A stretch of DNA of 64,000 nt from Candidatus Gastranaerophilales bacterium. Lineage in GTDB: Bacteria > Cyanobacteriota > Vampirovibrionia > Gastranaerophilales > Gastranaerophilaceae. Each line of letters starts with the position of its first letter. Positions within the stretch are counted from its first letter, which is position 1. The notes beneath the pieces are model-generated. The model did not search any database. It worked only from the letters and a program-made list of their open reading frames with translations, and was not told where the DNA came from. A program made the translations under genes and the position numbers. Shown one piece after another: positions 1-64,000 of the stretch. Where the stretch lies: the NCBI GenBank assembly GCA_944323695.1, contig CALUTI010000004.1:124001-188000 (forward strand), read 5' to 3'.

Positions 1-319
1 AAACACAATCCATATCTCTGCATTCCGTAAACATAGACAAATTTTTCACATCAAAGACCTGCTCTTTTGCCATCATTAATTTGTAGCCGTTGATTAATAT
101 ATTTTTTGCCTTTTTGTATCTGGTTTCCAAAACTTTATCCTGATAATTACTTATCAGGGCCGGTATTGTAATTGCGGCAACAACACCAATTATACCGAGT
201 GTTATCAACACCTCGGCAAGAGTAAAACCATATACCGGAACTTCATAATACCGTTCAAACCCTTGAGGAGTGTAGTTTTTTAGATGCCCCCCCGTTGTCT
301 GAAAATTCAATTTTTTCAT
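1..319 (-). CDS. Type IV prepilin-like protein, 3' part cut by window edge
   Basis: The first 106 residues are visible on the minus strand; the rest lies outside the window. The start ATG is at 319, preceded by AAGGAGG. After about 30 leader residues comes the class III prepilin motif GFTLAEVLITLGIIGVVAA, which a prepilin peptidase would cut after the Gly, leaving an N-methylated Phe and a hydrophobic helix that enters a pilus or pseudopilus. The following segment (NGYKLMMAKEQ) resembles the second prepilin in this window at 29470-30183 (NGYRLMMAEEG), so they are paralogues. The leader is unusually long for this class. The pilus or secretion system served is unknown because no assembly genes are present nearby. 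Confidence 0.85.
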   Translation of the reverse strand, partial: MKKLNFQTTGGHLKNYTPQGFERYYEVPVYGFTLAEVLITLGIIGVVAAITIPALISNYQDKVLETRYKKAKNILINGYKLMMAKEQVFDVKNLSMFTECRDMDCV

Positions 320-385
320 GCGTCCTCCTTTTTTATTACATTTAATAATACCAATGCCGCCAGTTCATGTCAAGATATTAAAAAG

Positions 386-414
386 AAAGCGCCTCCGAAA
401 ACGGAGACGCTTTT
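386..414 (-). terminator. Rho-independent terminator of hppA
   Basis: Read on the minus strand, the arms AAAGCGTCTCCG and CGGAGGCGCTTT pair around a TTTT loop (one G-T pair), followed by CTTTTT. It lies about 20 bp after the hppA stop codon. Confidence 0.8.
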
Positions 415-434
415 AATTCTTTGCTGACTATCAA

Positions 435-2858
435 TTATTGTTTTGTAGTCGGGATTCTCATTCCGTAGAATGAACGAATTACGAAAATCAAAGCAATTAC
501 CAACAAAATCCAGCCCGCAATAGGTGCAATAGCTTTGAAAGATTCGCTGATAGCGATTTCCATAGCCAAAAGACCAAATAATGTTGTGAATTTGATAATC
601 GGGTTCATTGCAACTGAAGAAGTATCTTTGAAAGGATCACCCACAGTGTCGCCGACAACTGTTGCTTCGTGAAGCGGAGTGCCTTTTTCTTTCATATCAA
701 CTTCAACAATTTTCTTTGCGTTATCCCAGCATCCGCCGGCATTTGCCATAAATACTGCCTGGAACAAGCCAAATACGGCAATTGCAATCAGGTAGCTTAC
801 GAAAAATGCTACAGGATGTGAGTTTTCACCTGCAGGTGCTGAAAGACATGCAAGTGCTAACGCAAATGCAAACAATGAAATGAAGATATTTACCATACCT
901 TTTTGAGCATATTGTGTACAAATTTTTACAACTTCTTTAGAGTTTTGAACATTTGCACTTTTGCAATTTGCATCATCAAGCTTGATATTTTCTTTGATGT
1001 ATTCGGTTGCACGGTAAGCACCTGTTGTAACCGCCTGCATAGAAGCGCCGCTGAACCAGTAAATTACCGCACCGCCTGTCAAAAGACCAAGCAATGTGTA
1101 TGGATTTAACATATTCAGAATCATTTCAGGCTGGATGCCGAGTGTGTTTTGGATTACCAAAATCAATGAGAAAATCATTGTTGTGGCACCAACTACAGCA
1201 GTACCGATCAAAACAGGTTTTGAAGTTGCTTTGAAAGTATTACCTGCGCCGTCGTTTTCTTCCAAATATTGTTTTGCGTTTTCAAAATCAGGTTTGAAAC
1301 CGTAATCGCGTTCGATTTCTTCTGCAACGCCTTCTCTTTCTTCAATCAAAGAAAGTTCGTAAACTGATTGAGCGTTGTCGGTTACAGGACCGTAGCTGTC
1401 AACAGCAATTGTTACAGGTCCCATACCCAAGAAACCGAATGCTACAAGACCGAATGCAAATACTGATGAGTAAACCATAATATCTGCCGGTATAAATGTG
1501 CTTGCAAAATAAGCAATACCCATTAAAAGTACGATTACCATACCTATCCAGAAGGCAGAGAAGTTACCTGAAACAATACCTGAAAGGATTGTCAAAGATG
1601 CACCGCCTTCTTTTGAAGCTGTAACAACTTCTTCAGTGTGTTTAGCTTTAGGAGAAGTAAAGATTTTTGTAAATTCAGGGATTAAAGCAGCACCGAGTGT
1701 TCCGCAAGAAATAATACCTGAAAGAACAAGCCATAAGCTTCCGCCTAAAGGAGCCAATAACCAGTGGCTTACGCCGAAAGTCATTGCGATTGATAAAATT
1801 GAAGTCAGCCATACAAGGTTTGTCAAAGGCTGTTCAAAGTCGAATTTAGATGCTTTTTTAGCGTAAACTCCGTCGATAATATTGTTAATCCAATATGCAA
1901 CAACGGAAGTTACGATCATCAAGAATCTCATAGTGAATATCCAGGTTAAAAGCTGAACCTGATATTCAGGCATAACACCCAAAAGAATAAATGAAACAAG
2001 CGCAACACCTGTTACACCGTAAGTTTCAAAACCGTCAGCAGTCGGTCCGATTGAATCGCCTGCGTTGTCACCGGTACAATCTGCGATTACACCGGGGTTT
2101 CTCGGGTCATCTTCTTTAATACCGAATTGGATTTTCATCAAATCTGATCCGATATCAGCGATTTTTGTAAAGATACCGCCTGCCACACGAAGTGCAGATG
2201 CGCCCAAAGATTCACCGATAGCAAAACCGATAAAGCAAGCGCCTGCCAAATGTCCCGGTACAAACAACAGAATTGTAAGCATCAGGATTAACTCAACTGA
2301 AACAAGCAATACACCGATACTCATACCGGCTCTTAAAGGAATGTTCAAAATATTCAACGGATTTCCTTTAAGTGATGCAAATGCAGTTCTTGCGTTTGCA
2401 AGGGTGTTCATTCTGATACCGAACCATGCAACGCCGTAAGAACCTAAAATACCGATTACTGACCATGCTAAAATTGTCAATACACCGGATAACCCCATTT
2501 GCTGCAAGTAACCAAAGTAAAATGCAATACACAAACCGATTAACACTTCCAATACCAGCAGGAATTTACCTTGTTGAATAAGGTAAGTTTTGCAGGTTTC
2601 AAAAATTGTGTTGCCGATTTCTGCCATTGCAGTGTGGACTTGCAATTTCTTAATTCTCAAAAATTCGATAAATCCGAAAATACATCCGATTAAAGAAATC
2701 ACCATACCAATTAACAATAAGTTAAAACTGTCAGGTGACATCTGGTGGATACTCGGAACTACCAAATCAGCTTCTCCCGCAAAAGAGGGAGCAATGCCAA
2801 GCAATAATGCTGCAAACAATGCCATCATTGCTTTTGGACTGAATAACTTTTTAATCAT
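435..2858 (-). CDS. hppA: Membrane-bound H+-translocating pyrophosphatase
   Basis: The enzyme hydrolyses pyrophosphate and pumps cations across the inner membrane. It has about 807 residues and many membrane helices. Seen: EDDPRNP near residue 250 and DCTGDNAGDSIGPTADGF just after it, replacing the usual DxxGDNxGDCAGMGADLF; DSYGPVTDNA near 490; a C-terminal GDTVGDPFKDTSS motif. GNTFKA near residue 540 has Lys at the site which in this family marks K+-independent enzymes. The altered motif suggests the divergent, Na+-inhibited H+-pyrophosphatase clade described from Chlorobium and Cellulomonas (inference). Start: ATG at 2858 has GGAGG at 2864-2868; an in-frame GTG at 2870 would overlap that site, so it is rejected. 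Confidence 0.95.
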   Translation of the reverse strand: MIKKLFSPKAMMALFAALLLGIAPSFAGEADLVVPSIHQMSPDSFNLLLIGMVISLIGCIFGFIEFLRIKKLQVHTAMAEIGNTIFETCKTYLIQQGKFLLVLEVLIGLCIAFYFGYLQQMGLSGVLTILAWSVIGILGSYGVAWFGIRMNTLANARTAFASLKGNPLNILNIPLRAGMSIGVLLVSVELILMLTILLFVPGHLAGACFIGFAIGESLGASALRVAGGIFTKIADIGSDLMKIQFGIKEDDPRNPGVIADCTGDNAGDSIGPTADGFETYGVTGVALVSFILLGVMPEYQVQLLTWIFTMRFLMIVTSVVAYWINNIIDGVYAKKASKFDFEQPLTNLVWLTSILSIAMTFGVSHWLLAPLGGSLWLVLSGIISCGTLGAALIPEFTKIFTSPKAKHTEEVVTASKEGGASLTILSGIVSGNFSAFWIGMVIVLLMGIAYFASTFIPADIMVYSSVFAFGLVAFGFLGMGPVTIAVDSYGPVTDNAQSVYELSLIEEREGVAEEIERDYGFKPDFENAKQYLEENDGAGNTFKATSKPVLIGTAVVGATTMIFSLILVIQNTLGIQPEMILNMLNPYTLLGLLTGGAVIYWFSGASMQAVTTGAYRATEYIKENIKLDDANCKSANVQNSKEVVKICTQYAQKGMVNIFISLFAFALALACLSAPAGENSHPVAFFVSYLIAIAVFGLFQAVFMANAGGCWDNAKKIVEVDMKEKGTPLHEATVVGDTVGDPFKDTSSVAMNPIIKFTTLFGLLAMEIAISESFKAIAPIAGWILLVIALIFVIRSFYGMRIPTTKQ

Positions 2859-2893
2859 AATATCCTCCACTAAAAGTTACAATTTCCAGCCTA

Positions 2894-2921
2894 ATTATAA
2901 TCCAAACATTTTATTTGACAA
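2894..2921 (-). promoter_or_regulatory. Sigma70-type promoter of hppA
   Basis: Minus strand: TTGTCA (2921-2916), 16-bp spacer, TATAAT (2899-2894), about 36 bp upstream of the start codon. Confidence 0.6.
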
Positions 2922-3001
2922 GTTTGTTACATTTAATTTCATATAATCGCATCATGCATTAAATTTCGGATAATGACATAATAATAAAAAAGGAGGAACT
3001 T

Positions 3002-3184
3002 ATGGTAAGAATTATTTTAATCCTTGCGGTTTTATACGGAGCATGGTGGTGCTGGAACAACGTAGATTTCAATTCAATGATGAATAATGCGGCAAATACT
3101 GTTCAAAACGAAAAAACAATCAAGGCGGTAACTCAGGGGCGCCAAAACCGCGCACAGGATATTGATAACGCTTTAGGTAATTAA
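3002..3184 (+). CDS. Small single-pass membrane protein, unknown function
   Basis: A 60-residue protein with a strong ribosome site (AAAGGAGGAACTT then ATG). Residues 2-18 form one hydrophobic segment rich in Trp (YGAWWCW); the remainder is polar, Asn/Gln-rich and likely helical, ending ALGN. No family is recognised. It stands alone, divergent from hppA, and is followed by a hairpin repeat that may terminate it. The clear Shine-Dalgarno and protein-like composition argue for a real gene; the job is unknown. Confidence 0.65.
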   Translation: MVRIILILAVLYGAWWCWNNVDFNSMMNNAANTVQNEKTIKAVTQGRQNRAQDIDNALGN

Positions 3185-3212
3185 TAGTAGGTTGGGCATA
3201 CCTGCCCGACAG
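3185..3212. repeat. 28-bp dispersed hairpin repeat, copy 1
   Basis: Arms GTTGGGCA and TGCCCGAC around TACC. A second copy at 22504-22531 differs by one base (which makes its stem perfect). Both copies sit between convergently transcribed genes, so a role as bidirectional terminator or mRNA 3' end is plausible; there is no T-run. Confidence 0.75.
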
Positions 3213-3238
3213 GAAACGCCTAATCTTTTAGTATCTTA

Positions 3239-4111
3239 TCAATACAAATAAACATCTTCGAGGAGCTTAATTTCAAATTCGCTGCCTGCGGGGATAGAAA
3301 TTCTTCCGCCTTTGCTAAAAAGTCCGAAAAGCGGTGAGCCGACAAAGTTAACCGCATAAACAGCCACCCCCGCAACAACCGTAAACGGTGTTAGAATAAC
3401 CGTAAACGTGCCGTCTGCGAGTTTTGAAGTTGTACGCATCATTTTTTTGTAGAATTTCGTCCCCGGTTTTAGTGAATTAGCGGTGCCTTTCCAGTATTGT
3501 CTTTTACCTTTTATATTATTAAAGAAGATTTTTTTATGGTTAGCCTTGGTAATTTTCGCCTCAATTCCGACAGTTGAACCTTTATATACCATGCTGTCAA
3601 TCCCGATTACAATGAGCCCGCCGTTTCCTGACATCTGGGGTGTATGGGAATCGTAGACTTCGCCTTTAAAAACAGTTCCCTGCGGAATTGTTACATATCT
3701 TTGGGTAACAGCCTTTTGGGAAACAAAAGAAAGTCTTGCGCCGGTGCGGGTTGCATCAGACACTGCCTGCCGGGATCTGACAATAAATTTCGTACCTTTT
3801 TTAATTCTTATTGCAGTTGACTTATCAATTTTAGTAACGACAGGCTTTTTATCAGCCGGTTTTAAAGGCGGAAGATTGCCTATGGGTTTGGACTCCGGAA
3901 TATCCACGACCTCCAGAGGCGGCTTTTTCTCCGGTACAGTGGTCGGTTTAACCTCCGGAAGCGGCGGCAAAGACTCCAATTCAAGCTTTGACGGGTTGTA
4001 ATTTTTTCTGATATCTTCATCCACAGACAAATCTAACTCTAACGCCAAAACCGGCATCAGAGTTAAATTTATAGATATTAATACTGTTAAAATTTTATTT
4101 AAGTAATTCAT
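3239..4111 (-). CDS. Secreted or periplasmic protein with proline-rich N-terminus, unknown
   Basis: A 290-residue protein. Residues 1-23 form a signal peptide (hydrophobic core LTVLISINLTLMPVLA, cut probably near ALA-LELD). Residues about 35-90 are rich in Pro, Lys and Glu (PPLPEVKP, PEKKPPLE, PPLKPADKKP), a likely wall-spanning or disordered linker. The C-terminal part has beta-rich stretches (IPQGTVFKGEVYDS, ISIPAGSEFEIKLLEDVYLY) reminiscent of TrbI/FlgA-like or stalled-barrel modules, but I do not recognise the family. Its ATG overlaps the end of the upstream oxidoreductase gene by 17 bp, so both are probably cotranscribed; no functional link is evident. Confidence 0.7.
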   Translation of the reverse strand: MNYLNKILTVLISINLTLMPVLALELDLSVDEDIRKNYNPSKLELESLPPLPEVKPTTVPEKKPPLEVVDIPESKPIGNLPPLKPADKKPVVTKIDKSTAIRIKKGTKFIVRSRQAVSDATRTGARLSFVSQKAVTQRYVTIPQGTVFKGEVYDSHTPQMSGNGGLIVIGIDSMVYKGSTVGIEAKITKANHKKIFFNNIKGKRQYWKGTANSLKPGTKFYKKMMRTTSKLADGTFTVILTPFTVVAGVAVYAVNFVGSPLFGLFSKGGRISIPAGSEFEIKLLEDVYLY

Positions 4112-5465
4112 TTATGGCTTTAGCGGCTTTTTTGCCTGCTCCCATAGCGTTAATAGCGTTGGATTCCCCGACAGGTGCGACGTCGCCGCCCGCGTAAACC
4201 GTCGGGATATTGGTGCAGCGGGTTTCGCCGTCAACCGTAATATATCCGCGCTTATCCGTAATAATTTCCAAACCTTCGGCTTCTGCGGATTTTTGAATAA
4301 TAGGGTTTGGGCCTGTGCCGAGGGCGACAATTACGGTATCAAGCTCCATAACCTCTGTTTTGCCGGTTGCAACAGGGCGGCGGCGGCCGCTTTCGTCGGG
4401 TTCGCCAAGCTCCATAACCTCCAGTTCAACGGCTTTTACATAACCATCCTCACCCAAAATTTCTTTCGGTGCGTAAAGGAATTTAAAAATTATACCTTCT
4501 TCTTTTGCGTGTCTGATTTCTTCAAGACGGGCAGGAAGCTCTTTTTCAGTTCTGCGGTAGATTATATAAACCTCTTCAAAACCGACTCTTACAGCTGTTC
4601 TTGCGGCATCCATTGCAACGTTTCCGCCGCCGAACACAGCAACTTTTTTACCTACTTTTAAAGGCGTTGGAGAATCCTTTTGCCCTGCATGCATCAAGTT
4701 TACACGGGTTAAGAATTCATTTGCGGAAAATACCCCGTTTAAATTTTCACCCGGAACGTGAAGCATTTTAGGCAAACCTGCGCCGGAACAGATAAATATT
4801 GCGTCAAATCCGTCCTCTTTAAGCTGTTTTATGGTTATTGATTTACCGACAACAACATTGGTTTTGAATTCAACGCCCATAGTTTTGAGGTTTGTAATTT
4901 CTCTGTCCAAAACAGTTCTGGGAAGTCTAAATGGCGGGATACCGTATCTTAAAACACCGCCTAGTGCGTGAAGTGCTTCAAACACAACAACTTCATGTCC
5001 TGCTTTTCTTAAATCGGCAGCAGCAGTAATACCCGCACAGCCGGAACCTATAACGGCAACTTTTTTGCCTGAAGGTTTAATCTCCGGCATATCGGCTTTT
5101 GTATTATCTCCGACATATCTTTCAAGCGCGCCGATTGAAACGGGTTCACCCTTAATCCCCAGAATACAGTTGCCTTCGCATTGTCTTTCCTGAGGACAAA
5201 CCCTTCCGCATACTGACGGAAGCATACTTGTTTCGCGGATAATTTCTCCGGCTTTATCTAAATTTCCTTCTTTTAATTCGTGAATAAATTGAGGTATCTG
5301 AATATTAACGGGACAGCCTTGAACGCATTTAGGATTTTTGCAGTTCAAACATCTTGATGCCTCAAGTTTAACCTGCTCTTCAGTTAAATTGCTCTCTACA
5401 GGGTCAAAGTTATGACGTCTCTTAATTTTATCCTGCTCTGCAACTCTTTGTCTTTCTACAGCCAT
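4095..5465 (-). CDS. gltA: NADPH-dependent glutamate synthase-type FAD oxidoreductase
   Basis: A 456-residue protein. N-terminal Cys clusters (CLNCKNPKCVQGCP near 40-53; CGRVCPQERQCEGNC near 86-101) bind Fe-S. An FAD-binding GSGCAGITAA follows near 140, an NAD(P) site GGGNVAMDAARTA near 278, and a closing GGDVAPVGESNAINAMGAGKKAA. This is the GltD/GltA fold: electrons pass from NADPH via FAD and Fe-S to a partner. The same fold serves as NfnB, DsrL-like or standalone GltA; no large glutamate synthase or NfnA gene is nearby, so the exact reaction is uncertain. The start has GGGGGAG upstream. Note that gltA is also the citrate synthase symbol; that is not meant here. Confidence 0.85.
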   Translation of the reverse strand: MAVERQRVAEQDKIKRRHNFDPVESNLTEEQVKLEASRCLNCKNPKCVQGCPVNIQIPQFIHELKEGNLDKAGEIIRETSMLPSVCGRVCPQERQCEGNCILGIKGEPVSIGALERYVGDNTKADMPEIKPSGKKVAVIGSGCAGITAAADLRKAGHEVVVFEALHALGGVLRYGIPPFRLPRTVLDREITNLKTMGVEFKTNVVVGKSITIKQLKEDGFDAIFICSGAGLPKMLHVPGENLNGVFSANEFLTRVNLMHAGQKDSPTPLKVGKKVAVFGGGNVAMDAARTAVRVGFEEVYIIYRRTEKELPARLEEIRHAKEEGIIFKFLYAPKEILGEDGYVKAVELEVMELGEPDESGRRRPVATGKTEVMELDTVIVALGTGPNPIIQKSAEAEGLEIITDKRGYITVDGETRCTNIPTVYAGGDVAPVGESNAINAMGAGKKAAKAINELLK

Positions 5466-5548
5466 TTTTATCTCCCCCTTACATCAAGATATTTTATCAA
5501 TAAAAAATAACAATTGCAAATAATTTATGCTTGTTTTTTAATATTGTT

Positions 5549-7915
5549 ATGGATTGTGTATCAAAAAGTTTAAAATCTTTAGAATTTGATAAAGTGCTTG
5601 AGAAGTTGTCAGGCTTTGCAAAAACTTCCCAAAGCAAGGCACTGTGCCTTAATACAAAAATATTTGAGGCATCTGATGAGATTAAAAAACAGCTTGAATA
5701 CACAAAAGAAGCCAAAAGAATTCTTGATAACGCCACGGATATTCCGATAGAATTTATTGCGGATATTGAAAAAATCGAAAAAAATTCACTTGCAAGCTAC
5801 CTGAATGAGGAAGAATTAAACGATATTGCAAAAACCTTGCGCACCTCAAGGCTTGTGAAAAGATTTTTGACCGAAAACACAATGTCCGATACGTGTTTAT
5901 ATACCGTTTCAAGGGATTTAACAGTTGATAAAGAACTTGAGGATAAGATTTTTTCAACCTTTGACGAAGCTTTGAACATAAAGCCGGATGCAACACCGGA
6001 ACTTAAAGGGCTTTTTGCATCTCTAAGAGAAACTGAAAAAAATCTTAAGTCAAAAGTTAACGAATTAATGACCTCAACCGATTTTTCAAAGCATTTGCAG
6101 GAAAATATTTACACCACCCGCGATGACAGAATTGTTTTTCAGGTTATGGCATCATCAAAAAGCAAAGTCCCCGGAATTGTCCATGACGTTTCCGCCACAA
6201 ACAAAACTTTTTATATAGAGCCGGAACAAATTGTTCCGATTAATAACAAAATCCGCGAGGTTAAATCGAAAATTCATGCCGAATTGATAAAAATTCTCGT
6301 AGAACTTACAAACCTTGTTAAAATGCAGTTTAATGAGCTTAAATTATCAGAAAAACTGCTTGCGGAAATCGATTTTCACTTTGCAAAAGCGCGCTATGCC
6401 GTAAAACTTCAAGCAACAGAGCCCGAAATTATCGACAATAAAGAAGTAATTTTTGAGAACATGCGCCATCCGCTTTTAATCGGAGTTGTTGAAAATGTTG
6501 TCGCAAACAACTTTGAAATCGGAAAAGATTACAAATCCGTTATTATTACAGGCTCCAACACCGGCGGGAAAACTGTTACACTAAAGACCATAGGGCTTTT
6601 CCTGCTTATGGCAAAATCAGGCATATTCCTGCCTTGTACTAATGCAAAATTGTATCCGTTTAAAAATGTTTTTGCGGACATAGGCGATGCCCAGAGTATT
6701 CAGCAGAGCCTTTCAACATTTTCCGCGCACATGACAAATATCATTGAAATTGTCAACAATGCAGACAATGAAACCTTTATCCTTCTTGATGAAATCTGCG
6801 CGGGAACAGATCCTGTAGAGGGCGCCGTGCTTGCACAGGTAATTCTTGAAAATCTTGCACAAAAGGGTGCTTTTTCAATCGTCACAACCCACTACGGCGA
6901 ATTAAAATCTCTTGAATACGTAAATTCGTATTTCAAAAACGCCTCGGTGGAATTTGATACGGAAAGCCTTAAGCCTACCTACAAGCTTTTACTCGGGATT
7001 CCGGGCTTGAGCAACGCTATTGCAATTTCTTCCAACCTCGGTTTGGACAAAGATATTGTTGAAAAAGCCAAAAATATCCTCGTTTCCCAAAAAGATCCGT
7101 CAATCCTCGTCGTTGAAAAGCTTCAGGAAACCCAAATGCAGTTATCTAAAAATCTTGAGGAAGCAGAAGAATTAAAAGAAGCATCTCTTTCTGTTAAGCA
7201 GGAATATGAAGAAAGTTTAAGTAATATTAAGAAAGATAAAAAGAAAACAATAAAAAATATTAAGGACAAATTTGACCGCGAGCTTATGAGCGTAAAAGCA
7301 GAAATAAAGGACATTTTGGACGAACTCAGACGCGAGAAATCCGAAAAAATTGCCCGCCGTTCATACGCCCGACTTGCGAAACTGGAACAGGGCTTCCGCG
7401 GAAAACTAACAGAACACGACGAAAAACAGAAATACCTTGAAATTGACTGGGACAAAGTTCAGCCGAATGATAAAGTCATGCTCAAAGAGCTTCACCAGCC
7501 CGTTACAGTGCTTTCCAAACCCGACAAACACGGAAATGTCTTTGTGCAAATGGGTAATATTAAAACAAAAATTAAGACCGAAAAGCTCGCTGTGCTTGAC
7601 GAAAACTACAAAGAGCCGGTAAAAATTTACACACCGAGCAGCTTTGAAAAATTTGAGCTAAAACGCCTCAATATGTCGAATACACTTGACTTGAGAGGCT
7701 ACAGGGCAGAAGATGCGCTCGACAGCCTTGAATTTTACCTCGATAAAGCAAGCCTTGCAAACCTTTCGCCGGTTACAATTATTCACGGGCATGGTACAGG
7801 TGCCCTAAAATCAGCTGTACGGGATTTCCTGTCGACTTCGCCTTATGTTGCAAAGTTTCGACCGGGAGAAGATGCGGAAGGCGGAGATGGTGTCAGCATC
7901 GTTGATATCAATTAG
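5549..7915 (+). CDS. mutS2: MutS2 family ATPase with Smr domain
   Basis: MutS2 binds branched DNA and, in some bacteria, collided ribosomes (RqcU). About 788 residues: N-terminal core and lever, Walker A GSNTGGKT near 335, Walker B ILLDEICAGTDP near 412, H-loop VTTHYGELK near 447, a long Lys/Glu-rich coiled coil (about 510-640), and a C-terminal Smr nuclease-type domain with LDLRG (about 710) and HGHGTGAL. The mismatch-recognition domain of MutS1 is absent, as expected. The chosen ATG precedes DCVSKSLKSLEF; an upstream in-frame TTG at 5531 would add six residues. Neither start has a good Shine-Dalgarno. Confidence 0.95.
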   Translation: MDCVSKSLKSLEFDKVLEKLSGFAKTSQSKALCLNTKIFEASDEIKKQLEYTKEAKRILDNATDIPIEFIADIEKIEKNSLASYLNEEELNDIAKTLRTSRLVKRFLTENTMSDTCLYTVSRDLTVDKELEDKIFSTFDEALNIKPDATPELKGLFASLRETEKNLKSKVNELMTSTDFSKHLQENIYTTRDDRIVFQVMASSKSKVPGIVHDVSATNKTFYIEPEQIVPINNKIREVKSKIHAELIKILVELTNLVKMQFNELKLSEKLLAEIDFHFAKARYAVKLQATEPEIIDNKEVIFENMRHPLLIGVVENVVANNFEIGKDYKSVIITGSNTGGKTVTLKTIGLFLLMAKSGIFLPCTNAKLYPFKNVFADIGDAQSIQQSLSTFSAHMTNIIEIVNNADNETFILLDEICAGTDPVEGAVLAQVILENLAQKGAFSIVTTHYGELKSLEYVNSYFKNASVEFDTESLKPTYKLLLGIPGLSNAIAISSNLGLDKDIVEKAKNILVSQKDPSILVVEKLQETQMQLSKNLEEAEELKEASLSVKQEYEESLSNIKKDKKKTIKNIKDKFDRELMSVKAEIKDILDELRREKSEKIARRSYARLAKLEQGFRGKLTEHDEKQKYLEIDWDKVQPNDKVMLKELHQPVTVLSKPDKHGNVFVQMGNIKTKIKTEKLAVLDENYKEPVKIYTPSSFEKFELKRLNMSNTLDLRGYRAEDALDSLEFYLDKASLANLSPVTIIHGHGTGALKSAVRDFLSTSPYVAKFRPGEDAEGGDGVSIVDIN

Positions 7916-7920
7916 CATTT

Positions 7921-7949
7921 TTGCAAAAAAATAAATTGTGTGTTATGAT
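7921..7949 (+). promoter_or_regulatory. Promoter of the M20 peptidase gene
   Basis: TTGCAA (7921-7926), 17-bp spacer, TATGAT (7944-7949), directly after the mutS2 stop; the peptidase start follows 24 bp later with AAAGGGG as ribosome site. Confidence 0.6.
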
Positions 7950-7973
7950 AATTAATATAAAGGGGAATATCTT

Positions 7974-9137
7974 ATGGATATAAAAACATTACGAGAAGAA
8001 AACAAATTAATCGATCTATTTTGCAACTTAGCACAGATCCCTTCACCGTCACTTGGAGAAGAAAATTTAATCAACTGGATTGTTGATTACTGCAAAACAA
8101 ACAATATTAACTGTGAATTGGACAGTTACAAAAACATTCACATTAATATTGAGGCAACGGATCCTAAAAAACTTCCGCTGCTATTATCCGCACATATGGA
8201 TGTTATAGGAGATGATTCAGCCGTAAAAATATATATGGAAGATGATTTGATAAAGGCTGAAGGCAGAACTCTAGGAGCTGATGATAAAGCAGGAGTTGCA
8301 AATGCTTTGTATTTTGCAACGGAACTTGCAAATAACAAAGATTACAAACACGGCGGGCTGGAAATTGTATTTACCCGCGACGAAGAATCAGGTATGACCG
8401 GCATTAGAAATGTTGATTTTTCAAAATTAAAATCAAAATATGTTCTTGTACTCGACAGTGATTCTTTAGGACAACTTTTAACATCTGGTGCAAGTTATAC
8501 AAACGTAAAACTTGAATTAAATACATTTAAAGGCGGTCATTCAGGTATAGATATCGCAGACAAAACACGCGAAAATGCCGCAAAACTTATTGCGGATTTA
8601 GTAGCTGAATTCCCGCAGGGGGTATTCTATTCAGAAGAAGGAAAAGTAATAACTTCATGCAATATAGGCGGAATTTCAGCCGGCAAGCTTGATGTAACAA
8701 ATATTATTAATACCCATGGCGAAGCGACTTATTCAATAAGAAGTTCAAGCGTTGAAAAAGAAGAAGAATTAAAAAATCTAATGAAATTTTTGGTAGATGA
8801 CTTTAATAAAGAATACGCAGGAATTGCGCAGGCTCAAATAACCTTTAAAGAACACATGCCGGCATTTGAAAAAATTGAAGATGATTATATACCTTTGTTA
8901 TTTGAGGCTGTTGCTAAAAAGGAAGGAATTACTCCTGAAATTTCATCATTCCACGCAGGTGCAGAAACCCATATTTACGCAAACCGGACAAATGCCAATG
9001 GTGAAAAATTTGCGCCGTATCTTGTAGGACTTGCAACTGTTTGCAATATGCATTCGGAAAAAGAATATGTGGATTACAAAACAATGATTGACGGTCAAAG
9101 ACTTTTAAGGGCATTTTTTGCCGCTTATAATGCTTAA
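7974..9137 (+). CDS. M20 family metallopeptidase, PepT-like
   Basis: A 387-residue cytoplasmic dizinc aminopeptidase of the peptidase T-like group. Metal and catalytic residues are visible: His and Asp in SAHMDVIGDD (near 75), bridging Asp in LGADDKAG (near 104), Glu-Glu in FTRDEESGMTG (near 135), Asp in VLDSDS (near 160), and His in SSFHAGAETH (near 330). The segment GGHSGIDIADKTRENA belongs to the dimerisation/lid domain. Such enzymes trim small peptides; the true substrate (tripeptides or another amide) cannot be told from sequence. It has its own promoter and a strong terminator. Confidence 0.9.
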   Translation: MDIKTLREENKLIDLFCNLAQIPSPSLGEENLINWIVDYCKTNNINCELDSYKNIHINIEATDPKKLPLLLSAHMDVIGDDSAVKIYMEDDLIKAEGRTLGADDKAGVANALYFATELANNKDYKHGGLEIVFTRDEESGMTGIRNVDFSKLKSKYVLVLDSDSLGQLLTSGASYTNVKLELNTFKGGHSGIDIADKTRENAAKLIADLVAEFPQGVFYSEEGKVITSCNIGGISAGKLDVTNIINTHGEATYSIRSSSVEKEEELKNLMKFLVDDFNKEYAGIAQAQITFKEHMPAFEKIEDDYIPLLFEAVAKKEGITPEISSFHAGAETHIYANRTNANGEKFAPYLVGLATVCNMHSEKEYVDYKTMIDGQRLLRAFFAAYNA

Positions 9138-9140
9138 ATT

Positions 9141-9174
9141 AAAAAATCGGCTCCAACAAAGGAGCCGATTTTTT
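9141..9174. terminator. Bidirectional terminator
   Basis: Arms AAAAAATCGGCTCC and GGAGCCGATTTTTT around AACAAA. It serves the M20 gene on the plus strand and overlaps the stop codon of the convergent paralogue gene on the minus strand. Confidence 0.9.
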
Positions 9175-9337
9175 AAGAAAATGCTTTGAATGAACGTTCC
9201 GTATTCTTTTCGATAACGCTTTTAACTGATTCGTATTCGGTTTGAAGCGCATTGTGCTCGGTATCAAGTTTTTTCAAATCATTGTCGTACTTTTTGTCTT
9301 TTGATTCTATTTCTCTTAACTTCTGATTGTATTCCGC
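9173..9337 (-). repeat. C-terminal coding inverted repeat, arm A
   Basis: About 165 bp encoding the last 54 codons of paralogue A, repeated in opposite orientation at 12876-13040 with about five, mostly synonymous, differences. Confidence 0.85.
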
Positions 9338-10981
9338 CTCAGCTTTGGCTATTGCAACTTCATCTTCTGTTTCTGATATATCAGTACAAGAACTGTAAGC
9401 TGTGGCCATCCATTGTGTTGTTGAAAGTCCGGTATCACTTTCAGCTTCGTCAACAAATTGAACTTTTTCTAAAGTTACAACACCGTGTTCTAAAGCAAAT
9501 TGCAGCCATTCACTGCTGGTTAATAAATTATCATCCAATTGTTTATAATATGTACCTTTTTCACCTTGAACCGATTTGCGATCGCTTTCGCCGTTCATAC
9601 GGTGCCAAAGATTTATATACCAAGAGGTTTTAGGATCGTCTTCGTCAGGGATTTTACTTGTCGGAAGATTTGCTATATCATCCATATATTGCTCGTATAA
9701 TTCAGTACAAGCAGCCTGCCAGCTTTGAATTTCCTGCCATTTTGTTTCCCAAGCCGCATGGTCTTCAAGATATTTATTATATTCTTCCTGGTATTTTTCG
9801 TTATATTCAGCTTCGCCTTCAGTTTCTAAATTTGCAAGTTCAGTATAAAATTGCTGCCAGGAGTTATACAAAGATGTTGATGATTGCGCTGATTCACTGC
9901 TATTAATTGTAAATGCTGAAGAATTAATACTATAATTATTTTTAGACAGATAATTGATAACATCACAATACAAATCTATTAGAGATTGCACCAGACTCTG
10001 AACGCATTCATATTCTGCGATATCCTCCTGTTTAAGTCCTGCCAACAAACCAGTTGCGGCATCTTTACCGCTGCCACCAAAACCCGTTGTTAAACTATTA
10101 TCATCTAAGGTTCCCGTCGGCGTAATACTAATAGTTCCGTCAGAATTTGTTATTTTAATTCTGTTTCCGTTTGCATCCGTACCAAAACCGTTCGGTCCCC
10201 AGATCAAATGACAAAGGTTGTGTTCAATATGCCAAACCTGCGAATTGCCGGTTGTACTTAAGACAGATGAATAACAAGCAGAACCGTTATATGCAGCAGC
10301 TAATGCAGCAAAATCAGGCATGTTAACCTTTTCCGGTTCCTTTGGTTCATCACCCGGATATGCCGGCACATTGGTCAATTCTGATATTAAACCGCCGTAG
10401 GATCCGGCTTCTTTACCTGTTACCGGTACCATGGAAACCTGTGCCGCCCATGAGTTATATTGTTGTTCACTCATACCGCTGTTTGGTTGGGCTACCCAGT
10501 TTAAAACATTCATTCCGCCAAAATTTACAAGTAATTTGTCAGCATCAATATCATAAAAGTCTCCGTAATTACCACCAAAAATTGTTTCTAATTCATATAT
10601 AAACTGCGGATTTGTTGTCAATGCCACACCATATGCCTGTACAAAATCGTTTACATTGGCACTTGACTCAAAATTCATTGCATCAGTTGAACTTACCATT
10701 AACTGACCGGAGGTGTTTGAAATCCCGTATTGATTTTTTAAATCCCCATACTGATACATTATTGCAGGTGTTAATTCCGTTTGTGTTGCATTACCCTGGG
10801 CATCATAAGTCGTATACATTAATTTCGTTGCATTTAACGCTTGAATATATTCCTGACTTGCTTCCTGAGTTTTGTCAGCAAGACGCACTTTAGAATTTGA
10901 GATCTGCTGTGAATGCAGCTCATTATCTGATAACCGTGCGGTTATACTCAATAATCTTGCTTGTGAGGCAGCCAGGCCCAT
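9173..10981 (-). CDS. Large protein with conserved ends, paralogue A of a divergent pair
   Basis: About 602 residues. The ATG at 10981 has AAAGGG upstream; an in-frame start 36 bp earlier lacks a site. Residues 1-72 (beginning MGLAASQARLLSITARLSD) and the last ~55 (AKAEAEYNQKLREIES to SFKAFS) are identical to paralogue B at 11238-13040. The middle is different, with Tyr/Glu-rich helical stretches near 390-440 and a Cys/His segment (WHIEHNLCH near 260). A further shared region precedes the C-terminus (LTSSEWLQFALEHGVVTL). No signal peptide. The C-terminal 60 residues are heptad-like coiled coil. Family not recognised; the leaderless helical ends resemble flagellar/T3SS-exported proteins only superficially. 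Confidence 0.8.
   Translation of the reverse strand: MGLAASQARLLSITARLSDNELHSQQISNSKVRLADKTQEASQEYIQALNATKLMYTTYDAQGNATQTELTPAIMYQYGDLKNQYGISNTSGQLMVSSTDAMNFESSANVNDFVQAYGVALTTNPQFIYELETIFGGNYGDFYDIDADKLLVNFGGMNVLNWVAQPNSGMSEQQYNSWAAQVSMVPVTGKEAGSYGGLISELTNVPAYPGDEPKEPEKVNMPDFAALAAAYNGSACYSSVLSTTGNSQVWHIEHNLCHLIWGPNGFGTDANGNRIKITNSDGTISITPTGTLDDNSLTTGFGGSGKDAATGLLAGLKQEDIAEYECVQSLVQSLIDLYCDVINYLSKNNYSINSSAFTINSSESAQSSTSLYNSWQQFYTELANLETEGEAEYNEKYQEEYNKYLEDHAAWETKWQEIQSWQAACTELYEQYMDDIANLPTSKIPDEDDPKTSWYINLWHRMNGESDRKSVQGEKGTYYKQLDDNLLTSSEWLQFALEHGVVTLEKVQFVDEAESDTGLSTTQWMATAYSSCTDISETEDEVAIAKAEAEYNQKLREIESKDKKYDNDLKKLDTEHNALQTEYESVKSVIEKNTERSFKAFS
10767..10966 (-). repeat. 200-bp inverted repeat, arm A
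   Basis: Codons 6 to 72 of paralogue A. On the opposite strand it matches 11253-11452 over 200 bp with a single difference (the third base of a Thr codon). The identity begins at the sixth codon and stops abruptly at the ACACC of the shared TP motif. Confidence 0.92.
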
Positions 10982-11237
10982 AGTTTTTTCCCTTTCGCAT
11001 TGATGCTTTTGATACATTTATGTTTACGTAATTTTTGTTATTTATCTTTAATATTTATATATATTTTGTTAAGAATTTGTAATAAAAAATATATGTAACG
11101 AATTGTAAAGATGTATTTAAAAAGGGCTGAAACCCGGTTATAATGCCTGTATGGTATGGTCGAAGTGTGTTTTTTGTCTAAAGTACCCCCGAAAAGTTTC
11201 CGTAATCATGAATACGCATTGATACGGAAAGGACTTT
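10982..11237. promoter_or_regulatory. Divergent promoter region between the paralogues
   Basis: AT-rich on the left side. For the plus-strand gene, TATAAT at 11139-11144 lies 17 bp after TTTAAA. In its ~90-nt leader, TTTCCGTA (11197-11204) pairs perfectly with TACGGAAA (11223-11230), which overlaps the ribosome site GGAAAGGAC, so the start could be masked. The minus-strand gene has no equivalent hairpin. The whole region lies between the 200-bp inverted repeats. Confidence 0.6.
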
Positions 11238-13040
11238 ATGGGTTTAGCAGCATCACAAGCAAGATTATTGAGTATAACCGCACGGTTATCAGATAATGAG
11301 CTGCATTCACAGCAGATCTCAAATTCTAAAGTGCGTCTTGCTGACAAAACTCAGGAAGCAAGTCAGGAATATATTCAAGCGTTAAATGCAACGAAATTAA
11401 TGTATACAACTTATGATGCCCAGGGTAATGCAACACAAACGGAATTAACACCGTCCTTTTTATATACATATACACCGCTCAAAAATCAGTATGCGCTTCA
11501 AGATGCAAGCGGAGCATATTATGTAAGCTCAATTGATGCGCAAAATTATGAAAACAGCAACACATTGTTGGAATTTTTAGAGTGCTATGATCTTTTAACA
11601 GATGAAAAATATCAAGATGCATTGGAAAAATACGAACAGGATATGGAAAAATTCCAGCAAGCCCAGACTAAATATGAGGAAGATTATAAAGAGTATGAAT
11701 CCAAGTTAAAAGATTATAATACAAAGTTAGACGCATACAATAAAGAATTAGCTGAATATGAAAAGGCATATCAGGAATATCTTGACCAATTAAATCAGCC
11801 GAACCTCTACGACAAATTTGCAGGCTTGGTTGGTACAAGCGATAATCCAAATGGCCAGGCCGGCGGATGTTATCAAGCAGCCTTAAAATGGAACAGTACA
11901 GGTTGTTATGCACATTTATTAGCGCACATGTTAGATTATAAAGGTGGAAGCAATTTTAATTATAATTATGATTACAAAACAAGCTATATTAATCCTGACA
12001 CCGGTATTAACGATACGGTTCAGATAGATAACCAAAGCGGATCTACAGGTGCGACTATGCATAGGTATGTTAAAGATGATCCTAACTGGCTTGAAATTGT
12101 TGATGCCATAAATGACCCGTCACGACTTTGCGACGGAGATGATGTTTATAACGGTACAAGTGATGGTACAAAAGATAATATTATTCAACAAGCAATTGAT
12201 GAAGGCAGAGTACCTACAAAAGCAGAAATATTACAGAGTGACTATTTGTATGATCCTGATACAAATACTGTTACAGGACTTAAAACACTTAAACAAAAAG
12301 CTATTGATTTGTTGTATATGTTAGATAATATAAACGAATATAGAGATGTTGTTGATTGGAAAGCAACCTTGATCAACTTCACAGACGGTGATATGAGAAA
12401 CTTGGGTTCAGCACCGACACCGCCGGATCCGTTTACTGCTGTAATGCCGGATATGCCGACAAAACCGGAAGAACCTCTGCATCCTGATTATTCTGTTGAA
12501 CTTAATGATCAGGAAAAAGCCCAGTGGTATGTAAATTTGTGGTATATGATGAACGGCTCTGATACGGCAAATATTGTTAAGGAAGATACATCAACCGACT
12601 TGGATGGCATATTTATAGTTGAAAGTGCTGAGAAAAGTTCCAAAGGTAATTATAAAGTTCTGGAAGATAATTTGATGACAAGTCCTGAATGGATTGAATT
12701 TGCATTGGAACATGGTATTGTTACCCTTGTGAAGGCAGAATATACAAATCCGTCTGAAGATAGCGGAAAAGCACCTGAATTAACAAGTGACGCTATTACA
12801 TGGAGTGCAACAACAGTAGGCTCATGTATAGATATATCTTCAACAGAGGATGAAGCTGCGGTAGCAAAAGCAGAAGCGGAATACAATCAGAAGTTAAGAG
12901 AAATTGAATCAAAAGACAAAAAGTACGATAATGATTTGAAAAAACTTGATACCGAGCACAATGCGCTTCAAACCGAATACGAATCAGTTAAAAGCGTTAT
13001 CGAAAAAAATACGGAACGTTCGTTCAAAGCATTCTCTTAA
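11238..13040 (+). CDS. Large protein with conserved ends, paralogue B of a divergent pair
   Basis: A 600-residue protein, start ATG after GGAAAGGAC. N-terminal 72 and C-terminal ~55 residues equal paralogue A (9173-10981). The middle differs: residues about 118-190 form a long Tyr/Lys/Glu coiled coil (KYEQDMEKFQQAQ, YNKELAEYEKAYQEYL), then a GGCYQAALKWNSTGCYAHLLAH segment whose Cys/His pattern recalls the A copy (split here to note CYAHLLAH), then Asp/Asn-rich sequence. The shared NLMTSPEWIEFALEHGIVTL block lies near 475. No signal peptide or membrane span. Function unknown; a structural, secreted or surface-filament role is possible but unproven. Confidence 0.8.
   Translation: MGLAASQARLLSITARLSDNELHSQQISNSKVRLADKTQEASQEYIQALNATKLMYTTYDAQGNATQTELTPSFLYTYTPLKNQYALQDASGAYYVSSIDAQNYENSNTLLEFLECYDLLTDEKYQDALEKYEQDMEKFQQAQTKYEEDYKEYESKLKDYNTKLDAYNKELAEYEKAYQEYLDQLNQPNLYDKFAGLVGTSDNPNGQAGGCYQAALKWNSTGCYAHLLAHMLDYKGGSNFNYNYDYKTSYINPDTGINDTVQIDNQSGSTGATMHRYVKDDPNWLEIVDAINDPSRLCDGDDVYNGTSDGTKDNIIQQAIDEGRVPTKAEILQSDYLYDPDTNTVTGLKTLKQKAIDLLYMLDNINEYRDVVDWKATLINFTDGDMRNLGSAPTPPDPFTAVMPDMPTKPEEPLHPDYSVELNDQEKAQWYVNLWYMMNGSDTANIVKEDTSTDLDGIFIVESAEKSSKGNYKVLEDNLMTSPEWIEFALEHGIVTLVKAEYTNPSEDSGKAPELTSDAITWSATTVGSCIDISSTEDEAAVAKAEAEYNQKLREIESKDKKYDNDLKKLDTEHNALQTEYESVKSVIEKNTERSFKAFS
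11253..11452 (+). repeat. 200-bp inverted repeat, arm B
   Basis: Codons 6 to 72 of paralogue B, the partner of 10767-10966. The only difference is at 11408. Codons 1-5 are synonymous but differ at four positions between the copies. Confidence 0.92.
12876..13040 (+). repeat. C-terminal coding inverted repeat, arm B
   Basis: Partner of 9173-9337, about 97 percent identical in reverse orientation; it ends at the stop codon. Confidence 0.85.
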
Positions 13041-13043
13041 CAT

Positions 13044-13078
13044 AAAAAAAACGGCTCATAAAGAACCGTTTTTTTTTT
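13044..13078. terminator. Bidirectional terminator
   Basis: A-run, ACGGCTC, short loop, GAACCGT, T-run of about ten. It lies between paralogue B and the convergent transglycosylase gene. Confidence 0.8.
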
Positions 13079-13094
13079 ATGCCTTTACTAAAGA

Positions 13095-13706
13095 CTAAAT
13101 TGAGAAAGTTTCCGGATATAATTCCAATTCTACAGGATTTTCATCCACAACTTCCATCTGTAATTTATCTTCGACTTTTGAGACAACAGGAGCCGGCGTT
13201 GATTTTGGTGCAGCAGTTTTTTGTTTCGTAACATTTACCATTGCCGGGTCAGGATTTGCCTTTAATCTGTTATAATCCGTCATAATCTTTGCGATAAATC
13301 TTTTTGTCTCTGCATACGGCGGAACCTTATTATTGTATCTTTTTACGTTCCCCGGGCCGGCATTGTATGCTGCAAGTGCCAATTCCATTGATCCGAACAT
13401 CTTGTACATATTCTTGTAATACATAATACCGCCTTTGATATTATCGTTTAAAGAATAAGCATTTAGCCCCATCCTCTTTGCGGTAGAAGGCATTAACTGA
13501 AATACTCCAACTGCGCCGTGAGCGCTTCTTGCTTCATGTCTGAAGCCTGATTCCGCTCTTGCAATACTTAAAGCGATAGCCGGATCAACTCCCATTTCGA
13601 TAGAATGTTTTACTATAGCCGCTTTAATCGTATTTACGTCTGATGCGAACACTTGTGTGCAGGACATAAACACTATTGCAATAGTGAATAGTAATAATTT
13701 TTTCAA
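13095..13706 (-). CDS. Lytic transglycosylase, SLT domain
   Basis: About 203 residues. The TTG start at 13706 has GAGG eight bases upstream and yields a signal peptide MKKLLLFTIAIVFMSC..VFA; the upstream TTG at 13742 would bury it. The SLT domain (about 25-145) shows the catalytic Glu in ARAESGF, then SAHGAVGVFQLMPSTAKRMG, NIKGGIMYYKNM and ALAAYNAGPGNV. It cleaves peptidoglycan glycan strands, producing 1,6-anhydro ends in the periplasm. The C-terminal ~55 residues are Pro/Lys/Glu-rich without a binding module. MurQ at 60484 could recycle downstream sugars (inference). Confidence 0.93.
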   Translation of the reverse strand: MKKLLLFTIAIVFMSCTQVFASDVNTIKAAIVKHSIEMGVDPAIALSIARAESGFRHEARSAHGAVGVFQLMPSTAKRMGLNAYSLNDNIKGGIMYYKNMYKMFGSMELALAAYNAGPGNVKRYNNKVPPYAETKRFIAKIMTDYNRLKANPDPAMVNVTKQKTAAPKSTPAPVVSKVEDKLQMEVVDENPVELELYPETFSI

Positions 13707-13921
13707 AATGTAATCCTCTGGTTGTAAATTGAAATCCTCCAAGTCTCCTTTAAACGGCTGTGTTTTTGCTTAAATTATAACTCTTTGGAATAAACTTTAT
13801 ATACACATCGTAATACAAAAATTTAAAATTTCAAGTCTTTATGAAAAATTACCCGGCAACAAACCAGTCCAAATGCTTGTTGTGCAAGGGTTTTACTCGC
13901 TTAACATTTAGTGTATTTTAT

Positions 13922-13967
13922 ACCATAAATACATATATTTCCATTAAAATTTAGTTTATGGTAAAAT
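13922..13967 (+). promoter_or_regulatory. Putative mtnP promoter with inverted repeat
   Basis: ACCATAAA (13922-13929) is inverted as TTTATGGT (13955-13962), touching the extended -10 TGGTAAAAT (TAAAAT at 13962-13967). The rest of 13707-14001 is AT-rich with no further gene. Confidence 0.4.
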
Positions 13968-14001
13968 AAATTTTGTAAAAAATTTTATATGAGGGATAAA
14001 A

Positions 14002-14805
14002 ATGGAACAAAAAAAATTAGCAACAATCGGCGTATTTGGCGGATCAGGATTTTACAAATTTTTAGATGACATTGAAGAAATAAAGGTTGAGACCCCGTAC
14101 GGAATGCCGAGCGACAACATATTTTTAGGAAAAATCGGCAGACATAACGTTGCATTTATGCCAAGACACGGCAGAAATCACACCATTTTGCCTCATTTAA
14201 TCAATTACAGAGCAAACGTTTGGGCAATGAAATCAATCGGATGCGAAAGAGTAATTTCACCTTGTGCTGCGGGAAGTTTGCAAAAAGAAGTTAAACCCGG
14301 AGACTTTGTAATTTGTGATCAATTTGTGGACTGGACAGACGGAAGAAAGTCAACATTTTTTGAAGGACCAATCGTAACCCACCCGTCCGCTGCGGATCCT
14401 TATTGTCCGGAGCTTAGAAAACTGGCTATTGAAGAAGGTAAAAAATTAGGTATTAATATTCATGAAACAGGCACTGTTGTTGTAATTAACGGTCCGAGAT
14501 TTTCAACAAAAGCAGAATCAAAATTCTTTACAAGCCAGGGCTGGCATGTAATCAATATGTCTGCATTTCCTGAGGCTTATCTTGTAAAAGAACTTGATAT
14601 GTGTCCGTTGAATATATCCTTGATAACAGATTACGATGCAGGTCTTGTCGGTGATGTACCGCCGGTTTCACACCATGCCGTAATCGAAGTTTTCAACAAC
14701 AATGTTGCAAATCTTAAATCATTATTGTTTAACATGATTGAAAACATCCCGACAGAACGCAAAAATTGCGAATGCGCCTTAACAAAACAACATTCACAAT
14801 TATAA
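14002..14805 (+). CDS. mtnP: S-methyl-5'-thioadenosine phosphorylase
   Basis: A 267-residue protein of the purine nucleoside phosphorylase MTAP group; it cleaves methylthioadenosine with phosphate to adenine and methylthioribose-1-phosphate. Seen: phosphate loop GVFGGSGFYKF (about 8-18), PRHGRNHTILPHLINYRANVWAMK (written here only in part: RHGRNHTILPH), SPCAAGSLQKEVKPGDFV, NGPRFSTKAES, and the substrate-specificity region INMSAFPEAYLVKELDMC with DYDAG. Ser/Ala in the base pocket fits MTAP rather than inosine phosphorylase. First gene of a run with yggT, trkA and trkH at short or overlapping spacing. Confidence 0.92.
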   Translation: MEQKKLATIGVFGGSGFYKFLDDIEEIKVETPYGMPSDNIFLGKIGRHNVAFMPRHGRNHTILPHLINYRANVWAMKSIGCERVISPCAAGSLQKEVKPGDFVICDQFVDWTDGRKSTFFEGPIVTHPSAADPYCPELRKLAIEEGKKLGINIHETGTVVVINGPRFSTKAESKFFTSQGWHVINMSAFPEAYLVKELDMCPLNISLITDYDAGLVGDVPPVSHHAVIEVFNNNVANLKSLLFNMIENIPTERKNCECALTKQHSQL

Positions 14806-14819
14806 GAAAGGATTAAAAT

Positions 14820-15086
14820 ATGCCCATAGTGCATGGAATAAATAACATATTCAACTTATACTTTTTCTTAATAATATTGAGAATATTTTTAAGCTGGATT
14901 CCGAGCATAAGATGGGAACTGCAGCCATGGCAAACCCTAAGACAGATTACAGATATGTATCTGGATTTATTCAGACGCTGGATTCCGCCTTTGGGAGGGC
15001 TTGACTTTTCACCCATTGTTGCGTTAATAGTTTTACAGATTGTACAAAATATAATAATTTATGGAATGATGAGTATAGTAAGGTGA
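14820..15086 (+). CDS. YggT family (Ycf19-like) membrane protein
   Basis: An 88-residue protein with two hydrophobic helices (about 10-32 and 66-85) separated by a polar loop. The family signature LRIFLSWIPS and RRWIPPLGGLDFSPIVALIVLQI is seen. YggT/Ycf19 proteins affect membrane or nucleoid organisation and osmotic tolerance; the molecular role is unsettled. Its stop overlaps the GTG start of trkA by 4 bp, so they are translationally coupled, which fits an osmotic/K+ theme. Confidence 0.88.
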   Translation: MPIVHGINNIFNLYFFLIILRIFLSWIPSIRWELQPWQTLRQITDMYLDLFRRWIPPLGGLDFSPIVALIVLQIVQNIIIYGMMSIVR

Positions 15087-16411
15087 AGATTATAATTTTT
15101 GGTGCTACGGAAGTCGGATGCCTGCTGGCAACTGAATTTTTCGAAGATCACGACATAACAATAATAGATAAAGAAGAAAACAGAACAGACGAATTCAACA
15201 AACTTGATATAAGCTTTGTACAGGGAAACGCCACGGATATTGCAGTCCTAAAGCAGGCAGATATAAGGAATGCGGATGTATTTATTGCATGCACTGCAAT
15301 TGATGAAGCAAATATTGTAGCCTGTCTTGCGGCCAAAAAAGCCGGAGGTGTCAGGACAATATGTTTTGTCAGCAAAGGCGAATACAAAAATGCTTTGAAC
15401 CAGAATGATTACTGCGACTTTTTTATAGACTATATAATCTGGCCTGAAGAGCTTTTAACACAGGATATTTTCCGAATAGTGACCGTTGCGCATGCACTTG
15501 ATGTGGAAAATTTTGCAGACGGCAAAGCGCGGCTTTTGGAATACAAAGTGAAAGCCGGATTACCGATAATTAACCAAAAACTAAAAGATATCGGATTTAC
15601 AAAAGATACGATTATTGTCGGGCTTACAAGAGACTGCCAGCTATTCATTCCAAACGGCGACACGGAAATTTTGGAAGGCGACAAACTGATATTTATGGGT
15701 ACGCCGCACTCTTTAGATATTCTTGCGGGAACCTTTTTCCATGAAAAAGAGCAGGTTAAATCCGCAGCGATAATCGGCGGCGGAAACGTAGGTGCTATGC
15801 TTGCCAAGAGCCTTGATGACTTAAAAATCAAAACAAAGATAATCGAAAAGGATTACGAAAGATGCCAGTTTTTGGCACAAACCCTTGAACATACACTCGT
15901 AATCCACGGCGACGGTACGAATTTAAAAATTCTTGATGAAGAAGAAATCGGCTCAAGCGATATTGTAATAAGCGTTACCAATAATGACGAAAGAAACCTT
16001 TTATGCTCGCTTTTATGCAAACAGCTCGGCGTAAAACGTGTAATTGCACGTGTGGCAAAGGTTTTGAACATTCCGCTTTTTGAAAAAGTCGGAATTGACA
16101 TTGCTATTTCGCCTAAAAATTCAGCAATAAACGAAGTTAAAAATGATTTAGAAGAAAATGATGCCGATATTCTGGCTACAGTAGAACAAGGTCAGGGCGA
16201 GGTTTTGGAAATCAGCGTTAAAGAAGAATTTAACGACAAAATGATTATGGAATTAAAACTTCCTGCAAGGGCGATTATAGGAGCAATTCACAGGAAAAAT
16301 TTTGTTATTATTCCAAAAGGCGATACCAGAATAAAAACCGGAGACGTCCTGATTACCTTCACAATGGCGGAAAATGCCGACAGTATTAAAGAATTCTTTA
16401 AGGTGGGATAA
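15083..16411 (+). CDS. trkA: Trk K+ uptake regulatory subunit TrkA
   Basis: A 442-residue peripheral protein with two tandem RCK units. The first Rossmann (about 1-120) begins IIIFGATEVGCLLA, with Ala-Thr where GAGQVG is common; the second (about 230-345) has the canonical IIGGGNVGAMLA. An RCK_C domain follows each (about 140-220 and 365-442). NAD(H) and ATP binding by TrkA gate the TrkH channel. GTG start overlapping the yggT stop; its own stop overlaps the trkH ATG. Confidence 0.93.
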   Translation: MKIIIFGATEVGCLLATEFFEDHDITIIDKEENRTDEFNKLDISFVQGNATDIAVLKQADIRNADVFIACTAIDEANIVACLAAKKAGGVRTICFVSKGEYKNALNQNDYCDFFIDYIIWPEELLTQDIFRIVTVAHALDVENFADGKARLLEYKVKAGLPIINQKLKDIGFTKDTIIVGLTRDCQLFIPNGDTEILEGDKLIFMGTPHSLDILAGTFFHEKEQVKSAAIIGGGNVGAMLAKSLDDLKIKTKIIEKDYERCQFLAQTLEHTLVIHGDGTNLKILDEEEIGSSDIVISVTNNDERNLLCSLLCKQLGVKRVIARVAKVLNIPLFEKVGIDIAISPKNSAINEVKNDLEENDADILATVEQGQGEVLEISVKEEFNDKMIMELKLPARAIIGAIHRKNFVIIPKGDTRIKTGDVLITFTMAENADSIKEFFKVG

Positions 16412-17880
16412 TGCGTTTAAATTATTTATTTTATGCAATAGGGCTGGTTATAAAATATGTTGGGATTACGCTTTTATTCCCTATAGTTGTGGCATTGTAT
16501 TATAAAGATTTTTATTCAGTATTGCCATTTTTAATTTCAGGTCTTATATCAATAATTGCCGGCTACGGATTAAAAAAGCTTGGTAACCTTAACGGAAAAA
16601 TAGAGAACCTTAATGACATAAAAAAGTCAGAAGCATTATTTGTTGTAGCGGTATCGTGGGTAATTTTCGGGATACAGGCTGCACTGCCGTTTTTATTTTA
16701 CGGAATAAATTTTGTGGACGGAGTGTTTGAGGCTGTGTCAGGGATTACAACAACAGGCGCGACAATATTAACGCACTTCAATTATCCGAAAGCAATGTTT
16801 TTCTGGAGATCATTTACGCAATGGCTTGGAGGTATGGGAATAATCGTATTATTCGTTGCAGTATTACCGCAATTTGCTGTGGCAGGGCGTCAGATGTTTT
16901 TTGCGGAAGCTCCCGGACCGACAGAGGAAAAATTATCCCCGAGAATTCGCAATACCGCATCGGCGTTGTGGGGAATTTACGCGGGGCTTACGGTATTAGC
17001 TGCGGTTTTATTAACCTGTGCGGGAATGCCAAAATTTGACGCTATATGTAATGCAATGTCAACCCTTGCGGCAGGGGGTTTTTCACCAAACGCTGAAAGC
17101 ACTATGGGATATCATTCTGATTTAATCACCTGGATTATTACCGTCTTTATGTTTCTTGCCGGTGCAAGTTTTATTTTACAATTACGAGCAATAAAACAAA
17201 AAAATCCTTTTGTAATGTTCAAAAGTGAAGAATTTCGTGTCTATACGTATATAATTATAATTTTATCATTTTTTGTTGCAGGCGCCTTATATTTTAATGA
17301 TCATTACAGCATATTTGACGCGATAACCGCAGCTTTCTATCAGGTAACAAGTCTGACAACGTCTACCGGCAGCGCGAGCGTGGATTTTGCGCAATGGAGC
17401 TTCAGTGCAAAACTTTTACTGTTTATCGCGATGTTTACGGGTTCATGCGCAGGATCTGCAGGCGGCGGTATAAAAATGACACGATGGATTTTAGTTTTCA
17501 AATCAATGAAAAGCGAAATTTTCAGGATTTTACATCCGAATGCAATAATTAACATTAAGATAGATAACGCAATTATTCAGCCGGAAGTAATAAGACAGAT
17601 AGTTGTATTTGTATTCTTTTACTTTTTTACCTTTGTTTTAAGCGCATTACTGGTAGCATTAATTGAACAAGACAGTGTAATAGGCATAACAGGAGCAATA
17701 ACAACACTTGGAGACAGCGGTCCGGGATTTGGCTCCACAATAGGGCCTATGGGAAATTTCAGCAGTCTGCATATTACATCAAAACTTATTTTTACAGCAA
17801 ACATGCTTGTCGGACGTTTGGAATTAATTCCGTTTTTGGTGCTTTTCCAGCGTGATTTCTGGTCTATAAAACAAAATTAA
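16411..17880 (+). CDS. trkH: Trk/Ktr-type K+ transporter membrane subunit
   Basis: A 489-residue membrane protein. Selectivity-filter-type loops are seen: SGITTTGATILTHF (near 108), STLAAGGFSPNAES (near 217), TSLTTSTGSASV (near 313) and TTLGDSGPGFGS (near 430). TQWLGGMGIIVLFVAVLP is the typical TrkH/TrkG segment. It mediates K+ uptake in complex with TrkA, encoded directly upstream with TAATG overlap. About ten helices expected. Confidence 0.94.
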   Translation: MRLNYLFYAIGLVIKYVGITLLFPIVVALYYKDFYSVLPFLISGLISIIAGYGLKKLGNLNGKIENLNDIKKSEALFVVAVSWVIFGIQAALPFLFYGINFVDGVFEAVSGITTTGATILTHFNYPKAMFFWRSFTQWLGGMGIIVLFVAVLPQFAVAGRQMFFAEAPGPTEEKLSPRIRNTASALWGIYAGLTVLAAVLLTCAGMPKFDAICNAMSTLAAGGFSPNAESTMGYHSDLITWIITVFMFLAGASFILQLRAIKQKNPFVMFKSEEFRVYTYIIIILSFFVAGALYFNDHYSIFDAITAAFYQVTSLTTSTGSASVDFAQWSFSAKLLLFIAMFTGSCAGSAGGGIKMTRWILVFKSMKSEIFRILHPNAIINIKIDNAIIQPEVIRQIVVFVFFYFFTFVLSALLVALIEQDSVIGITGAITTLGDSGPGFGSTIGPMGNFSSLHITSKLIFTANMLVGRLELIPFLVLFQRDFWSIKQN

Positions 17881-17957
17881 TTTGAATAAATGATTGAAAT
17901 GAACAAAAAATATGCTTAAATCGTTATATAAAAAAGATAACTTTGAGGATAGCTATT

Positions 17958-19418
17958 TTGCAGTTCAATATAAAAAAGATTATAACACTATGCCTGTCAT
18001 TTTTGCTGATGACAAGCGTTTACGCTTATGCTATCGAAGAAATAACAATAGAAAAGGACAGTCTTTTAACCCTGAATGACTGTATAAAAATAGCACTTGA
18101 AAACAGCCCTGTTATAAAAAGATACAAATACAATTACGGAGTATCAAAAAGCAACGTAGGACTGGCAAAATCCGCATATTTTCCGACAATCGGCGTCAGC
18201 ACGGGCTATACCTTCAGCGACACAAGTTCTTCCGGCAGATACGGAAGTATGACAAATAACAGAAACACCTATAACGTAGAAGCTTCTTTGAACCAGTTAA
18301 TCTGGAACTTTGGAAAAACAAACGCAAACATCCGCATGCAGAAATTCAACCTTATAACCGCATTATTCAACTTTGACGACGGGGTTTTGGATACAATTTA
18401 TGAAGTAAAAACAAACTATTTCGGCGTTCTGGCAGCAAAAGCCTCCGTTGATATTAATAAAGCAAATGTGCAAATAAATGAACGAAATTACCAGCGGACA
18501 AAAGCATATTATGATGAAGGTATAAGATCAAAAATCGACCTTGTAAACGCCGAAGTTAACCTGAGCGATTCAAAAGTTACCCTTGTAGATGCCGAAAAAG
18601 CTTACAAAAACGCAATGGTAACGTTAAACAACTCAATGTATATTGCATTCACTCCCGACTATGAAATTACCCCGACGGAAAACTTTAACTTAAGCACCTA
18701 TATGATAGATTTGGAGGAATTAGACCAGAAAAACGATCTTGATAATCTTCCGGCAGACGTATCCGATGCAACGCTGACCTCAACGGTTGAAAAAACAGAT
18801 ATTTTAACCGACTATAAGTTTGAAGAATTTCCGTACACGTTTGAAAAAGCCGTAGAGTTGGCATACGAAAACCGCCCGGATATAAAAGCTTACGAAGCGA
18901 CTTTGAAAGCAATGGAGGAAAACCTTTTATACATCAAACGCGAATACTATCCTGAAATTTCCGCAAACGCGGGCTATGGCTACAGAAACTCATATTCAAC
19001 AAATTCATTCAACGTTGGGGTTACACTCTCCAGCAGCCTCAATATTTTAGGGAAAAAATACGAAATCGACAGCGGAAAACTTCAGGTACAGCTTGCACAG
19101 AATGAAATTGACCTTCTTAAACAAAATGTCTACTTTGAAGTTCAAAATGCCTACGTAAATATGATAGAATTGGAAAGACAAATTCCGCTTCTGGCGGTAA
19201 AAGTCCGCCAGACACTGGAGAATTTTGAACTTGCAGACGGCAGATACGCCGTAGGTCTCGGGGATTTTATAGAATTACAGGACGCAAAAGTTCAGTATAA
19301 CAATGCGCAGCACACTTATGTACAAACCGTGTATAATTATAATGTAGCACGCGCAGCTTTGGAAAAAGCAATGGCTCTGCCGCAGGAAGTTACAATTGCA
19401 ATTGAGGATGTAAATTAA
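17958..19418 (+). CDS. TolC family outer membrane efflux protein
   Basis: About 486 residues. TTG at 17958 is preferred because GAGG lies nine bases upstream and it gives a good signal peptide (IITLCLSFLLMTSVYAYA); a TTG at 17943 lies before that site. Two structural repeats are visible, each opening with a DCIKIALENSPVIKRYKY or AVELAYENRPDIKAYEA motif, followed by Asn-rich beta strands and long helices (VDINKANVQINERNYQRTKAYY shortened: NYQRTKAYYDEGI). It should form the outer membrane channel for the MacA-like adaptor encoded next (TAATG overlap). Confidence 0.93.
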   Translation: MQFNIKKIITLCLSFLLMTSVYAYAIEEITIEKDSLLTLNDCIKIALENSPVIKRYKYNYGVSKSNVGLAKSAYFPTIGVSTGYTFSDTSSSGRYGSMTNNRNTYNVEASLNQLIWNFGKTNANIRMQKFNLITALFNFDDGVLDTIYEVKTNYFGVLAAKASVDINKANVQINERNYQRTKAYYDEGIRSKIDLVNAEVNLSDSKVTLVDAEKAYKNAMVTLNNSMYIAFTPDYEITPTENFNLSTYMIDLEELDQKNDLDNLPADVSDATLTSTVEKTDILTDYKFEEFPYTFEKAVELAYENRPDIKAYEATLKAMEENLLYIKREYYPEISANAGYGYRNSYSTNSFNVGVTLSSSLNILGKKYEIDSGKLQVQLAQNEIDLLKQNVYFEVQNAYVNMIELERQIPLLAVKVRQTLENFELADGRYAVGLGDFIELQDAKVQYNNAQHTYVQTVYNYNVARAALEKAMALPQEVTIAIEDVN

Positions 19419-20575
19419 TGAGAATAAAGAAAAATCACATAATTATATTAACAGCAGCAATTTTAGCCTTGATAATCTTAATTGTTATAAATACAAAAGC
19501 TAACGGCGTAAAATATGAGACCCGCAAGGTTAAAAAATGCACGATTACGGAGGTTGTAGAGGCTTCAGGCACGGTAAACCCCGTAAACACAGTCAGCGTA
19601 GGTTCAACAGTATCAGGATTGATTAAAGAAATCTACGTAGACTTCAATTCAGTTGTAAAAAAAGGTCAAATACTTGCCCAAATTGACCCCGCAAACTTTC
19701 AAGCCTCGGTTGATCAGGCAACGGCACAGATTAATAACGCCCGCGCAAGCCTTGCAAACGCTCAGGCAGTTATGGAAATGTCCAGAAAAACTTATAACAG
19801 ATACAAAAATCTTTACGCTAAAAACTTCATAGCAAAAAGCGAACTCGATCAGGCAGAAAGCGACTACCTTGCAAACCTTGCCCAGGTAAATTCCGCCAAA
19901 GCACAAATTGCGCAGGCTCAAGCAACATATAACACTGCAATGACAAACCTCGGCTACACAAAAATCATTGCACCTGTAGACGGCACAATCATTTCACGTG
20001 ATATAGACTTAGGTTCACCTGTTGCGGCAAGCTTTCAGGCTCCGCAATTGTTTACAATCGCGCAGGATTTGACCAATATGCAGATAGAAGTAAACGTTTC
20101 CGAAGCCGATATAGGCAAAGTCAAAGTGGGACAGGATGTTACCTACACGCTTGACGGCTACCCCGATACAGACTTTAAAGGCAAAGTAACTCAGGTAAGA
20201 ATTTCCCCGACAACCGTTTCTAACGTTGTTACCTACGTTGTAATTGTCGATGTACACAATGAAGATTTAAAACTTATCCCCGGCATGACGGCAAATGTTT
20301 CAATAATCACGGATCAAAAAGAAAACGTGCTTTGCGTACCCAATGTTGCACTGAAATTCACTCCCGAAACTTCGGGTCAAAAATACAAAAATCAGGGCAT
20401 CTGGCTTCTGCAAAAAAATAAACCCGTCAGAATTGACATAGAACAAGGCGCAAGCGACGATTCAAGATTTGAAGTTATATCAGACAAAATAAAAGAAGGC
20501 GACCTTGTCATAACAGGCTCTACAGGCGGCAAAAAGACAACAACACAGCCAAGAAGACACAGAGGAATGTTTTAA
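19418..20575 (+). CDS. macA: Periplasmic adaptor of MacAB-type efflux pump
   Basis: A 385-residue membrane fusion protein: N-terminal anchor (8-25), lipoyl halves (SVGSTVSGLIKEIYVDF near 65; YTKIIAPVDGTIISRDI near 190), an Ala/Gln-rich alpha hairpin between them (about 95-180), then beta-barrel and membrane-proximal domains (LIPGMTANVSI near 285). It links the FtsX-type permease to TolC. Encoded in order TolC, adaptor, ATPase, permease; only 2 bp separate it from the ATPase gene. Substrate unknown (macrolide, peptide, lipid or toxin are all possible). Confidence 0.9.
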   Translation: MRIKKNHIIILTAAILALIILIVINTKANGVKYETRKVKKCTITEVVEASGTVNPVNTVSVGSTVSGLIKEIYVDFNSVVKKGQILAQIDPANFQASVDQATAQINNARASLANAQAVMEMSRKTYNRYKNLYAKNFIAKSELDQAESDYLANLAQVNSAKAQIAQAQATYNTAMTNLGYTKIIAPVDGTIISRDIDLGSPVAASFQAPQLFTIAQDLTNMQIEVNVSEADIGKVKVGQDVTYTLDGYPDTDFKGKVTQVRISPTTVSNVVTYVVIVDVHNEDLKLIPGMTANVSIITDQKENVLCVPNVALKFTPETSGQKYKNQGIWLLQKNKPVRIDIEQGASDDSRFEVISDKIKEGDLVITGSTGGKKTTTQPRRHRGMF

Positions 20576-20577
20576 AA

Positions 20578-21264
20578 ATGGCGCTGATAGAAGTTAAAAA
20601 TGCAATAAAAACATATCAAACAGGCGAAGACAGCTTTAATGCAATGAATAATGTTTCATTAAGCATTGAAGAAGGTGAATTTGTTGCTATAATGGGCGCC
20701 TCAGGCTCCGGTAAATCAACTTTTATGAATATGCTCGGCACTCTTGACAAGCCCAACAGCGGAAGTTATTTTTTAGACGGCGTTGATATGCTTTCTCTTG
20801 GACCGAATGAGCTTGCGGAAGTCCGAAATCTTAAAATGGGTTTTGTTTTTCAGGGTTTTAACCTTATCTCAAGGACAACCGCGCTTGAAAATGTCGAGCT
20901 TCCGATGATATATAAGGGAATTCCTGAAGAAGAACGCAAAATAAGGGCAAAAGAGGCTTTAAAAATAGTCGGGCTTGAAAACAGGGAAGACCACATGCCA
21001 AACCAGATGTCAGGCGGTCAGCAGCAGCGTGTTGCAATTGCCCGCGCAATCGTAAACGACCCGCCTTTAATTCTTGCGGACGAACCCACAGGTAACCTTG
21101 ATACAAAAACCAGTATTGAGGTTATGGAATTTTTCGTTAAATTAAACGAACAAATGGGCAAAACAATTGTGCTTGTAACGCACGAACCTGATATTGCGGA
21201 ATACTGCAAACGCGTTGTACGGTTTAAAGACGGAAATATAATCTCCGATGAGGTTAAAAAATGA
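20578..21264 (+). CDS. ABC transporter ATPase, MacB/LolD class
   Basis: A 228-residue nucleotide-binding subunit: Walker A GASGSGKST (near 40), Q-loop FVFQGFNLI, signature MSGGQQQRVAIARA (near 142), Walker B LILADEPTGNLD (near 160), switch His in VTHEP. In MacB the ATPase is fused to the permease; here they are separate genes overlapping by 4 bp, as in many LolCDE/MacB-like systems. Confidence 0.95.
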   Translation: MALIEVKNAIKTYQTGEDSFNAMNNVSLSIEEGEFVAIMGASGSGKSTFMNMLGTLDKPNSGSYFLDGVDMLSLGPNELAEVRNLKMGFVFQGFNLISRTTALENVELPMIYKGIPEEERKIRAKEALKIVGLENREDHMPNQMSGGQQQRVAIARAIVNDPPLILADEPTGNLDTKTSIEVMEFFVKLNEQMGKTIVLVTHEPDIAEYCKRVVRFKDGNIISDEVKK

Positions 21265-22490
21265 TAGACTTCAAATCAACATTAAAAATGGCGGTAATTT
21301 CGCTAAAAATAAACAAAATGCGCTCAATTCTGACGAGTTTGGGCATAATTATCGGAGTAAGCGCCGTAATTATAATGCTTGCGGTAGGCTCAGGCGCGAG
21401 CAAAAAAATTGCAAAAGATATGGAATCCATGGGCAGCAACCTTTTGATGATAAGATCGGCTTCCGCAACCTCCGGCGGTGTTAGAATGGGCTTTGGCACA
21501 AAACCCTCTTTAACGCTTAAAGATGCCGAAGCAATTTACAAAAACTGCCGCGGGATTATGGCAGTTGCACCGTATTCTTCCGCAACGGCACAATTGACAT
21601 ACGGAAACCAAAACTGGTCAACAACCGTCGGCGGCACGACAGCAGAATATATTTTTATAAGAAATTACGAAGTCGAATCCGGCAGAAATTTTATTGAAGA
21701 AGATGTAAAAAACAACACCAAAGTTGCAATTATAGGAAGTACAATTGCAACCGAGCTTTTTGGCGATATGAACCCGCTTAATAAAACCATGCGTATAGGA
21801 AATGTCCCCTTCAAAGTAATCGGGCTTTTAAAAACAAAAGGTCAAAGCGGAATGGGTATGGATCAGGATGACCTTGTATTTATACCCGTAACAACGGCAC
21901 AGAAAAAAGTTTTCGGAACGGATTACCCCGGCACCGTCAAAATGATTAACGTAAAAGCACAAAACTCTGACGTTCTCCAAACCGCACAAGATGACATCAC
22001 AGACCTTCTTCGCACAAGACACAATATCGGAAAAAATCAGGATGATGATTTTGAAATAAGAAACCTTGCGGAAATGCAGGAAACCATTAAATCTTCAGCC
22101 AGAACAATGTCAATTCTGCTCGGCGCAATCGCTTCCGTGTCATTACTTGTCGGCGGGATAGGAATTATGAATATTATGCTTGTATCAGTTACTGAAAGGA
22201 CAAAAGAAATAGGTATCCGTATGGCAATCGGCGCAAAGGCTTCCGATATAAGGGTACAATTTTTGATTGAATCCTTTTTACTTTCGATTATAGGCGGGGT
22301 AATCGGCGTTGTAATAGGCGTTTTGGGAGCAAAAATTGTTGAGCTTACTGATGCAATGACGGTTGCAATTTCAAGCGGATCAATTTTTTTATCGCTCGGA
22401 TTTTCCGGTGCCATAGGGGTGCTTTTCGGGTATTATCCGGCATACAAGGCATCTTTGCTTAACCCGATTGATGCTCTGAGATATGAATAA
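21261..22490 (+). CDS. FtsX-type ABC permease, MacB class
   Basis: A 409-residue mechanotransmission permease: first helix about 20-43 (SLGIIIGVSAVIIMLAVGSG), large periplasmic domain (about 45-280), then three C-terminal helices with the family motif ERTKEIGIRMAIGAK (near 312). End motif NPIDALRYE. Together with the ATPase, adaptor and TolC genes it completes a tripartite exporter. Confidence 0.94.
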   Translation: MIDFKSTLKMAVISLKINKMRSILTSLGIIIGVSAVIIMLAVGSGASKKIAKDMESMGSNLLMIRSASATSGGVRMGFGTKPSLTLKDAEAIYKNCRGIMAVAPYSSATAQLTYGNQNWSTTVGGTTAEYIFIRNYEVESGRNFIEEDVKNNTKVAIIGSTIATELFGDMNPLNKTMRIGNVPFKVIGLLKTKGQSGMGMDQDDLVFIPVTTAQKKVFGTDYPGTVKMINVKAQNSDVLQTAQDDITDLLRTRHNIGKNQDDDFEIRNLAEMQETIKSSARTMSILLGAIASVSLLVGGIGIMNIMLVSVTERTKEIGIRMAIGAKASDIRVQFLIESFLLSIIGGVIGVVIGVLGAKIVELTDAMTVAISSGSIFLSLGFSGAIGVLFGYYPAYKASLLNPIDALRYE

Positions 22491-22503
22491 TTATTTATTC
22501 AGT

Positions 22504-22531
22504 TAGTAGGTTGGGCATACCTGCCCAACAG
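22504..22531. repeat. 28-bp dispersed hairpin repeat, copy 2
   Basis: Perfect arms GTTGGGCA (22510-22517) and TGCCCAAC (22522-22529) around TACC. Same sequence as 3185-3212 except one base. It lies between the convergent permease and aroE genes. Confidence 0.75.
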
Positions 22532-22550
22532 TAAATCTTATCGTCTTTTA

Positions 22551-23705
22551 TCACAAAGCTTCCAACAGTGCTATTTTCATCAAATCCGTATTGGGTTTGC
22601 GCCCTGTCCAGATTTCTTCTGCCGCTGCGGCTTGTCCGATAAACATATCGACACCGTTCACTGTTTTGTAACCCAATTCCTGCGCAAGCTTTAAAAGCAC
22701 GGTATTTTTCGGGTTATAAATAACATCATAAACAAGTGCACCTTCAGGAAGTGTCATCAGCTGCGGCTTTTCAACAGGCGTCATATCGGCAGAGCGTCCG
22801 AGCATTCCGATAGGGGTAGTGTTTACAAGAATATCAACCATGGATAAGTCTCTTATGTATTCTATCTGATATGCATCAAATTGAATTTTCGGGAACAATC
22901 TGCGCATATAATTCAACAATTCCAGTGAATTCGGGATATTTCTTGTATAAAACCGAATTTCCTTCACATTGGAATCCGCAAGAGCAACGGATGCGGCATG
23001 TGCAGCGCCGCCTGTTCCAAGAATCCCTGCGACTTTTCCGGTCAGATTAAAGTCTTTCGGAATAGCGTTTCTAAACCCGATAACATCCGTGTTGTATCCC
23101 TTCATGGTTCTGTCGGGATTGATTATGACCGTATTTATTGCGCTTGCAATATCAGCATATTTGTCGACCTCGTCAATAAAAAGCGCGACCGGAAGCTTCA
23201 ACGGTATTGTTACGTTAAAACCTTTGTAATTGTTGTTTTTCAGATATTTAATTCTTTCAACAAGGGTTTCGGGCGGTGTTTCAAGAGTTTCATAACTTGC
23301 CTCAATACCGAGACTTTTAAACCCTGCCTGATGAATAACTGACGAAAGCGAATGTCCCAGCGGATAACCGATTACGCAGAATTTATTTTCGCGGCGGTCA
23401 ACAATTTGAGGCTCAAAGTTTTGGGAATAATCAGGAGCGGGCTGCTCAACAACATTTTGTGTAAAAATATCAGCCTGAGGCTCAAGCGGTACTGCCTGCG
23501 GGTCGACCGGCTGAGGGGTCTGATTATAAACAGGCTGAGGTGCAGGGTTATAAACAGGCGAATATTCAGACTGGGCAGGCGCTGCAGCTTCTTGCGGATG
23601 TATAGATTGAGTCCGGCTGCTGCCGCCTTTTAATTCTTCGACGGAAATCCCTAATTTTTTAGCTTTTTTCTGCAAATATCTTTCATAAAGGTCTTTATTC
23701 AGCAT
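22551..23705 (-). CDS. aroE: Shikimate dehydrogenase with long N-terminal extension
   Basis: About 384 residues. The enzyme proper starts near residue 105: GYPLGHSLSS, NVTIPLK with the catalytic Lys, DIASAINTV, NADP loop GTGGAAHA, NTTPIGM, VYDVIYNPKNT, FIGQAAAAEEIW. It reduces 3-dehydroshikimate to shikimate. The first ~100 residues are unusual for AroE: a basic helix (LYERYLQKKAKKLGISVEELK) and a Pro/Gln/Ala-rich linker (QPVYNQTPQPVDPQAVP). ATG at 23705 has GAGG nine bases upstream and overlaps the topA stop by 11 bp; the in-frame TTG at 23714 abuts that site and is rejected. Confidence 0.93.
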   Translation of the reverse strand: MLNKDLYERYLQKKAKKLGISVEELKGGSSRTQSIHPQEAAAPAQSEYSPVYNPAPQPVYNQTPQPVDPQAVPLEPQADIFTQNVVEQPAPDYSQNFEPQIVDRRENKFCVIGYPLGHSLSSVIHQAGFKSLGIEASYETLETPPETLVERIKYLKNNNYKGFNVTIPLKLPVALFIDEVDKYADIASAINTVIINPDRTMKGYNTDVIGFRNAIPKDFNLTGKVAGILGTGGAAHAASVALADSNVKEIRFYTRNIPNSLELLNYMRRLFPKIQFDAYQIEYIRDLSMVDILVNTTPIGMLGRSADMTPVEKPQLMTLPEGALVYDVIYNPKNTVLLKLAQELGYKTVNGVDMFIGQAAAAEEIWTGRKPNTDLMKIALLEAL

Positions 23706-25992
23706 TTTCTTCAACCTCTTTTTTGTATCCGCATTTTAAGTTGGAGCAGACAATAGTATCGCCTTTTTTCAAAACTTTTTTAACAAGAAGCGAGCCGCAA
23801 TTCGGGCAGACTTCCCCTGTGGGTTCGTTCCACAGTACAAAATCGCAGTCCGGATATTTGTTGCAGCCGTAAAATACTGTTCCGCGTTTGGATTTTCGCT
23901 CAACAATCTCACCCTCGCCGCATTTTGGGCATTTTACGCCCGTTGTTTTGCGGTAAGGCTTTCTGTGCTTGCAATTCTGGTTTGTACATTCCATATATTT
24001 GCCGTAGGGACCTGTTTTAAACACCATATCAGAACCGCATTTTTCGCATTTTTCCTGACAAACTTCTTCCGGCGGATTCTCTGTGTTTTCTTCAGCTTGT
24101 TCTGTCAAAACGTTCATTGACATAACGGTTTTGCAATCCGGATAGCCGGAGCAGCCCAAAAACTGTGTTCCGAATTTGCTTGTTCTGACAACCATTGGTT
24201 TTCCGCAATTCGGGCAGTTAATGCCGGTTTCTATATTAATTTTTTTTGCGGTTTTCATAACGGAATTTACTTCTTCCATAAAAGGATCGTAAAAATCCTT
24301 CAAAACCTTATTCCAGACAGCTTTTTTATCGGCGATTTTATCAAGCTTTTCTTCCATGCCTGCCGTAAATTTGTAATCCATAATATCTGAAAACTGTGTT
24401 ACGAGCTGTTTTGAAACCGCGCGTCCCAAAATTGTCGGATGAAGTGCTTTATCGCGTTTTTCAACGTATTTGCGTGTCTGGATTACCGTAATAATCGTTG
24501 CATAAGTTGACGGACGCCCTATACCGTATTCTTCGAGCGCCTTAACAAGTGATGCTTCGTTGTATCTCGGCGGCGGCTGGGTGAAGTGCTGTTTCGGGGT
24601 TATCTTTTGGCAGTCAACCTTATCGCCTTTTTCAAGGTCAGGGATTTTTGAATCTTCTGCCTTTTCTTCATCATTATCGTTATAAAGTTTCAAAAATCCG
24701 TCGAAGGTAACCTTGCTTGTGCCTGCTCTTAAAGTATAGTCGCCTGCCGTAATTTCTATTGATTTATTTGCGATTTCGGCATTTGACATCTGAGAGGACA
24801 TAAATTTATCCCAGATAAGCTTATAGAGCTTGTACTGGTCATTATCGAGATATTGTTTAATGCTTTCGGGCGTTCTTTCGGGATATGAAGGTCTTATTGC
24901 TTCGTGTGCATCCTGAACGTTTTGTTTGCCTTTTGCGTAAATGTTCGGGGCTGCCGGATAATATTTTTCGCCGAAGTTATTCAGGATAAAATCCTTTGCC
25001 ATTGCCATAGCATCATCGGAAACCCTTGTACTGTCAGTTCTCATATATGTAATCAGACCGACTGCGCCTGACTCAAGTTCTATACCTTCATAAAGTCTTT
25101 GGGCGACCTGCATTGTTTTTTGAACCCCGAACCCGAGTTTGGAACTTGCGGCACGCTGGAGTGTTGAAGTTATAAAGGGGGCTGTGGGTTTGCGTTTTGT
25201 TGATTTATTGGTAACTTTTGACACTAAAAAGTCGGAGGTTTTGAGATAATCAACGATTTTTTGCGCTTCTTCTTCGTTTTTTATAGTTTTTTCAACAGAT
25301 TTGTCTTTGAATTTGGCAACTTCGGCTTCAAAAACCTTGCCGTCTTTTGCCAAATCCGCATGGATTGACCAGTATTCCTGAGGAACAAATGCTTCAATTT
25401 CGTCCTCGCGCTCGCAAATCATCCTTAATGCAACAGACTGAACGCGGCCTGCGGAGAGATTGTAATTTCCCATCTGCTTCCACAAAACAGGGCTTAACTT
25501 ATACCCCACAAGCTTGTCAAGAATTTGTCTTGTCTGCTGTGCCTGCACCATATCCATATTAATCATTCTCGGGTGTTCTACGGAATATTTTACCGCTTTC
25601 GGGGTAATTTCGTTAAATTCAATCCTTTTAATTTTTTCATCCGGAACCTTCAAAACCTGTCTGACATGCCAGGCTATGGCTTCTCCTTCGCGGTCAGGGT
25701 CGGATGCAATATAAATATTATCAAACTTTTGTGCAAGGTCGTTTAATTTTTTAACTACAGCTTTTTTACCGGGGATAATTTCAAACTTAGGTTCAAAATT
25801 GTTATCCACGTCAAATCCGAGGTTATCGGTTTTCGGGTCTTTTGTGGGTAAGTTCCTTATATGCCCGAAACTCGCCTCAATCTGGTAGCCGTCCCCTAAA
25901 ATCTTTTTTATGGTTTTTGATTTTGCGGGAGACTCGACTATTACAAGCGATTTTTCTTTTTTGGATTGTTTTTTAGCAGCTGTCTCTGTCAA
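23695..25992 (-). CDS. topA: DNA topoisomerase I
   Basis: A 765-residue type IA enzyme that relaxes negative supercoils. TOPRIM: IVESPAKSKTIKKIL (near 18) and ASDPDREGEAIAWH (near 97). Active-site Tyr in GLITYMRTDSTRVSD (near 318). Four C-terminal zinc-finger-like units follow, each with CxxC pairs (CPNCGKPM, CEKCGSDM, CPKCGEGE, CPNCGSLL). The start is TTG at 25992 with AAGG inside the end of dprA. dprA-topA adjacency is a common bacterial arrangement. Confidence 0.96.
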   Translation of the reverse strand: MTETAAKKQSKKEKSLVIVESPAKSKTIKKILGDGYQIEASFGHIRNLPTKDPKTDNLGFDVDNNFEPKFEIIPGKKAVVKKLNDLAQKFDNIYIASDPDREGEAIAWHVRQVLKVPDEKIKRIEFNEITPKAVKYSVEHPRMINMDMVQAQQTRQILDKLVGYKLSPVLWKQMGNYNLSAGRVQSVALRMICEREDEIEAFVPQEYWSIHADLAKDGKVFEAEVAKFKDKSVEKTIKNEEEAQKIVDYLKTSDFLVSKVTNKSTKRKPTAPFITSTLQRAASSKLGFGVQKTMQVAQRLYEGIELESGAVGLITYMRTDSTRVSDDAMAMAKDFILNNFGEKYYPAAPNIYAKGKQNVQDAHEAIRPSYPERTPESIKQYLDNDQYKLYKLIWDKFMSSQMSNAEIANKSIEITAGDYTLRAGTSKVTFDGFLKLYNDNDEEKAEDSKIPDLEKGDKVDCQKITPKQHFTQPPPRYNEASLVKALEEYGIGRPSTYATIITVIQTRKYVEKRDKALHPTILGRAVSKQLVTQFSDIMDYKFTAGMEEKLDKIADKKAVWNKVLKDFYDPFMEEVNSVMKTAKKINIETGINCPNCGKPMVVRTSKFGTQFLGCSGYPDCKTVMSMNVLTEQAEENTENPPEEVCQEKCEKCGSDMVFKTGPYGKYMECTNQNCKHRKPYRKTTGVKCPKCGEGEIVERKSKRGTVFYGCNKYPDCDFVLWNEPTGEVCPNCGSLLVKKVLKKGDTIVCSNLKCGYKKEVEENAE

Positions 25993-25997
25993 AATTT

Positions 25998-27080
25998 TTA
26001 TACCTTTTTATATCTGTCTGAACCGACTTGTTTTATTATGCCCTTAAGCTCCATGGTTGTCAAGTCCGTCAATAAATTTTCTATTCTCAACCCTGTTATT
26101 GCAATCAGCTCATCCACCCCTTTTTCTTCTATTTCAAGAGCTTTTAGGATAACCGCTTCATTTTCGTTCAATAGCGGAAGTTCCGTTTGTTTTTCTTCTT
26201 TTTGGATTTCCCAGTTAAGCGCATTCAAAATATCCCCGGCGGAAGTTACAAGAGTTGCGCCGTTTTTGAGAAGTTTATAAATCCCTTCGGTATTCGGGTT
26301 TGAAATCAACCCGGGCATACACATCAATTCTCTGCCCTGCTCTAGGGTTAAATTGGCTGTAATCAGTGCCCCGCTTTTCAATGACGCTTCTGCAACAAGT
26401 GTTCCGTAAGAAAGCCCTGACACTATTCTGTTTCTTTGCGGGAACCTGAATTTTAAAGGTTCAAATGTCGGGAAGTATTCACTGACAACAGCGCCGTTGC
26501 CGTTTTCAATTCTTTCGTAAAGGTGTTTGTTGCTTGCAGGATAACAAAAATCCAGCCCGCTTGCAATTACGCCGATTGTTTTAAGGTTATTTTGCAATGC
26601 CGCAAGGTGCGCCTCGGAATCAATTCCCGCAGCCAAACCCGATACTATACAGATATCAGTTCCGGCGAATTGTGAAATTATCTTATTTAATTCTTCTTTT
26701 GCGCTGTAAGTTGCCCTTCTGGAGCCTACGACAGCAAGCGTTCTTTTTAAATTACAAATATCAAAACTGCCTTTGTAATACAAAACAGCGGGCGGATCTG
26801 AAATATTTTTCAGCATTGTCGGATAATTTTCATCCTCAAGCGTCAAATATTTTATATTCCGGCGTGTAACCTCCTCCAAAACTTTGTCAGGATCTGTTTT
26901 GTCACGAAGTGAAAGAAATCTTTCCGCCTTTTTGATATTTAATTCGTCAATATTCATCAAATCAAGACGTGATGCATTGAATGCCGCCTCAATATCGCCG
27001 AAATAATTATATAATCTTCTTATAAACCCGCTGTCTATCTGCTCGATTGAGGACAGCGCAATCCAGTATTTACTTTTCAT
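25998..27080 (-). CDS. dprA: DNA processing protein DprA (Smf)
   Basis: A 360-residue protein that loads RecA on incoming single-stranded DNA in transformation. Rossmann-like core: VGSRRATYSAKEEL (near 120), IVSGLAAGIDSEAHLAAL, GVIASGLDFCYPASNKHLY, FPQRNRIVSGLSYGTLVAEA, SGALITANLTLEQGRE. A C-terminal winged-helix domain (about 300-360) is present. The ATG at 27080 overlaps the TPR gene stop by 11 bp. With the prepilins in this window it hints at, but does not prove, competence. Confidence 0.95.
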   Translation of the reverse strand: MKSKYWIALSSIEQIDSGFIRRLYNYFGDIEAAFNASRLDLMNIDELNIKKAERFLSLRDKTDPDKVLEEVTRRNIKYLTLEDENYPTMLKNISDPPAVLYYKGSFDICNLKRTLAVVGSRRATYSAKEELNKIISQFAGTDICIVSGLAAGIDSEAHLAALQNNLKTIGVIASGLDFCYPASNKHLYERIENGNGAVVSEYFPTFEPLKFRFPQRNRIVSGLSYGTLVAEASLKSGALITANLTLEQGRELMCMPGLISNPNTEGIYKLLKNGATLVTSAGDILNALNWEIQKEEKQTELPLLNENEAVILKALEIEEKGVDELIAITGLRIENLLTDLTTMELKGIIKQVGSDRYKKV

Positions 27081-27846
27081 CTCTTTTCTTTTTAACTTTT
27101 TCTATTAAAGCTTTTACAGCTTCAACTTCTTCTTCAGGCACATCAAGCTTTATGTAATCCTCAAAATACTCAATTGCATCATCATAATCACCGCGTGCCA
27201 TAAACAGTATTCCCGCTTTTTTATATGCCGGCGGGAATTTGTCATTCACCGTAATCGCCTTCAAATAGTTTGAAATTGCTTTGTCTATCTCGTCATTTGC
27301 TTCATAAGCCTGTGCCAGAATATAATACACAAATTCGTTATTTTCTTTGTATTCAAGAACATTTTCAAAATTTTCTATTGCAAGCTGATAATTTCCAAGC
27401 TCAAAGTGAACTTTTCCCAAATCGTAATAGGCGTCGTAATTATCCGGCTGACGCTCCAGAATCTGCTCCAATTCATCAATTGCAAGATCAAGCCTTGCAT
27501 CTTCCATATAAAATCTTGCAAGATAATGCGACAAAATAAGTTCTTCCGGAAGCTCGTAAATCCCTGTATTCAAAAGCCCGATACCATGTTCGTAATCCTT
27601 CTGGCGGTAATAGATATCTGCAAGGTTTATGTATGCCTGCACAATCTTAGGGTTCAATTCAAGCGCGTGAAGAAAATTCTTCTCGGCTTTTTCCAAATCA
27701 CCCTTGTTTGCGTAGCAGAGTGCAAGGTTATTATAAATTTCCGCATTGTCCGGAGCTTTTTCCAAAACCGCCGTAAATGTGTCTATAGCTTTATCCCAAT
27801 CCTGTTTTTTAAAATATTCAACTGCTTTTTCAATCTGTTCCTGCAT
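27070..27846 (-). CDS. Tetratricopeptide repeat protein
   Basis: About 258 residues, almost wholly TPR: about six to seven 34-residue units such as AEIYNNLALCYANKGDLEKA, DAYYDLGKVHFELGNYQLA and FVYYILAQAYEANDEIDKA, with a charged C-terminal end. No signal peptide, so probably cytoplasmic scaffold. ATG at 27846 follows AAAGGA; the upstream in-frame TTG does not have such a site. It is between an LptA-like gene and dprA in one tightly packed transcript. Partner unknown. Confidence 0.88.
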   Translation of the reverse strand: MQEQIEKAVEYFKKQDWDKAIDTFTAVLEKAPDNAEIYNNLALCYANKGDLEKAEKNFLHALELNPKIVQAYINLADIYYRQKDYEHGIGLLNTGIYELPEELILSHYLARFYMEDARLDLAIDELEQILERQPDNYDAYYDLGKVHFELGNYQLAIENFENVLEYKENNEFVYYILAQAYEANDEIDKAISNYLKAITVNDKFPPAYKKAGILFMARGDYDDAIEYFEDYIKLDVPEEEVEAVKALIEKVKKKRDEK

Positions 27847-27856
27847 AATTTTTCCT

Positions 27857-28837
27857 TTATAAACCAAGTGTCATGCCTGAATCTTCACTATTGCCTGAGC
27901 CGATATTTTTAATAACCGTTCTTGTATTGCCCGTTGCCTGAAAATCTTTCGGCTCGAGCGTCATTCTGATTTTATCGGCATAAATTGTTCTGACACCCTG
28001 AGTTATGCTTGAACGGCCCGTAAAATAGATTTCGTTCGGCTTGCCGGTTGTTTTATCCGGATAAAAAGTAATTTTCGGTCCTACAGCGTAATAATCCTGA
28101 TACCAGACATGAACGTTTCCGCTTGCGTTGTAGGTATTTTTCTTTTTATTGTATTCTTGATATTTGGACTTCAAAACAAGCTTGTCTCCGCCGTCCATTA
28201 TTGCATTGGATGTTGTATTACCTGTTGCAATAAGGATTTCCGTTGTCGGGTCGTAAACAAATTTATCTGCAAAAGATTCGTTATTCTGTTCTTTTACCCT
28301 TGCGTTTCCGATTAGTGTAATATTTTTCAAATCGCCGTTTTTATCGGTTTTAATGGTTGCGTGGTTTGAAAAAGTTTCAATGTCTTTATATTTGATAGTA
28401 ACAGTGCCGTCCGCGTCCATAACGCCTGAATTTGTATCGTATTCCTGAGTATCGGCATTTATAACCACAATCGGCGTTTTACCGTCATAGACAATTGATT
28501 GGGTATCGCCTTCGGCTTTTATAACTTTTGTAATCAAAGATACTTTTAAAATATTTGCCTTAACCTCGCGTTTTTTATTCTTTTTAACTTCGTAAGCATA
28601 AGGTTTGTCGTAAAAAGTCGCCGTGTCAAGCTGCTGATCCTCCGTCATATTAACGTCAGCCGTCTGGCCTTCCACTCTCAGGTCGTCCACGGAAACTTTT
28701 ACATCACCCTGAAATTTAATCTTGTTTTCAGATTCCGCATAACTCTGGGATTTAGAATCTATAATAAGGTCTGATGCGCTTGTTGCGATTCCCGTAACCA
28801 ATATTGCCGCTGTTAATATAGCTAATATCCTTCTCAT
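27857..28837 (-). CDS. LptA/OstA-like lipopolysaccharide transport protein
   Basis: A 326-residue protein with a signal peptide (ILAILTAAILVTGIATSA). The mature part is a repeated beta-jellyroll pattern of OstA type (SESENKIKFQGDVKVSVDDLRVEG in part: IKFQGDVKVSVDDLRVEG; VMDADGTVTIKYKDIETFSN; KNTYNASGNVHVWYQDY). LptA bridges inner and outer membrane for LPS. At 326 residues it is nearly twice the usual LptA length, as expected of a longer bridge or of two fused units. It overlaps the LptC-like gene by 4 bp. Confidence 0.85.
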   Translation of the reverse strand: MRRILAILTAAILVTGIATSASDLIIDSKSQSYAESENKIKFQGDVKVSVDDLRVEGQTADVNMTEDQQLDTATFYDKPYAYEVKKNKKREVKANILKVSLITKVIKAEGDTQSIVYDGKTPIVVINADTQEYDTNSGVMDADGTVTIKYKDIETFSNHATIKTDKNGDLKNITLIGNARVKEQNNESFADKFVYDPTTEILIATGNTTSNAIMDGGDKLVLKSKYQEYNKKKNTYNASGNVHVWYQDYYAVGPKITFYPDKTTGKPNEIYFTGRSSITQGVRTIYADKIRMTLEPKDFQATGNTRTVIKNIGSGNSEDSGMTLGL

Positions 28838-29424
28838 TTTATCTCCTTAGCTTCGTATATTCTTGAAGTTGTATTCCCTGAAATTTTGAAATGACCGTAA
28901 TCAGGACTGATTTCAACTTTATCCGCTGTTGCCACAAAATTGTTATCGCGTGTAATTTGGACATTACCCGTTGCAATAATCGGTTCATCATTACCTGCAT
29001 AACGCAGCCTGTCAGACTTTAAAGTTGTTCCGTCTTCAAGAACGATAAATGTGTCCTGATATAAAACTATAACCCTTGTTTTTGAGTTATAGCTGCCCTT
29101 TGAGGATTGAAAACTCATGGCAACTTCGTTTTCTTTATAGAAATTTCCGATAACATTATCCATCATTGCAACTTCGTTGTTGCTGTCGTATGAACCTGTT
29201 TCACCGTAAATTTCCCAATATTTTTTTTCATCTTTGGTTTCGGTTAAAATTATACCGTTAATCAGTGCTTCCTGACGGTCTTTATCTGTCGAAAGCTGGC
29301 TTCTGTTGAAATCGTGGGTAATTACGCCTGCAGAAATAAATGCCCACACCATTATGGACGCAAGCGCAGCAAATGCGTAAATATATGCTTTCTTTTTCCT
29401 GCTTAAATTACTCCACCAGTTCAT
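28834..29424 (-). CDS. lptC: LptC-like LPS export protein
   Basis: A 196-residue protein: N-terminal membrane anchor (about 13-32, YIYAFAALASIMVWAFISAG) and a periplasmic OstA-like domain (GIILTETKDEKKYWEIYGET; TTLKSDRLRYAGNDEPIIATG, shown in part). LptC receives LPS from LptBFG and passes it to LptA, encoded directly downstream with ATGA overlap. lptB, lptF and lptG are not in the window. Confidence 0.85.
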   Translation of the reverse strand: MNWWSNLSRKKKAYIYAFAALASIMVWAFISAGVITHDFNRSQLSTDKDRQEALINGIILTETKDEKKYWEIYGETGSYDSNNEVAMMDNVIGNFYKENEVAMSFQSSKGSYNSKTRVIVLYQDTFIVLEDGTTLKSDRLRYAGNDEPIIATGNVQITRDNNFVATADKVEISPDYGHFKISGNTTSRIYEAKEIK

Positions 29425-29469
29425 ATAAAAATTTTAGCACGAAGAAATTTCGTTGGCAATTTTGGATTT

Positions 29470-30183
29470 CTAATAGTTAATTTTCCATCCTTCATCAAAA
29501 ATACGTCCTGCACACGCGTAACCTGCTGACCAGGCAGACGTATCATCTCCGCAATAATCGAGATTTTTTGCGGTATCATCCCAACCGCCACCGGCACCAT
29601 AAGGTGTAAAAACACCTTCGTCATTTATATTATAATAAAATATATCATGTCCAACTTGATTGGGAGAACTCGCGCCGTTCACATCAATAAATCCGCTAAG
29701 AGGGACATCTACATTCACGTCTGACGCCAGAACAGGACTGACAAGAACTCCGTCACTCAACCAAAATATATAATCGCCAAAAATAGATACTCCTAAAAGA
29801 GAGTTCTCATTGCCATTCAAAAGTTTTATATTATATACCGGATAAAATGAACTTGCATCGCTAAAAGTACCATAATAGGACTTGGCAAATTTAAAAACGC
29901 GTCCAAAATTCGCATCCAGACATTCCTTATAATTATCATCTGATTTGTTACATTTAAACACTTTAAGATTTTTAATATTTTCTACGCCTTCCTCCGCCAT
30001 CATTAACCTATATCCATTCGACATAACAGATAATGTTTTCTGCAATTTGGTGACAGTTACTTTTTTTTGATAATTCGCTATCAACGTAGGTATAGTCATT
30101 GCTGCGACAACACCTATTATGCCTAAAGTAATCAAAACTTCTGCCAAAGTAAAAGCTTTTGAATTGTTTGTAATATTAATCAT
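29470..30183 (-). CDS. Type IV prepilin-like protein
   Basis: A 237-residue protein with an 11-residue leader ending KA before FTLAEVLITLGIIGVVAA; the residue before the cut site is Ala instead of the usual Gly. The soluble part ends with a Gly/Asp/Cys-rich region (GAGGGWDDTAKNLDYCGDD, AGYACAGRIFDEGW). Strong ribosome site GGAGATTAAAAA. It is a paralogue of the partial gene at 1-319. It lies 45 bp upstream of lptC on the same strand. Which pseudopilus it belongs to is unknown. Confidence 0.85.
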   Translation of the reverse strand: MINITNNSKAFTLAEVLITLGIIGVVAAMTIPTLIANYQKKVTVTKLQKTLSVMSNGYRLMMAEEGVENIKNLKVFKCNKSDDNYKECLDANFGRVFKFAKSYYGTFSDASSFYPVYNIKLLNGNENSLLGVSIFGDYIFWLSDGVLVSPVLASDVNVDVPLSGFIDVNGASSPNQVGHDIFYYNINDEGVFTPYGAGGGWDDTAKNLDYCGDDTSAWSAGYACAGRIFDEGWKINY

Positions 30184-30321
30184 TTTTTAATCTCCTTCAT
30201 AAAATTTTCATTGTTTCCATACAGAACTAATGGAAAATTTAACATGAAAATAAAAATATCGCAAATTATGAATAAAGAATAATTATTTATAATTGTAAAG
30301 GTCTTTTTATATATTTATTTC

Positions 30322-30347
30322 AGCACAATAAACATTTGTGCTATAAT
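30322..30347 (+). promoter_or_regulatory. dapA promoter with palindromic operator-like site
   Basis: AGCACAA (30322-30328), 7 bp, TTGTGCT (30336-30342), then TATAAT at 30342-30347. The palindrome fills the -35/-10 spacer, where a repressor would block polymerase. The -35 is poor. Confidence 0.5.
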
Positions 30348-30383
30348 TTATTTGAAGGATTAGGGAAAAAAGGGGAGAAATTT

Positions 30384-31277
30384 ATGCCTATAAGATACGA
30401 TGCAGGTGAAGTTATTACAGCAATGGTCACACCTATGGATGAAAAACGGGAAATAGACTACAACAGAGTCGAATCTCTTACAAAACATCTGCTTGATAAC
30501 GGAAGCGATGCAATTCTGGTTTGCGGAACAACAGGGGAGTCTCCGACGCTTACCCACGAAGAAGAGGTCGAAATTATAAGCACGGTAAAACGCGCTGCCG
30601 CAAATAAAGCAAAAATTATTGCAGGCGCCGGCTCAAATTCAACGGAAACTGCCGTTATGTCTGCTAAACTTGCGCAAAAAGAAGAAGTTGACGCGATTTT
30701 ATCAGTCGTACCTTACTACAATAAACCTTCACAAAGAGGCATGATTGAACATTTTTCAGCTGTGGCTGAAGCTGTTGATCTTCCGGTTATTTTGTATAAC
30801 ATCCCGTCAAGAACAGGGGTTACAATGCAGCCTTCAACAGTTGCATACCTCGCAGGAAAATACGACAACATCGTGGCTTTGAAACAAAGCTGCCCCGATA
30901 TGGATTTGGTAAGCGAAATTAGAATGCTCTGTCCTGAAGATTTCATGATTTATTCAGGCGATGACAGCTTAACTTTACCGATGCTTTCGCTGGGTGCGCA
31001 CGGGGTAATTTCGGTTGCTTCTCATCTTTTCGGCGCTGAAATTAAATCTATGATAAGAAACTTTAAAACAGGGAACCCGACAGCCGCAAGAAATATGCAC
31101 ACAAAACTTTTCCCTGTATTCAGAAAACTTTTTATGGCACCGAATCCTGTGCCTGTAAAAGCGGCTCTCGCGCATAAAAAACTTATTGATGAATACGTCA
31201 GACGCCCGCTTGTGGAATTAACGGATGATGAAAAAATTATTCTTTTCTCCGCAATAGACGGTTTCCGCGCGGATTAG
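30384..31277 (+). CDS. dapA: 4-hydroxy-tetrahydrodipicolinate synthase
   Basis: A 297-residue aldolase condensing pyruvate and aspartate semialdehyde for lysine and diaminopimelate. Seen: GTTGESPTL (near 45), Tyr in VVPYYNKPSQRG (near 108), YNIPSRTGV, Schiff-base Lys in VALKQSCPDM (near 162), YSGDDSLTLPMLSLGAHGVISV. ATG at 30384 follows GGGGAG; the upstream in-frame start at 30336 lies inside the promoter and is rejected. Confidence 0.95.
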   Translation: MPIRYDAGEVITAMVTPMDEKREIDYNRVESLTKHLLDNGSDAILVCGTTGESPTLTHEEEVEIISTVKRAAANKAKIIAGAGSNSTETAVMSAKLAQKEEVDAILSVVPYYNKPSQRGMIEHFSAVAEAVDLPVILYNIPSRTGVTMQPSTVAYLAGKYDNIVALKQSCPDMDLVSEIRMLCPEDFMIYSGDDSLTLPMLSLGAHGVISVASHLFGAEIKSMIRNFKTGNPTAARNMHTKLFPVFRKLFMAPNPVPVKAALAHKKLIDEYVRRPLVELTDDEKIILFSAIDGFRAD

Positions 31278-31345
31278 CCAACGTCGGCGATAACCGAAAT
31301 TTTATTTTTGATAAAATTATATCAGTATAGAGAGGATAAATAAAA

Positions 31346-32653
31346 GTGAAAAACAAAATTATTATGTTTTGGGCAATTGTACTTATTGTAATCGTATCAA
31401 CGGTTATAATATTTGTAAAGCCGACAAAACTCGGACTGGATCTGGTAGGCGGCTCACGTCTTATGCTTGAGGCCGAAACCACGCAATCCATTGCAAAAAT
31501 CACACCCGAGGTTATGGGTCGTTTGCAGTTTGCAATCGAAAACCGCGTAAATAAACTCGGGGTAGCAGAAACCGTCGTTCAGCAGGTTGGCGACAAAAGA
31601 CTTTTAATCGAAATTCCGAATGTTACGGATTTGAAAGAAGCAAAAGCATTTTTGGGCGAAACCGCACAATTGGAATTCAAAAAAGAAGGCAAAGATTCTG
31701 ACGGCAATCAGATTTGGGTAGACACGGGACTGACAGGGCAGGATCTTCAAAGATCATCCTTAAGCACTGATCAGACAGGTCAGTGGGTTGTGTCCTTGGA
31801 ATTTAATGACGCAGGCGCAAAAAAATTCGCTGATTTGACAAAAGCTCTTGTAGGGCAGCAAATGGCAATTTTCTTTGACGGAGAAATCCAGTCAGCCCCT
31901 GTAATCAGAGAGGCAATCTACGGCGGCAAAGCACAAATTTCCGGCGGAAACAGCGGTTTTGAATACGCGGAAGCCGAAAGAATGGTTAACCTGCTTAACG
32001 CAGGCGCTCTGCCGGTTCCGGCTAAAATAGTCGAAGAAAATACAGTCGGACCTACACTCGGTGCTGACAGTATTGAAAAATCAAAATTCGCAGGTATTGT
32101 AGGTCTGGGTGCAGTTATGCTGTTTATGATTGCATACTACAGATTACCCGGCTTGATTGCGGATATCGCGTTAATCATTTACAGCTTAATCCTGTTTGCG
32201 CTGTTCAAAACAATCCCCGTAACCCTGACACTTGCGGGCATTGCAGGCTTTATTCTTTCAATCGGTATGGCGGTTGACGCTAATATCTTGATTTTTGAAA
32301 GAACAAAAGAGGAATTAAGAGCCGGAAGAAACCTGTTTACGGCAATCAATTCAGGTTTTGACAGAGCATTCACAAGTATTTTTGACTCAAATATGACAAC
32401 AATCATAACCTGTACGATTTTGTACTTATTGGGTACAAGTATTGTCAAAGGTTTTGCATTAACTCTTGCACTCGGTGTAATCGTTTCAATGTTCAGTGCC
32501 ATTACCATTACAAAGAACTTTATGCACCTGATATTCGGAACGGGTGAATTGAAATATCCGGCACTTTTCGGACTTTCAAAAGACGAAATCGGCAAGAGTT
32601 ACGAAGCAACCGAAACCAAACGTGAAAAAGCTCGTTTCGGTATTTTAGACTAG
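31346..32653 (+). CDS. secD: Protein translocase subunit SecD
   Basis: A 435-residue protein with GTG start after GAGG. Helix 1 (about 5-25), the periplasmic P1 domain with LGLDLVGGSRLMLE near 32, and five C-terminal helices with the RND-type motif GMAVDANILIFERTKEEL (near 310). With SecF (next gene, 16 bp away) it uses the proton or sodium gradient to complete Sec export. Confidence 0.95.
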   Translation: MKNKIIMFWAIVLIVIVSTVIIFVKPTKLGLDLVGGSRLMLEAETTQSIAKITPEVMGRLQFAIENRVNKLGVAETVVQQVGDKRLLIEIPNVTDLKEAKAFLGETAQLEFKKEGKDSDGNQIWVDTGLTGQDLQRSSLSTDQTGQWVVSLEFNDAGAKKFADLTKALVGQQMAIFFDGEIQSAPVIREAIYGGKAQISGGNSGFEYAEAERMVNLLNAGALPVPAKIVEENTVGPTLGADSIEKSKFAGIVGLGAVMLFMIAYYRLPGLIADIALIIYSLILFALFKTIPVTLTLAGIAGFILSIGMAVDANILIFERTKEELRAGRNLFTAINSGFDRAFTSIFDSNMTTIITCTILYLLGTSIVKGFALTLALGVIVSMFSAITITKNFMHLIFGTGELKYPALFGLSKDEIGKSYEATETKREKARFGILD

Positions 32654-32669
32654 GAAAGGATTAAATAAA

Positions 32670-33668
32670 ATGTTTGCACTAAAAAGACATCTGGTACATA
32701 TAGTTAAGTACAGAATTTTATGGATGGTGTTGTCCGCAATCCTGTTGATTCCGGGTATTGTTGCAATGGTATATTCATCAATGACTTACCCGAACCACGC
32801 ACCTATGAAGGTCGGTATTGACTATACGGGCGGCACGATTTTGCAGTACGGTTTGAAGCAAAAAATTACAAATAACGATTTGACAACAACCCGTGCGAAC
32901 TTAGAAAAAATCGGGGTCGAAAACCCTTACCTGCAAATCTTAAACGTTAATAACACCCAGCAGGAAGAAACCAAAAATAACATTAATTCAATTATTTCAA
33001 TCAGAACAAAATTCATCGGCGAAAGCTCCGAGGATGTACAAAATATCACAAACGCGCTTTCAAGCCAGTTTGAAACCCCTGAATTAATTCAGGTAAGTTC
33101 AGTCGGGCCGACTATGGGTAAAGAATTATTCAAAAATTCATTCATAGCGGTTGCGCTGGCATTTTTAGGAATATGCGTATATCTTTCTTTGAGATTCCGT
33201 TTTGATTATGCCATAGCGGCAATTCTCGGAATTTTGCACGACGTACTTTTTGTTTGCGGTGCATTTTCAATTCTCGGATTAGTATATAACGTTCAGATTG
33301 ACGGGTTATTCATCACTGCGATTTTGACGGTAATCGGATTTTCAGTCCACGATACAATCGTTGTGTTTGACAGAATCAGAGAAAACTTAAGATACTATTC
33401 AAAGAAAATGTCATTCGGCGAAATCGTGGATGCATCGGTTAACCAGACACTTGCAAGAAGTATCAACACATCATTGACAACATTAATTACGTTGTGCGCA
33501 CTGTATTTCTTCGGCGGCGTAACAACCAAAGACTTCGTTCTTGCAATGATTCTGGGTATTGCAATCGGAACATATTCAAGTATATTCTTCTGCAGTATGC
33601 TGATTGACTTCTGGAACGATAAGAAAAACGGTCCGAAAACTCCTGTTAAAGAAACAGTTGCAGCATAA
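32670..33668 (+). CDS. secF: Protein translocase subunit SecF
   Basis: A 332-residue partner of SecD: helix 1 about 14-36, VGIDYTGGTILQYG near 50, RFRFDYAIAAILGILHDV near 170, and VIGFSVHDTIVVFDRIREN near 220. ATG follows GGAAAGGATTAAATAAA. Separate from SecD, unlike fused SecDF of some bacteria. A strong terminator ends the transcript. Confidence 0.95.
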   Translation: MFALKRHLVHIVKYRILWMVLSAILLIPGIVAMVYSSMTYPNHAPMKVGIDYTGGTILQYGLKQKITNNDLTTTRANLEKIGVENPYLQILNVNNTQQEETKNNINSIISIRTKFIGESSEDVQNITNALSSQFETPELIQVSSVGPTMGKELFKNSFIAVALAFLGICVYLSLRFRFDYAIAAILGILHDVLFVCGAFSILGLVYNVQIDGLFITAILTVIGFSVHDTIVVFDRIRENLRYYSKKMSFGEIVDASVNQTLARSINTSLTTLITLCALYFFGGVTTKDFVLAMILGIAIGTYSSIFFCSMLIDFWNDKKNGPKTPVKETVAA

Positions 33669-33695
33669 AAAAAGAGCCTTTAAGGCTCTTTTTTT
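33667..33695. terminator. Bidirectional terminator
   Basis: AAAAAAAGAGCC, short loop, GGCTCTTTTTTT between the convergent secF and pdxA genes. Confidence 0.9.
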
Positions 33696-33703
33696 ATCAC
33701 AAA

Positions 33704-34606
33704 TTAAATATAAACAGCTTTTATTGCTTCAATCATGCCGGTTTCATCCGCAATATTTTTTCCTGCGATATCAAAGGCAGTGCCATGCCCCGGTGACGTT
33801 CTAATCACATCAAGCCCGATTGTCATGTTAACCGTTTTTGAACCGGCAACTGTTTTGATAGGGATTAAGCCTTGATCGTGGTAGTTTGCAATATAGCAGT
33901 CGTAACTGCCTTTAAAGTAATTAACAAATAAAGTATCAGCAGGCAAGGGATTTGTAATATCAACCCCTTTTTTGCGCAAAACATCAACCGCAGGCTGCAA
34001 AATTTCTATTTCTTCACGTCCTAAAATTCCGTCCTCGCCTGCGTGCGGATTAAAGCCGCAAAGTGCAAACTTCGGCTTTTGAATTCCCAATTTTTCTATA
34101 AAAAAGCCGCGAAGATTAGCTACTTTTTCAATAACCATTTGTTTTGTAAGCGTAACCTCCTTTAGCGCGCAGTGACGGGTTAAAAGCAGCACCCTGAAAT
34201 TTCCGGCAACAAAAAGCATTTCAGCAAGCTGTCCGTCATGAGCAAGATATTCTTGTAAAATTTCAGTCTGCCCGTTAAAATTATGGCCTGCAAGATGCAA
34301 TGCGTTTTTTGCAACCGGTGCAGTAACAATAGCCCTGCCCTTGATTTCACACGCTTTTTTTAAGGCCTGAAAGCTGAATTCACCGGCTTCTGCAGTAATT
34401 TTCCCCGGTAAAATATCTGATGTTTCATACGGAATTTCGATTATTTCGTAATTTTTATCTAATTTCCCGTAAAAATTAAGAATTTTTTTATTTGAAATTA
34501 AAACAACATCAGATACGGGCAAATCAAGCTTATTCAAAGCCTTTACGGTAATTTCCGCCCCTATACCGTTCGGGTCGCCGGTTGTTATAATAATTTTATC
34601 CTTCAT
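33704..34606 (-). CDS. pdxA: PdxA family 4-phosphohydroxy-acid dehydrogenase
   Basis: A 300-residue Zn/NAD-dependent dehydrogenase: TTGDPNGIGAEI (near 8), GHNFNGQTEIL, LLTRHCAL, FNPHAGEDGILGREE (near 188), YHDQGLIPIK (near 237), IRTSPGHGTAFDIAG. Canonical PdxA oxidises 4-phosphohydroxy-L-threonine for vitamin B6; PdxA2 acts on 4-phospho-D-threonate or erythronate. Its overlap with a DUF1537 kinase gene favours the PdxA2-type catabolic role (established pairing for DUF1537, inference here). ATG at 34606 lies within the end of the kinase gene; no clear ribosome site, so coupling is likely. Confidence 0.85.
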   Translation of the reverse strand: MKDKIIITTGDPNGIGAEITVKALNKLDLPVSDVVLISNKKILNFYGKLDKNYEIIEIPYETSDILPGKITAEAGEFSFQALKKACEIKGRAIVTAPVAKNALHLAGHNFNGQTEILQEYLAHDGQLAEMLFVAGNFRVLLLTRHCALKEVTLTKQMVIEKVANLRGFFIEKLGIQKPKFALCGFNPHAGEDGILGREEIEILQPAVDVLRKKGVDITNPLPADTLFVNYFKGSYDCYIANYHDQGLIPIKTVAGSKTVNMTIGLDVIRTSPGHGTAFDIAGKNIADETGMIEAIKAVYI

Positions 34607-35909
34607 GGTGATCAAAATATCTTAAAATATCAATTAACGTATTAACTCCGCCGAGGTTTCCGGATTTTGTAACAATCCAGCGCGCATCATGATCCATACA
34701 CAAAGCAATTGCAGGTGCAACTTCATCAATCAATTGCAATTGATTAGCCCCTATTCTTGCACAGCATTTGTAAGAAGTTTCACCGCCAAGGGTTATTAAA
34801 ATAACCTCTTTTTTCGCAGTAACCTGACATGACAAATCCGCAAGAAAATCCGTTATAACGCTTGCAAGTTCCGCTTTTGTCAGCTCTGCACGCAAAGATT
34901 CATCCGAAAATCCGTCGAAATTCTTTATCAAATTTGATGTGTGAACAACTACTATATTGTTATCCGCAAGATTTGAAACAATTCTGTTTACAAGATCTTC
35001 ATTAACCCCGCCGAGCACAGTTTCCAAATCCAAACTTATAATAAGCGTATTTTCATCAAATTCTTCACTCTGCTCCAACCTTTCAATCTGACTTGCCGTA
35101 ATCTGGGTGGCGCTGCCTGATACAATAAATTTCGGTAATTCAGGCAGAGTTTTTGTAACCCTGTCAACATCCATATCGGAAAACCAGACATTACTAAAAG
35201 CACGCGCAGCAGCGGCAGTTCCGCCGGGCAAAATGTTGTACTCGGATTTATCAATTGCCAAAACTATCTGCTCTATATCGGTTGTGGAAACGGCATCCGC
35301 CACAATAAGCTTTTTCCCTGCTTTTATAAGTTCATTTAACTTTCTGATTATAGGACCTGCCCCCTTCATAACAGTTGACAAATCCAATGATGCAACCAGA
35401 TCATGATATTCTTCCGGAAGCTGTGACTTTAAAAGCGTCGGCAAATGAGATTCCATAATCGGAGAATGCGGATCGCGCGCCATTTCCGTTCTTTCTATCG
35501 GAATACCTTTTAACAAATGGTATCCGCCGACCGTTACTCTGCCTTCAGACGGAAAAGCCGGAATTACAACCGCTGCATCCCATTCCAAAACCTCTAATAT
35601 AGCAAGAGTTTCAACAGCAATATTACCCCTTACTGTTGAATCCAGTTTTTTATAAAAATAATCGGGTTTTAAAACCTCCGCAAACATCTTTGCGGTGTGT
35701 TTAACCTTTTCGTAAGCCTCATGCGGCGTTACATTTCGGGATTCAGTCGAAATCGCCCAGGTCTGGGTTCCTGCAATATTTAACGGCTCAACCTCGTCGC
35801 TTAACAAAATCTGCGTGTTTGCCCCCCTCAGGTGAAATTGCAACGCCGTATCATTTGCACCAGTTAAATCATCTGCAATAATCCCTACAACATGTGAATT
35901 AATTATCAT
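34596..35909 (-). CDS. Four-carbon acid-sugar kinase, DUF1537 family
   Basis: A 437-residue protein opening HVVGIIADDLTGANDTALQF, the family signature; KKLDSTVRGNI near 87, PAFPSEGRVTVGGYHL near 117, SGSATQITASQIE near 268 and GGETSYKCC near 375 are also typical. DUF1537 kinases phosphorylate D-threonate, D-erythronate or similar acids (OtnK, DtnK). The neighbour PdxA would oxidise the product. Its ATG overlaps the ssb stop (ATGA). Confidence 0.88.
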   Translation of the reverse strand: MIINSHVVGIIADDLTGANDTALQFHLRGANTQILLSDEVEPLNIAGTQTWAISTESRNVTPHEAYEKVKHTAKMFAEVLKPDYFYKKLDSTVRGNIAVETLAILEVLEWDAAVVIPAFPSEGRVTVGGYHLLKGIPIERTEMARDPHSPIMESHLPTLLKSQLPEEYHDLVASLDLSTVMKGAGPIIRKLNELIKAGKKLIVADAVSTTDIEQIVLAIDKSEYNILPGGTAAAARAFSNVWFSDMDVDRVTKTLPELPKFIVSGSATQITASQIERLEQSEEFDENTLIISLDLETVLGGVNEDLVNRIVSNLADNNIVVVHTSNLIKNFDGFSDESLRAELTKAELASVITDFLADLSCQVTAKKEVILITLGGETSYKCCARIGANQLQLIDEVAPAIALCMDHDARWIVTKSGNLGGVNTLIDILRYFDHHEG

Positions 35910-36244
35910 ATAGCAGCTTCCGCATCCCTTTTGGAACCTAACAGTCTTATGCTGTTTGCGACAATTAAAAAGTTTTCTCTGTCGTTTCCGGTTGCTTTAT
36001 CTGTCCATTTGTTCTGACCAATTCTTCCGTCTACCGCAACCTGAATACCTTTTTTTACATATTCTCCGGCAAATTCAGCCTGCTTATCCCAAACATCAAT
36101 ATTAAACCAATCCGCAACTTCTGCCTTGGTTTTGGGATCCCAACGGTTTACGGCAACAGAAAAATTTGCCTTTACCTTCCCTGATTCAAAATATCTGACT
36201 TCCGCATCTCGTCCGACACGACCTACTATTACTACTGTGTTCAT
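35906..36244 (-). CDS. ssb: Single-stranded DNA-binding protein, short cyanobacterial type
   Basis: A 112-residue OB-fold protein: VVIVGRVGRDAEVRYFESG, NFSVAVNRWDPKTKAEVADW, ends LLGSKRDAEAAI. It lacks the disordered tail and acidic DDDIPF tip that recruit partners in most bacteria; short tail-less Ssb proteins with a LLGSKRD end are known in Cyanobacteria. AGAGG precedes the ATG. It is the first gene of a run with the DUF1537 kinase and pdxA, an unexpected combination. Confidence 0.92.
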   Translation of the reverse strand: MNTVVIVGRVGRDAEVRYFESGKVKANFSVAVNRWDPKTKAEVADWFNIDVWDKQAEFAGEYVKKGIQVAVDGRIGQNKWTDKATGNDRENFLIVANSIRLLGSKRDAEAAI

Positions 36245-36323
36245 TTTTACCTCTTTCGCATTTTCCTATATTTTACAATAAAAACGAAATTCTTGAGGGA
36301 AAAAATAATTTAATTAAGAAATG

Positions 36324-36545
36324 TTAAACATCCAGCGGTATAAGTTTGTCTATGGTCACTCCAAGTGCAATTGCAAGTCTTACAATAACAACCAGCGAAG
36401 GACTGTATTTTTCATGCTCAATTCTGGCAAGATATTCGGGTGTTATATCCGCTTTTTCTGCCAAAAACTCCTGTGAAAACTTCTTTCTGGCACGTTCTGC
36501 TCTCAAATTCTCTGCAAATATTCTTATTATCTCATCTCTTTCCAT
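36324..36545 (-). CDS. XRE-family helix-turn-helix regulator
   Basis: A 73-residue protein that is just one lambda-repressor-like domain: FAENLRAERARKKFSQEFLAEKADI (recognition region around SQEFLAEKADITPEYLARIE), ending VTIDKLIPLDV. Single-domain XRE proteins act as small transcriptional regulators. It lies 79 bp upstream of ssb on the same strand, and divergent from thrS; target unknown. Confidence 0.85.
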   Translation of the reverse strand: MERDEIIRIFAENLRAERARKKFSQEFLAEKADITPEYLARIEHEKYSPSLVVIVRLAIALGVTIDKLIPLDV

Positions 36546-36665
36546 ATTAATAATATTACCCTTTTTTTTATCTCATGCTAATGATTTATAATTATATTAT
36601 TGAGATTTATAAATCATAGCTGAGTGATTATACGCAATCAATTAGCCATGTATTGAGTTGCATGC

Positions 36666-36793
36666 CAAAATTAATTTTGTGTTACAATCTTAAACGTAGA
36701 GTTAGGGGGGTCCACCCCGGGCGGTAAGAGTTTATATAAATGTTATTATTTAAACGGAATTTACCGGCAAACCCAAAGGACGAAAGGATTAAA
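36666..36793 (+). promoter_or_regulatory. thrS upstream region and leader
   Basis: A perfect palindrome CAAAATTAATTTTG (36666-36679) just before TACAAT (36683-36688, a possible -10). Further down GGGG (36707-36710) and CCCC (36715-36718) can pair around TCCA, with adjacent G-rich sequence. Possible leader structure; no known riboswitch or T-box motif is recognised. Confidence 0.35.
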
Positions 36794-38599
36794 ATGGAAA
36801 AAAACGAATCAACACTTGCGGTACTGAGACACTCCGCATCCCACATCATGGCACAAGCCGTACAAAAGTTGTTCCCTGAGGCAAAGTTAGCTATAGGACC
36901 TTCAACGGATACGGGTTTTTACTATGACTTTGATTTAACGGACGGGCATGCCTTCACAGAAGACGATCTCGTTAAAATTGAAGAAGAAATGAAAAACATA
37001 GTAAAACAAAACTTAACATTTGAAAAACACTATGTTGAAGATGTGGACGCACAAATTGAAGAATTCAAAAAAGAAGGTGAAATTTACAAGGCAGAGCTTC
37101 TTGAAGAACACAGAAATGACAATCCGACCTTGTATTTAACAAAAGACAAAGACGGCAATGTTTTGTTTAACGACCTTTGTGCAGGTCCTCACCTTCCAAA
37201 TACAAGTTATATAAAGCCAAATGCTATCAAGCTTTTGAAAGTTGCAGGCGCTTACTGGAGAGGAAACGAAAACAACAAAATGCTCCAGAGAATTTATGCA
37301 ACCGCCTTCTGGACAAAAGAAGATCTGGCGGATTATCTGCATTTTCTTGAAGAAGCTGAAAAACGCGATCACAGAAAACTCGGGGCAAAGCTTGATCTTT
37401 TCTCAACCCGTGATGAATTGGGCGGAGGGCTTGTGTTATGGCATCCGAACCTTGCAGTTGTAAGAGAAGAAATTGAAAATTACTGGAGAACCGAACACAG
37501 AAAACGCGGTTACGTAATCGTAAATACTCCTCACATTGCAAAATCAAAATTGTGGGAAATTTCAGGTCATGCCGATCACTATAAAGAAAACATGTTCTTT
37601 ATTCAAAAAGATGAAGACAGCGATGAACAGTTTATTTTAAAACCGATGAACTGTCCGTTCCATATTCTGATTTATCAAGCAAACAGATATTCATACAGAT
37701 CATTGCCTTTAAGAATGGCAGAACTCGGAACTGTTTACAGAAAAGAAAAATCAGGAGCTTTATCAGGTTTAACCCGTGTTCAGGGCTTTACACAGGATGA
37801 TGCACACATTTTCTGCACACCTGAACAGCTGGTTGATGAAATCAATGAAATTATTGATTTTGTTGCGGACACAATGGCGTTATTCAATATGAGCTTTGAA
37901 GTTGAATTGTCAACACGCCCTGAAAGTTTTGTAGGCGAAATTGAAAATTGGAACAGAGCGGAAGCCGGCTTGAAAGAAGCTATGGACAGACGCGGAATGA
38001 AATATGAAATTAACGAAGGCGACGGCGCTTTCTACGGTCCGAAAATCGACTTTAAGATTAAAGATGCTATCGGCAGAATGTGGCAGTGCGCTACAATTCA
38101 GCTGGACTTTAACCTTCCGGAACGTTTCGGTATCAAATATCAGGACAAAGACGGTTCCATGAAAACTCCTGTAATGCTTCACCGCGTAGTATTCGGCTCT
38201 ATGGAACGTTTCCACGGAATCTTAATCGAGCATTACGCAGGTGCTTTCCCGACATGGCTTGCGCCGACACAAGTTGCTATTGTTCCGATTTCTAACGAAA
38301 AACACGTTGATTTCGCGGAAAAAGTCTACAAAAAAATGCGCGATGCCGGAATTCGTGTAAAACTCGACGACCGCTCCGAAAGTATGAATTACAAAATCAG
38401 AGAAAGTCTGCAGGATAAGAAAATTCCTTACGTCGTTGTAATCGGCGACAAAGAAATTGAATCGAATTCTCTTGCAGTCCGCGCACGCGGTATCGGACAG
38501 GTCGGAACGCTCGGTGTGGATGAATTCATCAATAAGGTTAAAGATGAAATCGAATCCAGATCCGCCGACTCCTTTGCGCAAAACCTTGTTAAAGCATAG
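36794..38599 (+). CDS. thrS: Threonyl-tRNA synthetase lacking the TGS domain
   Basis: A 601-residue class II synthetase. It begins directly at the editing domain (LRHSASHIMAQAVQKLFPEA near 9; LCAGPHLPNT near 122) and lacks the ~60-residue N-terminal TGS domain of E. coli ThrS; the same shortened form is known in Cyanobacteria. Catalytic core: zinc ligand in MNCPFHILIY (near 287), HRVVFGSMERFHGILIEHY (near 465), and C-terminal anticodon domain (WLAPTQVAIVPIS onward). ATG at 36794 follows AAAGGA; an in-frame ATG at 36740 lacks a site and adds no TGS sequence. Confidence 0.95.
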   Translation: MEKNESTLAVLRHSASHIMAQAVQKLFPEAKLAIGPSTDTGFYYDFDLTDGHAFTEDDLVKIEEEMKNIVKQNLTFEKHYVEDVDAQIEEFKKEGEIYKAELLEEHRNDNPTLYLTKDKDGNVLFNDLCAGPHLPNTSYIKPNAIKLLKVAGAYWRGNENNKMLQRIYATAFWTKEDLADYLHFLEEAEKRDHRKLGAKLDLFSTRDELGGGLVLWHPNLAVVREEIENYWRTEHRKRGYVIVNTPHIAKSKLWEISGHADHYKENMFFIQKDEDSDEQFILKPMNCPFHILIYQANRYSYRSLPLRMAELGTVYRKEKSGALSGLTRVQGFTQDDAHIFCTPEQLVDEINEIIDFVADTMALFNMSFEVELSTRPESFVGEIENWNRAEAGLKEAMDRRGMKYEINEGDGAFYGPKIDFKIKDAIGRMWQCATIQLDFNLPERFGIKYQDKDGSMKTPVMLHRVVFGSMERFHGILIEHYAGAFPTWLAPTQVAIVPISNEKHVDFAEKVYKKMRDAGIRVKLDDRSESMNYKIRESLQDKKIPYVVVIGDKEIESNSLAVRARGIGQVGTLGVDEFINKVKDEIESRSADSFAQNLVKA

Positions 38600-38629
38600 A
38601 AAAAAGCAGGCTCAATGCCTGCTTTTTTT
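38600..38629 (+). terminator. thrS terminator
   Basis: AAAAAGCAGGC, loop TCAAT, GCCTGC and a run of T directly after the stop codon. Confidence 0.9.
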
Positions 38630-38655
38630 AATCCGCCGAAAAGCATTCTCTTTTC

Positions 38656-38684
38656 TTGACAAATCGGGACATTCGGCATAATAT
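38656..38684 (+). promoter_or_regulatory. Promoter of the glycosyltransferase gene
   Basis: TTGACA (38656-38661), 17-bp spacer, TAATAT (38679-38684), 26 bp before the start codon. Confidence 0.7.
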
Positions 38685-38710
38685 AAGTAATTATTGGTGA
38701 TGATATAAAT

Positions 38711-39565
38711 ATGAATAATATTAAAGTAAGTGTAATCGTACCGGTTTATAACTGCGAAAAGTATTTGAAAAAATGCCTTGACAGTCTGGTAAACCAAACG
38801 TTAAAAGACATTGAAATTATCTGTGTTAATGACGGTTCCACGGATAATTCAGGTCGGATATTAGAAGAATATACCGACAGCAGAATAAAAATTATTACAA
38901 AAGAAAACGGCGGAATTTCAAGTGCAAGAAACGCCGGAATTGCTGTTGCAAAAGGAGAATATCTGGGGTTTGTTGACAGCGACGACTGGGTTGATTTGGA
39001 TTTCTTTGAAAAACTCTATAATGCCGCTAAAAAATATGACACAGACATTGCAACCGGCGGAATAATAAGACTGCATAAATATAATCAAAAATATCATCTT
39101 AAATTTGACAAAGAAACAGTAACATCAGATTTTCGGGAAAAGCTTGTGCTTTGCGATTTACCGGATAAATCCTATGTTTGGAATAAAATCTATAAAAGGG
39201 AAATGTTTGTTAAATGCAATTTAAAATTTGAAGAAGGACGGTATTATGAAGACATTGTATTCAGTCCGCAAAGTTTGTACTACTTAAAAACAATGGTTAC
39301 GGTACCGGATACATATTATTACTACTGGCGGCATTCAAAGTCGATTGTAAGATTAAAAACAAAAAAAACAAATGACGATAAAAGCTGGGCGCTAAAAACT
39401 GCGGAAGACTTTTTAAAATCACATAATATTGACCTTTCAGATAATAAAACTCACACGAAAAGATATAAAATATTTGGACTTTCTGTCTTTAAAATAAGCA
39501 CAAAAGGGGAAACGAGAACTTACAGACTATTTAATGTTATAAAATGGAGTAAAACTATTACTTAA
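38711..39565 (+). CDS. Family 2 glycosyltransferase
   Basis: A 284-residue GT-A enzyme: SVIVPVYNCEKYLKKCLDSL (near 7), VNDGSTDNSG (near 40), NGGISSARNAG, metal-binding DSDDW (near 93), and YEDIVFSPQSLYYL (near 180) where the general base lies. It transfers a sugar from a nucleotide donor, probably to a surface polysaccharide or lipid; acceptor unknown. Single gene with its own promoter, ending with a 4-bp overlap against the convergent gene. Confidence 0.9.
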   Translation: MNNIKVSVIVPVYNCEKYLKKCLDSLVNQTLKDIEIICVNDGSTDNSGRILEEYTDSRIKIITKENGGISSARNAGIAVAKGEYLGFVDSDDWVDLDFFEKLYNAAKKYDTDIATGGIIRLHKYNQKYHLKFDKETVTSDFREKLVLCDLPDKSYVWNKIYKREMFVKCNLKFEEGRYYEDIVFSPQSLYYLKTMVTVPDTYYYYWRHSKSIVRLKTKKTNDDKSWALKTAEDFLKSHNIDLSDNKTHTKRYKIFGLSVFKISTKGETRTYRLFNVIKWSKTIT

Positions 39566-40356
39566 ATACTGTTTTTAAAATAATCTGTGATATTATCAAC
39601 AACAATCATAAATTTTTCTTTAGAACTTTCATCTTTAAAATAATCTTGATTTTCATAAAAATCTCTATCGGCATTAAGGATTTCAAGGTTTCTTTTTTTA
39701 TACGCGCCTCTAAAAGCTCTGTCTATTTTGTCCAAATCATCATGGGCATATAAAGGAACTCTGAATGTATTATACAAACTTTCTATAGCAATGCTTCTGG
39801 CGTCATCATTTTTAAATAATTTCATATCATTTATATAATCAATCTGACAGAGCAAATTTGTAAGCTCATCTTGCGTTTTTCGCGGAAGCATCAAAAAAGC
39901 ATCCATAGGCTTGGCTGCATTTTCGAGTTCATTTGCTGCAAATTCCAAAATAGCAAACCTTTCATTTTCAGGCTTATCAGCAACAAGTCCGACAATATTT
40001 TTGAAAAAATCTTTATTTGATATGGGAGTTCCTTCATCCAGTGCAATAATTTCCTGTAAAATTTCAGGCTTTTCTTCAGGCTTTTTGACGACTTTAAGAC
40101 TTTTTACAATATCTTCAATATCATTTTCTGCAAATTTTCTTCTCACACCATCTCTTGCTGCACGTAAAATATCTATACATTGATTTTCTATTACGTCAAC
40201 GCCTTTTGCCAATCCGCCGAAATATACATTCATACCCTTTGTATTATATAAAGATGTTTGAACACCTGACGAATAATTTTGCACCTGCTGTTGTTTGCGC
40301 TGCAACTTGTTATGATTAACGGAATTTTTATTGAAATTAACCTGATTTACATACAT
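39562..40356 (-). CDS. Uncharacterised cytoplasmic helical protein
   Basis: A 264-residue protein. Residues 1-45 are polar and Gln/Asn-rich (KLQRKQQQVQNYSSG) and end in a NVYFGG motif; the rest is helical and charged (IEDIVKSLKVVKKPEEKPEI, FAILEFAANELENAAKPMDA). No signal peptide or membrane span. AAGGTG precedes the ATG. The short tail with an aromatic-Phe-Gly-Gly motif may be a lineage-specific signature (inference). Function unknown. Confidence 0.72.
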   Translation of the reverse strand: MYVNQVNFNKNSVNHNKLQRKQQQVQNYSSGVQTSLYNTKGMNVYFGGLAKGVDVIENQCIDILRAARDGVRRKFAENDIEDIVKSLKVVKKPEEKPEILQEIIALDEGTPISNKDFFKNIVGLVADKPENERFAILEFAANELENAAKPMDAFLMLPRKTQDELTNLLCQIDYINDMKLFKNDDARSIAIESLYNTFRVPLYAHDDLDKIDRAFRGAYKKRNLEILNADRDFYENQDYFKDESSKEKFMIVVDNITDYFKNSI

Positions 40357-40435
40357 ACTTTCACACCTTATAAAAAGTTCTTCCCGAATTTATAAAACAC
40401 AGGAAGAACTTTTATTGTCTAATTGTTACAAAATA

Positions 40436-41605
40436 TTAACCATGCTTTTCAATAATAGCCTTAGCCATCTCGTCCAGTTTTTGGAATGTATCTTCCTTAG
40501 CCTTGCCCTTAATCAAAATCGGCTCAATAAGCTCAACTTTCAAATTTGACATCATATTGGTTAATTTACCTACCAAATCACCGCCCCAGCCGTAAGAACC
40601 GATAATGGTTGCATATTTAGCTTTTGGGTTAAGAATATTAACAAGATAAGCCGCATTTGCTGCTGCGGGGTGAGGAGCACAAAGCACCATTGAAGCGCCG
40701 AGAACAATTGTTTTGGCATCAACAATTGCCATTGCAAGATCACCCAAATCATCAGACACTATATCGTGTTTAATTGTCTGAATACCTGCGGCATTCAATT
40801 TGTCGGCAAGATAATTAATCATTTCTTCTACACTTCCGTACATTGAAACGTAAGGAAGAACAACAAGATTTTTAGCTTCGTCGCTTGACCAGTCTTCATA
40901 CAAATCCAAAATAAATTTAGGATTTTTATAAATCGGACCATGACTCGGCAAAATCATATCAGGATTTAATTCTCTTACCTGTTTTGTATATTTCTGGCAC
41001 ATCTTTCTAAACGGCATCATAATTTCTGCATAATAACGTTTTGCGGCATGTTCAAGCTCTTTGCTGTCGTCCGCAAAAATGTCATCAAATGTATAATGCG
41101 CGCCCAAAAAGTCGCATGTGCACAAAAGATTATCTTCAACAATATAAGTAAACATTGTATCAGGCCAATGCACACCTGGTGCCATAAAAAACTTCAATGT
41201 TTTGTCGCCTAAAGAAAGTTCCTCATCATTTTTAATAACCTGAATTCTATCTTCGGGAATCAAAAGCATTTCCATTATATTATTTTTGCAAAACTGATTA
41301 GTAACAATCATTGCGTTTGGATATTTTTCAATCAATTTCGGCAAAGTTCCGGTATGATCCTGTTCACCGTGATTTGCAATAATATAATCAACTTTTGTAA
41401 TCTTATTTTCATCAAGGTTTTTAAGATACTCTTCAGATTTTGGCGGATACATGGTGTCAATAAGCGCAATTTTTTCAGAACCTTTAACAAGATAAGAATT
41501 ATAGCTTGTTCCCTGTTCCAACGGAATAAGTTCATCGAAAATCTTGCGTTCTTTGTCATTCAATCCGCAATAAAAAACATTATTTTTAATTTCACGGAAT
41601 TTCAT
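40436..41605 (-). CDS. FprA-type flavodiiron protein (A-type flavoprotein)
   Basis: A 389-residue enzyme that reduces O2 to water or NO to N2O. The metallo-beta-lactamase-like domain holds diiron ligands (HGEQDHTG near 80; PGVHWPDTM near 145; DFLGAHY near 165; SHGPIY near 226). The flavodoxin-like domain (about 250-390) has SMYGSVEEMI and ASMVLCAPHP. ATG at 41605 follows AAAGGAG; the 15 upstream in-frame residues are not coding. Electrons would come from the rubredoxin encoded in the same run. Confidence 0.94.
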   Translation of the reverse strand: MKFREIKNNVFYCGLNDKERKIFDELIPLEQGTSYNSYLVKGSEKIALIDTMYPPKSEEYLKNLDENKITKVDYIIANHGEQDHTGTLPKLIEKYPNAMIVTNQFCKNNIMEMLLIPEDRIQVIKNDEELSLGDKTLKFFMAPGVHWPDTMFTYIVEDNLLCTCDFLGAHYTFDDIFADDSKELEHAAKRYYAEIMMPFRKMCQKYTKQVRELNPDMILPSHGPIYKNPKFILDLYEDWSSDEAKNLVVLPYVSMYGSVEEMINYLADKLNAAGIQTIKHDIVSDDLGDLAMAIVDAKTIVLGASMVLCAPHPAAANAAYLVNILNPKAKYATIIGSYGWGGDLVGKLTNMMSNLKVELIEPILIKGKAKEDTFQKLDEMAKAIIEKHG

Positions 41606-41679
41606 TGTTTCTCCTTTACTATTTATATAACGCTTTTGTAATTTCCGCATAGCCTGTATGGGCTATGCGGATACAACAA

Positions 41680-42219
41680 TTAATAATTTTTAGCTTTCAT
41701 AAAGAAATATGCTTTCGGGTGCTTGCAAACAGGACATAATTCAGGCGCATTTTCGCCTTCTAATACATGCCCGCAGTTTGCACATTCCCAGATAACGGCT
41801 GAAGGCTTATTGAAAACAGAATTATTTTTAACGTTTTCCAACAATTTTCTGTAACGTTCTTCGTGTTCTTTTTCAATTTTTGCAACCATTTCAAAAAGGA
41901 TTGCAATCCGGTCAAAGCCTTCTTCTTTAGCTTCTTTTGCGAACTGAGCGTACATTTCCGTCCACTCGTAATTTTCGCCGTTTGCGGCATCTTCAAGTGC
42001 TTTTATAGTTTCCGGCACCTTGCCGTCATGAAGATATTTAAACCACAATTTAGCATGTTCTTTTTCATTATTGGCAGTTTCTTCAAAAATCTTACTTATT
42101 TGAACAAAACCTTCTTTTTTAGCCTGTGAAGCATAATAAGTATATTTATTTCTCGCTTCGGATTCACCTGCAAAGGCAGCCATAAGATTTTTTTCTGTCT
42201 TTGTTCCCTTTAATTCCAT
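41680..42219 (-). CDS. Rubrerythrin
   Basis: A 179-residue peroxidase of anaerobes. Diiron helices: [14 protein letters not shown] (near 15), [13 protein letters not shown] (near 47), [14 protein letters not shown] (near 110). C-terminal rubredoxin-like FeS4 site [20 protein letters not shown]. It reduces H2O2 with electrons from rubredoxin. Lies between the rubredoxin and FprA genes. Confidence 0.96.
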
Positions 42220-42234
42220 ATTAGTTAATCCTTA

Positions 42235-42378
42235 TTATTCAGCTAACACTTCAAACATTTCTTTTGGCATTGCACACAATGGGCAAGTCCAGTCATCCGG
42301 AAGTTTTTTGAAAGGGACATCCTCATTTTCTGCCGGGTCATAAACCCATCCGCAAACCGTGCATACATACTTTTCCAT
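42235..42378 (-). CDS. Rubredoxin
   Basis: A 47-residue protein too short for usual ORF cut-offs. Two CxxC knuckles ([10 protein letters not shown] at 6-15; CPLCAMPK at 32-39) hold one Fe. The ATG follows GGAGAG; the stop is 15 bp before the rubrerythrin start. It should shuttle electrons to rubrerythrin and FprA, encoded next. Confidence 0.96.
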
Positions 42379-42391
42379 AATTTCTCTCCTT

Positions 42392-42766
42392 TTACTCTTG
42401 ACAGTCTTTACACAAACCCTTGAAAACTATTTCATGACTTGTAATTTTAAAGCCTGTTTCCTGCTCTGCTTTTTCTGTGACATTTTGTGCCACATCTGTG
42501 CTTATATCAAATACCCTGCCGCATTTTTCGCACATAAAATGATAATGCGGATGAGTATTATGATCAAAGTGCGCTGACGGCTCAAGTCCGTCAATCTTTT
42601 TTATTATACCGGCATCCGCAAGCTGGCTTAAATTTCTGTATAAAGTAGCCTTGCTGACCTCCGGATATTCAATCTGAATTATTGAATACAATTTTTCAGC
42701 AGTCGGATGTATTACGTTTTTCTTTAACGAATCCAGTACAACTTCTCTTTGTTTTGAATAATTCAT
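42392..42766 (-). CDS. Fur-family regulator, PerR-like
   Basis: A 124-residue repressor: winged helix ([29 protein letters not shown]), regulatory metal ligands in [16 protein letters not shown] (near 65-80), structural zinc site CEKCG and CKDCQE. First gene of the rubredoxin-rubrerythrin-FprA run, the classic PerR regulon in anaerobes, and a Fur-type box overlies its own start of transcription. Peroxide sensing is inferred from context; an iron role cannot be excluded. Confidence 0.93.
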
Positions 42767-42782
42767 ACTTTAAACCTCAACT

Positions 42783-42797
42783 TGATAATCATTCTCA
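42783..42797 (-). promoter_or_regulatory. Fur/PerR box
   Basis: TGATAATCATTCTCA: two 7-bp half sites around C with one mismatch to a perfect 7-1-7 palindrome. It sits right after the -10, so binding would block initiation: autoregulation and control of the whole anaerobic-stress run. Confidence 0.8.
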
Positions 42798-42825
42798 TTT
42801 TAAACTAAATTAATCAGCAAGTCAA
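42797..42825 (-). promoter_or_regulatory. Promoter of the oxidative-stress operon
   Basis: Minus strand TTGACT (42825-42820), 17-bp spacer, TAAAAT (42802-42797), directly followed by the Fur box. Confidence 0.75.
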
Positions 42826-42899
42826 TTAAAAGCTAACAATATCTTAATATAAATACAAAAAAATGGCAATTTTGTAAAAGTTTTTGTTTTAATAAAGCT

Positions 42900-43184
42900 A
42901 TGGAAGTTGTAGTGAAGGAAAATATTGCCAATAAGCCAATGCATTACCCGCCGTATGTGCTTGGAGTAATTCCCGCGCCGGATTACCATCTTGAGCCGGA
43001 ATTGTATTCGCATTTTAAAGCTACAAAAGAATTCAACCAAATATCAAATGATATTTATGTAAAACAGCAAAAAGAAAAACCCGCAGACAGAAAAAAAACA
43101 CCCGTCGGAGTTTGGTGTACATTTGGAGCTGCGGCACTTTTCGGGCTTTACAAAATAATCAAAACTGCCGTATTTAAAAAATAA
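42900..43184 (+). CDS. Small protein with C-terminal membrane anchor, unknown
   Basis: A 94-residue protein. N-terminal part contains Pro/Tyr-rich sequence (MHYPPYVLGVIPAPDYHL), then a charged stretch and one C-terminal hydrophobic segment (VWCTFGAAALFGLYKIIK) with Lys tail. No good ribosome site, so start and reality are moderately supported; a start at the internal Met14 is possible. Family not recognised. Confidence 0.55.
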   Translation: MEVVVKENIANKPMHYPPYVLGVIPAPDYHLEPELYSHFKATKEFNQISNDIYVKQQKEKPADRKKTPVGVWCTFGAAALFGLYKIIKTAVFKK

Positions 43185-43244
43185 CCTTTTAACTACTTTT
43201 TTTATCGGGAATTTTATAGTAGTATTTTATTAAAAGGGGATATT

Positions 43245-45821
43245 ATGAGAAAAATAATTATTTTATTGTGTTTATTTATAACAGGGAATTTAGCGCTTGC
43301 AGCGGATTTTAACGTTTTTAAGCTGGACAACGGGCAGACCGTAATAATTGAAGAAGTCCACACCAACCCGATTGTCACAATTGACACCTGGGTAAAAACA
43401 GGTTCAATAAATGAAGATGACAAAAACAACGGGGTCTCACACTTTTTGGAACATTTATTTTTCAAAGGGACAACAACCCGTGAGCCCGGAGAATTTGACA
43501 GGGTGCTTGAGGCAAAAGGCGCCGTAAATAATGCTGCTACAAGCAAAGATTTTACACATTATTATATAACTATCCCGTCAAAAGATTTTGATTTAGCATT
43601 AGATATGCATGCAGATATGCTTCAAAACCCCTTAATTCCGCGAAAAGAAATGGAAAAGGAAAGAAAAGTCGTTCTGGAAGAAATCTGCAAGGATATGAAT
43701 TCACCTTCGACAAAAGTTTACGACAACCTTGTCGAAATGATGTACACAAACCACCCGTATAAACGAAAAGTAATAGGCAAAAGCGAAATTATAGAAACAA
43801 TTACGCGCGAAGAAATTCTAAGCTACTTTAATAAATATTATGCCCCGTCAAATATGATTACAATAATTGTCGGTGATGTCGATACCCAAAAAGCGCTTGA
43901 GAAGGTAAAATCAGAATTTTCAGCCGAATACAAAAAAGTACCGAAAAAGAATTACCCTAAAGAAAAACAAATAACATCTCAATTAAGAAAAACAGATTAC
44001 ACAGATACGCAATCCGGCTATATGCTCATAGGCTTCCGCGGCGTAAACATAACCGACAACGACTCTTATGCACTGGATGTGCTTTCAACAATTCTCGGCG
44101 ACGGAAGATCCTCCGTGCTTTACAGAAAAATAAAAGACGAAAAACAGCTTGCATTCTCAATCGGCGCGGCAAATGCAACATTTAAAGACGACGGACTTTT
44201 CTACATTTCGGCAAATTTTACTCCCGAAAATGCAGAAAAGCTTGAAAAAAACATCTTTGAAGAAATTAACGAAATAAAGAAAAACGGGGTTACGCCGGAG
44301 CAGGTAAGGCTTGCGCAGAACTTAATCGAGCGCGACACCTACTATGCAAGAGAATCCGTAACCAATATTGCGCAGGAAATCGGCTATACCTTTGTTACAA
44401 CCGGCGGAACAAAATTCTACGAAAACTATATCGAAAATATTAAAAAAGTAACTCCCATAGATGTAAAACGCGCGGCGAACAAATATCTCGGCGTTGAAAA
44501 AAGCGCCGTATCAATAGTTTTGCCGAAAAAATCAAACGAAGTCCAAATTTCCGATAAAAAACCGCTTAATTTAAAAGCTACGCTTGCAAGCGAAAATTCC
44601 GAAACCCAAAAATACACTCTTTCCAACGGTGCCACCCTTCTTTTGACCCCGAATACCGCAAATGATATTATCGCAATAAGTATTTTTTCAAAAGGCGGAG
44701 AATTTTTGGAAAAAATCCCGGGGACAGGCAAACTTACGGCATCTGTTATACTTAAAGGCACAAAAAAATATTCCTCGAACGAACTTTCTGAATTAATGGA
44801 AGATAACGGAATAAAAATTTCCCCGATGTCAAAGGCCGACAGCTTTTCCGTAAATATTTTGACCACCAAAACCGAATATGACAAAACCCTTGACCTTTTA
44901 AACGAAATTGTAAATAACGCAATCCTTGATGATTACGAAATCGAAAAAGCGCGCGCGGAAAAAATTAACGCCATCCGCAAAAACCGCGACCTGCCCTTGC
45001 AAAAGGCAATTGAGGAATACAATACCCTGATTTATCAGGGCAGCGTCTATTCTAATTCCACCAAAATCCTTGAAAAAACTATGCCGCAAATTGAACAAAC
45101 CGATATTCAGGAATTCTACAAAAATCTGTTTAACCCCAAAAACCTTGTTATATCAATTAACGGCAATGTAGATAAAGAAAAAACAATCACAGAGCTTACA
45201 AAAATGTTCCAAAATAAATCCGGCGAAGTTTTTGATTTTGGCAAATATACAATTCCGGACACAACAACACCGCGAATTTCAACCCAAACAGACAAAAACA
45301 CAGAAACCGCCTGGATATTTTTAGGCTGGCAAACCGCAGGCTTCAATAACCTTAAAGATTACGCCACCCTTCAGGTAATAAATTCAATGCTGGGTTCGGG
45401 CATGAGCTCACGACTTTTCAAAAATCTTCGTGATCAGGAAGGTCTTGCCTACCAGTTAGGCTCAAACTACAGCCCGAGTATGCTTAAAGGGAACTTCGCC
45501 GTTTATATCGGCACTAACCCGAAAACTCTTGAACGTTCAAAAAACAAATTATTTGAAGAAATTAACAGGCTGAAAACAGAATACGTAGGCACAAAAGAGC
45601 TTCAGGATGCAAAAGACAAACTCATAGGACAATTCGTAATCGCACAGGAAACAAACCTTGAAAAAGCCTCCTCCACAGGCTGGTTTGAAGTTTCCAAACG
45701 AGGCTATGACTTCAAAGACAAATACGCCAAGCTCATTAACAGTGTCACAGAATCCGATATAATTGAAGCCGCAAACAAATACTTCAACAATAATTATGTA
45801 CTCTCCGTTGTTAAAAACTAA
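43245..45821 (+). CDS. Tandem M16 metallopeptidase, secreted
   Basis: An 858-residue protein with a signal peptide (IIILLCLFITGNLALA). It has two full M16 units. The first holds the inverted zinc motif HFLEHLFFKG (near 65) and downstream EEICKD glutamate (near 145); the second (about 450-858) keeps the fold (TASVILKGTKKYSSNEL; GSGMSSRLFKNLRDQEGLAY in part: SSRLFKNLRDQEGLAYQLGS) without HxxEH, as in pitrilysin-like two-domain enzymes. Probably periplasmic peptide degradation. Follows AAAAGGGG ribosome site. Confidence 0.93.
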   Translation: MRKIIILLCLFITGNLALAADFNVFKLDNGQTVIIEEVHTNPIVTIDTWVKTGSINEDDKNNGVSHFLEHLFFKGTTTREPGEFDRVLEAKGAVNNAATSKDFTHYYITIPSKDFDLALDMHADMLQNPLIPRKEMEKERKVVLEEICKDMNSPSTKVYDNLVEMMYTNHPYKRKVIGKSEIIETITREEILSYFNKYYAPSNMITIIVGDVDTQKALEKVKSEFSAEYKKVPKKNYPKEKQITSQLRKTDYTDTQSGYMLIGFRGVNITDNDSYALDVLSTILGDGRSSVLYRKIKDEKQLAFSIGAANATFKDDGLFYISANFTPENAEKLEKNIFEEINEIKKNGVTPEQVRLAQNLIERDTYYARESVTNIAQEIGYTFVTTGGTKFYENYIENIKKVTPIDVKRAANKYLGVEKSAVSIVLPKKSNEVQISDKKPLNLKATLASENSETQKYTLSNGATLLLTPNTANDIIAISIFSKGGEFLEKIPGTGKLTASVILKGTKKYSSNELSELMEDNGIKISPMSKADSFSVNILTTKTEYDKTLDLLNEIVNNAILDDYEIEKARAEKINAIRKNRDLPLQKAIEEYNTLIYQGSVYSNSTKILEKTMPQIEQTDIQEFYKNLFNPKNLVISINGNVDKEKTITELTKMFQNKSGEVFDFGKYTIPDTTTPRISTQTDKNTETAWIFLGWQTAGFNNLKDYATLQVINSMLGSGMSSRLFKNLRDQEGLAYQLGSNYSPSMLKGNFAVYIGTNPKTLERSKNKLFEEINRLKTEYVGTKELQDAKDKLIGQFVIAQETNLEKASSTGWFEVSKRGYDFKDKYAKLINSVTESDIIEAANKYFNNNYVLSVVKN

Positions 45822-45917
45822 ACATCCACTGAACAAATGAACATTTTTTTCAAAAAATCGTTATAATAATATAAGAAGCTTTATTGGTTAGTTTATTAAC
45901 AAAAGGAGAAAAAGATT

Positions 45918-46208
45918 ATGACAGAAGAACAAAGATGTGAAGAAAAAAAATGCGATTGCATTTGTATGTCAAAAGGGTTTAGAAAATTTTTAATCGTAAC
46001 TTGCGGTTCATTTTTCGGCGTATTTTTTGCATTATGCTTATTTAACGCTATAAACAAACCTCCAATGCCGGTTTATCCGGGCGCATATCCTCCGCCGTAT
46101 CATCATGAATGCAGATGCGGACACCATCACGGCGACTTCCATAAACAAATGCCGCCAAAAATGGATCATAAAGCAATCAAAAAATTTAAAAAAGTTGATA
46201 AAGATTAA
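45918..46208 (+). CDS. Small membrane protein with Cys/His-rich segments
   Basis: A 96-residue protein. N-terminal Cys cluster CEEKKCDCICMSKG (residues 7-20), one membrane helix (about 25-45), a Pro/Tyr-rich stretch, then HHECRCGHHHGDFHK (near 68-82), and a Lys-rich end. Such Cys and His density on both sides of a helix suggests metal binding, but no family is known to me. Good ribosome site AAAAGGAG. Confidence 0.7.
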   Translation: MTEEQRCEEKKCDCICMSKGFRKFLIVTCGSFFGVFFALCLFNAINKPPMPVYPGAYPPPYHHECRCGHHHGDFHKQMPPKMDHKAIKKFKKVDKD

Positions 46209-46214
46209 TAATCA

Positions 46215-46240
46215 GGCGGGTTAATTCCCGCCTTTATTTT
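46215..46240. terminator. Bidirectional terminator
   Basis: GGCGGG, loop TTAATT, CCCGCC then TTTATTTT between convergent genes; its end overlaps the stop of the minus-strand gene. Confidence 0.8.
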
Positions 46241-46841
46241 ACCAATTTGTTCTTATAACCTTTTGTTTTCCGTTTTTATCGTACATTTTTTCTTTGTACC
46301 ACAAGCCTTTAAATTTACCATCAGGTTCGTACATATATTGCATATCTTTTGATGTAAAATATATTGCGCTGACAAGTTTTCCGTTTGATTTATACTGCTT
46401 GGAATTATACGGGAAATTAGGGTAATTTTCAGAAATCACATCCACATATCTCAAGCGTCCGTAAGGATCGTAATAAAACACATTACGCGGATTATCTTTA
46501 TACTGAAGCGCATATATAATTAATATATTGCCCTTGTAATAAAAAGAACAGATGTTTGCGTCTTTGGTTTCCTTCACGTCATCTTTTGCAAGCATATAGT
46601 GTTCTTTGTAATCTTTATCCTTTTTATAAGGTTCAAATTCTTTTTTAAATTCGTCTTTTGTGAAGTTGTTTACGCTGTTTTCACCAAAAAGTATATCGTG
46701 ATAGTATTCAATTGTGGAATCTCTTTGAACCTGTGTCATATCAACCCAGTCAAAGCGTGCTTCACCAGTGAGGGTAATACCTTCCGCATTAACCGACAAT
46801 CCAAAAATCAATAAAGCCATTAATAAAAATATTTTTTTCAT
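46239..46841 (-). CDS. Secreted protein of unknown function
   Basis: About 200 residues; ATG at 46841 starts a signal peptide (KKIFLLMALLIFGLSVNA); the longer in-frame start adds a polar leader. No strong ribosome site. The mature protein is rich in Tyr/Lys/Asp and has MORN-like or YD-like stretches (YYDPYGRLRYVDVISENYP, MYEPDGKFKGLWYKEKMYD, KNGKQKVIRTNW). Function unknown. Confidence 0.68.
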   Translation of the reverse strand: MKKIFLLMALLIFGLSVNAEGITLTGEARFDWVDMTQVQRDSTIEYYHDILFGENSVNNFTKDEFKKEFEPYKKDKDYKEHYMLAKDDVKETKDANICSFYYKGNILIIYALQYKDNPRNVFYYDPYGRLRYVDVISENYPNFPYNSKQYKSNGKLVSAIYFTSKDMQYMYEPDGKFKGLWYKEKMYDKNGKQKVIRTNW

Positions 46842-46884
46842 AATAAAGATTTTAGCAAAAGTTTTTGCGTTTTGCAAGAATTTA

Positions 46885-47435
46885 CATAATAAATATTATC
46901 TGCCCCCATGGTACTTTCTTGTACCGACAAGAAAGTACCCAAAGAAACTCTCGACCGGAACTGCACTCGCTAATCATTACTATAACTCAACCCGAGCTCG
47001 CAAACTCGCTTTTACGTCATCCCGCACTTGTTGCGGGATCTAAAAATCAACCGCTCAAACAACGCTCGCTTTGTTGTTGCTTCGTTATGTAATGATTGCT
47101 CGTTCCGTTAAGGTCGAACCATTTTGTCAAGCCGCGCCGTTGTTCTTAGGCGCGGAGCCGGCATAGCCGGCTTTAACGGGGTGGCAGGGGTGTCCCCTGC
47201 TTACTCGGTCATTTCGGTCGCGTGTTTCTCTTTCTTTTGCCAGCGTTTTCTTTCTCTGCTTGTTTGCTCGCATTAAACGGGACTGCAACGCCGTCGCCTG
47301 CGCGCCGCCGTTTCGCCCTCTGCTCGCAATCCGCTTTGCTTCGCAACAAAGAGAAAGAAAATGCTGAAATATGGCGATAATAGTTTTTATGTAAAGCGGT
47401 ATATGTTGTATTGCCTCAGGCAGTAGTTTTTATAA
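46885..47435. mobile_element. Hairpin-rich intergenic element, left copy (degenerate)
   Basis: No convincing gene. Contains GGTACTTTCTTGT / ACAAGAAAGTACC (46910-46939, 4-nt loop), ATCCCGCA / TGCGGGAT (47019-47039), CCGCGCC / GGCGCGG (47132-47155), GCAGGGG / CCCCTGC, and a core matching 58502-58761. Its right end repeats TAGTTTTTATG (47381-47391) and TAGTTTTTATAA (47424-47435), matching the inverted left end of the right copy. The left edge is uncertain. Confidence 0.6.
47132..47391 (+). repeat. Direct repeat core, left copy
   Basis: Matches 58502-58761 at a constant offset of 11,370 bp. Over 47149-47367 only about six bases differ in 219. The loop 47139-47148 is the reverse complement of the other copy's loop. 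Confidence 0.88.
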
Positions 47436-47531
47436 AAAACAGCCATTTATTTGATTAGACAAGGGTTTTGGGGCATGCTTCAAAACCCGCTCGAATCAAT
47501 ATATACAATTTATGCCTTGACAGTCAAATCC

Positions 47532-47606
47532 TGATATAATCAAGCTTTCAGCCCTGTAAAAAATATTGTAACAAAAATTTAACAAAATTCAAAAAACGGG
47601 CTGAAA
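47532..47606 (+). promoter_or_regulatory. rpoB upstream promoter (extended -10) and long-range stem
   Basis: TGATATAAT at 47532-47540 is an extended -10. A perfect 9-bp stem TTTCAGCCC (47546-47554) / GGGCTGAAA (47598-47606) encloses a 43-nt AT-rich loop. Role unknown. Confidence 0.4.
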
Positions 47607-47611
47607 ATTTC

Positions 47612-47639
47612 TTGACTAAAAATATTGATGTAATATGAT
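47612..47639 (+). promoter_or_regulatory. rpoB proximal promoter
   Basis: TTGACT (47612-47617), 16-bp spacer, TATGAT (47634-47639), about 160 bp before the rpoB start. Confidence 0.6.
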
Positions 47640-47673
47640 TAAGTAACATGCAAAAGTAAAGTGGGGGCGATTT

Positions 47674-47796
47674 GTGCCTAAATACAAAAAAGCCCTGAAA
47701 ATATATTTATTTGCCGGTTTACGGCAAAAGGTTAACAGCCTCAAGTTAGAAAAATTAATTTTTAGTACGTACACCATTTATAATAGAATGAGGTAA
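47674..47796 (+). CDS. Possible 40-residue leader peptide before rpoB
   Basis: GTG start after GGGGGCGA; the peptide begins [19 protein letters not shown] and is basic, ending NRMR. It stops 4 bp before the rpoB ATG, and the rpoB ribosome site GAGG lies within its last codons, so translation of the two may be coupled. May be chance; no homologue is known to me. Confidence 0.35.
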
Positions 47797-47800
47797 TTTA

Positions 47801-50800
47801 ATGTCTAAGACAAAATACGCAGAAAGAGTAACTCCGATGGGTATTCCCCATACTCGATTGGATGATTTACCGGACCTTATTGAAGTGCAGAAAAAATCTT
47901 TTGAATGGTTTTTAAAAGAAGGTTTGAAGGAAGAATTACTATCTTTCAGCCCTATTAAAGACTATACGGGAAGATTGGAATTACACTTCTTACCAAATTA
48001 TACTTTCGACAACGCAAAGTACACAGTAGAAGAAGCAAGAATTCATGACGCGACTTATGCAAAACAATTACGCGTAATGATAAGACTTGTAAACCGTGAC
48101 AGCGGTGAAATCAAGGAACAGGAAGTCTATATCGGCGATATTCCGACAATGACAGACAAAGGTACATTTATCGTAAACGGTGCGGAACGTGTAATCGTAT
48201 CCCAAATCGTAAGATCACCGGGTGTATATTTCAAACGTGAAGTATCACCTGCCGGAAAACGTTTATACAACGCAACAATGATTCCGAACCGCGGCGCATG
48301 GTTGAAAATAGAAACAGACAGCAACGATTTAATCTACGTTAAAATAGACAAAAACAGAAAAATCCTTGCTACAACATTATTAAAAGCAATGGGCATAACA
48401 GTTTCAGAAATGGAAACTTTATTCACCCACTTTGAATTTTTGAAAAAGACACTTGATAAAGATACAACTGAAACAACAGACGATGCTTTAATCGAAGTTT
48501 ATAAAAAATTAAGACCGGGCGATCCGGCATCTCCGCAAGGCGGACGTTCAATATTGGAAGCACGTTTCTTTGATGAAAAGAAATACGATATCGGACGTGT
48601 AGGTCGTTACAAATTAAACAAAAAATTAAACTTAAATATTCCTAAAAATCAGAGAACATTGACCGTTCAAGATATCGTTGCGTCAATCGAATACTTAATC
48701 AACTTAACTTATGATGAAGGAACTTTGGACGATATCGACCACTTAGGAAACAGAAGAATCCGTTCAGTCGGCGAACTTTTACAAAACCAGTTCAGAGTAG
48801 GTCTTTCAAGAATTGAAAGAATTGTAAAAGAAAGAATGACCTTGCAGGATTCAGAAACATTAACCCCGTTGAACCTGTTGAACACAAAACCGTTGGTTGC
48901 TTCATTGAAGGAATTCTTCGGAAGTTCACAGTTATCACAATTTATGGACCAGACAAACCCGTTGGCTGAATTAACTCACAAAAGACGTATTTCAGCATTA
49001 GGACCGGGCGGTTTGATGAGAGAACGTGCAGGATTTGCAGTACGTGATATTCACCCGTCACACTACGGACGTATTTGTCCGGTAGAAACTCCGGAAGGTC
49101 CGAACGCAGGTTTGATAGGTTCATTGGCAACACACGCAAAAGTTAACGACTACGGCTTTGTGGAATCACCGTTCTTCGTTGTAAAAGACGGCGTTGTAAC
49201 TGATGAAGTTCACTATTTGACAGCAGATGAAGACGAAAACTTCCGTGTTGCACCTGCAGACGTACAGTTAAACAAAGACAGAAGCTTTAAAGATGAATAC
49301 GTACCTGTACGTTATCATTCGGAATTCACAATGGGCGACTCCAAAAAGGTTGACTATGTAGGTGTTTGCCCGATTCAGATAATTTCAGTTGCAACCTCAA
49401 TGATTCCGTTCATTGAACACGATGACGCAAACCGTGCATTGATGGGATCAAACATGCAACGTCAGGCAGTACCTTTGTTTATAACACAAAGACCGGTAGT
49501 CGGTACGGGTTTGGAAGCAAGAGCTGCAAAAGACTCAGGTATGGTAATCGTATCAGAAGTTGACGGCGTTGTAGAAAGAGTTGTCGGTGAAGAAATCGTA
49601 ATCCGCGATAAACAAAACAACCCTCACGTATATCAGTTAATGAAATACGTAAGAAGCAACCAGGATACATGTATTAACCAGCGTCCAATCGTAAACGAAG
49701 GAGACAAGGTTAAAGCAGGCGACGTAATCGCAGACGGTGCGTCAACCTGCGGCGGCGAACTTTCTTTAGGTAAAAACGTAATTGTTGCGTATATGCCTTG
49801 GGAAGGTTACAACTTCGAAGATGCTATCCTGTTATCAGAAAGATGCGTACACGATGACATCTTCACATCAATTCACATTGAAAAATTAGAAATAGATGCA
49901 AGACAAACAAAACTCGGACCGGAAGAAATTACCCGTGAAATTCCGAACGTATCAGAAGATGCTTTGAGACATTTGGATGAACGCGGTATTGTTCGTATCG
50001 GTGCAAGAGTTTATGCAGACGATATATTGGTAGGTAAAGTAACTCCGAAAGGCGAATCAGAACATCCGCCGGAAGAAAAACTTTTAAGAGCAATCTTTGC
50101 GGAAAAAGCAAGAGACGTAAAAGATAACTCATTGAGAGTTCCTCACGGTGAAGGCGGACGCGTAATCGACGTTAAGGTATTTGACAGAGAAAAAGGCGAT
50201 GAATTACCGCCGGGTGCAAATACCGTAATCAGAGTTTACATCGCACAAAAACGTAAAGTATCAGTGGGTGATAAACTTTCAGGACGTCACGGTAACAAAG
50301 GTATTGTATCAAGAATATTACCGAAAGAAGATATGCCGTTTATGCCTGACGGAACCCCTGTTGATATCGTGTTGAACCCGCTGGGTGTACCTTCACGTAT
50401 GAACGTTGGTCAAACTTATGAATTATTATTAGGCTTGGCAGCGTATTTGACAGGAAACTACTACGAAGCACCGTCATTTGATGAAATGTACGGCGAAGCT
50501 CAATCAGAAATCGCAACAAAATACGAATTATTAAAAGGTATTAAAGAAAGCGGATGCGATTGGGTAACCGAAGACGGTAAAGTAAGACTTATCGACGGAA
50601 GAACCGGTGAACCGTTTGATGAACCGGTTGCAGTAGGTCTTTCTTATATCCTGAAACTTGTCCACCTTGTTGACGATAAGATTCACGCACGTTCAACAGG
50701 TCCTTACTCACTTGTAACACAACAACCGTTAGGCGGTAAGGCACAATTCGGCGGACAAAGATTCGGTGAAATGGAAGTATGGGCTTTGGAAGCGTATGGT

Positions 50801-51118
50801 GCGGCTTACACATTGCAGGAAATGTTAACAATCAAATCCGATGATGTAAACGGCAGAAATAGAGCCTACGAAGCAATAGTTAAAGGTGATAACATTCCGA
50901 GACCGGGTATTCCGGAATCATTCAAGGTACTTGTAAGAGAATTGCAAAGTATCGGTTTGGATATAACAGTAGCCAAAAAAGACGGTGAAGAAGTCGACTT
51001 GATGAGCGATATGGATGATTTGAGAAAATCAGCACCAAAACGTACATTATCCGACATTGATTCAGAGTTGTTGAACATCAACTTCTTTGAAACACCGACC
51101 ACTTTCGGCGATCTGTAG
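47801..51118 (+). CDS. rpoB: RNA polymerase subunit beta
   Basis: A 1105-residue subunit. Seen: [11 protein letters not shown] near 130, the rifampicin-region [20 protein letters not shown] (near 380), RPVVGTGLE near 565, [13 protein letters not shown] near 825, [18 protein letters not shown] near 985. Length is close to cyanobacterial RpoB, without the large lineage inserts of E. coli. It leads rpoB-rpoC1-rpoC2; rplJ/rplL are not directly upstream, as often seen elsewhere. Ribosome site GAGG. Confidence 0.97.
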
Positions 51119-51130
51119 AAAATAATTTAA

Positions 51131-51150
51131 GCGGGGAATAACTTCCCCGC
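51131..51150 (+). other. Intercistronic stem-loop between rpoB and rpoC1
   Basis: GCGGGGAA, loop TAAC, TTCCCCGC, without a T-run, so probably mRNA processing or stability rather than termination. Confidence 0.6.
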
Positions 51151-51175
51151 CCAAATAAAAGGAGAAATAACAAAA

Positions 51176-52885
51176 ATGTCAACAAGCATAGATTACTTTG
51201 ACTATATACGAATAAGTATAGCTTCACCGGAAAGGATATTGAAATGGTCCTACGGGGAAGTAACAAAACCGGAAACAATAAATTACCGTACCTTAAAACC
51301 GGAACGCGACGGTCTTTTCTGCGAAAGAATTTTCGGACCGACAAAGGACTGGGAATGCTATTGCGGTAAATATAAAAGAGTAAGACATAAAGGTATCATC
51401 TGCGAACGCTGCGGTGTAGAAGTTACAGATTCAAAAGTCCGCCGTCACAGAATGGGACACATTAAACTTGCTGCCCCTGTTTCTCATATCTGGTTCTTAA
51501 AAGGTATTCCTTCATACTTAGGTTTACTGTTGGATATGACCTTGAAAGATTTGGAACAGGTAATTTACTTTAACAATTATGTAGTAATTGAACCTGGAGA
51601 AAGCCCGTTTAAGAAATTACAATTGTTAGGCGAAGAAGAATACGAAGATTACATTGCGGAAAACGAAGAAACCGAACTTAAAGTAGGTATCGGTGCAGAA
51701 GCAATAAAAGAACTTTTGTCAGAAATTAACATAAAAGAATTGGCAGAAGAAATCAGAAGCGAACTTGCAGGCAATGTAACTTCAGTTCAAAGAAAAAGCA
51801 AACTTATCAAACGTTTAAGATTACTTGATGCATTAATTTCATCCGAAACAGATCCGACCTGGATGATTATGGATGTATTGCCCGTAACCCCGCCGGATTT
51901 AAGACCGATGGTACAATTGGACGGCGGACGTTTTGCAACATCTGACTTAAACGATTTGTACAGACGTGTAATCAACAGAAACAACCGTTTACAAAGACTT
52001 TTGGAAATGGGCGCACCTGAAATTATCGTAAGAAACGAAAAACGTATGCTTCAGGAAGCTGTTGATGCATTGATAGATAACGGCAGACGCGGAAGAACCG
52101 TAGTAGGACCGAATAACCGCGCTCTTAAATCATTATCAAATATTATTGAAGGTAAACAAGGCCGTTTCAGACAGAACTTATTGGGTAAACGTGTTGACTA
52201 CTCAGGCCGTTCAGTTATCGTTGTAGGTCCGCAGTTGAGCTTGAATCAGTGCGGCTTGCCGAAGGAAATGGCTATCGAATTGTTTAAACCATTTGTAGTT
52301 AATAAACTTATTGAAAGAGGATACGTTCAAAACATCAAATCAGCTAAAAAGAAAATTGAACGCTCTGAAGCAATAGTTTGGGATATATTGGAAGAAGTAA
52401 TTGACGGACATCCGGTATTGTTGAACCGTGCACCGACCCTTCACAGATTAGGTATTCAAGCATTTGAACCGAAACTTGTAGAAGGCCGCGCAATTCAATT
52501 GCACCCGCTTGTATGTACGGCATTCAACGCTGACTTCGACGGCGACCAAATGGCTGTTCACGTTCCGTTGTCAATTGAAGCCCAAACAGAAGCAAGAATG
52601 TTAATGCTCGCAACTAACAACATTTTGGCTCCTGCAAACGGCAAACCGATTATTACACCTTCACAGGATATGGTATTGGGTATGTATTACCTGACTATCT
52701 TGAAAAATCCTGAACAAGAACCTAAAGGTTACTTCTACAACTTCCAGGATGCAATATCAGCGTTGGAAGTAGGCGTAATCGACTTGCACGACAAAATCGT
52801 TGTAAGAAACGAAAAAGGTGAAAGAATGGAAACTACAGTCGGAAGAATTATTTTTAACGAAACAGTTAAAAACGCTCTGGCTTAA
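51176..52885 (+). CDS. rpoC1: RNA polymerase subunit beta-prime, N-terminal half (gamma)
   Basis: A 569-residue protein equal to the N-terminal part of beta-prime: zinc ribbon [20 protein letters not shown] (near 58), [15 protein letters not shown] (near 340), and the catalytic magnesium loop [12 protein letters not shown] (near 450). It ends [14 protein letters not shown], the point at which Cyanobacteria also split beta-prime. Own ribosome site AAAGGAG. The split is a natural gene boundary, not a frameshift, because rpoC2 has its own start and site 47 bp further. Confidence 0.97.
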
Positions 52886-52932
52886 TATATAATCCAAATG
52901 ATTGTAATAAAAGAATAAAAAGGGAATATATA

Positions 52933-55900
52933 ATGGAAACAACATACATTCATGAAAAAAAGACACCCGAATACATTAACAAACAAATGGATAAAAAAGC
53001 ATTAAACAATTTGCTTGCCCAAATGTATTTGGAATACGGCGGAGCAAAGACAGCAGAACTTGCAAACGCCTTGAAAAACCTTGGTTACAAATATGCAACC
53101 AAATCAGGTACAACAATTTCAATTGCAGACTTGCAGGTACCGCCTGCTAAGAAAGCACTTTTGCAGGAAGCAGAAAAAGAGATTGAACAATCAACAAACA
53201 GATACCTGAAAGGTGAAATTACAGAAGTAGAAAGATATACAAAAGTTATCGACACCTGGTCTGAAACAACTGCAAAGTTAACAGAACAGGTAGTAGAAAA
53301 CTTTGATAAATTAAATCCGGTATATATGATGGCATTCTCCGGTGCGAGAGGTAACTTATCACAGGTATCACAATTGGTTGGTATGCGTGGTTTGATGGCA
53401 GACGCACAGGGTCAAATCATCGACTTGCCGATTAAATCAAACTTTAAAGAGGGCTTATCCGTTACTGAATACATCATTTCATCATACGGTGCCCGTAAAG
53501 GTTTGGTAGATACAGCGTTAAAAACAGCTGACTCAGGTTATTTGACAAGACGTTTGGTAGACGTAGCGCAAGACGTAATCATCCGCGCAGAAGACTGCCA
53601 TACAACAAAATCAATTAACATGAAACCAATCGTAGACGGCGATGCAGTAATTGTACCGTTAATCGACAGATTACTCGGAAGAACAATTGCAGAAGACATC
53701 AAAGATACTGACGGAACAGTTCTTGTTCAATCAGGAACAACATTGAACCGTGATGATATCAAAAAGATTGCACACTTGAATTTACAGCATTTAAAAGTAC
53801 GTTCAGGCTTGACCTGCGGACTTGAATACGGTATTTGCCAAAAATGCTACGGCTGGGCAATGACAACCCAAAAACTCGTAGATGTAGGTGAAGCAATCGG
53901 TATTATCGCAGCACAATCAATCGGTGAACCCGGTACACAGCTTACAATGAGAACATTCCACACAGGCGGTGTATTCAAAGGTTCAGGTGCTATGAAGCAC
54001 ATTGATGCAAAATCAGCCGGTGAAGTTGTATCAAACGTTAAAACAAGAGAATTAAGAACACGTCACGGTGATATCGTAAATGTTGCAAACTACGAAGCGG
54101 ATATCGAAGTTAAAGGTGCTAAAAGAACAGAAAAATACCACATTCCGGCAGGATCAACAGTATTCTTTACAAACGGAATGAAGGTAGAAAAAGGCTTTAC
54201 ACTTGCAACTTATGAACCGACATCTCAAGGTGACGGTTCACGTTTGACAGAAAAAGCAACAAAAGATATTAACGCTGACTTGAGCGGTGAAGTTATATAC
54301 GAAGACTTTGTAGCAGACGAAAAGAAAGACAGACAAGGCAACATTTCAAGAACAACAAATAAACAAGGCGTTATCTGGGTTCTTGGAGGCGATGTATATA
54401 ACCTTCCGGGCGGTTCAAAAGTAATCGTAAAAGACGGTCAGAAAATCAAAGCCGGCGAAAAATTAGCCGAAACGTTAACTATTTCAGAACACGGCGGCGA
54501 AGTTCGCTTTGGTGAAGACTTGGTTATTGAAGATGTAAACTTTGAAGGCAAAAAGATTAAGAAAATCGTACAGGGTAAAGAAATTACCATTGTAATCGCA
54601 TCTTTGATGCCTGAAAACGCAACATTTGAACAAACTAAAAAAGAACAAATCTGGACAGTTAAAAAGACAGGCGAAAAATACATTGTAAAAGCACCTGTTG
54701 ATACAACTGTTGAAAACGGCATGATTATCGCGGAACTTCTTGACGAAGAATGCGCTGTAACAAGCTCAGGCGAAATCAGATACGTAGACGTTGAAGTTGA
54801 TGAAAATCAAATCATTACAAAACCGGGTACTGTTGTATTTATTCCGGAAGAAATCCACCAGATTTCAAAAGACAGCACATTGAAAATGGTTGAAAACGGA
54901 ACTTACGTAACAGCAGGCACCGAAGTTGTAAAAGACGTTTACTGCCACATTGACGGTATTGTTGAATTCAAAGAATATAACGATATCATCCACGAAATTA
55001 CGGTAAGACCCGGAGAAATCCACACACTTTCAAGCGTTTCAGAATTAAAAGTTGACGAAGGCGAAGTGGTTAAAAAAGGTACCGTAATCGCAGACGGCAT
55101 CAAAGCAAAAGAAACATCTATCGTTACAATTATGGATTCATCTCTGGATGAAATTGAAATTGATGATCTGGATGAAGAACTTGATGCAAGTCTTTCATTG
55201 GATGAAGATAACATCTCTAACCAGCCTATCCAGATCTTGGTAAGACCGGTTCAGGTATTGGACGTTCAACAAAAAGACGTATCAATCAAATTCAACACAA
55301 CAGACGAATTGATTGATATAGTTCCCGTAACTCAATTACAATACAAAGACGGTGCAAGAGTAAGAAACCTTGACGGTTCAACAATTACAAGAACAAGCCT
55401 TGTATTACAAATGCAAGGATACCTCTCACACTTGAAAGGTATGGTTGAATTGGATGATAAAGGCAACTTGAGAATTGTTGTACTTGAAAACTTAATTGTA
55501 CGTCGTGAATTTGAAGGCAATTCAAAATTGTTATCAGCACTTCAAACAGAATTGCTTGTAAAAGACGGTCAAACAATTGAGCCGAAAACACCGATTGCAA
55601 AAACACAGGTTCTGGCAATAAATGACGGCGTTGCATCAATTAATGAAAATAAAACAGATAACAGACGTCTGTTATTAACAAGCCAAAACTACGAAGAAGT
55701 AATTAAAATAAAAGCTTCAGCAAGTGTTAAGAAAGGTGATTTCATCAAGACTGACGCAATAATTTCATCAAGCGGAGAGACTTCACCGGTATCAGGTCAG
55801 GTAGTAGCAGTAAACAAAGGTGAAATCACGGTAAGAACAGGCAGACCGTACTTGATAAGCCCGGGTACAATGCTCCAGGTAGAATCAGGCGCACTGGTAC

Positions 55901-56787
55901 TCCGTGGTGATATGATTGCAACCTTGGTATTTGAAAGACAAAAAACAGGCGACATCGTACAAGGTTTGCCGAGGGTTGAAGAACTTCTTGAAGGCCGCAA
56001 ACCGAAAGACTGCGCTATATTAGCGGAAGAAGACGGCGTTGCTGAAATCGAAACCGACGAAGATTTGCCGAGATTATATCTGGTAAATGAAAACGGCAGA
56101 GTAGAAATCAAATACGCAATTGATGCAAATATTATCGTTCACGATAAACAAAAAATCACAAAAGGTCAGCCTTTAACAAGCGGTCCTTTGAACCCGCATG
56201 ACGTTATCAGACTTTGCGGAGTTGAAGCAGCACAGCAGTATTTGGTTGACGAAGTACAACGCGTTTACCGTTCACAAGGTGTAGAAATCGCTGATAAACA
56301 CATCGAAATTATCGTACGTCAGATGACAAAGAAAGTACGTATTATTGATGCCGGCGATACAAACCTATTACCGGGCGAATTAATTGAACTTCAAACATTT
56401 GAAGAAGCTAACAAAAAAGCCGAAGAAGAAGGCAAAGTACCTGCAACTTGCGAATACATGCTGTTAGGTATTACAAAAGCTTCTTTGAATACCGAAAGCT
56501 TCATATCAGCAGCATCCTTCCAGGAAACAACAAGAATTCTGACGGAAGCTGCAGTTGACGGTAAGAAAGATATGTTAAGAGGCTTGAAAGAAAACGTAAT
56601 TATCGGCCGCTTAATTCCGGCAGGTACAGGCTTCCACCATCTTTCAAACGCCAACGAAGAAAAAGAACGCGAAGCACGCAGACGTGCTGTAGCGCAAAGA
56701 AATCAGGCAAGAAAACCGTCAGCAATTTTGGAAGAAATTGAAGGCATGTTCGGCGCTCCTGATTTTTCATTAGACGAAGATGAATAA
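52933..56787 (+). CDS. rpoC2: RNA polymerase subunit beta-prime, C-terminal half
   Basis: A 1284-residue protein: bridge helix and trigger region ([20 protein letters not shown] near 135; STHGARKG-like [15 protein letters not shown] near 183), zinc site [28 protein letters not shown] near 332, then an insertion of about 650 residues (about 345-1000) built of repeated beta-barrel units, then [15 protein letters not shown] and [20 protein letters not shown]. The insert size matches the cyanobacterial SI3. Ribosome site AAGGGAA. Followed by a strong terminator. Confidence 0.97.
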
Positions 56788-56817
56788 AAGCTAATATAAG
56801 CTTCCTCCTGAAGGAAA

Positions 56818-56846
56818 GGCTCCGGATTTTCCGGAGTCTTTTTTTT
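56818..56846 (+). terminator. rpoBC1C2 terminator
   Basis: GGCTCCGG, loop ATTTT, CCGGAGTC, and nine or so T. Confidence 0.9.
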
Positions 56847-56896
56847 CATTTATTTATATTATATGCAAAAAATAAAAATCCTATATAATATAATTT

Positions 56897-57970
56897 ATGA
56901 GAGAAAAAAACATAGACGATTACAGACGTGAATTTTATCAGGTCTACCATAGGGAAATTCTGCCCAAACTTGAAGTTTTTGAAAGAACGAGAAAATCAAA
57001 ATTCGGGCAATTATTATTTTATGAAATAACTGTTGCATCGGTGTTGGCAGTCTTATTGATGTCATCGGGCTACATTCGCGGACTGTATTACGAAATTGCA
57101 TGCGTACTTCTGGTTCTGGCACTTATAATTATCCCTTATTTTATGAACAAAAATTTTGTAAAAATGCTAAAAAAAGAATGCATGCACAGCTTAACAAAAG
57201 TATTTGGGGAAGTAGAATGGGCAAATGACCAACAGTTTATAACAGATACTGAACTGGTAAAAAGCGAATTATTTTCAACATATAACAGAAGAGGCAGCGA
57301 TGATTCTTTCAAAGGAAAATATAACGGGGTTAACTTTGTAATTTCTGAAACAAAACTTGTAAACCAAACAGGCAGCGGTAAAAATCGTCGCAGACGAACA
57401 ATATTCAAAGGAATCATAATAAATTTTGAATCAAACAAAACTATACGTAATAAAACAATTATTACTACAAAATGGGACATGCATACCGCCAGAATGAGCA
57501 AGTGGATGTTTTTCAGCTCAATTTTACCCCTATTTGCATATATATACTTATTCCCTGAACTCAAAATCCTGCTTATAGCAGTGGCAGCGCTTGCAATAAT
57601 TGCGATTTTCATATTCTTTTCAAAAGGAAATGGCGAAGCGCTGGACGAAGTTAACCTTGAAGATCCTGTATTTGAAAAGAAATTCAATGTGTATTCATCG
57701 GATCAGGTGGAATCAAGATACTTAATTACAACAGCATTTATGGAAAGATTTAATAACCTGAATACAGCTTTTGGTGCTAAAAAAGCAAAATGTTCTTTTT
57801 TTGATAATACAATAATGTTTGCGATTTCAACACACAAAAACCTGTTTGAGATAGGGAACTTATTTATGAGGCTGGATGACCCAAACAGAATAACCGAATT
57901 TTTTAACGAAATCGCATCAATTCTTATACTTGTTGACTATTTCAAACTTGATGAACACATAAAATTATAA
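56897..57970 (+). CDS. DUF3137 family membrane protein
   Basis: A 357-residue protein: two N-terminal helices (about 45-65 and 68-86), a cytoplasmic domain with the family motif DSFKGKYNGVNFVISETKL near 140, two more hydrophobic segments (about 205-240), and DPVFEKKFNVYSSDQVESRY near 255. DUF3137 proteins have no assigned biochemical role. AT-rich promoter region directly upstream (TATAAT 56883-56888 region); little leader is likely. Confidence 0.85.
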   Translation: MREKNIDDYRREFYQVYHREILPKLEVFERTRKSKFGQLLFYEITVASVLAVLLMSSGYIRGLYYEIACVLLVLALIIIPYFMNKNFVKMLKKECMHSLTKVFGEVEWANDQQFITDTELVKSELFSTYNRRGSDDSFKGKYNGVNFVISETKLVNQTGSGKNRRRRTIFKGIIINFESNKTIRNKTIITTKWDMHTARMSKWMFFSSILPLFAYIYLFPELKILLIAVAALAIIAIFIFFSKGNGEALDEVNLEDPVFEKKFNVYSSDQVESRYLITTAFMERFNNLNTAFGAKKAKCSFFDNTIMFAISTHKNLFEIGNLFMRLDDPNRITEFFNEIASILILVDYFKLDEHIKL

Positions 57971-58063
57971 TTCAGATTACAAAAGAGATTTTTAAACAAA
58001 ATAGCTGATTTTGCAAAGGTTTAGAGGATTTCTTGCCGTAAAGAAATAAAGAAAGGAACTTTT

Positions 58064-58225
58064 ATGGCAAGAATAATTGAAGGTGAAAGAAGATTAATCA
58101 AAATGAGCGTAGATGATGTAATAAGCATTGTCAGGGAATACCAGCAGATATGCAAAAACAGTTGCTGTTATGAACATACGCGTGAACTTTTGGCAAAAGC
58201 CGATTTTTACATCCCTGAGGATTAA
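58064..58225 (+). CDS. 53-residue acidic/basic small protein, unknown
   Basis: Begins MARIIEGERRLIKMSVDDV and ends LAKADFYIPED; two Cys in a KNSCCYEH segment. Ribosome site GAAAGGAAC. The helical, charged composition looks protein-like, and the stop lies 2 bp before the terminal repeat of the mobile element. It may be a lineage-specific regulator or adaptor; no family recognised. Confidence 0.68.
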   Translation: MARIIEGERRLIKMSVDDVISIVREYQQICKNSCCYEHTRELLAKADFYIPED

Positions 58226-58227
58226 CC

Positions 58228-58764
58228 TTCCATAAAAACTACTGCCTGAGGCAGGATAATACATTGTCTCTACATAAAAACTATTATAGGTATCTTTTTG
58301 TTCACTTTTTCTTTTTGTTGCGATGCAAAAAGAAAAAGTGAACCAGCTCACTAAACGTGAGGCCATTTTCTATGGCTCATACTTCGCCAAGAAAAGAAGG
58401 CAAAAAGAAAAACACGCGTGTTTACTTGCAATCCTTCGGATTGCCCAAGCCCTGACGGGCGCACATCCGTGCCGTTGCAAGCTGGCGCTTGCAATCTTTT
58501 ACCGCGCCTAAGAACAACGGCGCGGAGCCGGCATAGCCGGCTTTGACGGGGTAGCAGGGGTGTCCCCTGCTCACTCGTTCATTTCGGTCGCGTGTTTCTC
58601 TTTCTTTTGCAAGCGTTTTCTTTCTCTGCTTGTTTGCTCGCATTAAACGGGACTGCAACGCCGTCGCCTGCGCGCCGCCGTTTCGCCCTCTGCTCGCAAT
58701 CCGCTTTGCTTCGCAACAAAGAGAAAGAAAATGCTGATAGGTACAGATAATAGTTTTTATGGAA
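58228..58764. mobile_element. Non-coding element with 14-bp terminal inverted repeats, right copy
   Basis: Perfect ends TTCCATAAAAACTA (58228-58241) and TAGTTTTTATGGAA (58751-58764). Inside are stems CACTTTTTCTTTTTG / CAAAAAGAAAAAGTG (58303-58340), GCAATCC / GGATTGC, GCAAGC / GCTTGC, CCGCGCC / GGCGCGG (58502-58525), and GCAGGGG / CCCCTGC. No plausible transposase. The size (537 bp) and structure suggest a MITE-like element or hairpin-type repeat. No clear target-site duplication was found. Confidence 0.7.
58502..58761 (+). repeat. Direct repeat core, right copy
   Basis: Partner of 47132-47391, same strand. Its hairpin loop 58509-58518 (TAAGAACAAC) is inverted relative to the left copy (GTTGTTCTTA). 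Confidence 0.88.
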
Positions 58765-58874
58765 AATTATTCTTTGGCAGTTAATGAAAAACTACCCCGT
58801 GGTATTACCTATCCGGGGTTATTGATATTTTGTTTTTGGTTTATGCTAAGATAGGAAACATAAGGAGTCAAACT

Positions 58875-59270
58875 ATGAAAAAAAATCTGATAGCAGTTTT
58901 GTTAATTTTTGCAGTACCGATTATTGCATATATGGCACTTACCAAATCCACTGCGACAACAGCACAAACAACGGATGCCGCAGCCGCAAACAAACCTCAG
59001 GTAATAAAATTCACCTCAGCAATGTGTCTTGACTGCCAGAAAATGAACGAAATTTTCAAGGAAATTTTCCCAAAATATGAAGGCAAAATCATTTTGACTG
59101 AAATCCCAGTTCAAGACGGAACCTCATTTACAAACTCTCAAATCGAAAAATACAGCGTAACCCTTGTCCCTACAATTATCCTGCTTGATGCAACAGGCAA
59201 ACAGGTAAAACGTATTGAAGGTGCAATAGAAAAAGCCGAAATGGACAACTATCTGAAAGGTCTCGAATAA
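58875..59270 (+). CDS. Periplasmic thioredoxin-like protein
   Basis: About 131 residues; ATG at 58875 follows AAGGAG. N-terminal signal or anchor (LIAVLLIFAVPIIAYMALT), then a thioredoxin fold with SAMCLDCQKM (CxxC, near 50) and cis-Pro motif VTLVPTIILLD. Its stop overlaps the ATG of the ccdA-like gene (TAATG), so electrons from CcdA would keep it reduced. Partner substrates unknown (cytochrome maturation or disulfide repair). Confidence 0.92.
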   Translation: MKKNLIAVLLIFAVPIIAYMALTKSTATTAQTTDAAAANKPQVIKFTSAMCLDCQKMNEIFKEIFPKYEGKIILTEIPVQDGTSFTNSQIEKYSVTLVPTIILLDATGKQVKRIEGAIEKAEMDNYLKGLE

Positions 59271-59965
59271 TGGATTATGCCGATATATTCACAAATAACA
59301 CAAGCACGTTGATATTATTTATACTGTCATTTTTCGGAGGTCTTGTGGCATCTATATCACCGTGTTCATTGGCAATGCTTCCGATAATCATAGGCTATAT
59401 CGGCGGATATTCTGATGCAAAGCCCTCTCAAACACTCGTGCAGATGATATTTTTCGTATTTGGTACGGCGATTGTATTTTCAATAATAGGTATAATCTGC
59501 GCGATTACGGGAAAAGTCTTTGTATCAAACAGCTACTTTGCTCTAATCCTTGCATCTCTGCTTCTTGTAATGGGTTTGAAACTGGTCGGATTTCTTGACT
59601 TTGACATGCCGGTTTTAATAAAAGAAATGCCGAAAAACAACGCCCACAGCAAGTTCACCTACCCGATTCTTCTGGGCGGAGTTTTTGCGCTTGTCGGAAC
59701 CCCGTGTTCCACCCCGATTTTAGCGGGAATAATGGCATTTGCGTCACTTTCCGCAAACATTGTTAACGCAATTATAATGCTGTTTTTATTTTCGCTGGGT
59801 CAGGGGTTAATTTTAATCATTGCAGGATTTTTAACCTCCCGACTCAAAAACTGGCAAAACTTCTACAAAATTTCCGACGTTTTAATGAAAATAAGCGGCG
59901 CGTTGCTTATTCTTGCATCATTATATATTTTTTATAAGATTTTCCACCCGCTTATTGTAAATTAG
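59270..59965 (+). CDS. ccdA: CcdA/DsbD-type membrane thiol transporter
   Basis: A 231-residue six-helix protein. Paired conserved motifs: [20 protein letters not shown] (Cys near 27) and [16 protein letters not shown] (Cys near 145), the two active-site cysteines that move reducing power from cytoplasmic thioredoxin to the periplasm. Coupled to the thioredoxin-like gene before it. Confidence 0.92.
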
Positions 59966-60005
59966 CCCCCTGTGGTGTACAATGTATGCAAAGGAGTATA
60001 TTAAG

Positions 60006-60467
60006 ATGAAAACATTTGAAGGGCAATTAACCACAGCAGGGGAAAAATTTTGTATAATAATTTCAAGATTTAACGATTTTATCGGCTCAAAACTCTTATC
60101 AGGCGCAACCGATGAATTAAAACGCCACGGGGTAGCTGACGAAAACATAGATATAGTAAAAGTTCCGGGAGCATTTGAAATTCCGCTTGCCGCACAAAAA
60201 TTCGCAAAAACCGGCAAATACAATGCCGTTATAACTTTAGGTGCCGTAATAAAAGGTTCAACACCTCACTTTGATTACGTAAGCGCAGAAGTTTCAAAAG
60301 GTGTTGCGCACGTGGCTTTGGAAACAGGAATTCCGGTAATATTCGGAGTATTAACAACAGATAACATAGAACAGGCAATAGAAAGAGCCGGAACAAAAGC
60401 CGGCAACAAAGGTGCGGACGCTGCAAAAACCGCAATAGAAATGGCAAATCTGGTCAAATTAGTTTAG
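60006..60467 (+). CDS. ribH: 6,7-dimethyl-8-ribityllumazine synthase
   Basis: About 153 residues. It condenses the two precursors of riboflavin's penultimate intermediate. Seen: [17 protein letters not shown] (near 18), [13 protein letters not shown] (near 57), [20 protein letters not shown] (near 82, with catalytic His). ATG at 60006 follows GGAG; the track's longer start overlaps the preceding gene's terminal region. No other rib genes nearby. Confidence 0.95.
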
Positions 60468-60483
60468 TGTTTTAGGGGGTAAA

Positions 60484-61374
60484 ATGAGCGAAGTTATTAC
60501 AGAGTACAGAAATGAAAATACCAAAGACATTGATCTTTTATCAACTGTCGATATGGTAAGAAAAATGAACGAAGAGGACAAGCTTGTTGCGCTTGCTGTT
60601 GAGGATGAAACAGAACATATCGCTCAAGCCATTGACTTAATCGCAAAACAGTTTTTAAAAGGCGGAAGATTATTCTACTTTGGTGCCGGAACATCCGGCA
60701 GATTAGGAATTTTGGACGCCTCAGAATGCCCGCCGACCTTCAGCGTGCCGTATGATATGGTGCAGGGAAGAATTGCAGGCGGCAAAGAAGCATTTCTATA
60801 CTCTATAGAAGGCGCGGAAGATAACTTTGATTTAGGCGTTGAAGATGCAAAAATTTTAACGGACAAAGACGTCTGCGTGGCAATTTCCGCAAGCGGAAAC
60901 CCGAAATATTTACTGGGTGTTTTGCATCAGGCAGATGAAATCGGCGCCAAAACAATTGCCGTAACCTGCAACTCTCAAGGCAGAATTGCAGAAGAAGCAG
61001 GACTTGTTATCTGCGTTGAAGTCGGTCCCGAAGTTATTGCAGGTTCCAGCAGACTTAAAGCCGGCACAGCGCAAAAAATGATTTTGAACATGCTCTCAAC
61101 AGGTTCAATGATAAAAATCGGCAAAACTTACGAAAACTTTATGATTGATTTGAAAGCCGTAAACGAAAAATTAAAAGACAGAGCAATCCGAATTGTAGGT
61201 CAAATCGCAGGAGTAAGCCTTGCGGATGCGCTTTCAACACTTTTAAAATGCGACTGGGAAATTAAAACCGCCATTGTATCGTTAATGATGAAAATCAGCA
61301 TTGATGAAGCAAGAACTGAGCTTAAAAAGCACGGCGGCGTTTTAAGAAAAATCATCTATAAAGCAGTGGTATAA
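60484..61374 (+). CDS. murQ: N-acetylmuramic acid 6-phosphate etherase
   Basis: A 296-residue SIS-domain lyase that splits MurNAc-6-P into GlcNAc-6-P and D-lactate for peptidoglycan recycling. Seen: YFGAGTSGRLGILDASECPP (near 58, with catalytic Glu), MVQGRIAGGKEAF, ISASGNPKYL (near 135), GSSRLKAGTAQKMILNMLST (near 188). It follows ribH by 16 bp and precedes gpsA by 9 bp. Confidence 0.95.
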   Translation: MSEVITEYRNENTKDIDLLSTVDMVRKMNEEDKLVALAVEDETEHIAQAIDLIAKQFLKGGRLFYFGAGTSGRLGILDASECPPTFSVPYDMVQGRIAGGKEAFLYSIEGAEDNFDLGVEDAKILTDKDVCVAISASGNPKYLLGVLHQADEIGAKTIAVTCNSQGRIAEEAGLVICVEVGPEVIAGSSRLKAGTAQKMILNMLSTGSMIKIGKTYENFMIDLKAVNEKLKDRAIRIVGQIAGVSLADALSTLLKCDWEIKTAIVSLMMKISIDEARTELKKHGGVLRKIIYKAVV

Positions 61375-61383
61375 GGAGAAGAT

Positions 61384-62385
61384 ATGAAACTTACGGTACT
61401 TGGTGCAGGATGCTGGGGGCTAACGTTAGCATGGCTTTTAACAAATAACTTTGATAAAATAACAATCTGGGGCAGACAGCAGGATTTATCAGATGATCTG
61501 GTCAAAAACAAGCACGCGTCAAAACCTTTAGAAGTACAGCTTTCAGATAAAGTTGAGATAACCTCGGATATGGTATCTGCAATTAAAGATGCTGAAATAA
61601 TCCTGAACGTAGTTGCCACCTCCGGCACCCGCGATGTGTGCGAAAATCTTAAAAAAGCAGGAATAAAACCCGAACAAATTCTTGTAAACGCATCAAAGGG
61701 TATTGAATTGCCGTCTTTAATGCGTATGAGTGAAGTTATAAAAGATGTTTTGCCTGAGCAAAAGCTTGCAATTCTTTCAGGTCCTACTCTTGCAAAAGAA
61801 GTTCTTCAAGGAAAGCCGACTGCCGCATGCGTTGCAAGCGAAGATATGGAAGCAGCAGAATTTGTCCAGCATGCGCTTAATGTTCCCGGAAAATTCAGGC
61901 TTTACACAAATAGTGATGTAACAGGCGTGGAACTTGGCGGAAGCTTGAAAAACGTAATCGCAATAGCATCAGGTTTTGCGCATGCAATGAATCTTGGCGA
62001 CAACTGCACGGGCACTCTTTTAACCCGCGGTATGGCTGAAATTGTAAGGGTTAGTATCCGGCTTGGCGCAAATCCTTCAACCCTTTACGGGCTTTCAGGT
62101 ATGGGAGATTTGATTGCAACATGCTCAAGCCCTATGTCAAGAAACTATACAGTAGGTTCAATGCTTGGTCAGGGCAAGAAAATTGACGATATTCTTCGTG
62201 AATTAGGCTCTGTTGCGGAGGGTGTTAAAACCTCCAAAGCAATTTGCGAACTTGCAAAAAAACTTGATATAGATGTACCTGTGTCAAATGCTATTTACGA
62301 AGCGGTTTACACAGACATAACTCCGCAGGAATTGCTTGAAAAATTAATGAACAGGAAGTTAAAAGAAGAAGAAAAATATGTATAA
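61384..62385 (+). CDS. gpsA: Glycerol-3-phosphate dehydrogenase [NAD(P)+]
   Basis: A 333-residue enzyme making sn-glycerol 3-phosphate for phospholipids. NAD loop LGAGCWGLTLAWLL (near 5), NASKGIELPS near 98, ILSGPTLAKEV near 131, ELGGSLKNVIAIASG with catalytic Lys near 185, GLSGMGDLIATCSSP near 240, SVAEGVKTSK. The ATG follows GGAGAAGAT. Its end overlaps the ricT start by 8 bp. Confidence 0.96.
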   Translation: MKLTVLGAGCWGLTLAWLLTNNFDKITIWGRQQDLSDDLVKNKHASKPLEVQLSDKVEITSDMVSAIKDAEIILNVVATSGTRDVCENLKKAGIKPEQILVNASKGIELPSLMRMSEVIKDVLPEQKLAILSGPTLAKEVLQGKPTAACVASEDMEAAEFVQHALNVPGKFRLYTNSDVTGVELGGSLKNVIAIASGFAHAMNLGDNCTGTLLTRGMAEIVRVSIRLGANPSTLYGLSGMGDLIATCSSPMSRNYTVGSMLGQGKKIDDILRELGSVAEGVKTSKAICELAKKLDIDVPVSNAIYEAVYTDITPQELLEKLMNRKLKEEEKYV

Positions 62386-63307
62386 ATTTGCAGTAAGATA
62401 CCTCAAAAACACATTTTATCCCGTAACCGTTCCGGAAACAATTCATCTGGAAGACGGACAGATGGTTATTGTAAGAACCGAAAAAGGCGAAGAAGCTTTA
62501 AAAATTTTTCTCGTAAATCCGGAAATTTCCGAAGTCTGGGAAAAAAGCGAGGTAAAACCGGAACCGCTTCCTGTTATAAGAGTTTTATCCCAGAGAGATT
62601 TGCAAACCCTTGATGATATTAAAAAAGAGGAAGTAACTTCATTTTTCAAATGTCAGGAGCTTGTAAAACAGCACGGGTTAAATATGAATCTCGTACAGTG
62701 CAGAATAACTTTTGACAGACGTAAAATAACCTTTTACTATACCGCTCCGGAAAGGGTTGATTTCAGGGCTTTGTTAAAGGATTTAACGCAGGTATTCACA
62801 CGCGTGCGTATTGATTTGAGGCACATCGGCGTCAGGGACGAAACCTCAATTCTTGACGGCATGGGAATTTGCGGACGCCCTTTTTGCTGTTCAAGTTTTT
62901 TGAGAAAATTTGCCACAATTAACGTAAAACTTGCCAAAGATCAGGGAATGCCGATTGCACCGGGGAAAATTTCCGGTACATGCGGAAGATTACTGTGCTG
63001 TCTCACTTATGAATATTCAAATTACATTGATGCGGCAAAAGGCATGCCGCCTGTGGGATCATCCGTTATGACACCTGAAGGATTGGGCAAAGTCTGCTAT
63101 CTGCAGTTCTTGAGCGGTAAAGTCGCTGTAAAAACCGAAGACGGCAAGGTAAAAGAATTCCCGAAAGGCGATATTGAAATGGTTGACGCTGATGTTAACG
63201 TCGAAATTGATATCCAATCTCTAAATACCTCTTACGGCGAAGATGATATGAATATTGACATAAAACAGCTTGAAGACGACAGAAACAGCTCAACAGGCAA
63301 TATTTAA
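62378..63307 (+). CDS. ricT: PSP1 domain protein, RicT/YaaT-like
   Basis: A 309-residue protein with the Cys-rich hallmark CGRPFCCSSFLRKFATI (near 165) and TCGRLLCCLTYEYSNY (near 203), which in Bacillus RicT helps bind Fe-S as part of the RicAFT complex acting with RNase Y. The central FYYTAPERVDFRALLKDL belongs to the PSP1 fold. The acidic C-terminal tail (about 270-309) is poorly structured. In this lineage the role is inferred only. Confidence 0.9.
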   Translation: MYKFAVRYLKNTFYPVTVPETIHLEDGQMVIVRTEKGEEALKIFLVNPEISEVWEKSEVKPEPLPVIRVLSQRDLQTLDDIKKEEVTSFFKCQELVKQHGLNMNLVQCRITFDRRKITFYYTAPERVDFRALLKDLTQVFTRVRIDLRHIGVRDETSILDGMGICGRPFCCSSFLRKFATINVKLAKDQGMPIAPGKISGTCGRLLCCLTYEYSNYIDAAKGMPPVGSSVMTPEGLGKVCYLQFLSGKVAVKTEDGKVKEFPKGDIEMVDADVNVEIDIQSLNTSYGEDDMNIDIKQLEDDRNSSTGNI

Positions 63308-63987
63308 CGCACTGAAACATACCTGATATACGGTTTTAAAATCTCCGTAATCTCTTTAAATTCAGTATCCGTATAAGTTGTTTCCGTCATCATTTTGGAA
63401 TCCAGAGTCTTAGACGGAATAAATTTTTGAAGGTAATACTTTTCGGCACCTTTTATAAGTTCACCGATTGATTTGAAATCCTCAAAGGACAACTGCGACT
63501 TTACAACAGTGGTTCTGAATTCATACCCGATACCGGAGGTCATAATAATATCAACACTCTCGCGGATTTTTTCGGGATTAATTTTGGAATTTGTTATGAG
63601 CGGATATTTTTCAATCGGCGCTTTTATATCCATCGCAATATAATCCAAATACGGAAGCAAGTTTTTAATTTTTTCCGGAAAAGTTCCGTTAGAATCCAGT
63701 TTAACCGGAAACCCGAGACTTTTAATCTCTTTTATGAAATCCTCCAAATCGGGCTGCAAACAAGGCTCGCCGCCTGTTATTACAACGCCGTCAAGCTTTC
63801 CTTTTCTTGTGTTTAAAAAGTCAAGAAAGGCCGGCACAGTCCATGCCGGCTCATTTCTTACAGCTATAAGTTCAGGATTGTGGCAGTAACCGCATCTGAA
63901 GTTACACCCCTGCGTAAAAACGATTGTGCTGATTTTATCGGGGAAATCCAATAATGATGTTTTTTGAACTCCTCCTATCTGCAGCAT
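63304..63987 (-). CDS. nrdG: Anaerobic ribonucleotide reductase activase, radical SAM
   Basis: A 227-residue radical SAM enzyme. CNFRCGYCHNPEL (near 30) is the CxxxCxxC cluster; VVITGGEPCLQPDLEDF (near 72) and KLDSNGTFPE follow. It fits the longer NrdG2-type activase that forms the glycyl radical on class III NrdD; a pyruvate formate-lyase activase remains possible. The nrdD partner is not in the window (upstream would be past the right edge). It ends overlapping the convergent ricT stop by 4 bp. Confidence 0.88.
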   Translation of the reverse strand: MLQIGGVQKTSLLDFPDKISTIVFTQGCNFRCGYCHNPELIAVRNEPAWTVPAFLDFLNTRKGKLDGVVITGGEPCLQPDLEDFIKEIKSLGFPVKLDSNGTFPEKIKNLLPYLDYIAMDIKAPIEKYPLITNSKINPEKIRESVDIIMTSGIGYEFRTTVVKSQLSFEDFKSIGELIKGAEKYYLQKFIPSKTLDSKMMTETTYTDTEFKEITEILKPYIRYVSVR

Positions 63988-64000
63988 TCGTTTATTACAA

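Follow-up and report, generated by a model that had tools for sequence, protein, structure and literature searches.

Homogenised ends and reassorted modules in a head-to-head pair of putative sigma28-controlled export substrates from a Gastranaerophilales genome

The analyzed window was a 64,000-nucleotide stretch (contig CALUTI010000004.1, positions 124,001 to 188,000) of a 1.73-Mb Gastranaerophilales MAG (97.8% complete; labelled G000 in the comparisons), a member of a cyanobacterial lineage that does not photosynthesize and is common in animal guts. Two divergent paralogues, genes A and B, were located head to head in the window together with two nested inverted repeats (Table 1). A repeat search of the window showed the arms of the inner repeat to be 97% complementary (216 nt each, with 254 nt between them) and to correspond to the first 72 codons of the two genes. 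Read outward from the ATG, the arms displayed five mismatches, all synonymous and all in codons 2-5, and beyond codon 5 an identical run of 155 bp, one mismatch, and a further 44 identical bp. This arm alignment confirmed two claims of the initial annotation, i.e., that codons 6-72 are repeated in inverted orientation over about 200 bp with one difference and that codons 1-5 differ only synonymously, both proteins beginning with MGLAA. A third copy of the arm at comparable identity was absent from the 1.73-Mb genome, in which the next best match was 70% over 135 bp, and a chance origin of the inner repeat was excluded. An in-frame upstream ATG at 11017 was set aside as the start of gene A in favor of 10981, taken as the best start. 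The repeats are nested because genes A and B share their 3' ends as well as their 5' ends, the outer arms aligning over 241 nt at 88% without gaps or over 219 nt at 92% by BLAST. This outer inverted repeat had been overlooked in the initial annotation.

Table 1. Positions in the window of the paralogous gene pair, its nested repeats, and the predicted elements of its spacer.
Feature	Coordinates	Strand	Remarks
Gene A	9173..10981	-	602 aa, MGLAASQARLL family; helices at residues 2-50 (N-terminal) and 541-601 (C-terminal) around a variable middle
Gene B	11238..13040	+	600 aa, paralogue of A; same ends, unrelated middle
Outer repeat arm, 3' coding end of gene A	9173..9413	-	repeat search, BLAST
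Outer repeat arm, 3' coding end of gene B	12800..13040	+	repeat search, BLAST
Inner repeat arm, 5' coding end of gene A	10767..10982	-	216 nt, 97%
Inner repeat arm, 5' coding end of gene B	11237..11452	+	216 nt, 97%
Unique spacer holding both leaders	10983..11236	.	would flip if the inner arms cross over; 10967-11252 when bounded by the identical cores
Sigma28-like promoter of gene A ("AT" leader)	11024..11050	-	TAAAG-N15-TACGTAA; fits a looser pattern only, outside the strict one
Sigma70-type promoter ("HP" leader)	11116..11144	+	TTTAAA-N17-TATAAT, GGGCTGAAACCC within its spacer; from sequence, same element in relatives
Two TATGG pentanucleotide repeats	11150..11159	+	where transcripts are expected to start; number of copies and the unit itself differ among species
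Sigma28-like promoter of gene B	11179..11205	+	TAAAG-N15-TCCGTAA; strict pattern
Inverted repeat TTTCCGTA/TACGGAAA beside the ribosome site	11197..11230	+	predicted hairpin; folding versus shuffles

The middles of A and B were approximately 30% identical. Querying G000 with the N-terminal 72 residues identified 11 family genes, all with the start MG(L/M)AA(S/G)QAR, while relatives were present in each of the 16 searched genomes of the genus and, at a stricter cut-off, in 131 of 383 genomes sampled across the taxonomic family. None of the Pfam and NCBIfam models scored over cut-off on A or B and a PDB sequence search using the A alignment gave no match. Predicted structures of modest confidence (mean pLDDT 73 and 63) displayed a flagellin-like build for both proteins, in which long terminal helices (residues 2-50 in both; 541-601 in A and 536-599 in B) flank the variable middle, itself of mixed structure. 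A Foldseek search of the A model against the PDB returned nothing at E < 0.001 and its best match (E 0.45) was not counted as evidence.

The promoters of both genes were recognized by sequence between the arms of the inner repeat. The strict motif TAAA(G/C)-(N14-16)-(C/T)CG(A/T), which agrees with the known sigma28/FliA consensus, preceded nine of the 11 family genes compared to 0.15 on average and at most two in 1000 sets of dinucleotide shuffles. A sigma28-type site was the sole promoter recognized in the AT leader of gene A, and the HP leader of gene B carried such a site plus a near-consensus sigma70 promoter. The hairpin that the initial annotation had described as masking the ribosome binding site was found to be weak, since the HP leader of gene B folded little better than its shuffles (z = -1.05, with 26 of 200 as good) and none of five HP leaders tested was clearly more stable than shuffles. 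Its 5' half also constitutes the -10 element of the sigma28-like promoter, so that a transcript begun there would lack the hairpin.

Genes of a flagellar-type export apparatus were identified elsewhere in G000, including FliA above its curated cut-off and FlhA at 722 bits, the latter directly preceded by genes that we take to be FliE, FliF, FliG, and FliH. One family member was situated about 10 kb from FlhA. The flagellin N domain (PF00669) had no match in G000 at E values up to 1. The FliA gene and the nine motif-bearing members out of 11 together match what is expected of a sigma28 (FliA) regulon, and the family probably consists of substrates of a flagellar-type (type III) export system, although the lack of a fitting Pfam or NCBIfam family and of a significant fold match weighs against this assignment. 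Flagellar gene sets are incomplete in many Gastranaerophilales and motility is disputed (PMC4040986; PMC5877343). The export apparatus that Gastranaerophilales have kept would have a testable use if it served a sigma28 regulon of variable substrates.

Inverted pairs were identified in four species of the genus, with inner/outer repeat lengths of 216/219 nt in G000, 207/347 nt in G011, 390/495 nt in G005, and 335/482 nt in G007, in a comparison drawn from MAGs, in which assembly may collapse or misjoin repeats that are nearly identical. The spacers of these four pairs were homologous. G000 and G005 carried their pairs at the same chromosomal site, between M20 peptidase and lytic transglycosylase genes, and the G007 and G011 pairs were at sites other than that of G000. 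An apparent inverted pair in G003 was broken at codon 31 in both contigs. The middles sorted into an A class, a B class, and others, and several further genomes held a single gene at the G000/G005 site: AT leader with A-class middle in G006, G008, G014, and G015; AT with B-class in G010; HP with B-class in G012; and AT with another middle in G002. A-class middles followed an AT leader in eight genomes and an HP leader in G007, while B-class middles followed HP in G000, G011, and G012 and AT in G010. The latter genome was about 98% alike to G014 around the locus, with a B versus an A middle at the same site. A 6-kb inversion adjoins the gene in G010.

Comparison of the arms within and between genomes revealed concerted evolution of the gene ends. 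Differences per 213 nt of N-arm numbered six within G000 versus 29 to the nearest other genome, 12 versus 47 for G005, and two versus 52 for G007, with G011 as the exception at 40 within the genome. The C-arms differed at 25, 16, 7, and 2 positions within the four pairs versus at least 37 to any other genome. The earlier suggestion of recent gene conversion or recombination was thereby strongly supported for the C-arms of all four pairs and the N-arms of three, which were far closer inside one genome than to their orthologues, and did not extend to the remaining N-arm pair. The within-genome N-arm differences in G000, G005, and G007 were all synonymous and the synonymous sites of the same codons varied freely between genomes, so that selection on the protein alone cannot explain the likeness of the N-arms. 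Codons 116-410 of gene B differed between G000 and G011 at 17 of 885 nt (1.9%) compared to 14-21% at the ends of the gene (30 of 216 nt in codons 1-72 and 119 of 570 nt in codons 411-600) and 13-20% in two other regions, which indicates that the middle of gene B was recently exchanged between the two species. The combinations of leader and middle listed above likewise indicate that these modules have been reassorted among species. Recombination at the repeats was thus well supported by the sequences, because the ends are more alike within genomes, the gene B middle was exchanged, and leaders and middles are reassorted.

The locus is likely a head-to-head pair of sigma28-controlled export substrates whose ends are homogenised by continuing homologous recombination and whose modules are reassorted. 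The 5' and 3' ends of the two copies would be kept alike by gene conversion, with or without crossover, presumably by RecA-type homologous recombination. Over evolution, recombination, including across species, would reshuffle three modules (leader, middle, and ends), and the middles would be replaced by recombination with other strains or species. A crossover between the inner arms may now and then flip the spacer, and one between the outer arms would flip the whole pair. After a spacer flip, A and B would trade the sigma28-only and the sigma70-plus-sigma28 leaders and each would retain a promoter. The unhomogenised N-arms of G011 (40 of 213) count against this reading in that exchange cannot be constant. 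If true, it would represent a variation system tied to a flagellar-type export apparatus with no detectable flagellin, of which no example was found in the literature searched.

On the sequence evidence, present-day inversion of the promoter segment is a possibility only. That the locus is a true inversion switch, in which the 254-286-bp spacer flips often, both orientations exist in the population, and the leaders undergo phase variation, is however doubtful. The geometry allows it, arm length suffices for homologous recombination, and homogenisation of the arms is seen in three pairs of the four. Also in its favor, the codon 2-5 variants travel with the leader in G000 and G011. Against this, the spacer had the same orientation in G000 and G005 at their shared site and the same leader-middle linkage in G011, so that the comparison of related genomes for flipped promoters, as called for by the initial annotation, was concordant for these three and discordant for G007 alone. 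The opposite linkage in G007 (HP leader on an A-class middle that has AT in all other genomes) would fit one flip, but the G007 arms are identical over 310 bp, rendering the assembled orientation uncertain and beyond what short-read assembly may settle, and the flanks are no guide, here or in G011, as both pairs are at different sites. The same caution over orientation extends to G000 with its 155-bp identical run; G005 and G011, with shorter runs, agree with G000. Given homogenised ends, the orientation in an assembly of such a locus may be arbitrary. A sigma28-type promoter precedes each gene in either orientation, so a flip would alter the type of control and not silence a gene. In addition, G010 represents a leader-middle exchange with no inverted pair, and a dedicated recombinase was not found among the neighboring genes checked or on the contig. 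The flanking genes with a Pfam match were housekeeping genes, none of them a recombinase, and no serine or tyrosine recombinase matched on the contig, those of the genome being elsewhere. A wider proposal is that gut Gastranaerophilales have an export system under sigma28 control and without flagellin, whose substrates are varied through homologous recombination at the conserved ends of their genes, with head-to-head pairs flipping the spacer to trade leaders within the population; it is similarly regarded as improbable in its entirety.

Recent inverted duplication alone, by which a young pair would arise in each lineage with undiverged ends and its middles replaced later, is very unlikely to account for the arms. 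It would explain their near identity within genomes, and the G011 repeats do continue for about 100 bp past the stop codons, the pattern expected from an inverted duplication. However, the G000 and G005 pairs occupy a shared site with N-arms about 50 of 213 nt apart, which suggests a likely old pair with young-looking arms, and the homologous spacers in G000, G011, G005, and G007 imply that the pair predates these species. The duplication would also need to have copied both ends and not the middle. An assembly artefact, in which diverged 5' ends were collapsed to one consensus or the spacer was joined in arbitrary orientation, is the least probable origin: the 155-bp identical run exceeds common k-mer sizes and the G003 contigs, apparently of the same pair type, both break at codon 31, but collapse cannot account for the shared leader-linked difference in codons 2-5, similar pairs with more diverged arms occur in independent assemblies (G011 and G005), N runs are absent within 3 kb, and the doubt attaches to the orientation of the repeats and not to their existence.

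Several known variation systems resemble the pair in part. Invertons such as those of gut Bacteroidales and the Mycoplasma Vpma/Xer1 system use short sites and a dedicated recombinase. The present locus shares with them a promoter segment between inverted repeats and differs in that roughly 200 bp of coding DNA make up each arm and no recombinase was detected close by. The sap genes of Campylobacter fetus reportedly have conserved 5' ends and a promoter-bearing invertible segment, according to Dworkin and Blaser. As with these S-layer genes, A and B are divergent homologues of one family that have conserved 5' coding ends in opposite orientation and unlike remainders, and an exchange within the conserved stretch would set a promoter in front of the other gene. 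In C. fetus, sap homologues are often exchanged, and transcription is confined to the one that adjoins the promoter (PMC3887049); a further article cites "sap inversion" as well as its occurrence without RecA (PMC5634654). Whereas sap uses one promoter for one gene at a time and a bank of silent homologues, A and B have a sigma28-type promoter each, a spacer of only 254-286 bp, and no silent bank at the site, and any switching between them would be hypothetical.

By analogy, the pair may function most like sap exchange and recombination of flagellin middles, a likeness that assigns it to neither system. The middle of flagellin is exchanged between species (PMC7018530). Conserved N- and C-terminal helices, a variable middle exchanged between species, and a sigma28-type promoter are features the pair has in common with flagellin. 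Unlike flagellin, A and B have no flagellin sequence match and come from a genome in which no flagellin gene was found, and the family comprises about 11 members per genome and includes inverted pairs with homogenised ends.

Comparison of gene B with its counterpart in another species of the genus (genome G011) revealed 98.1% identity across codons 116-410 versus 13-20% divergence in other regions of the two species, showing a recent exchange of the gene middle whose endpoints lie within the gene. Two closely related species, G010 and G014, were 98% alike around the locus (L059 and L069), yet carried unlike middles at the same site, and in G010 a 6-kb block encoding MutS2 and a peptidase was inverted, with one inversion end adjoining the gene at this site.

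The outer inverted repeat, formed by the 3' coding ends of the pair, extended 100 bp beyond both stop codons in G011 with full identity, and the entire gene pair is therefore enclosed by a larger palindrome. In G003, contigs C2 and C93 shared a starting point, codon 31 in the N-terminal segment of the family, the pattern expected if an assembler stalls at identical inverted arms.

A flagellar-type export operon including FlhA and FliE/FliF/FliG/FliH-like genes was identified on contig C12 of the source genome (L101 and L102), where no flagellin gene was detectable. A sigma70-type promoter class, present in 9 of the 16 genomes of the genus with 11 occurrences in G012, was found upstream of family members, a flagellar operon, and other genes, and also precedes what appear to be short non-coding transcripts with terminators. 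Its layout comprised TGTAA-type direct repeats followed by GGGCTGAAACCC-TATAATGC and approximately two to five pentanucleotide repeats, which are located at the likely transcript start. The repeat unit varied (TATGG, TATGT, TATGA, TAGGA, and TAGGC) while maintaining a constant 5-bp period.

Coordinates of the compared features in the window and in loci of related genomes (L060, locus in G011)
Feature	Window	Relatives
Promoter class member	11116-11159	L103-L124
Gene B	11238-13040	L060:6428-8230	
Outer repeat beyond stop codons		L060:4256-4355, 8227-8326
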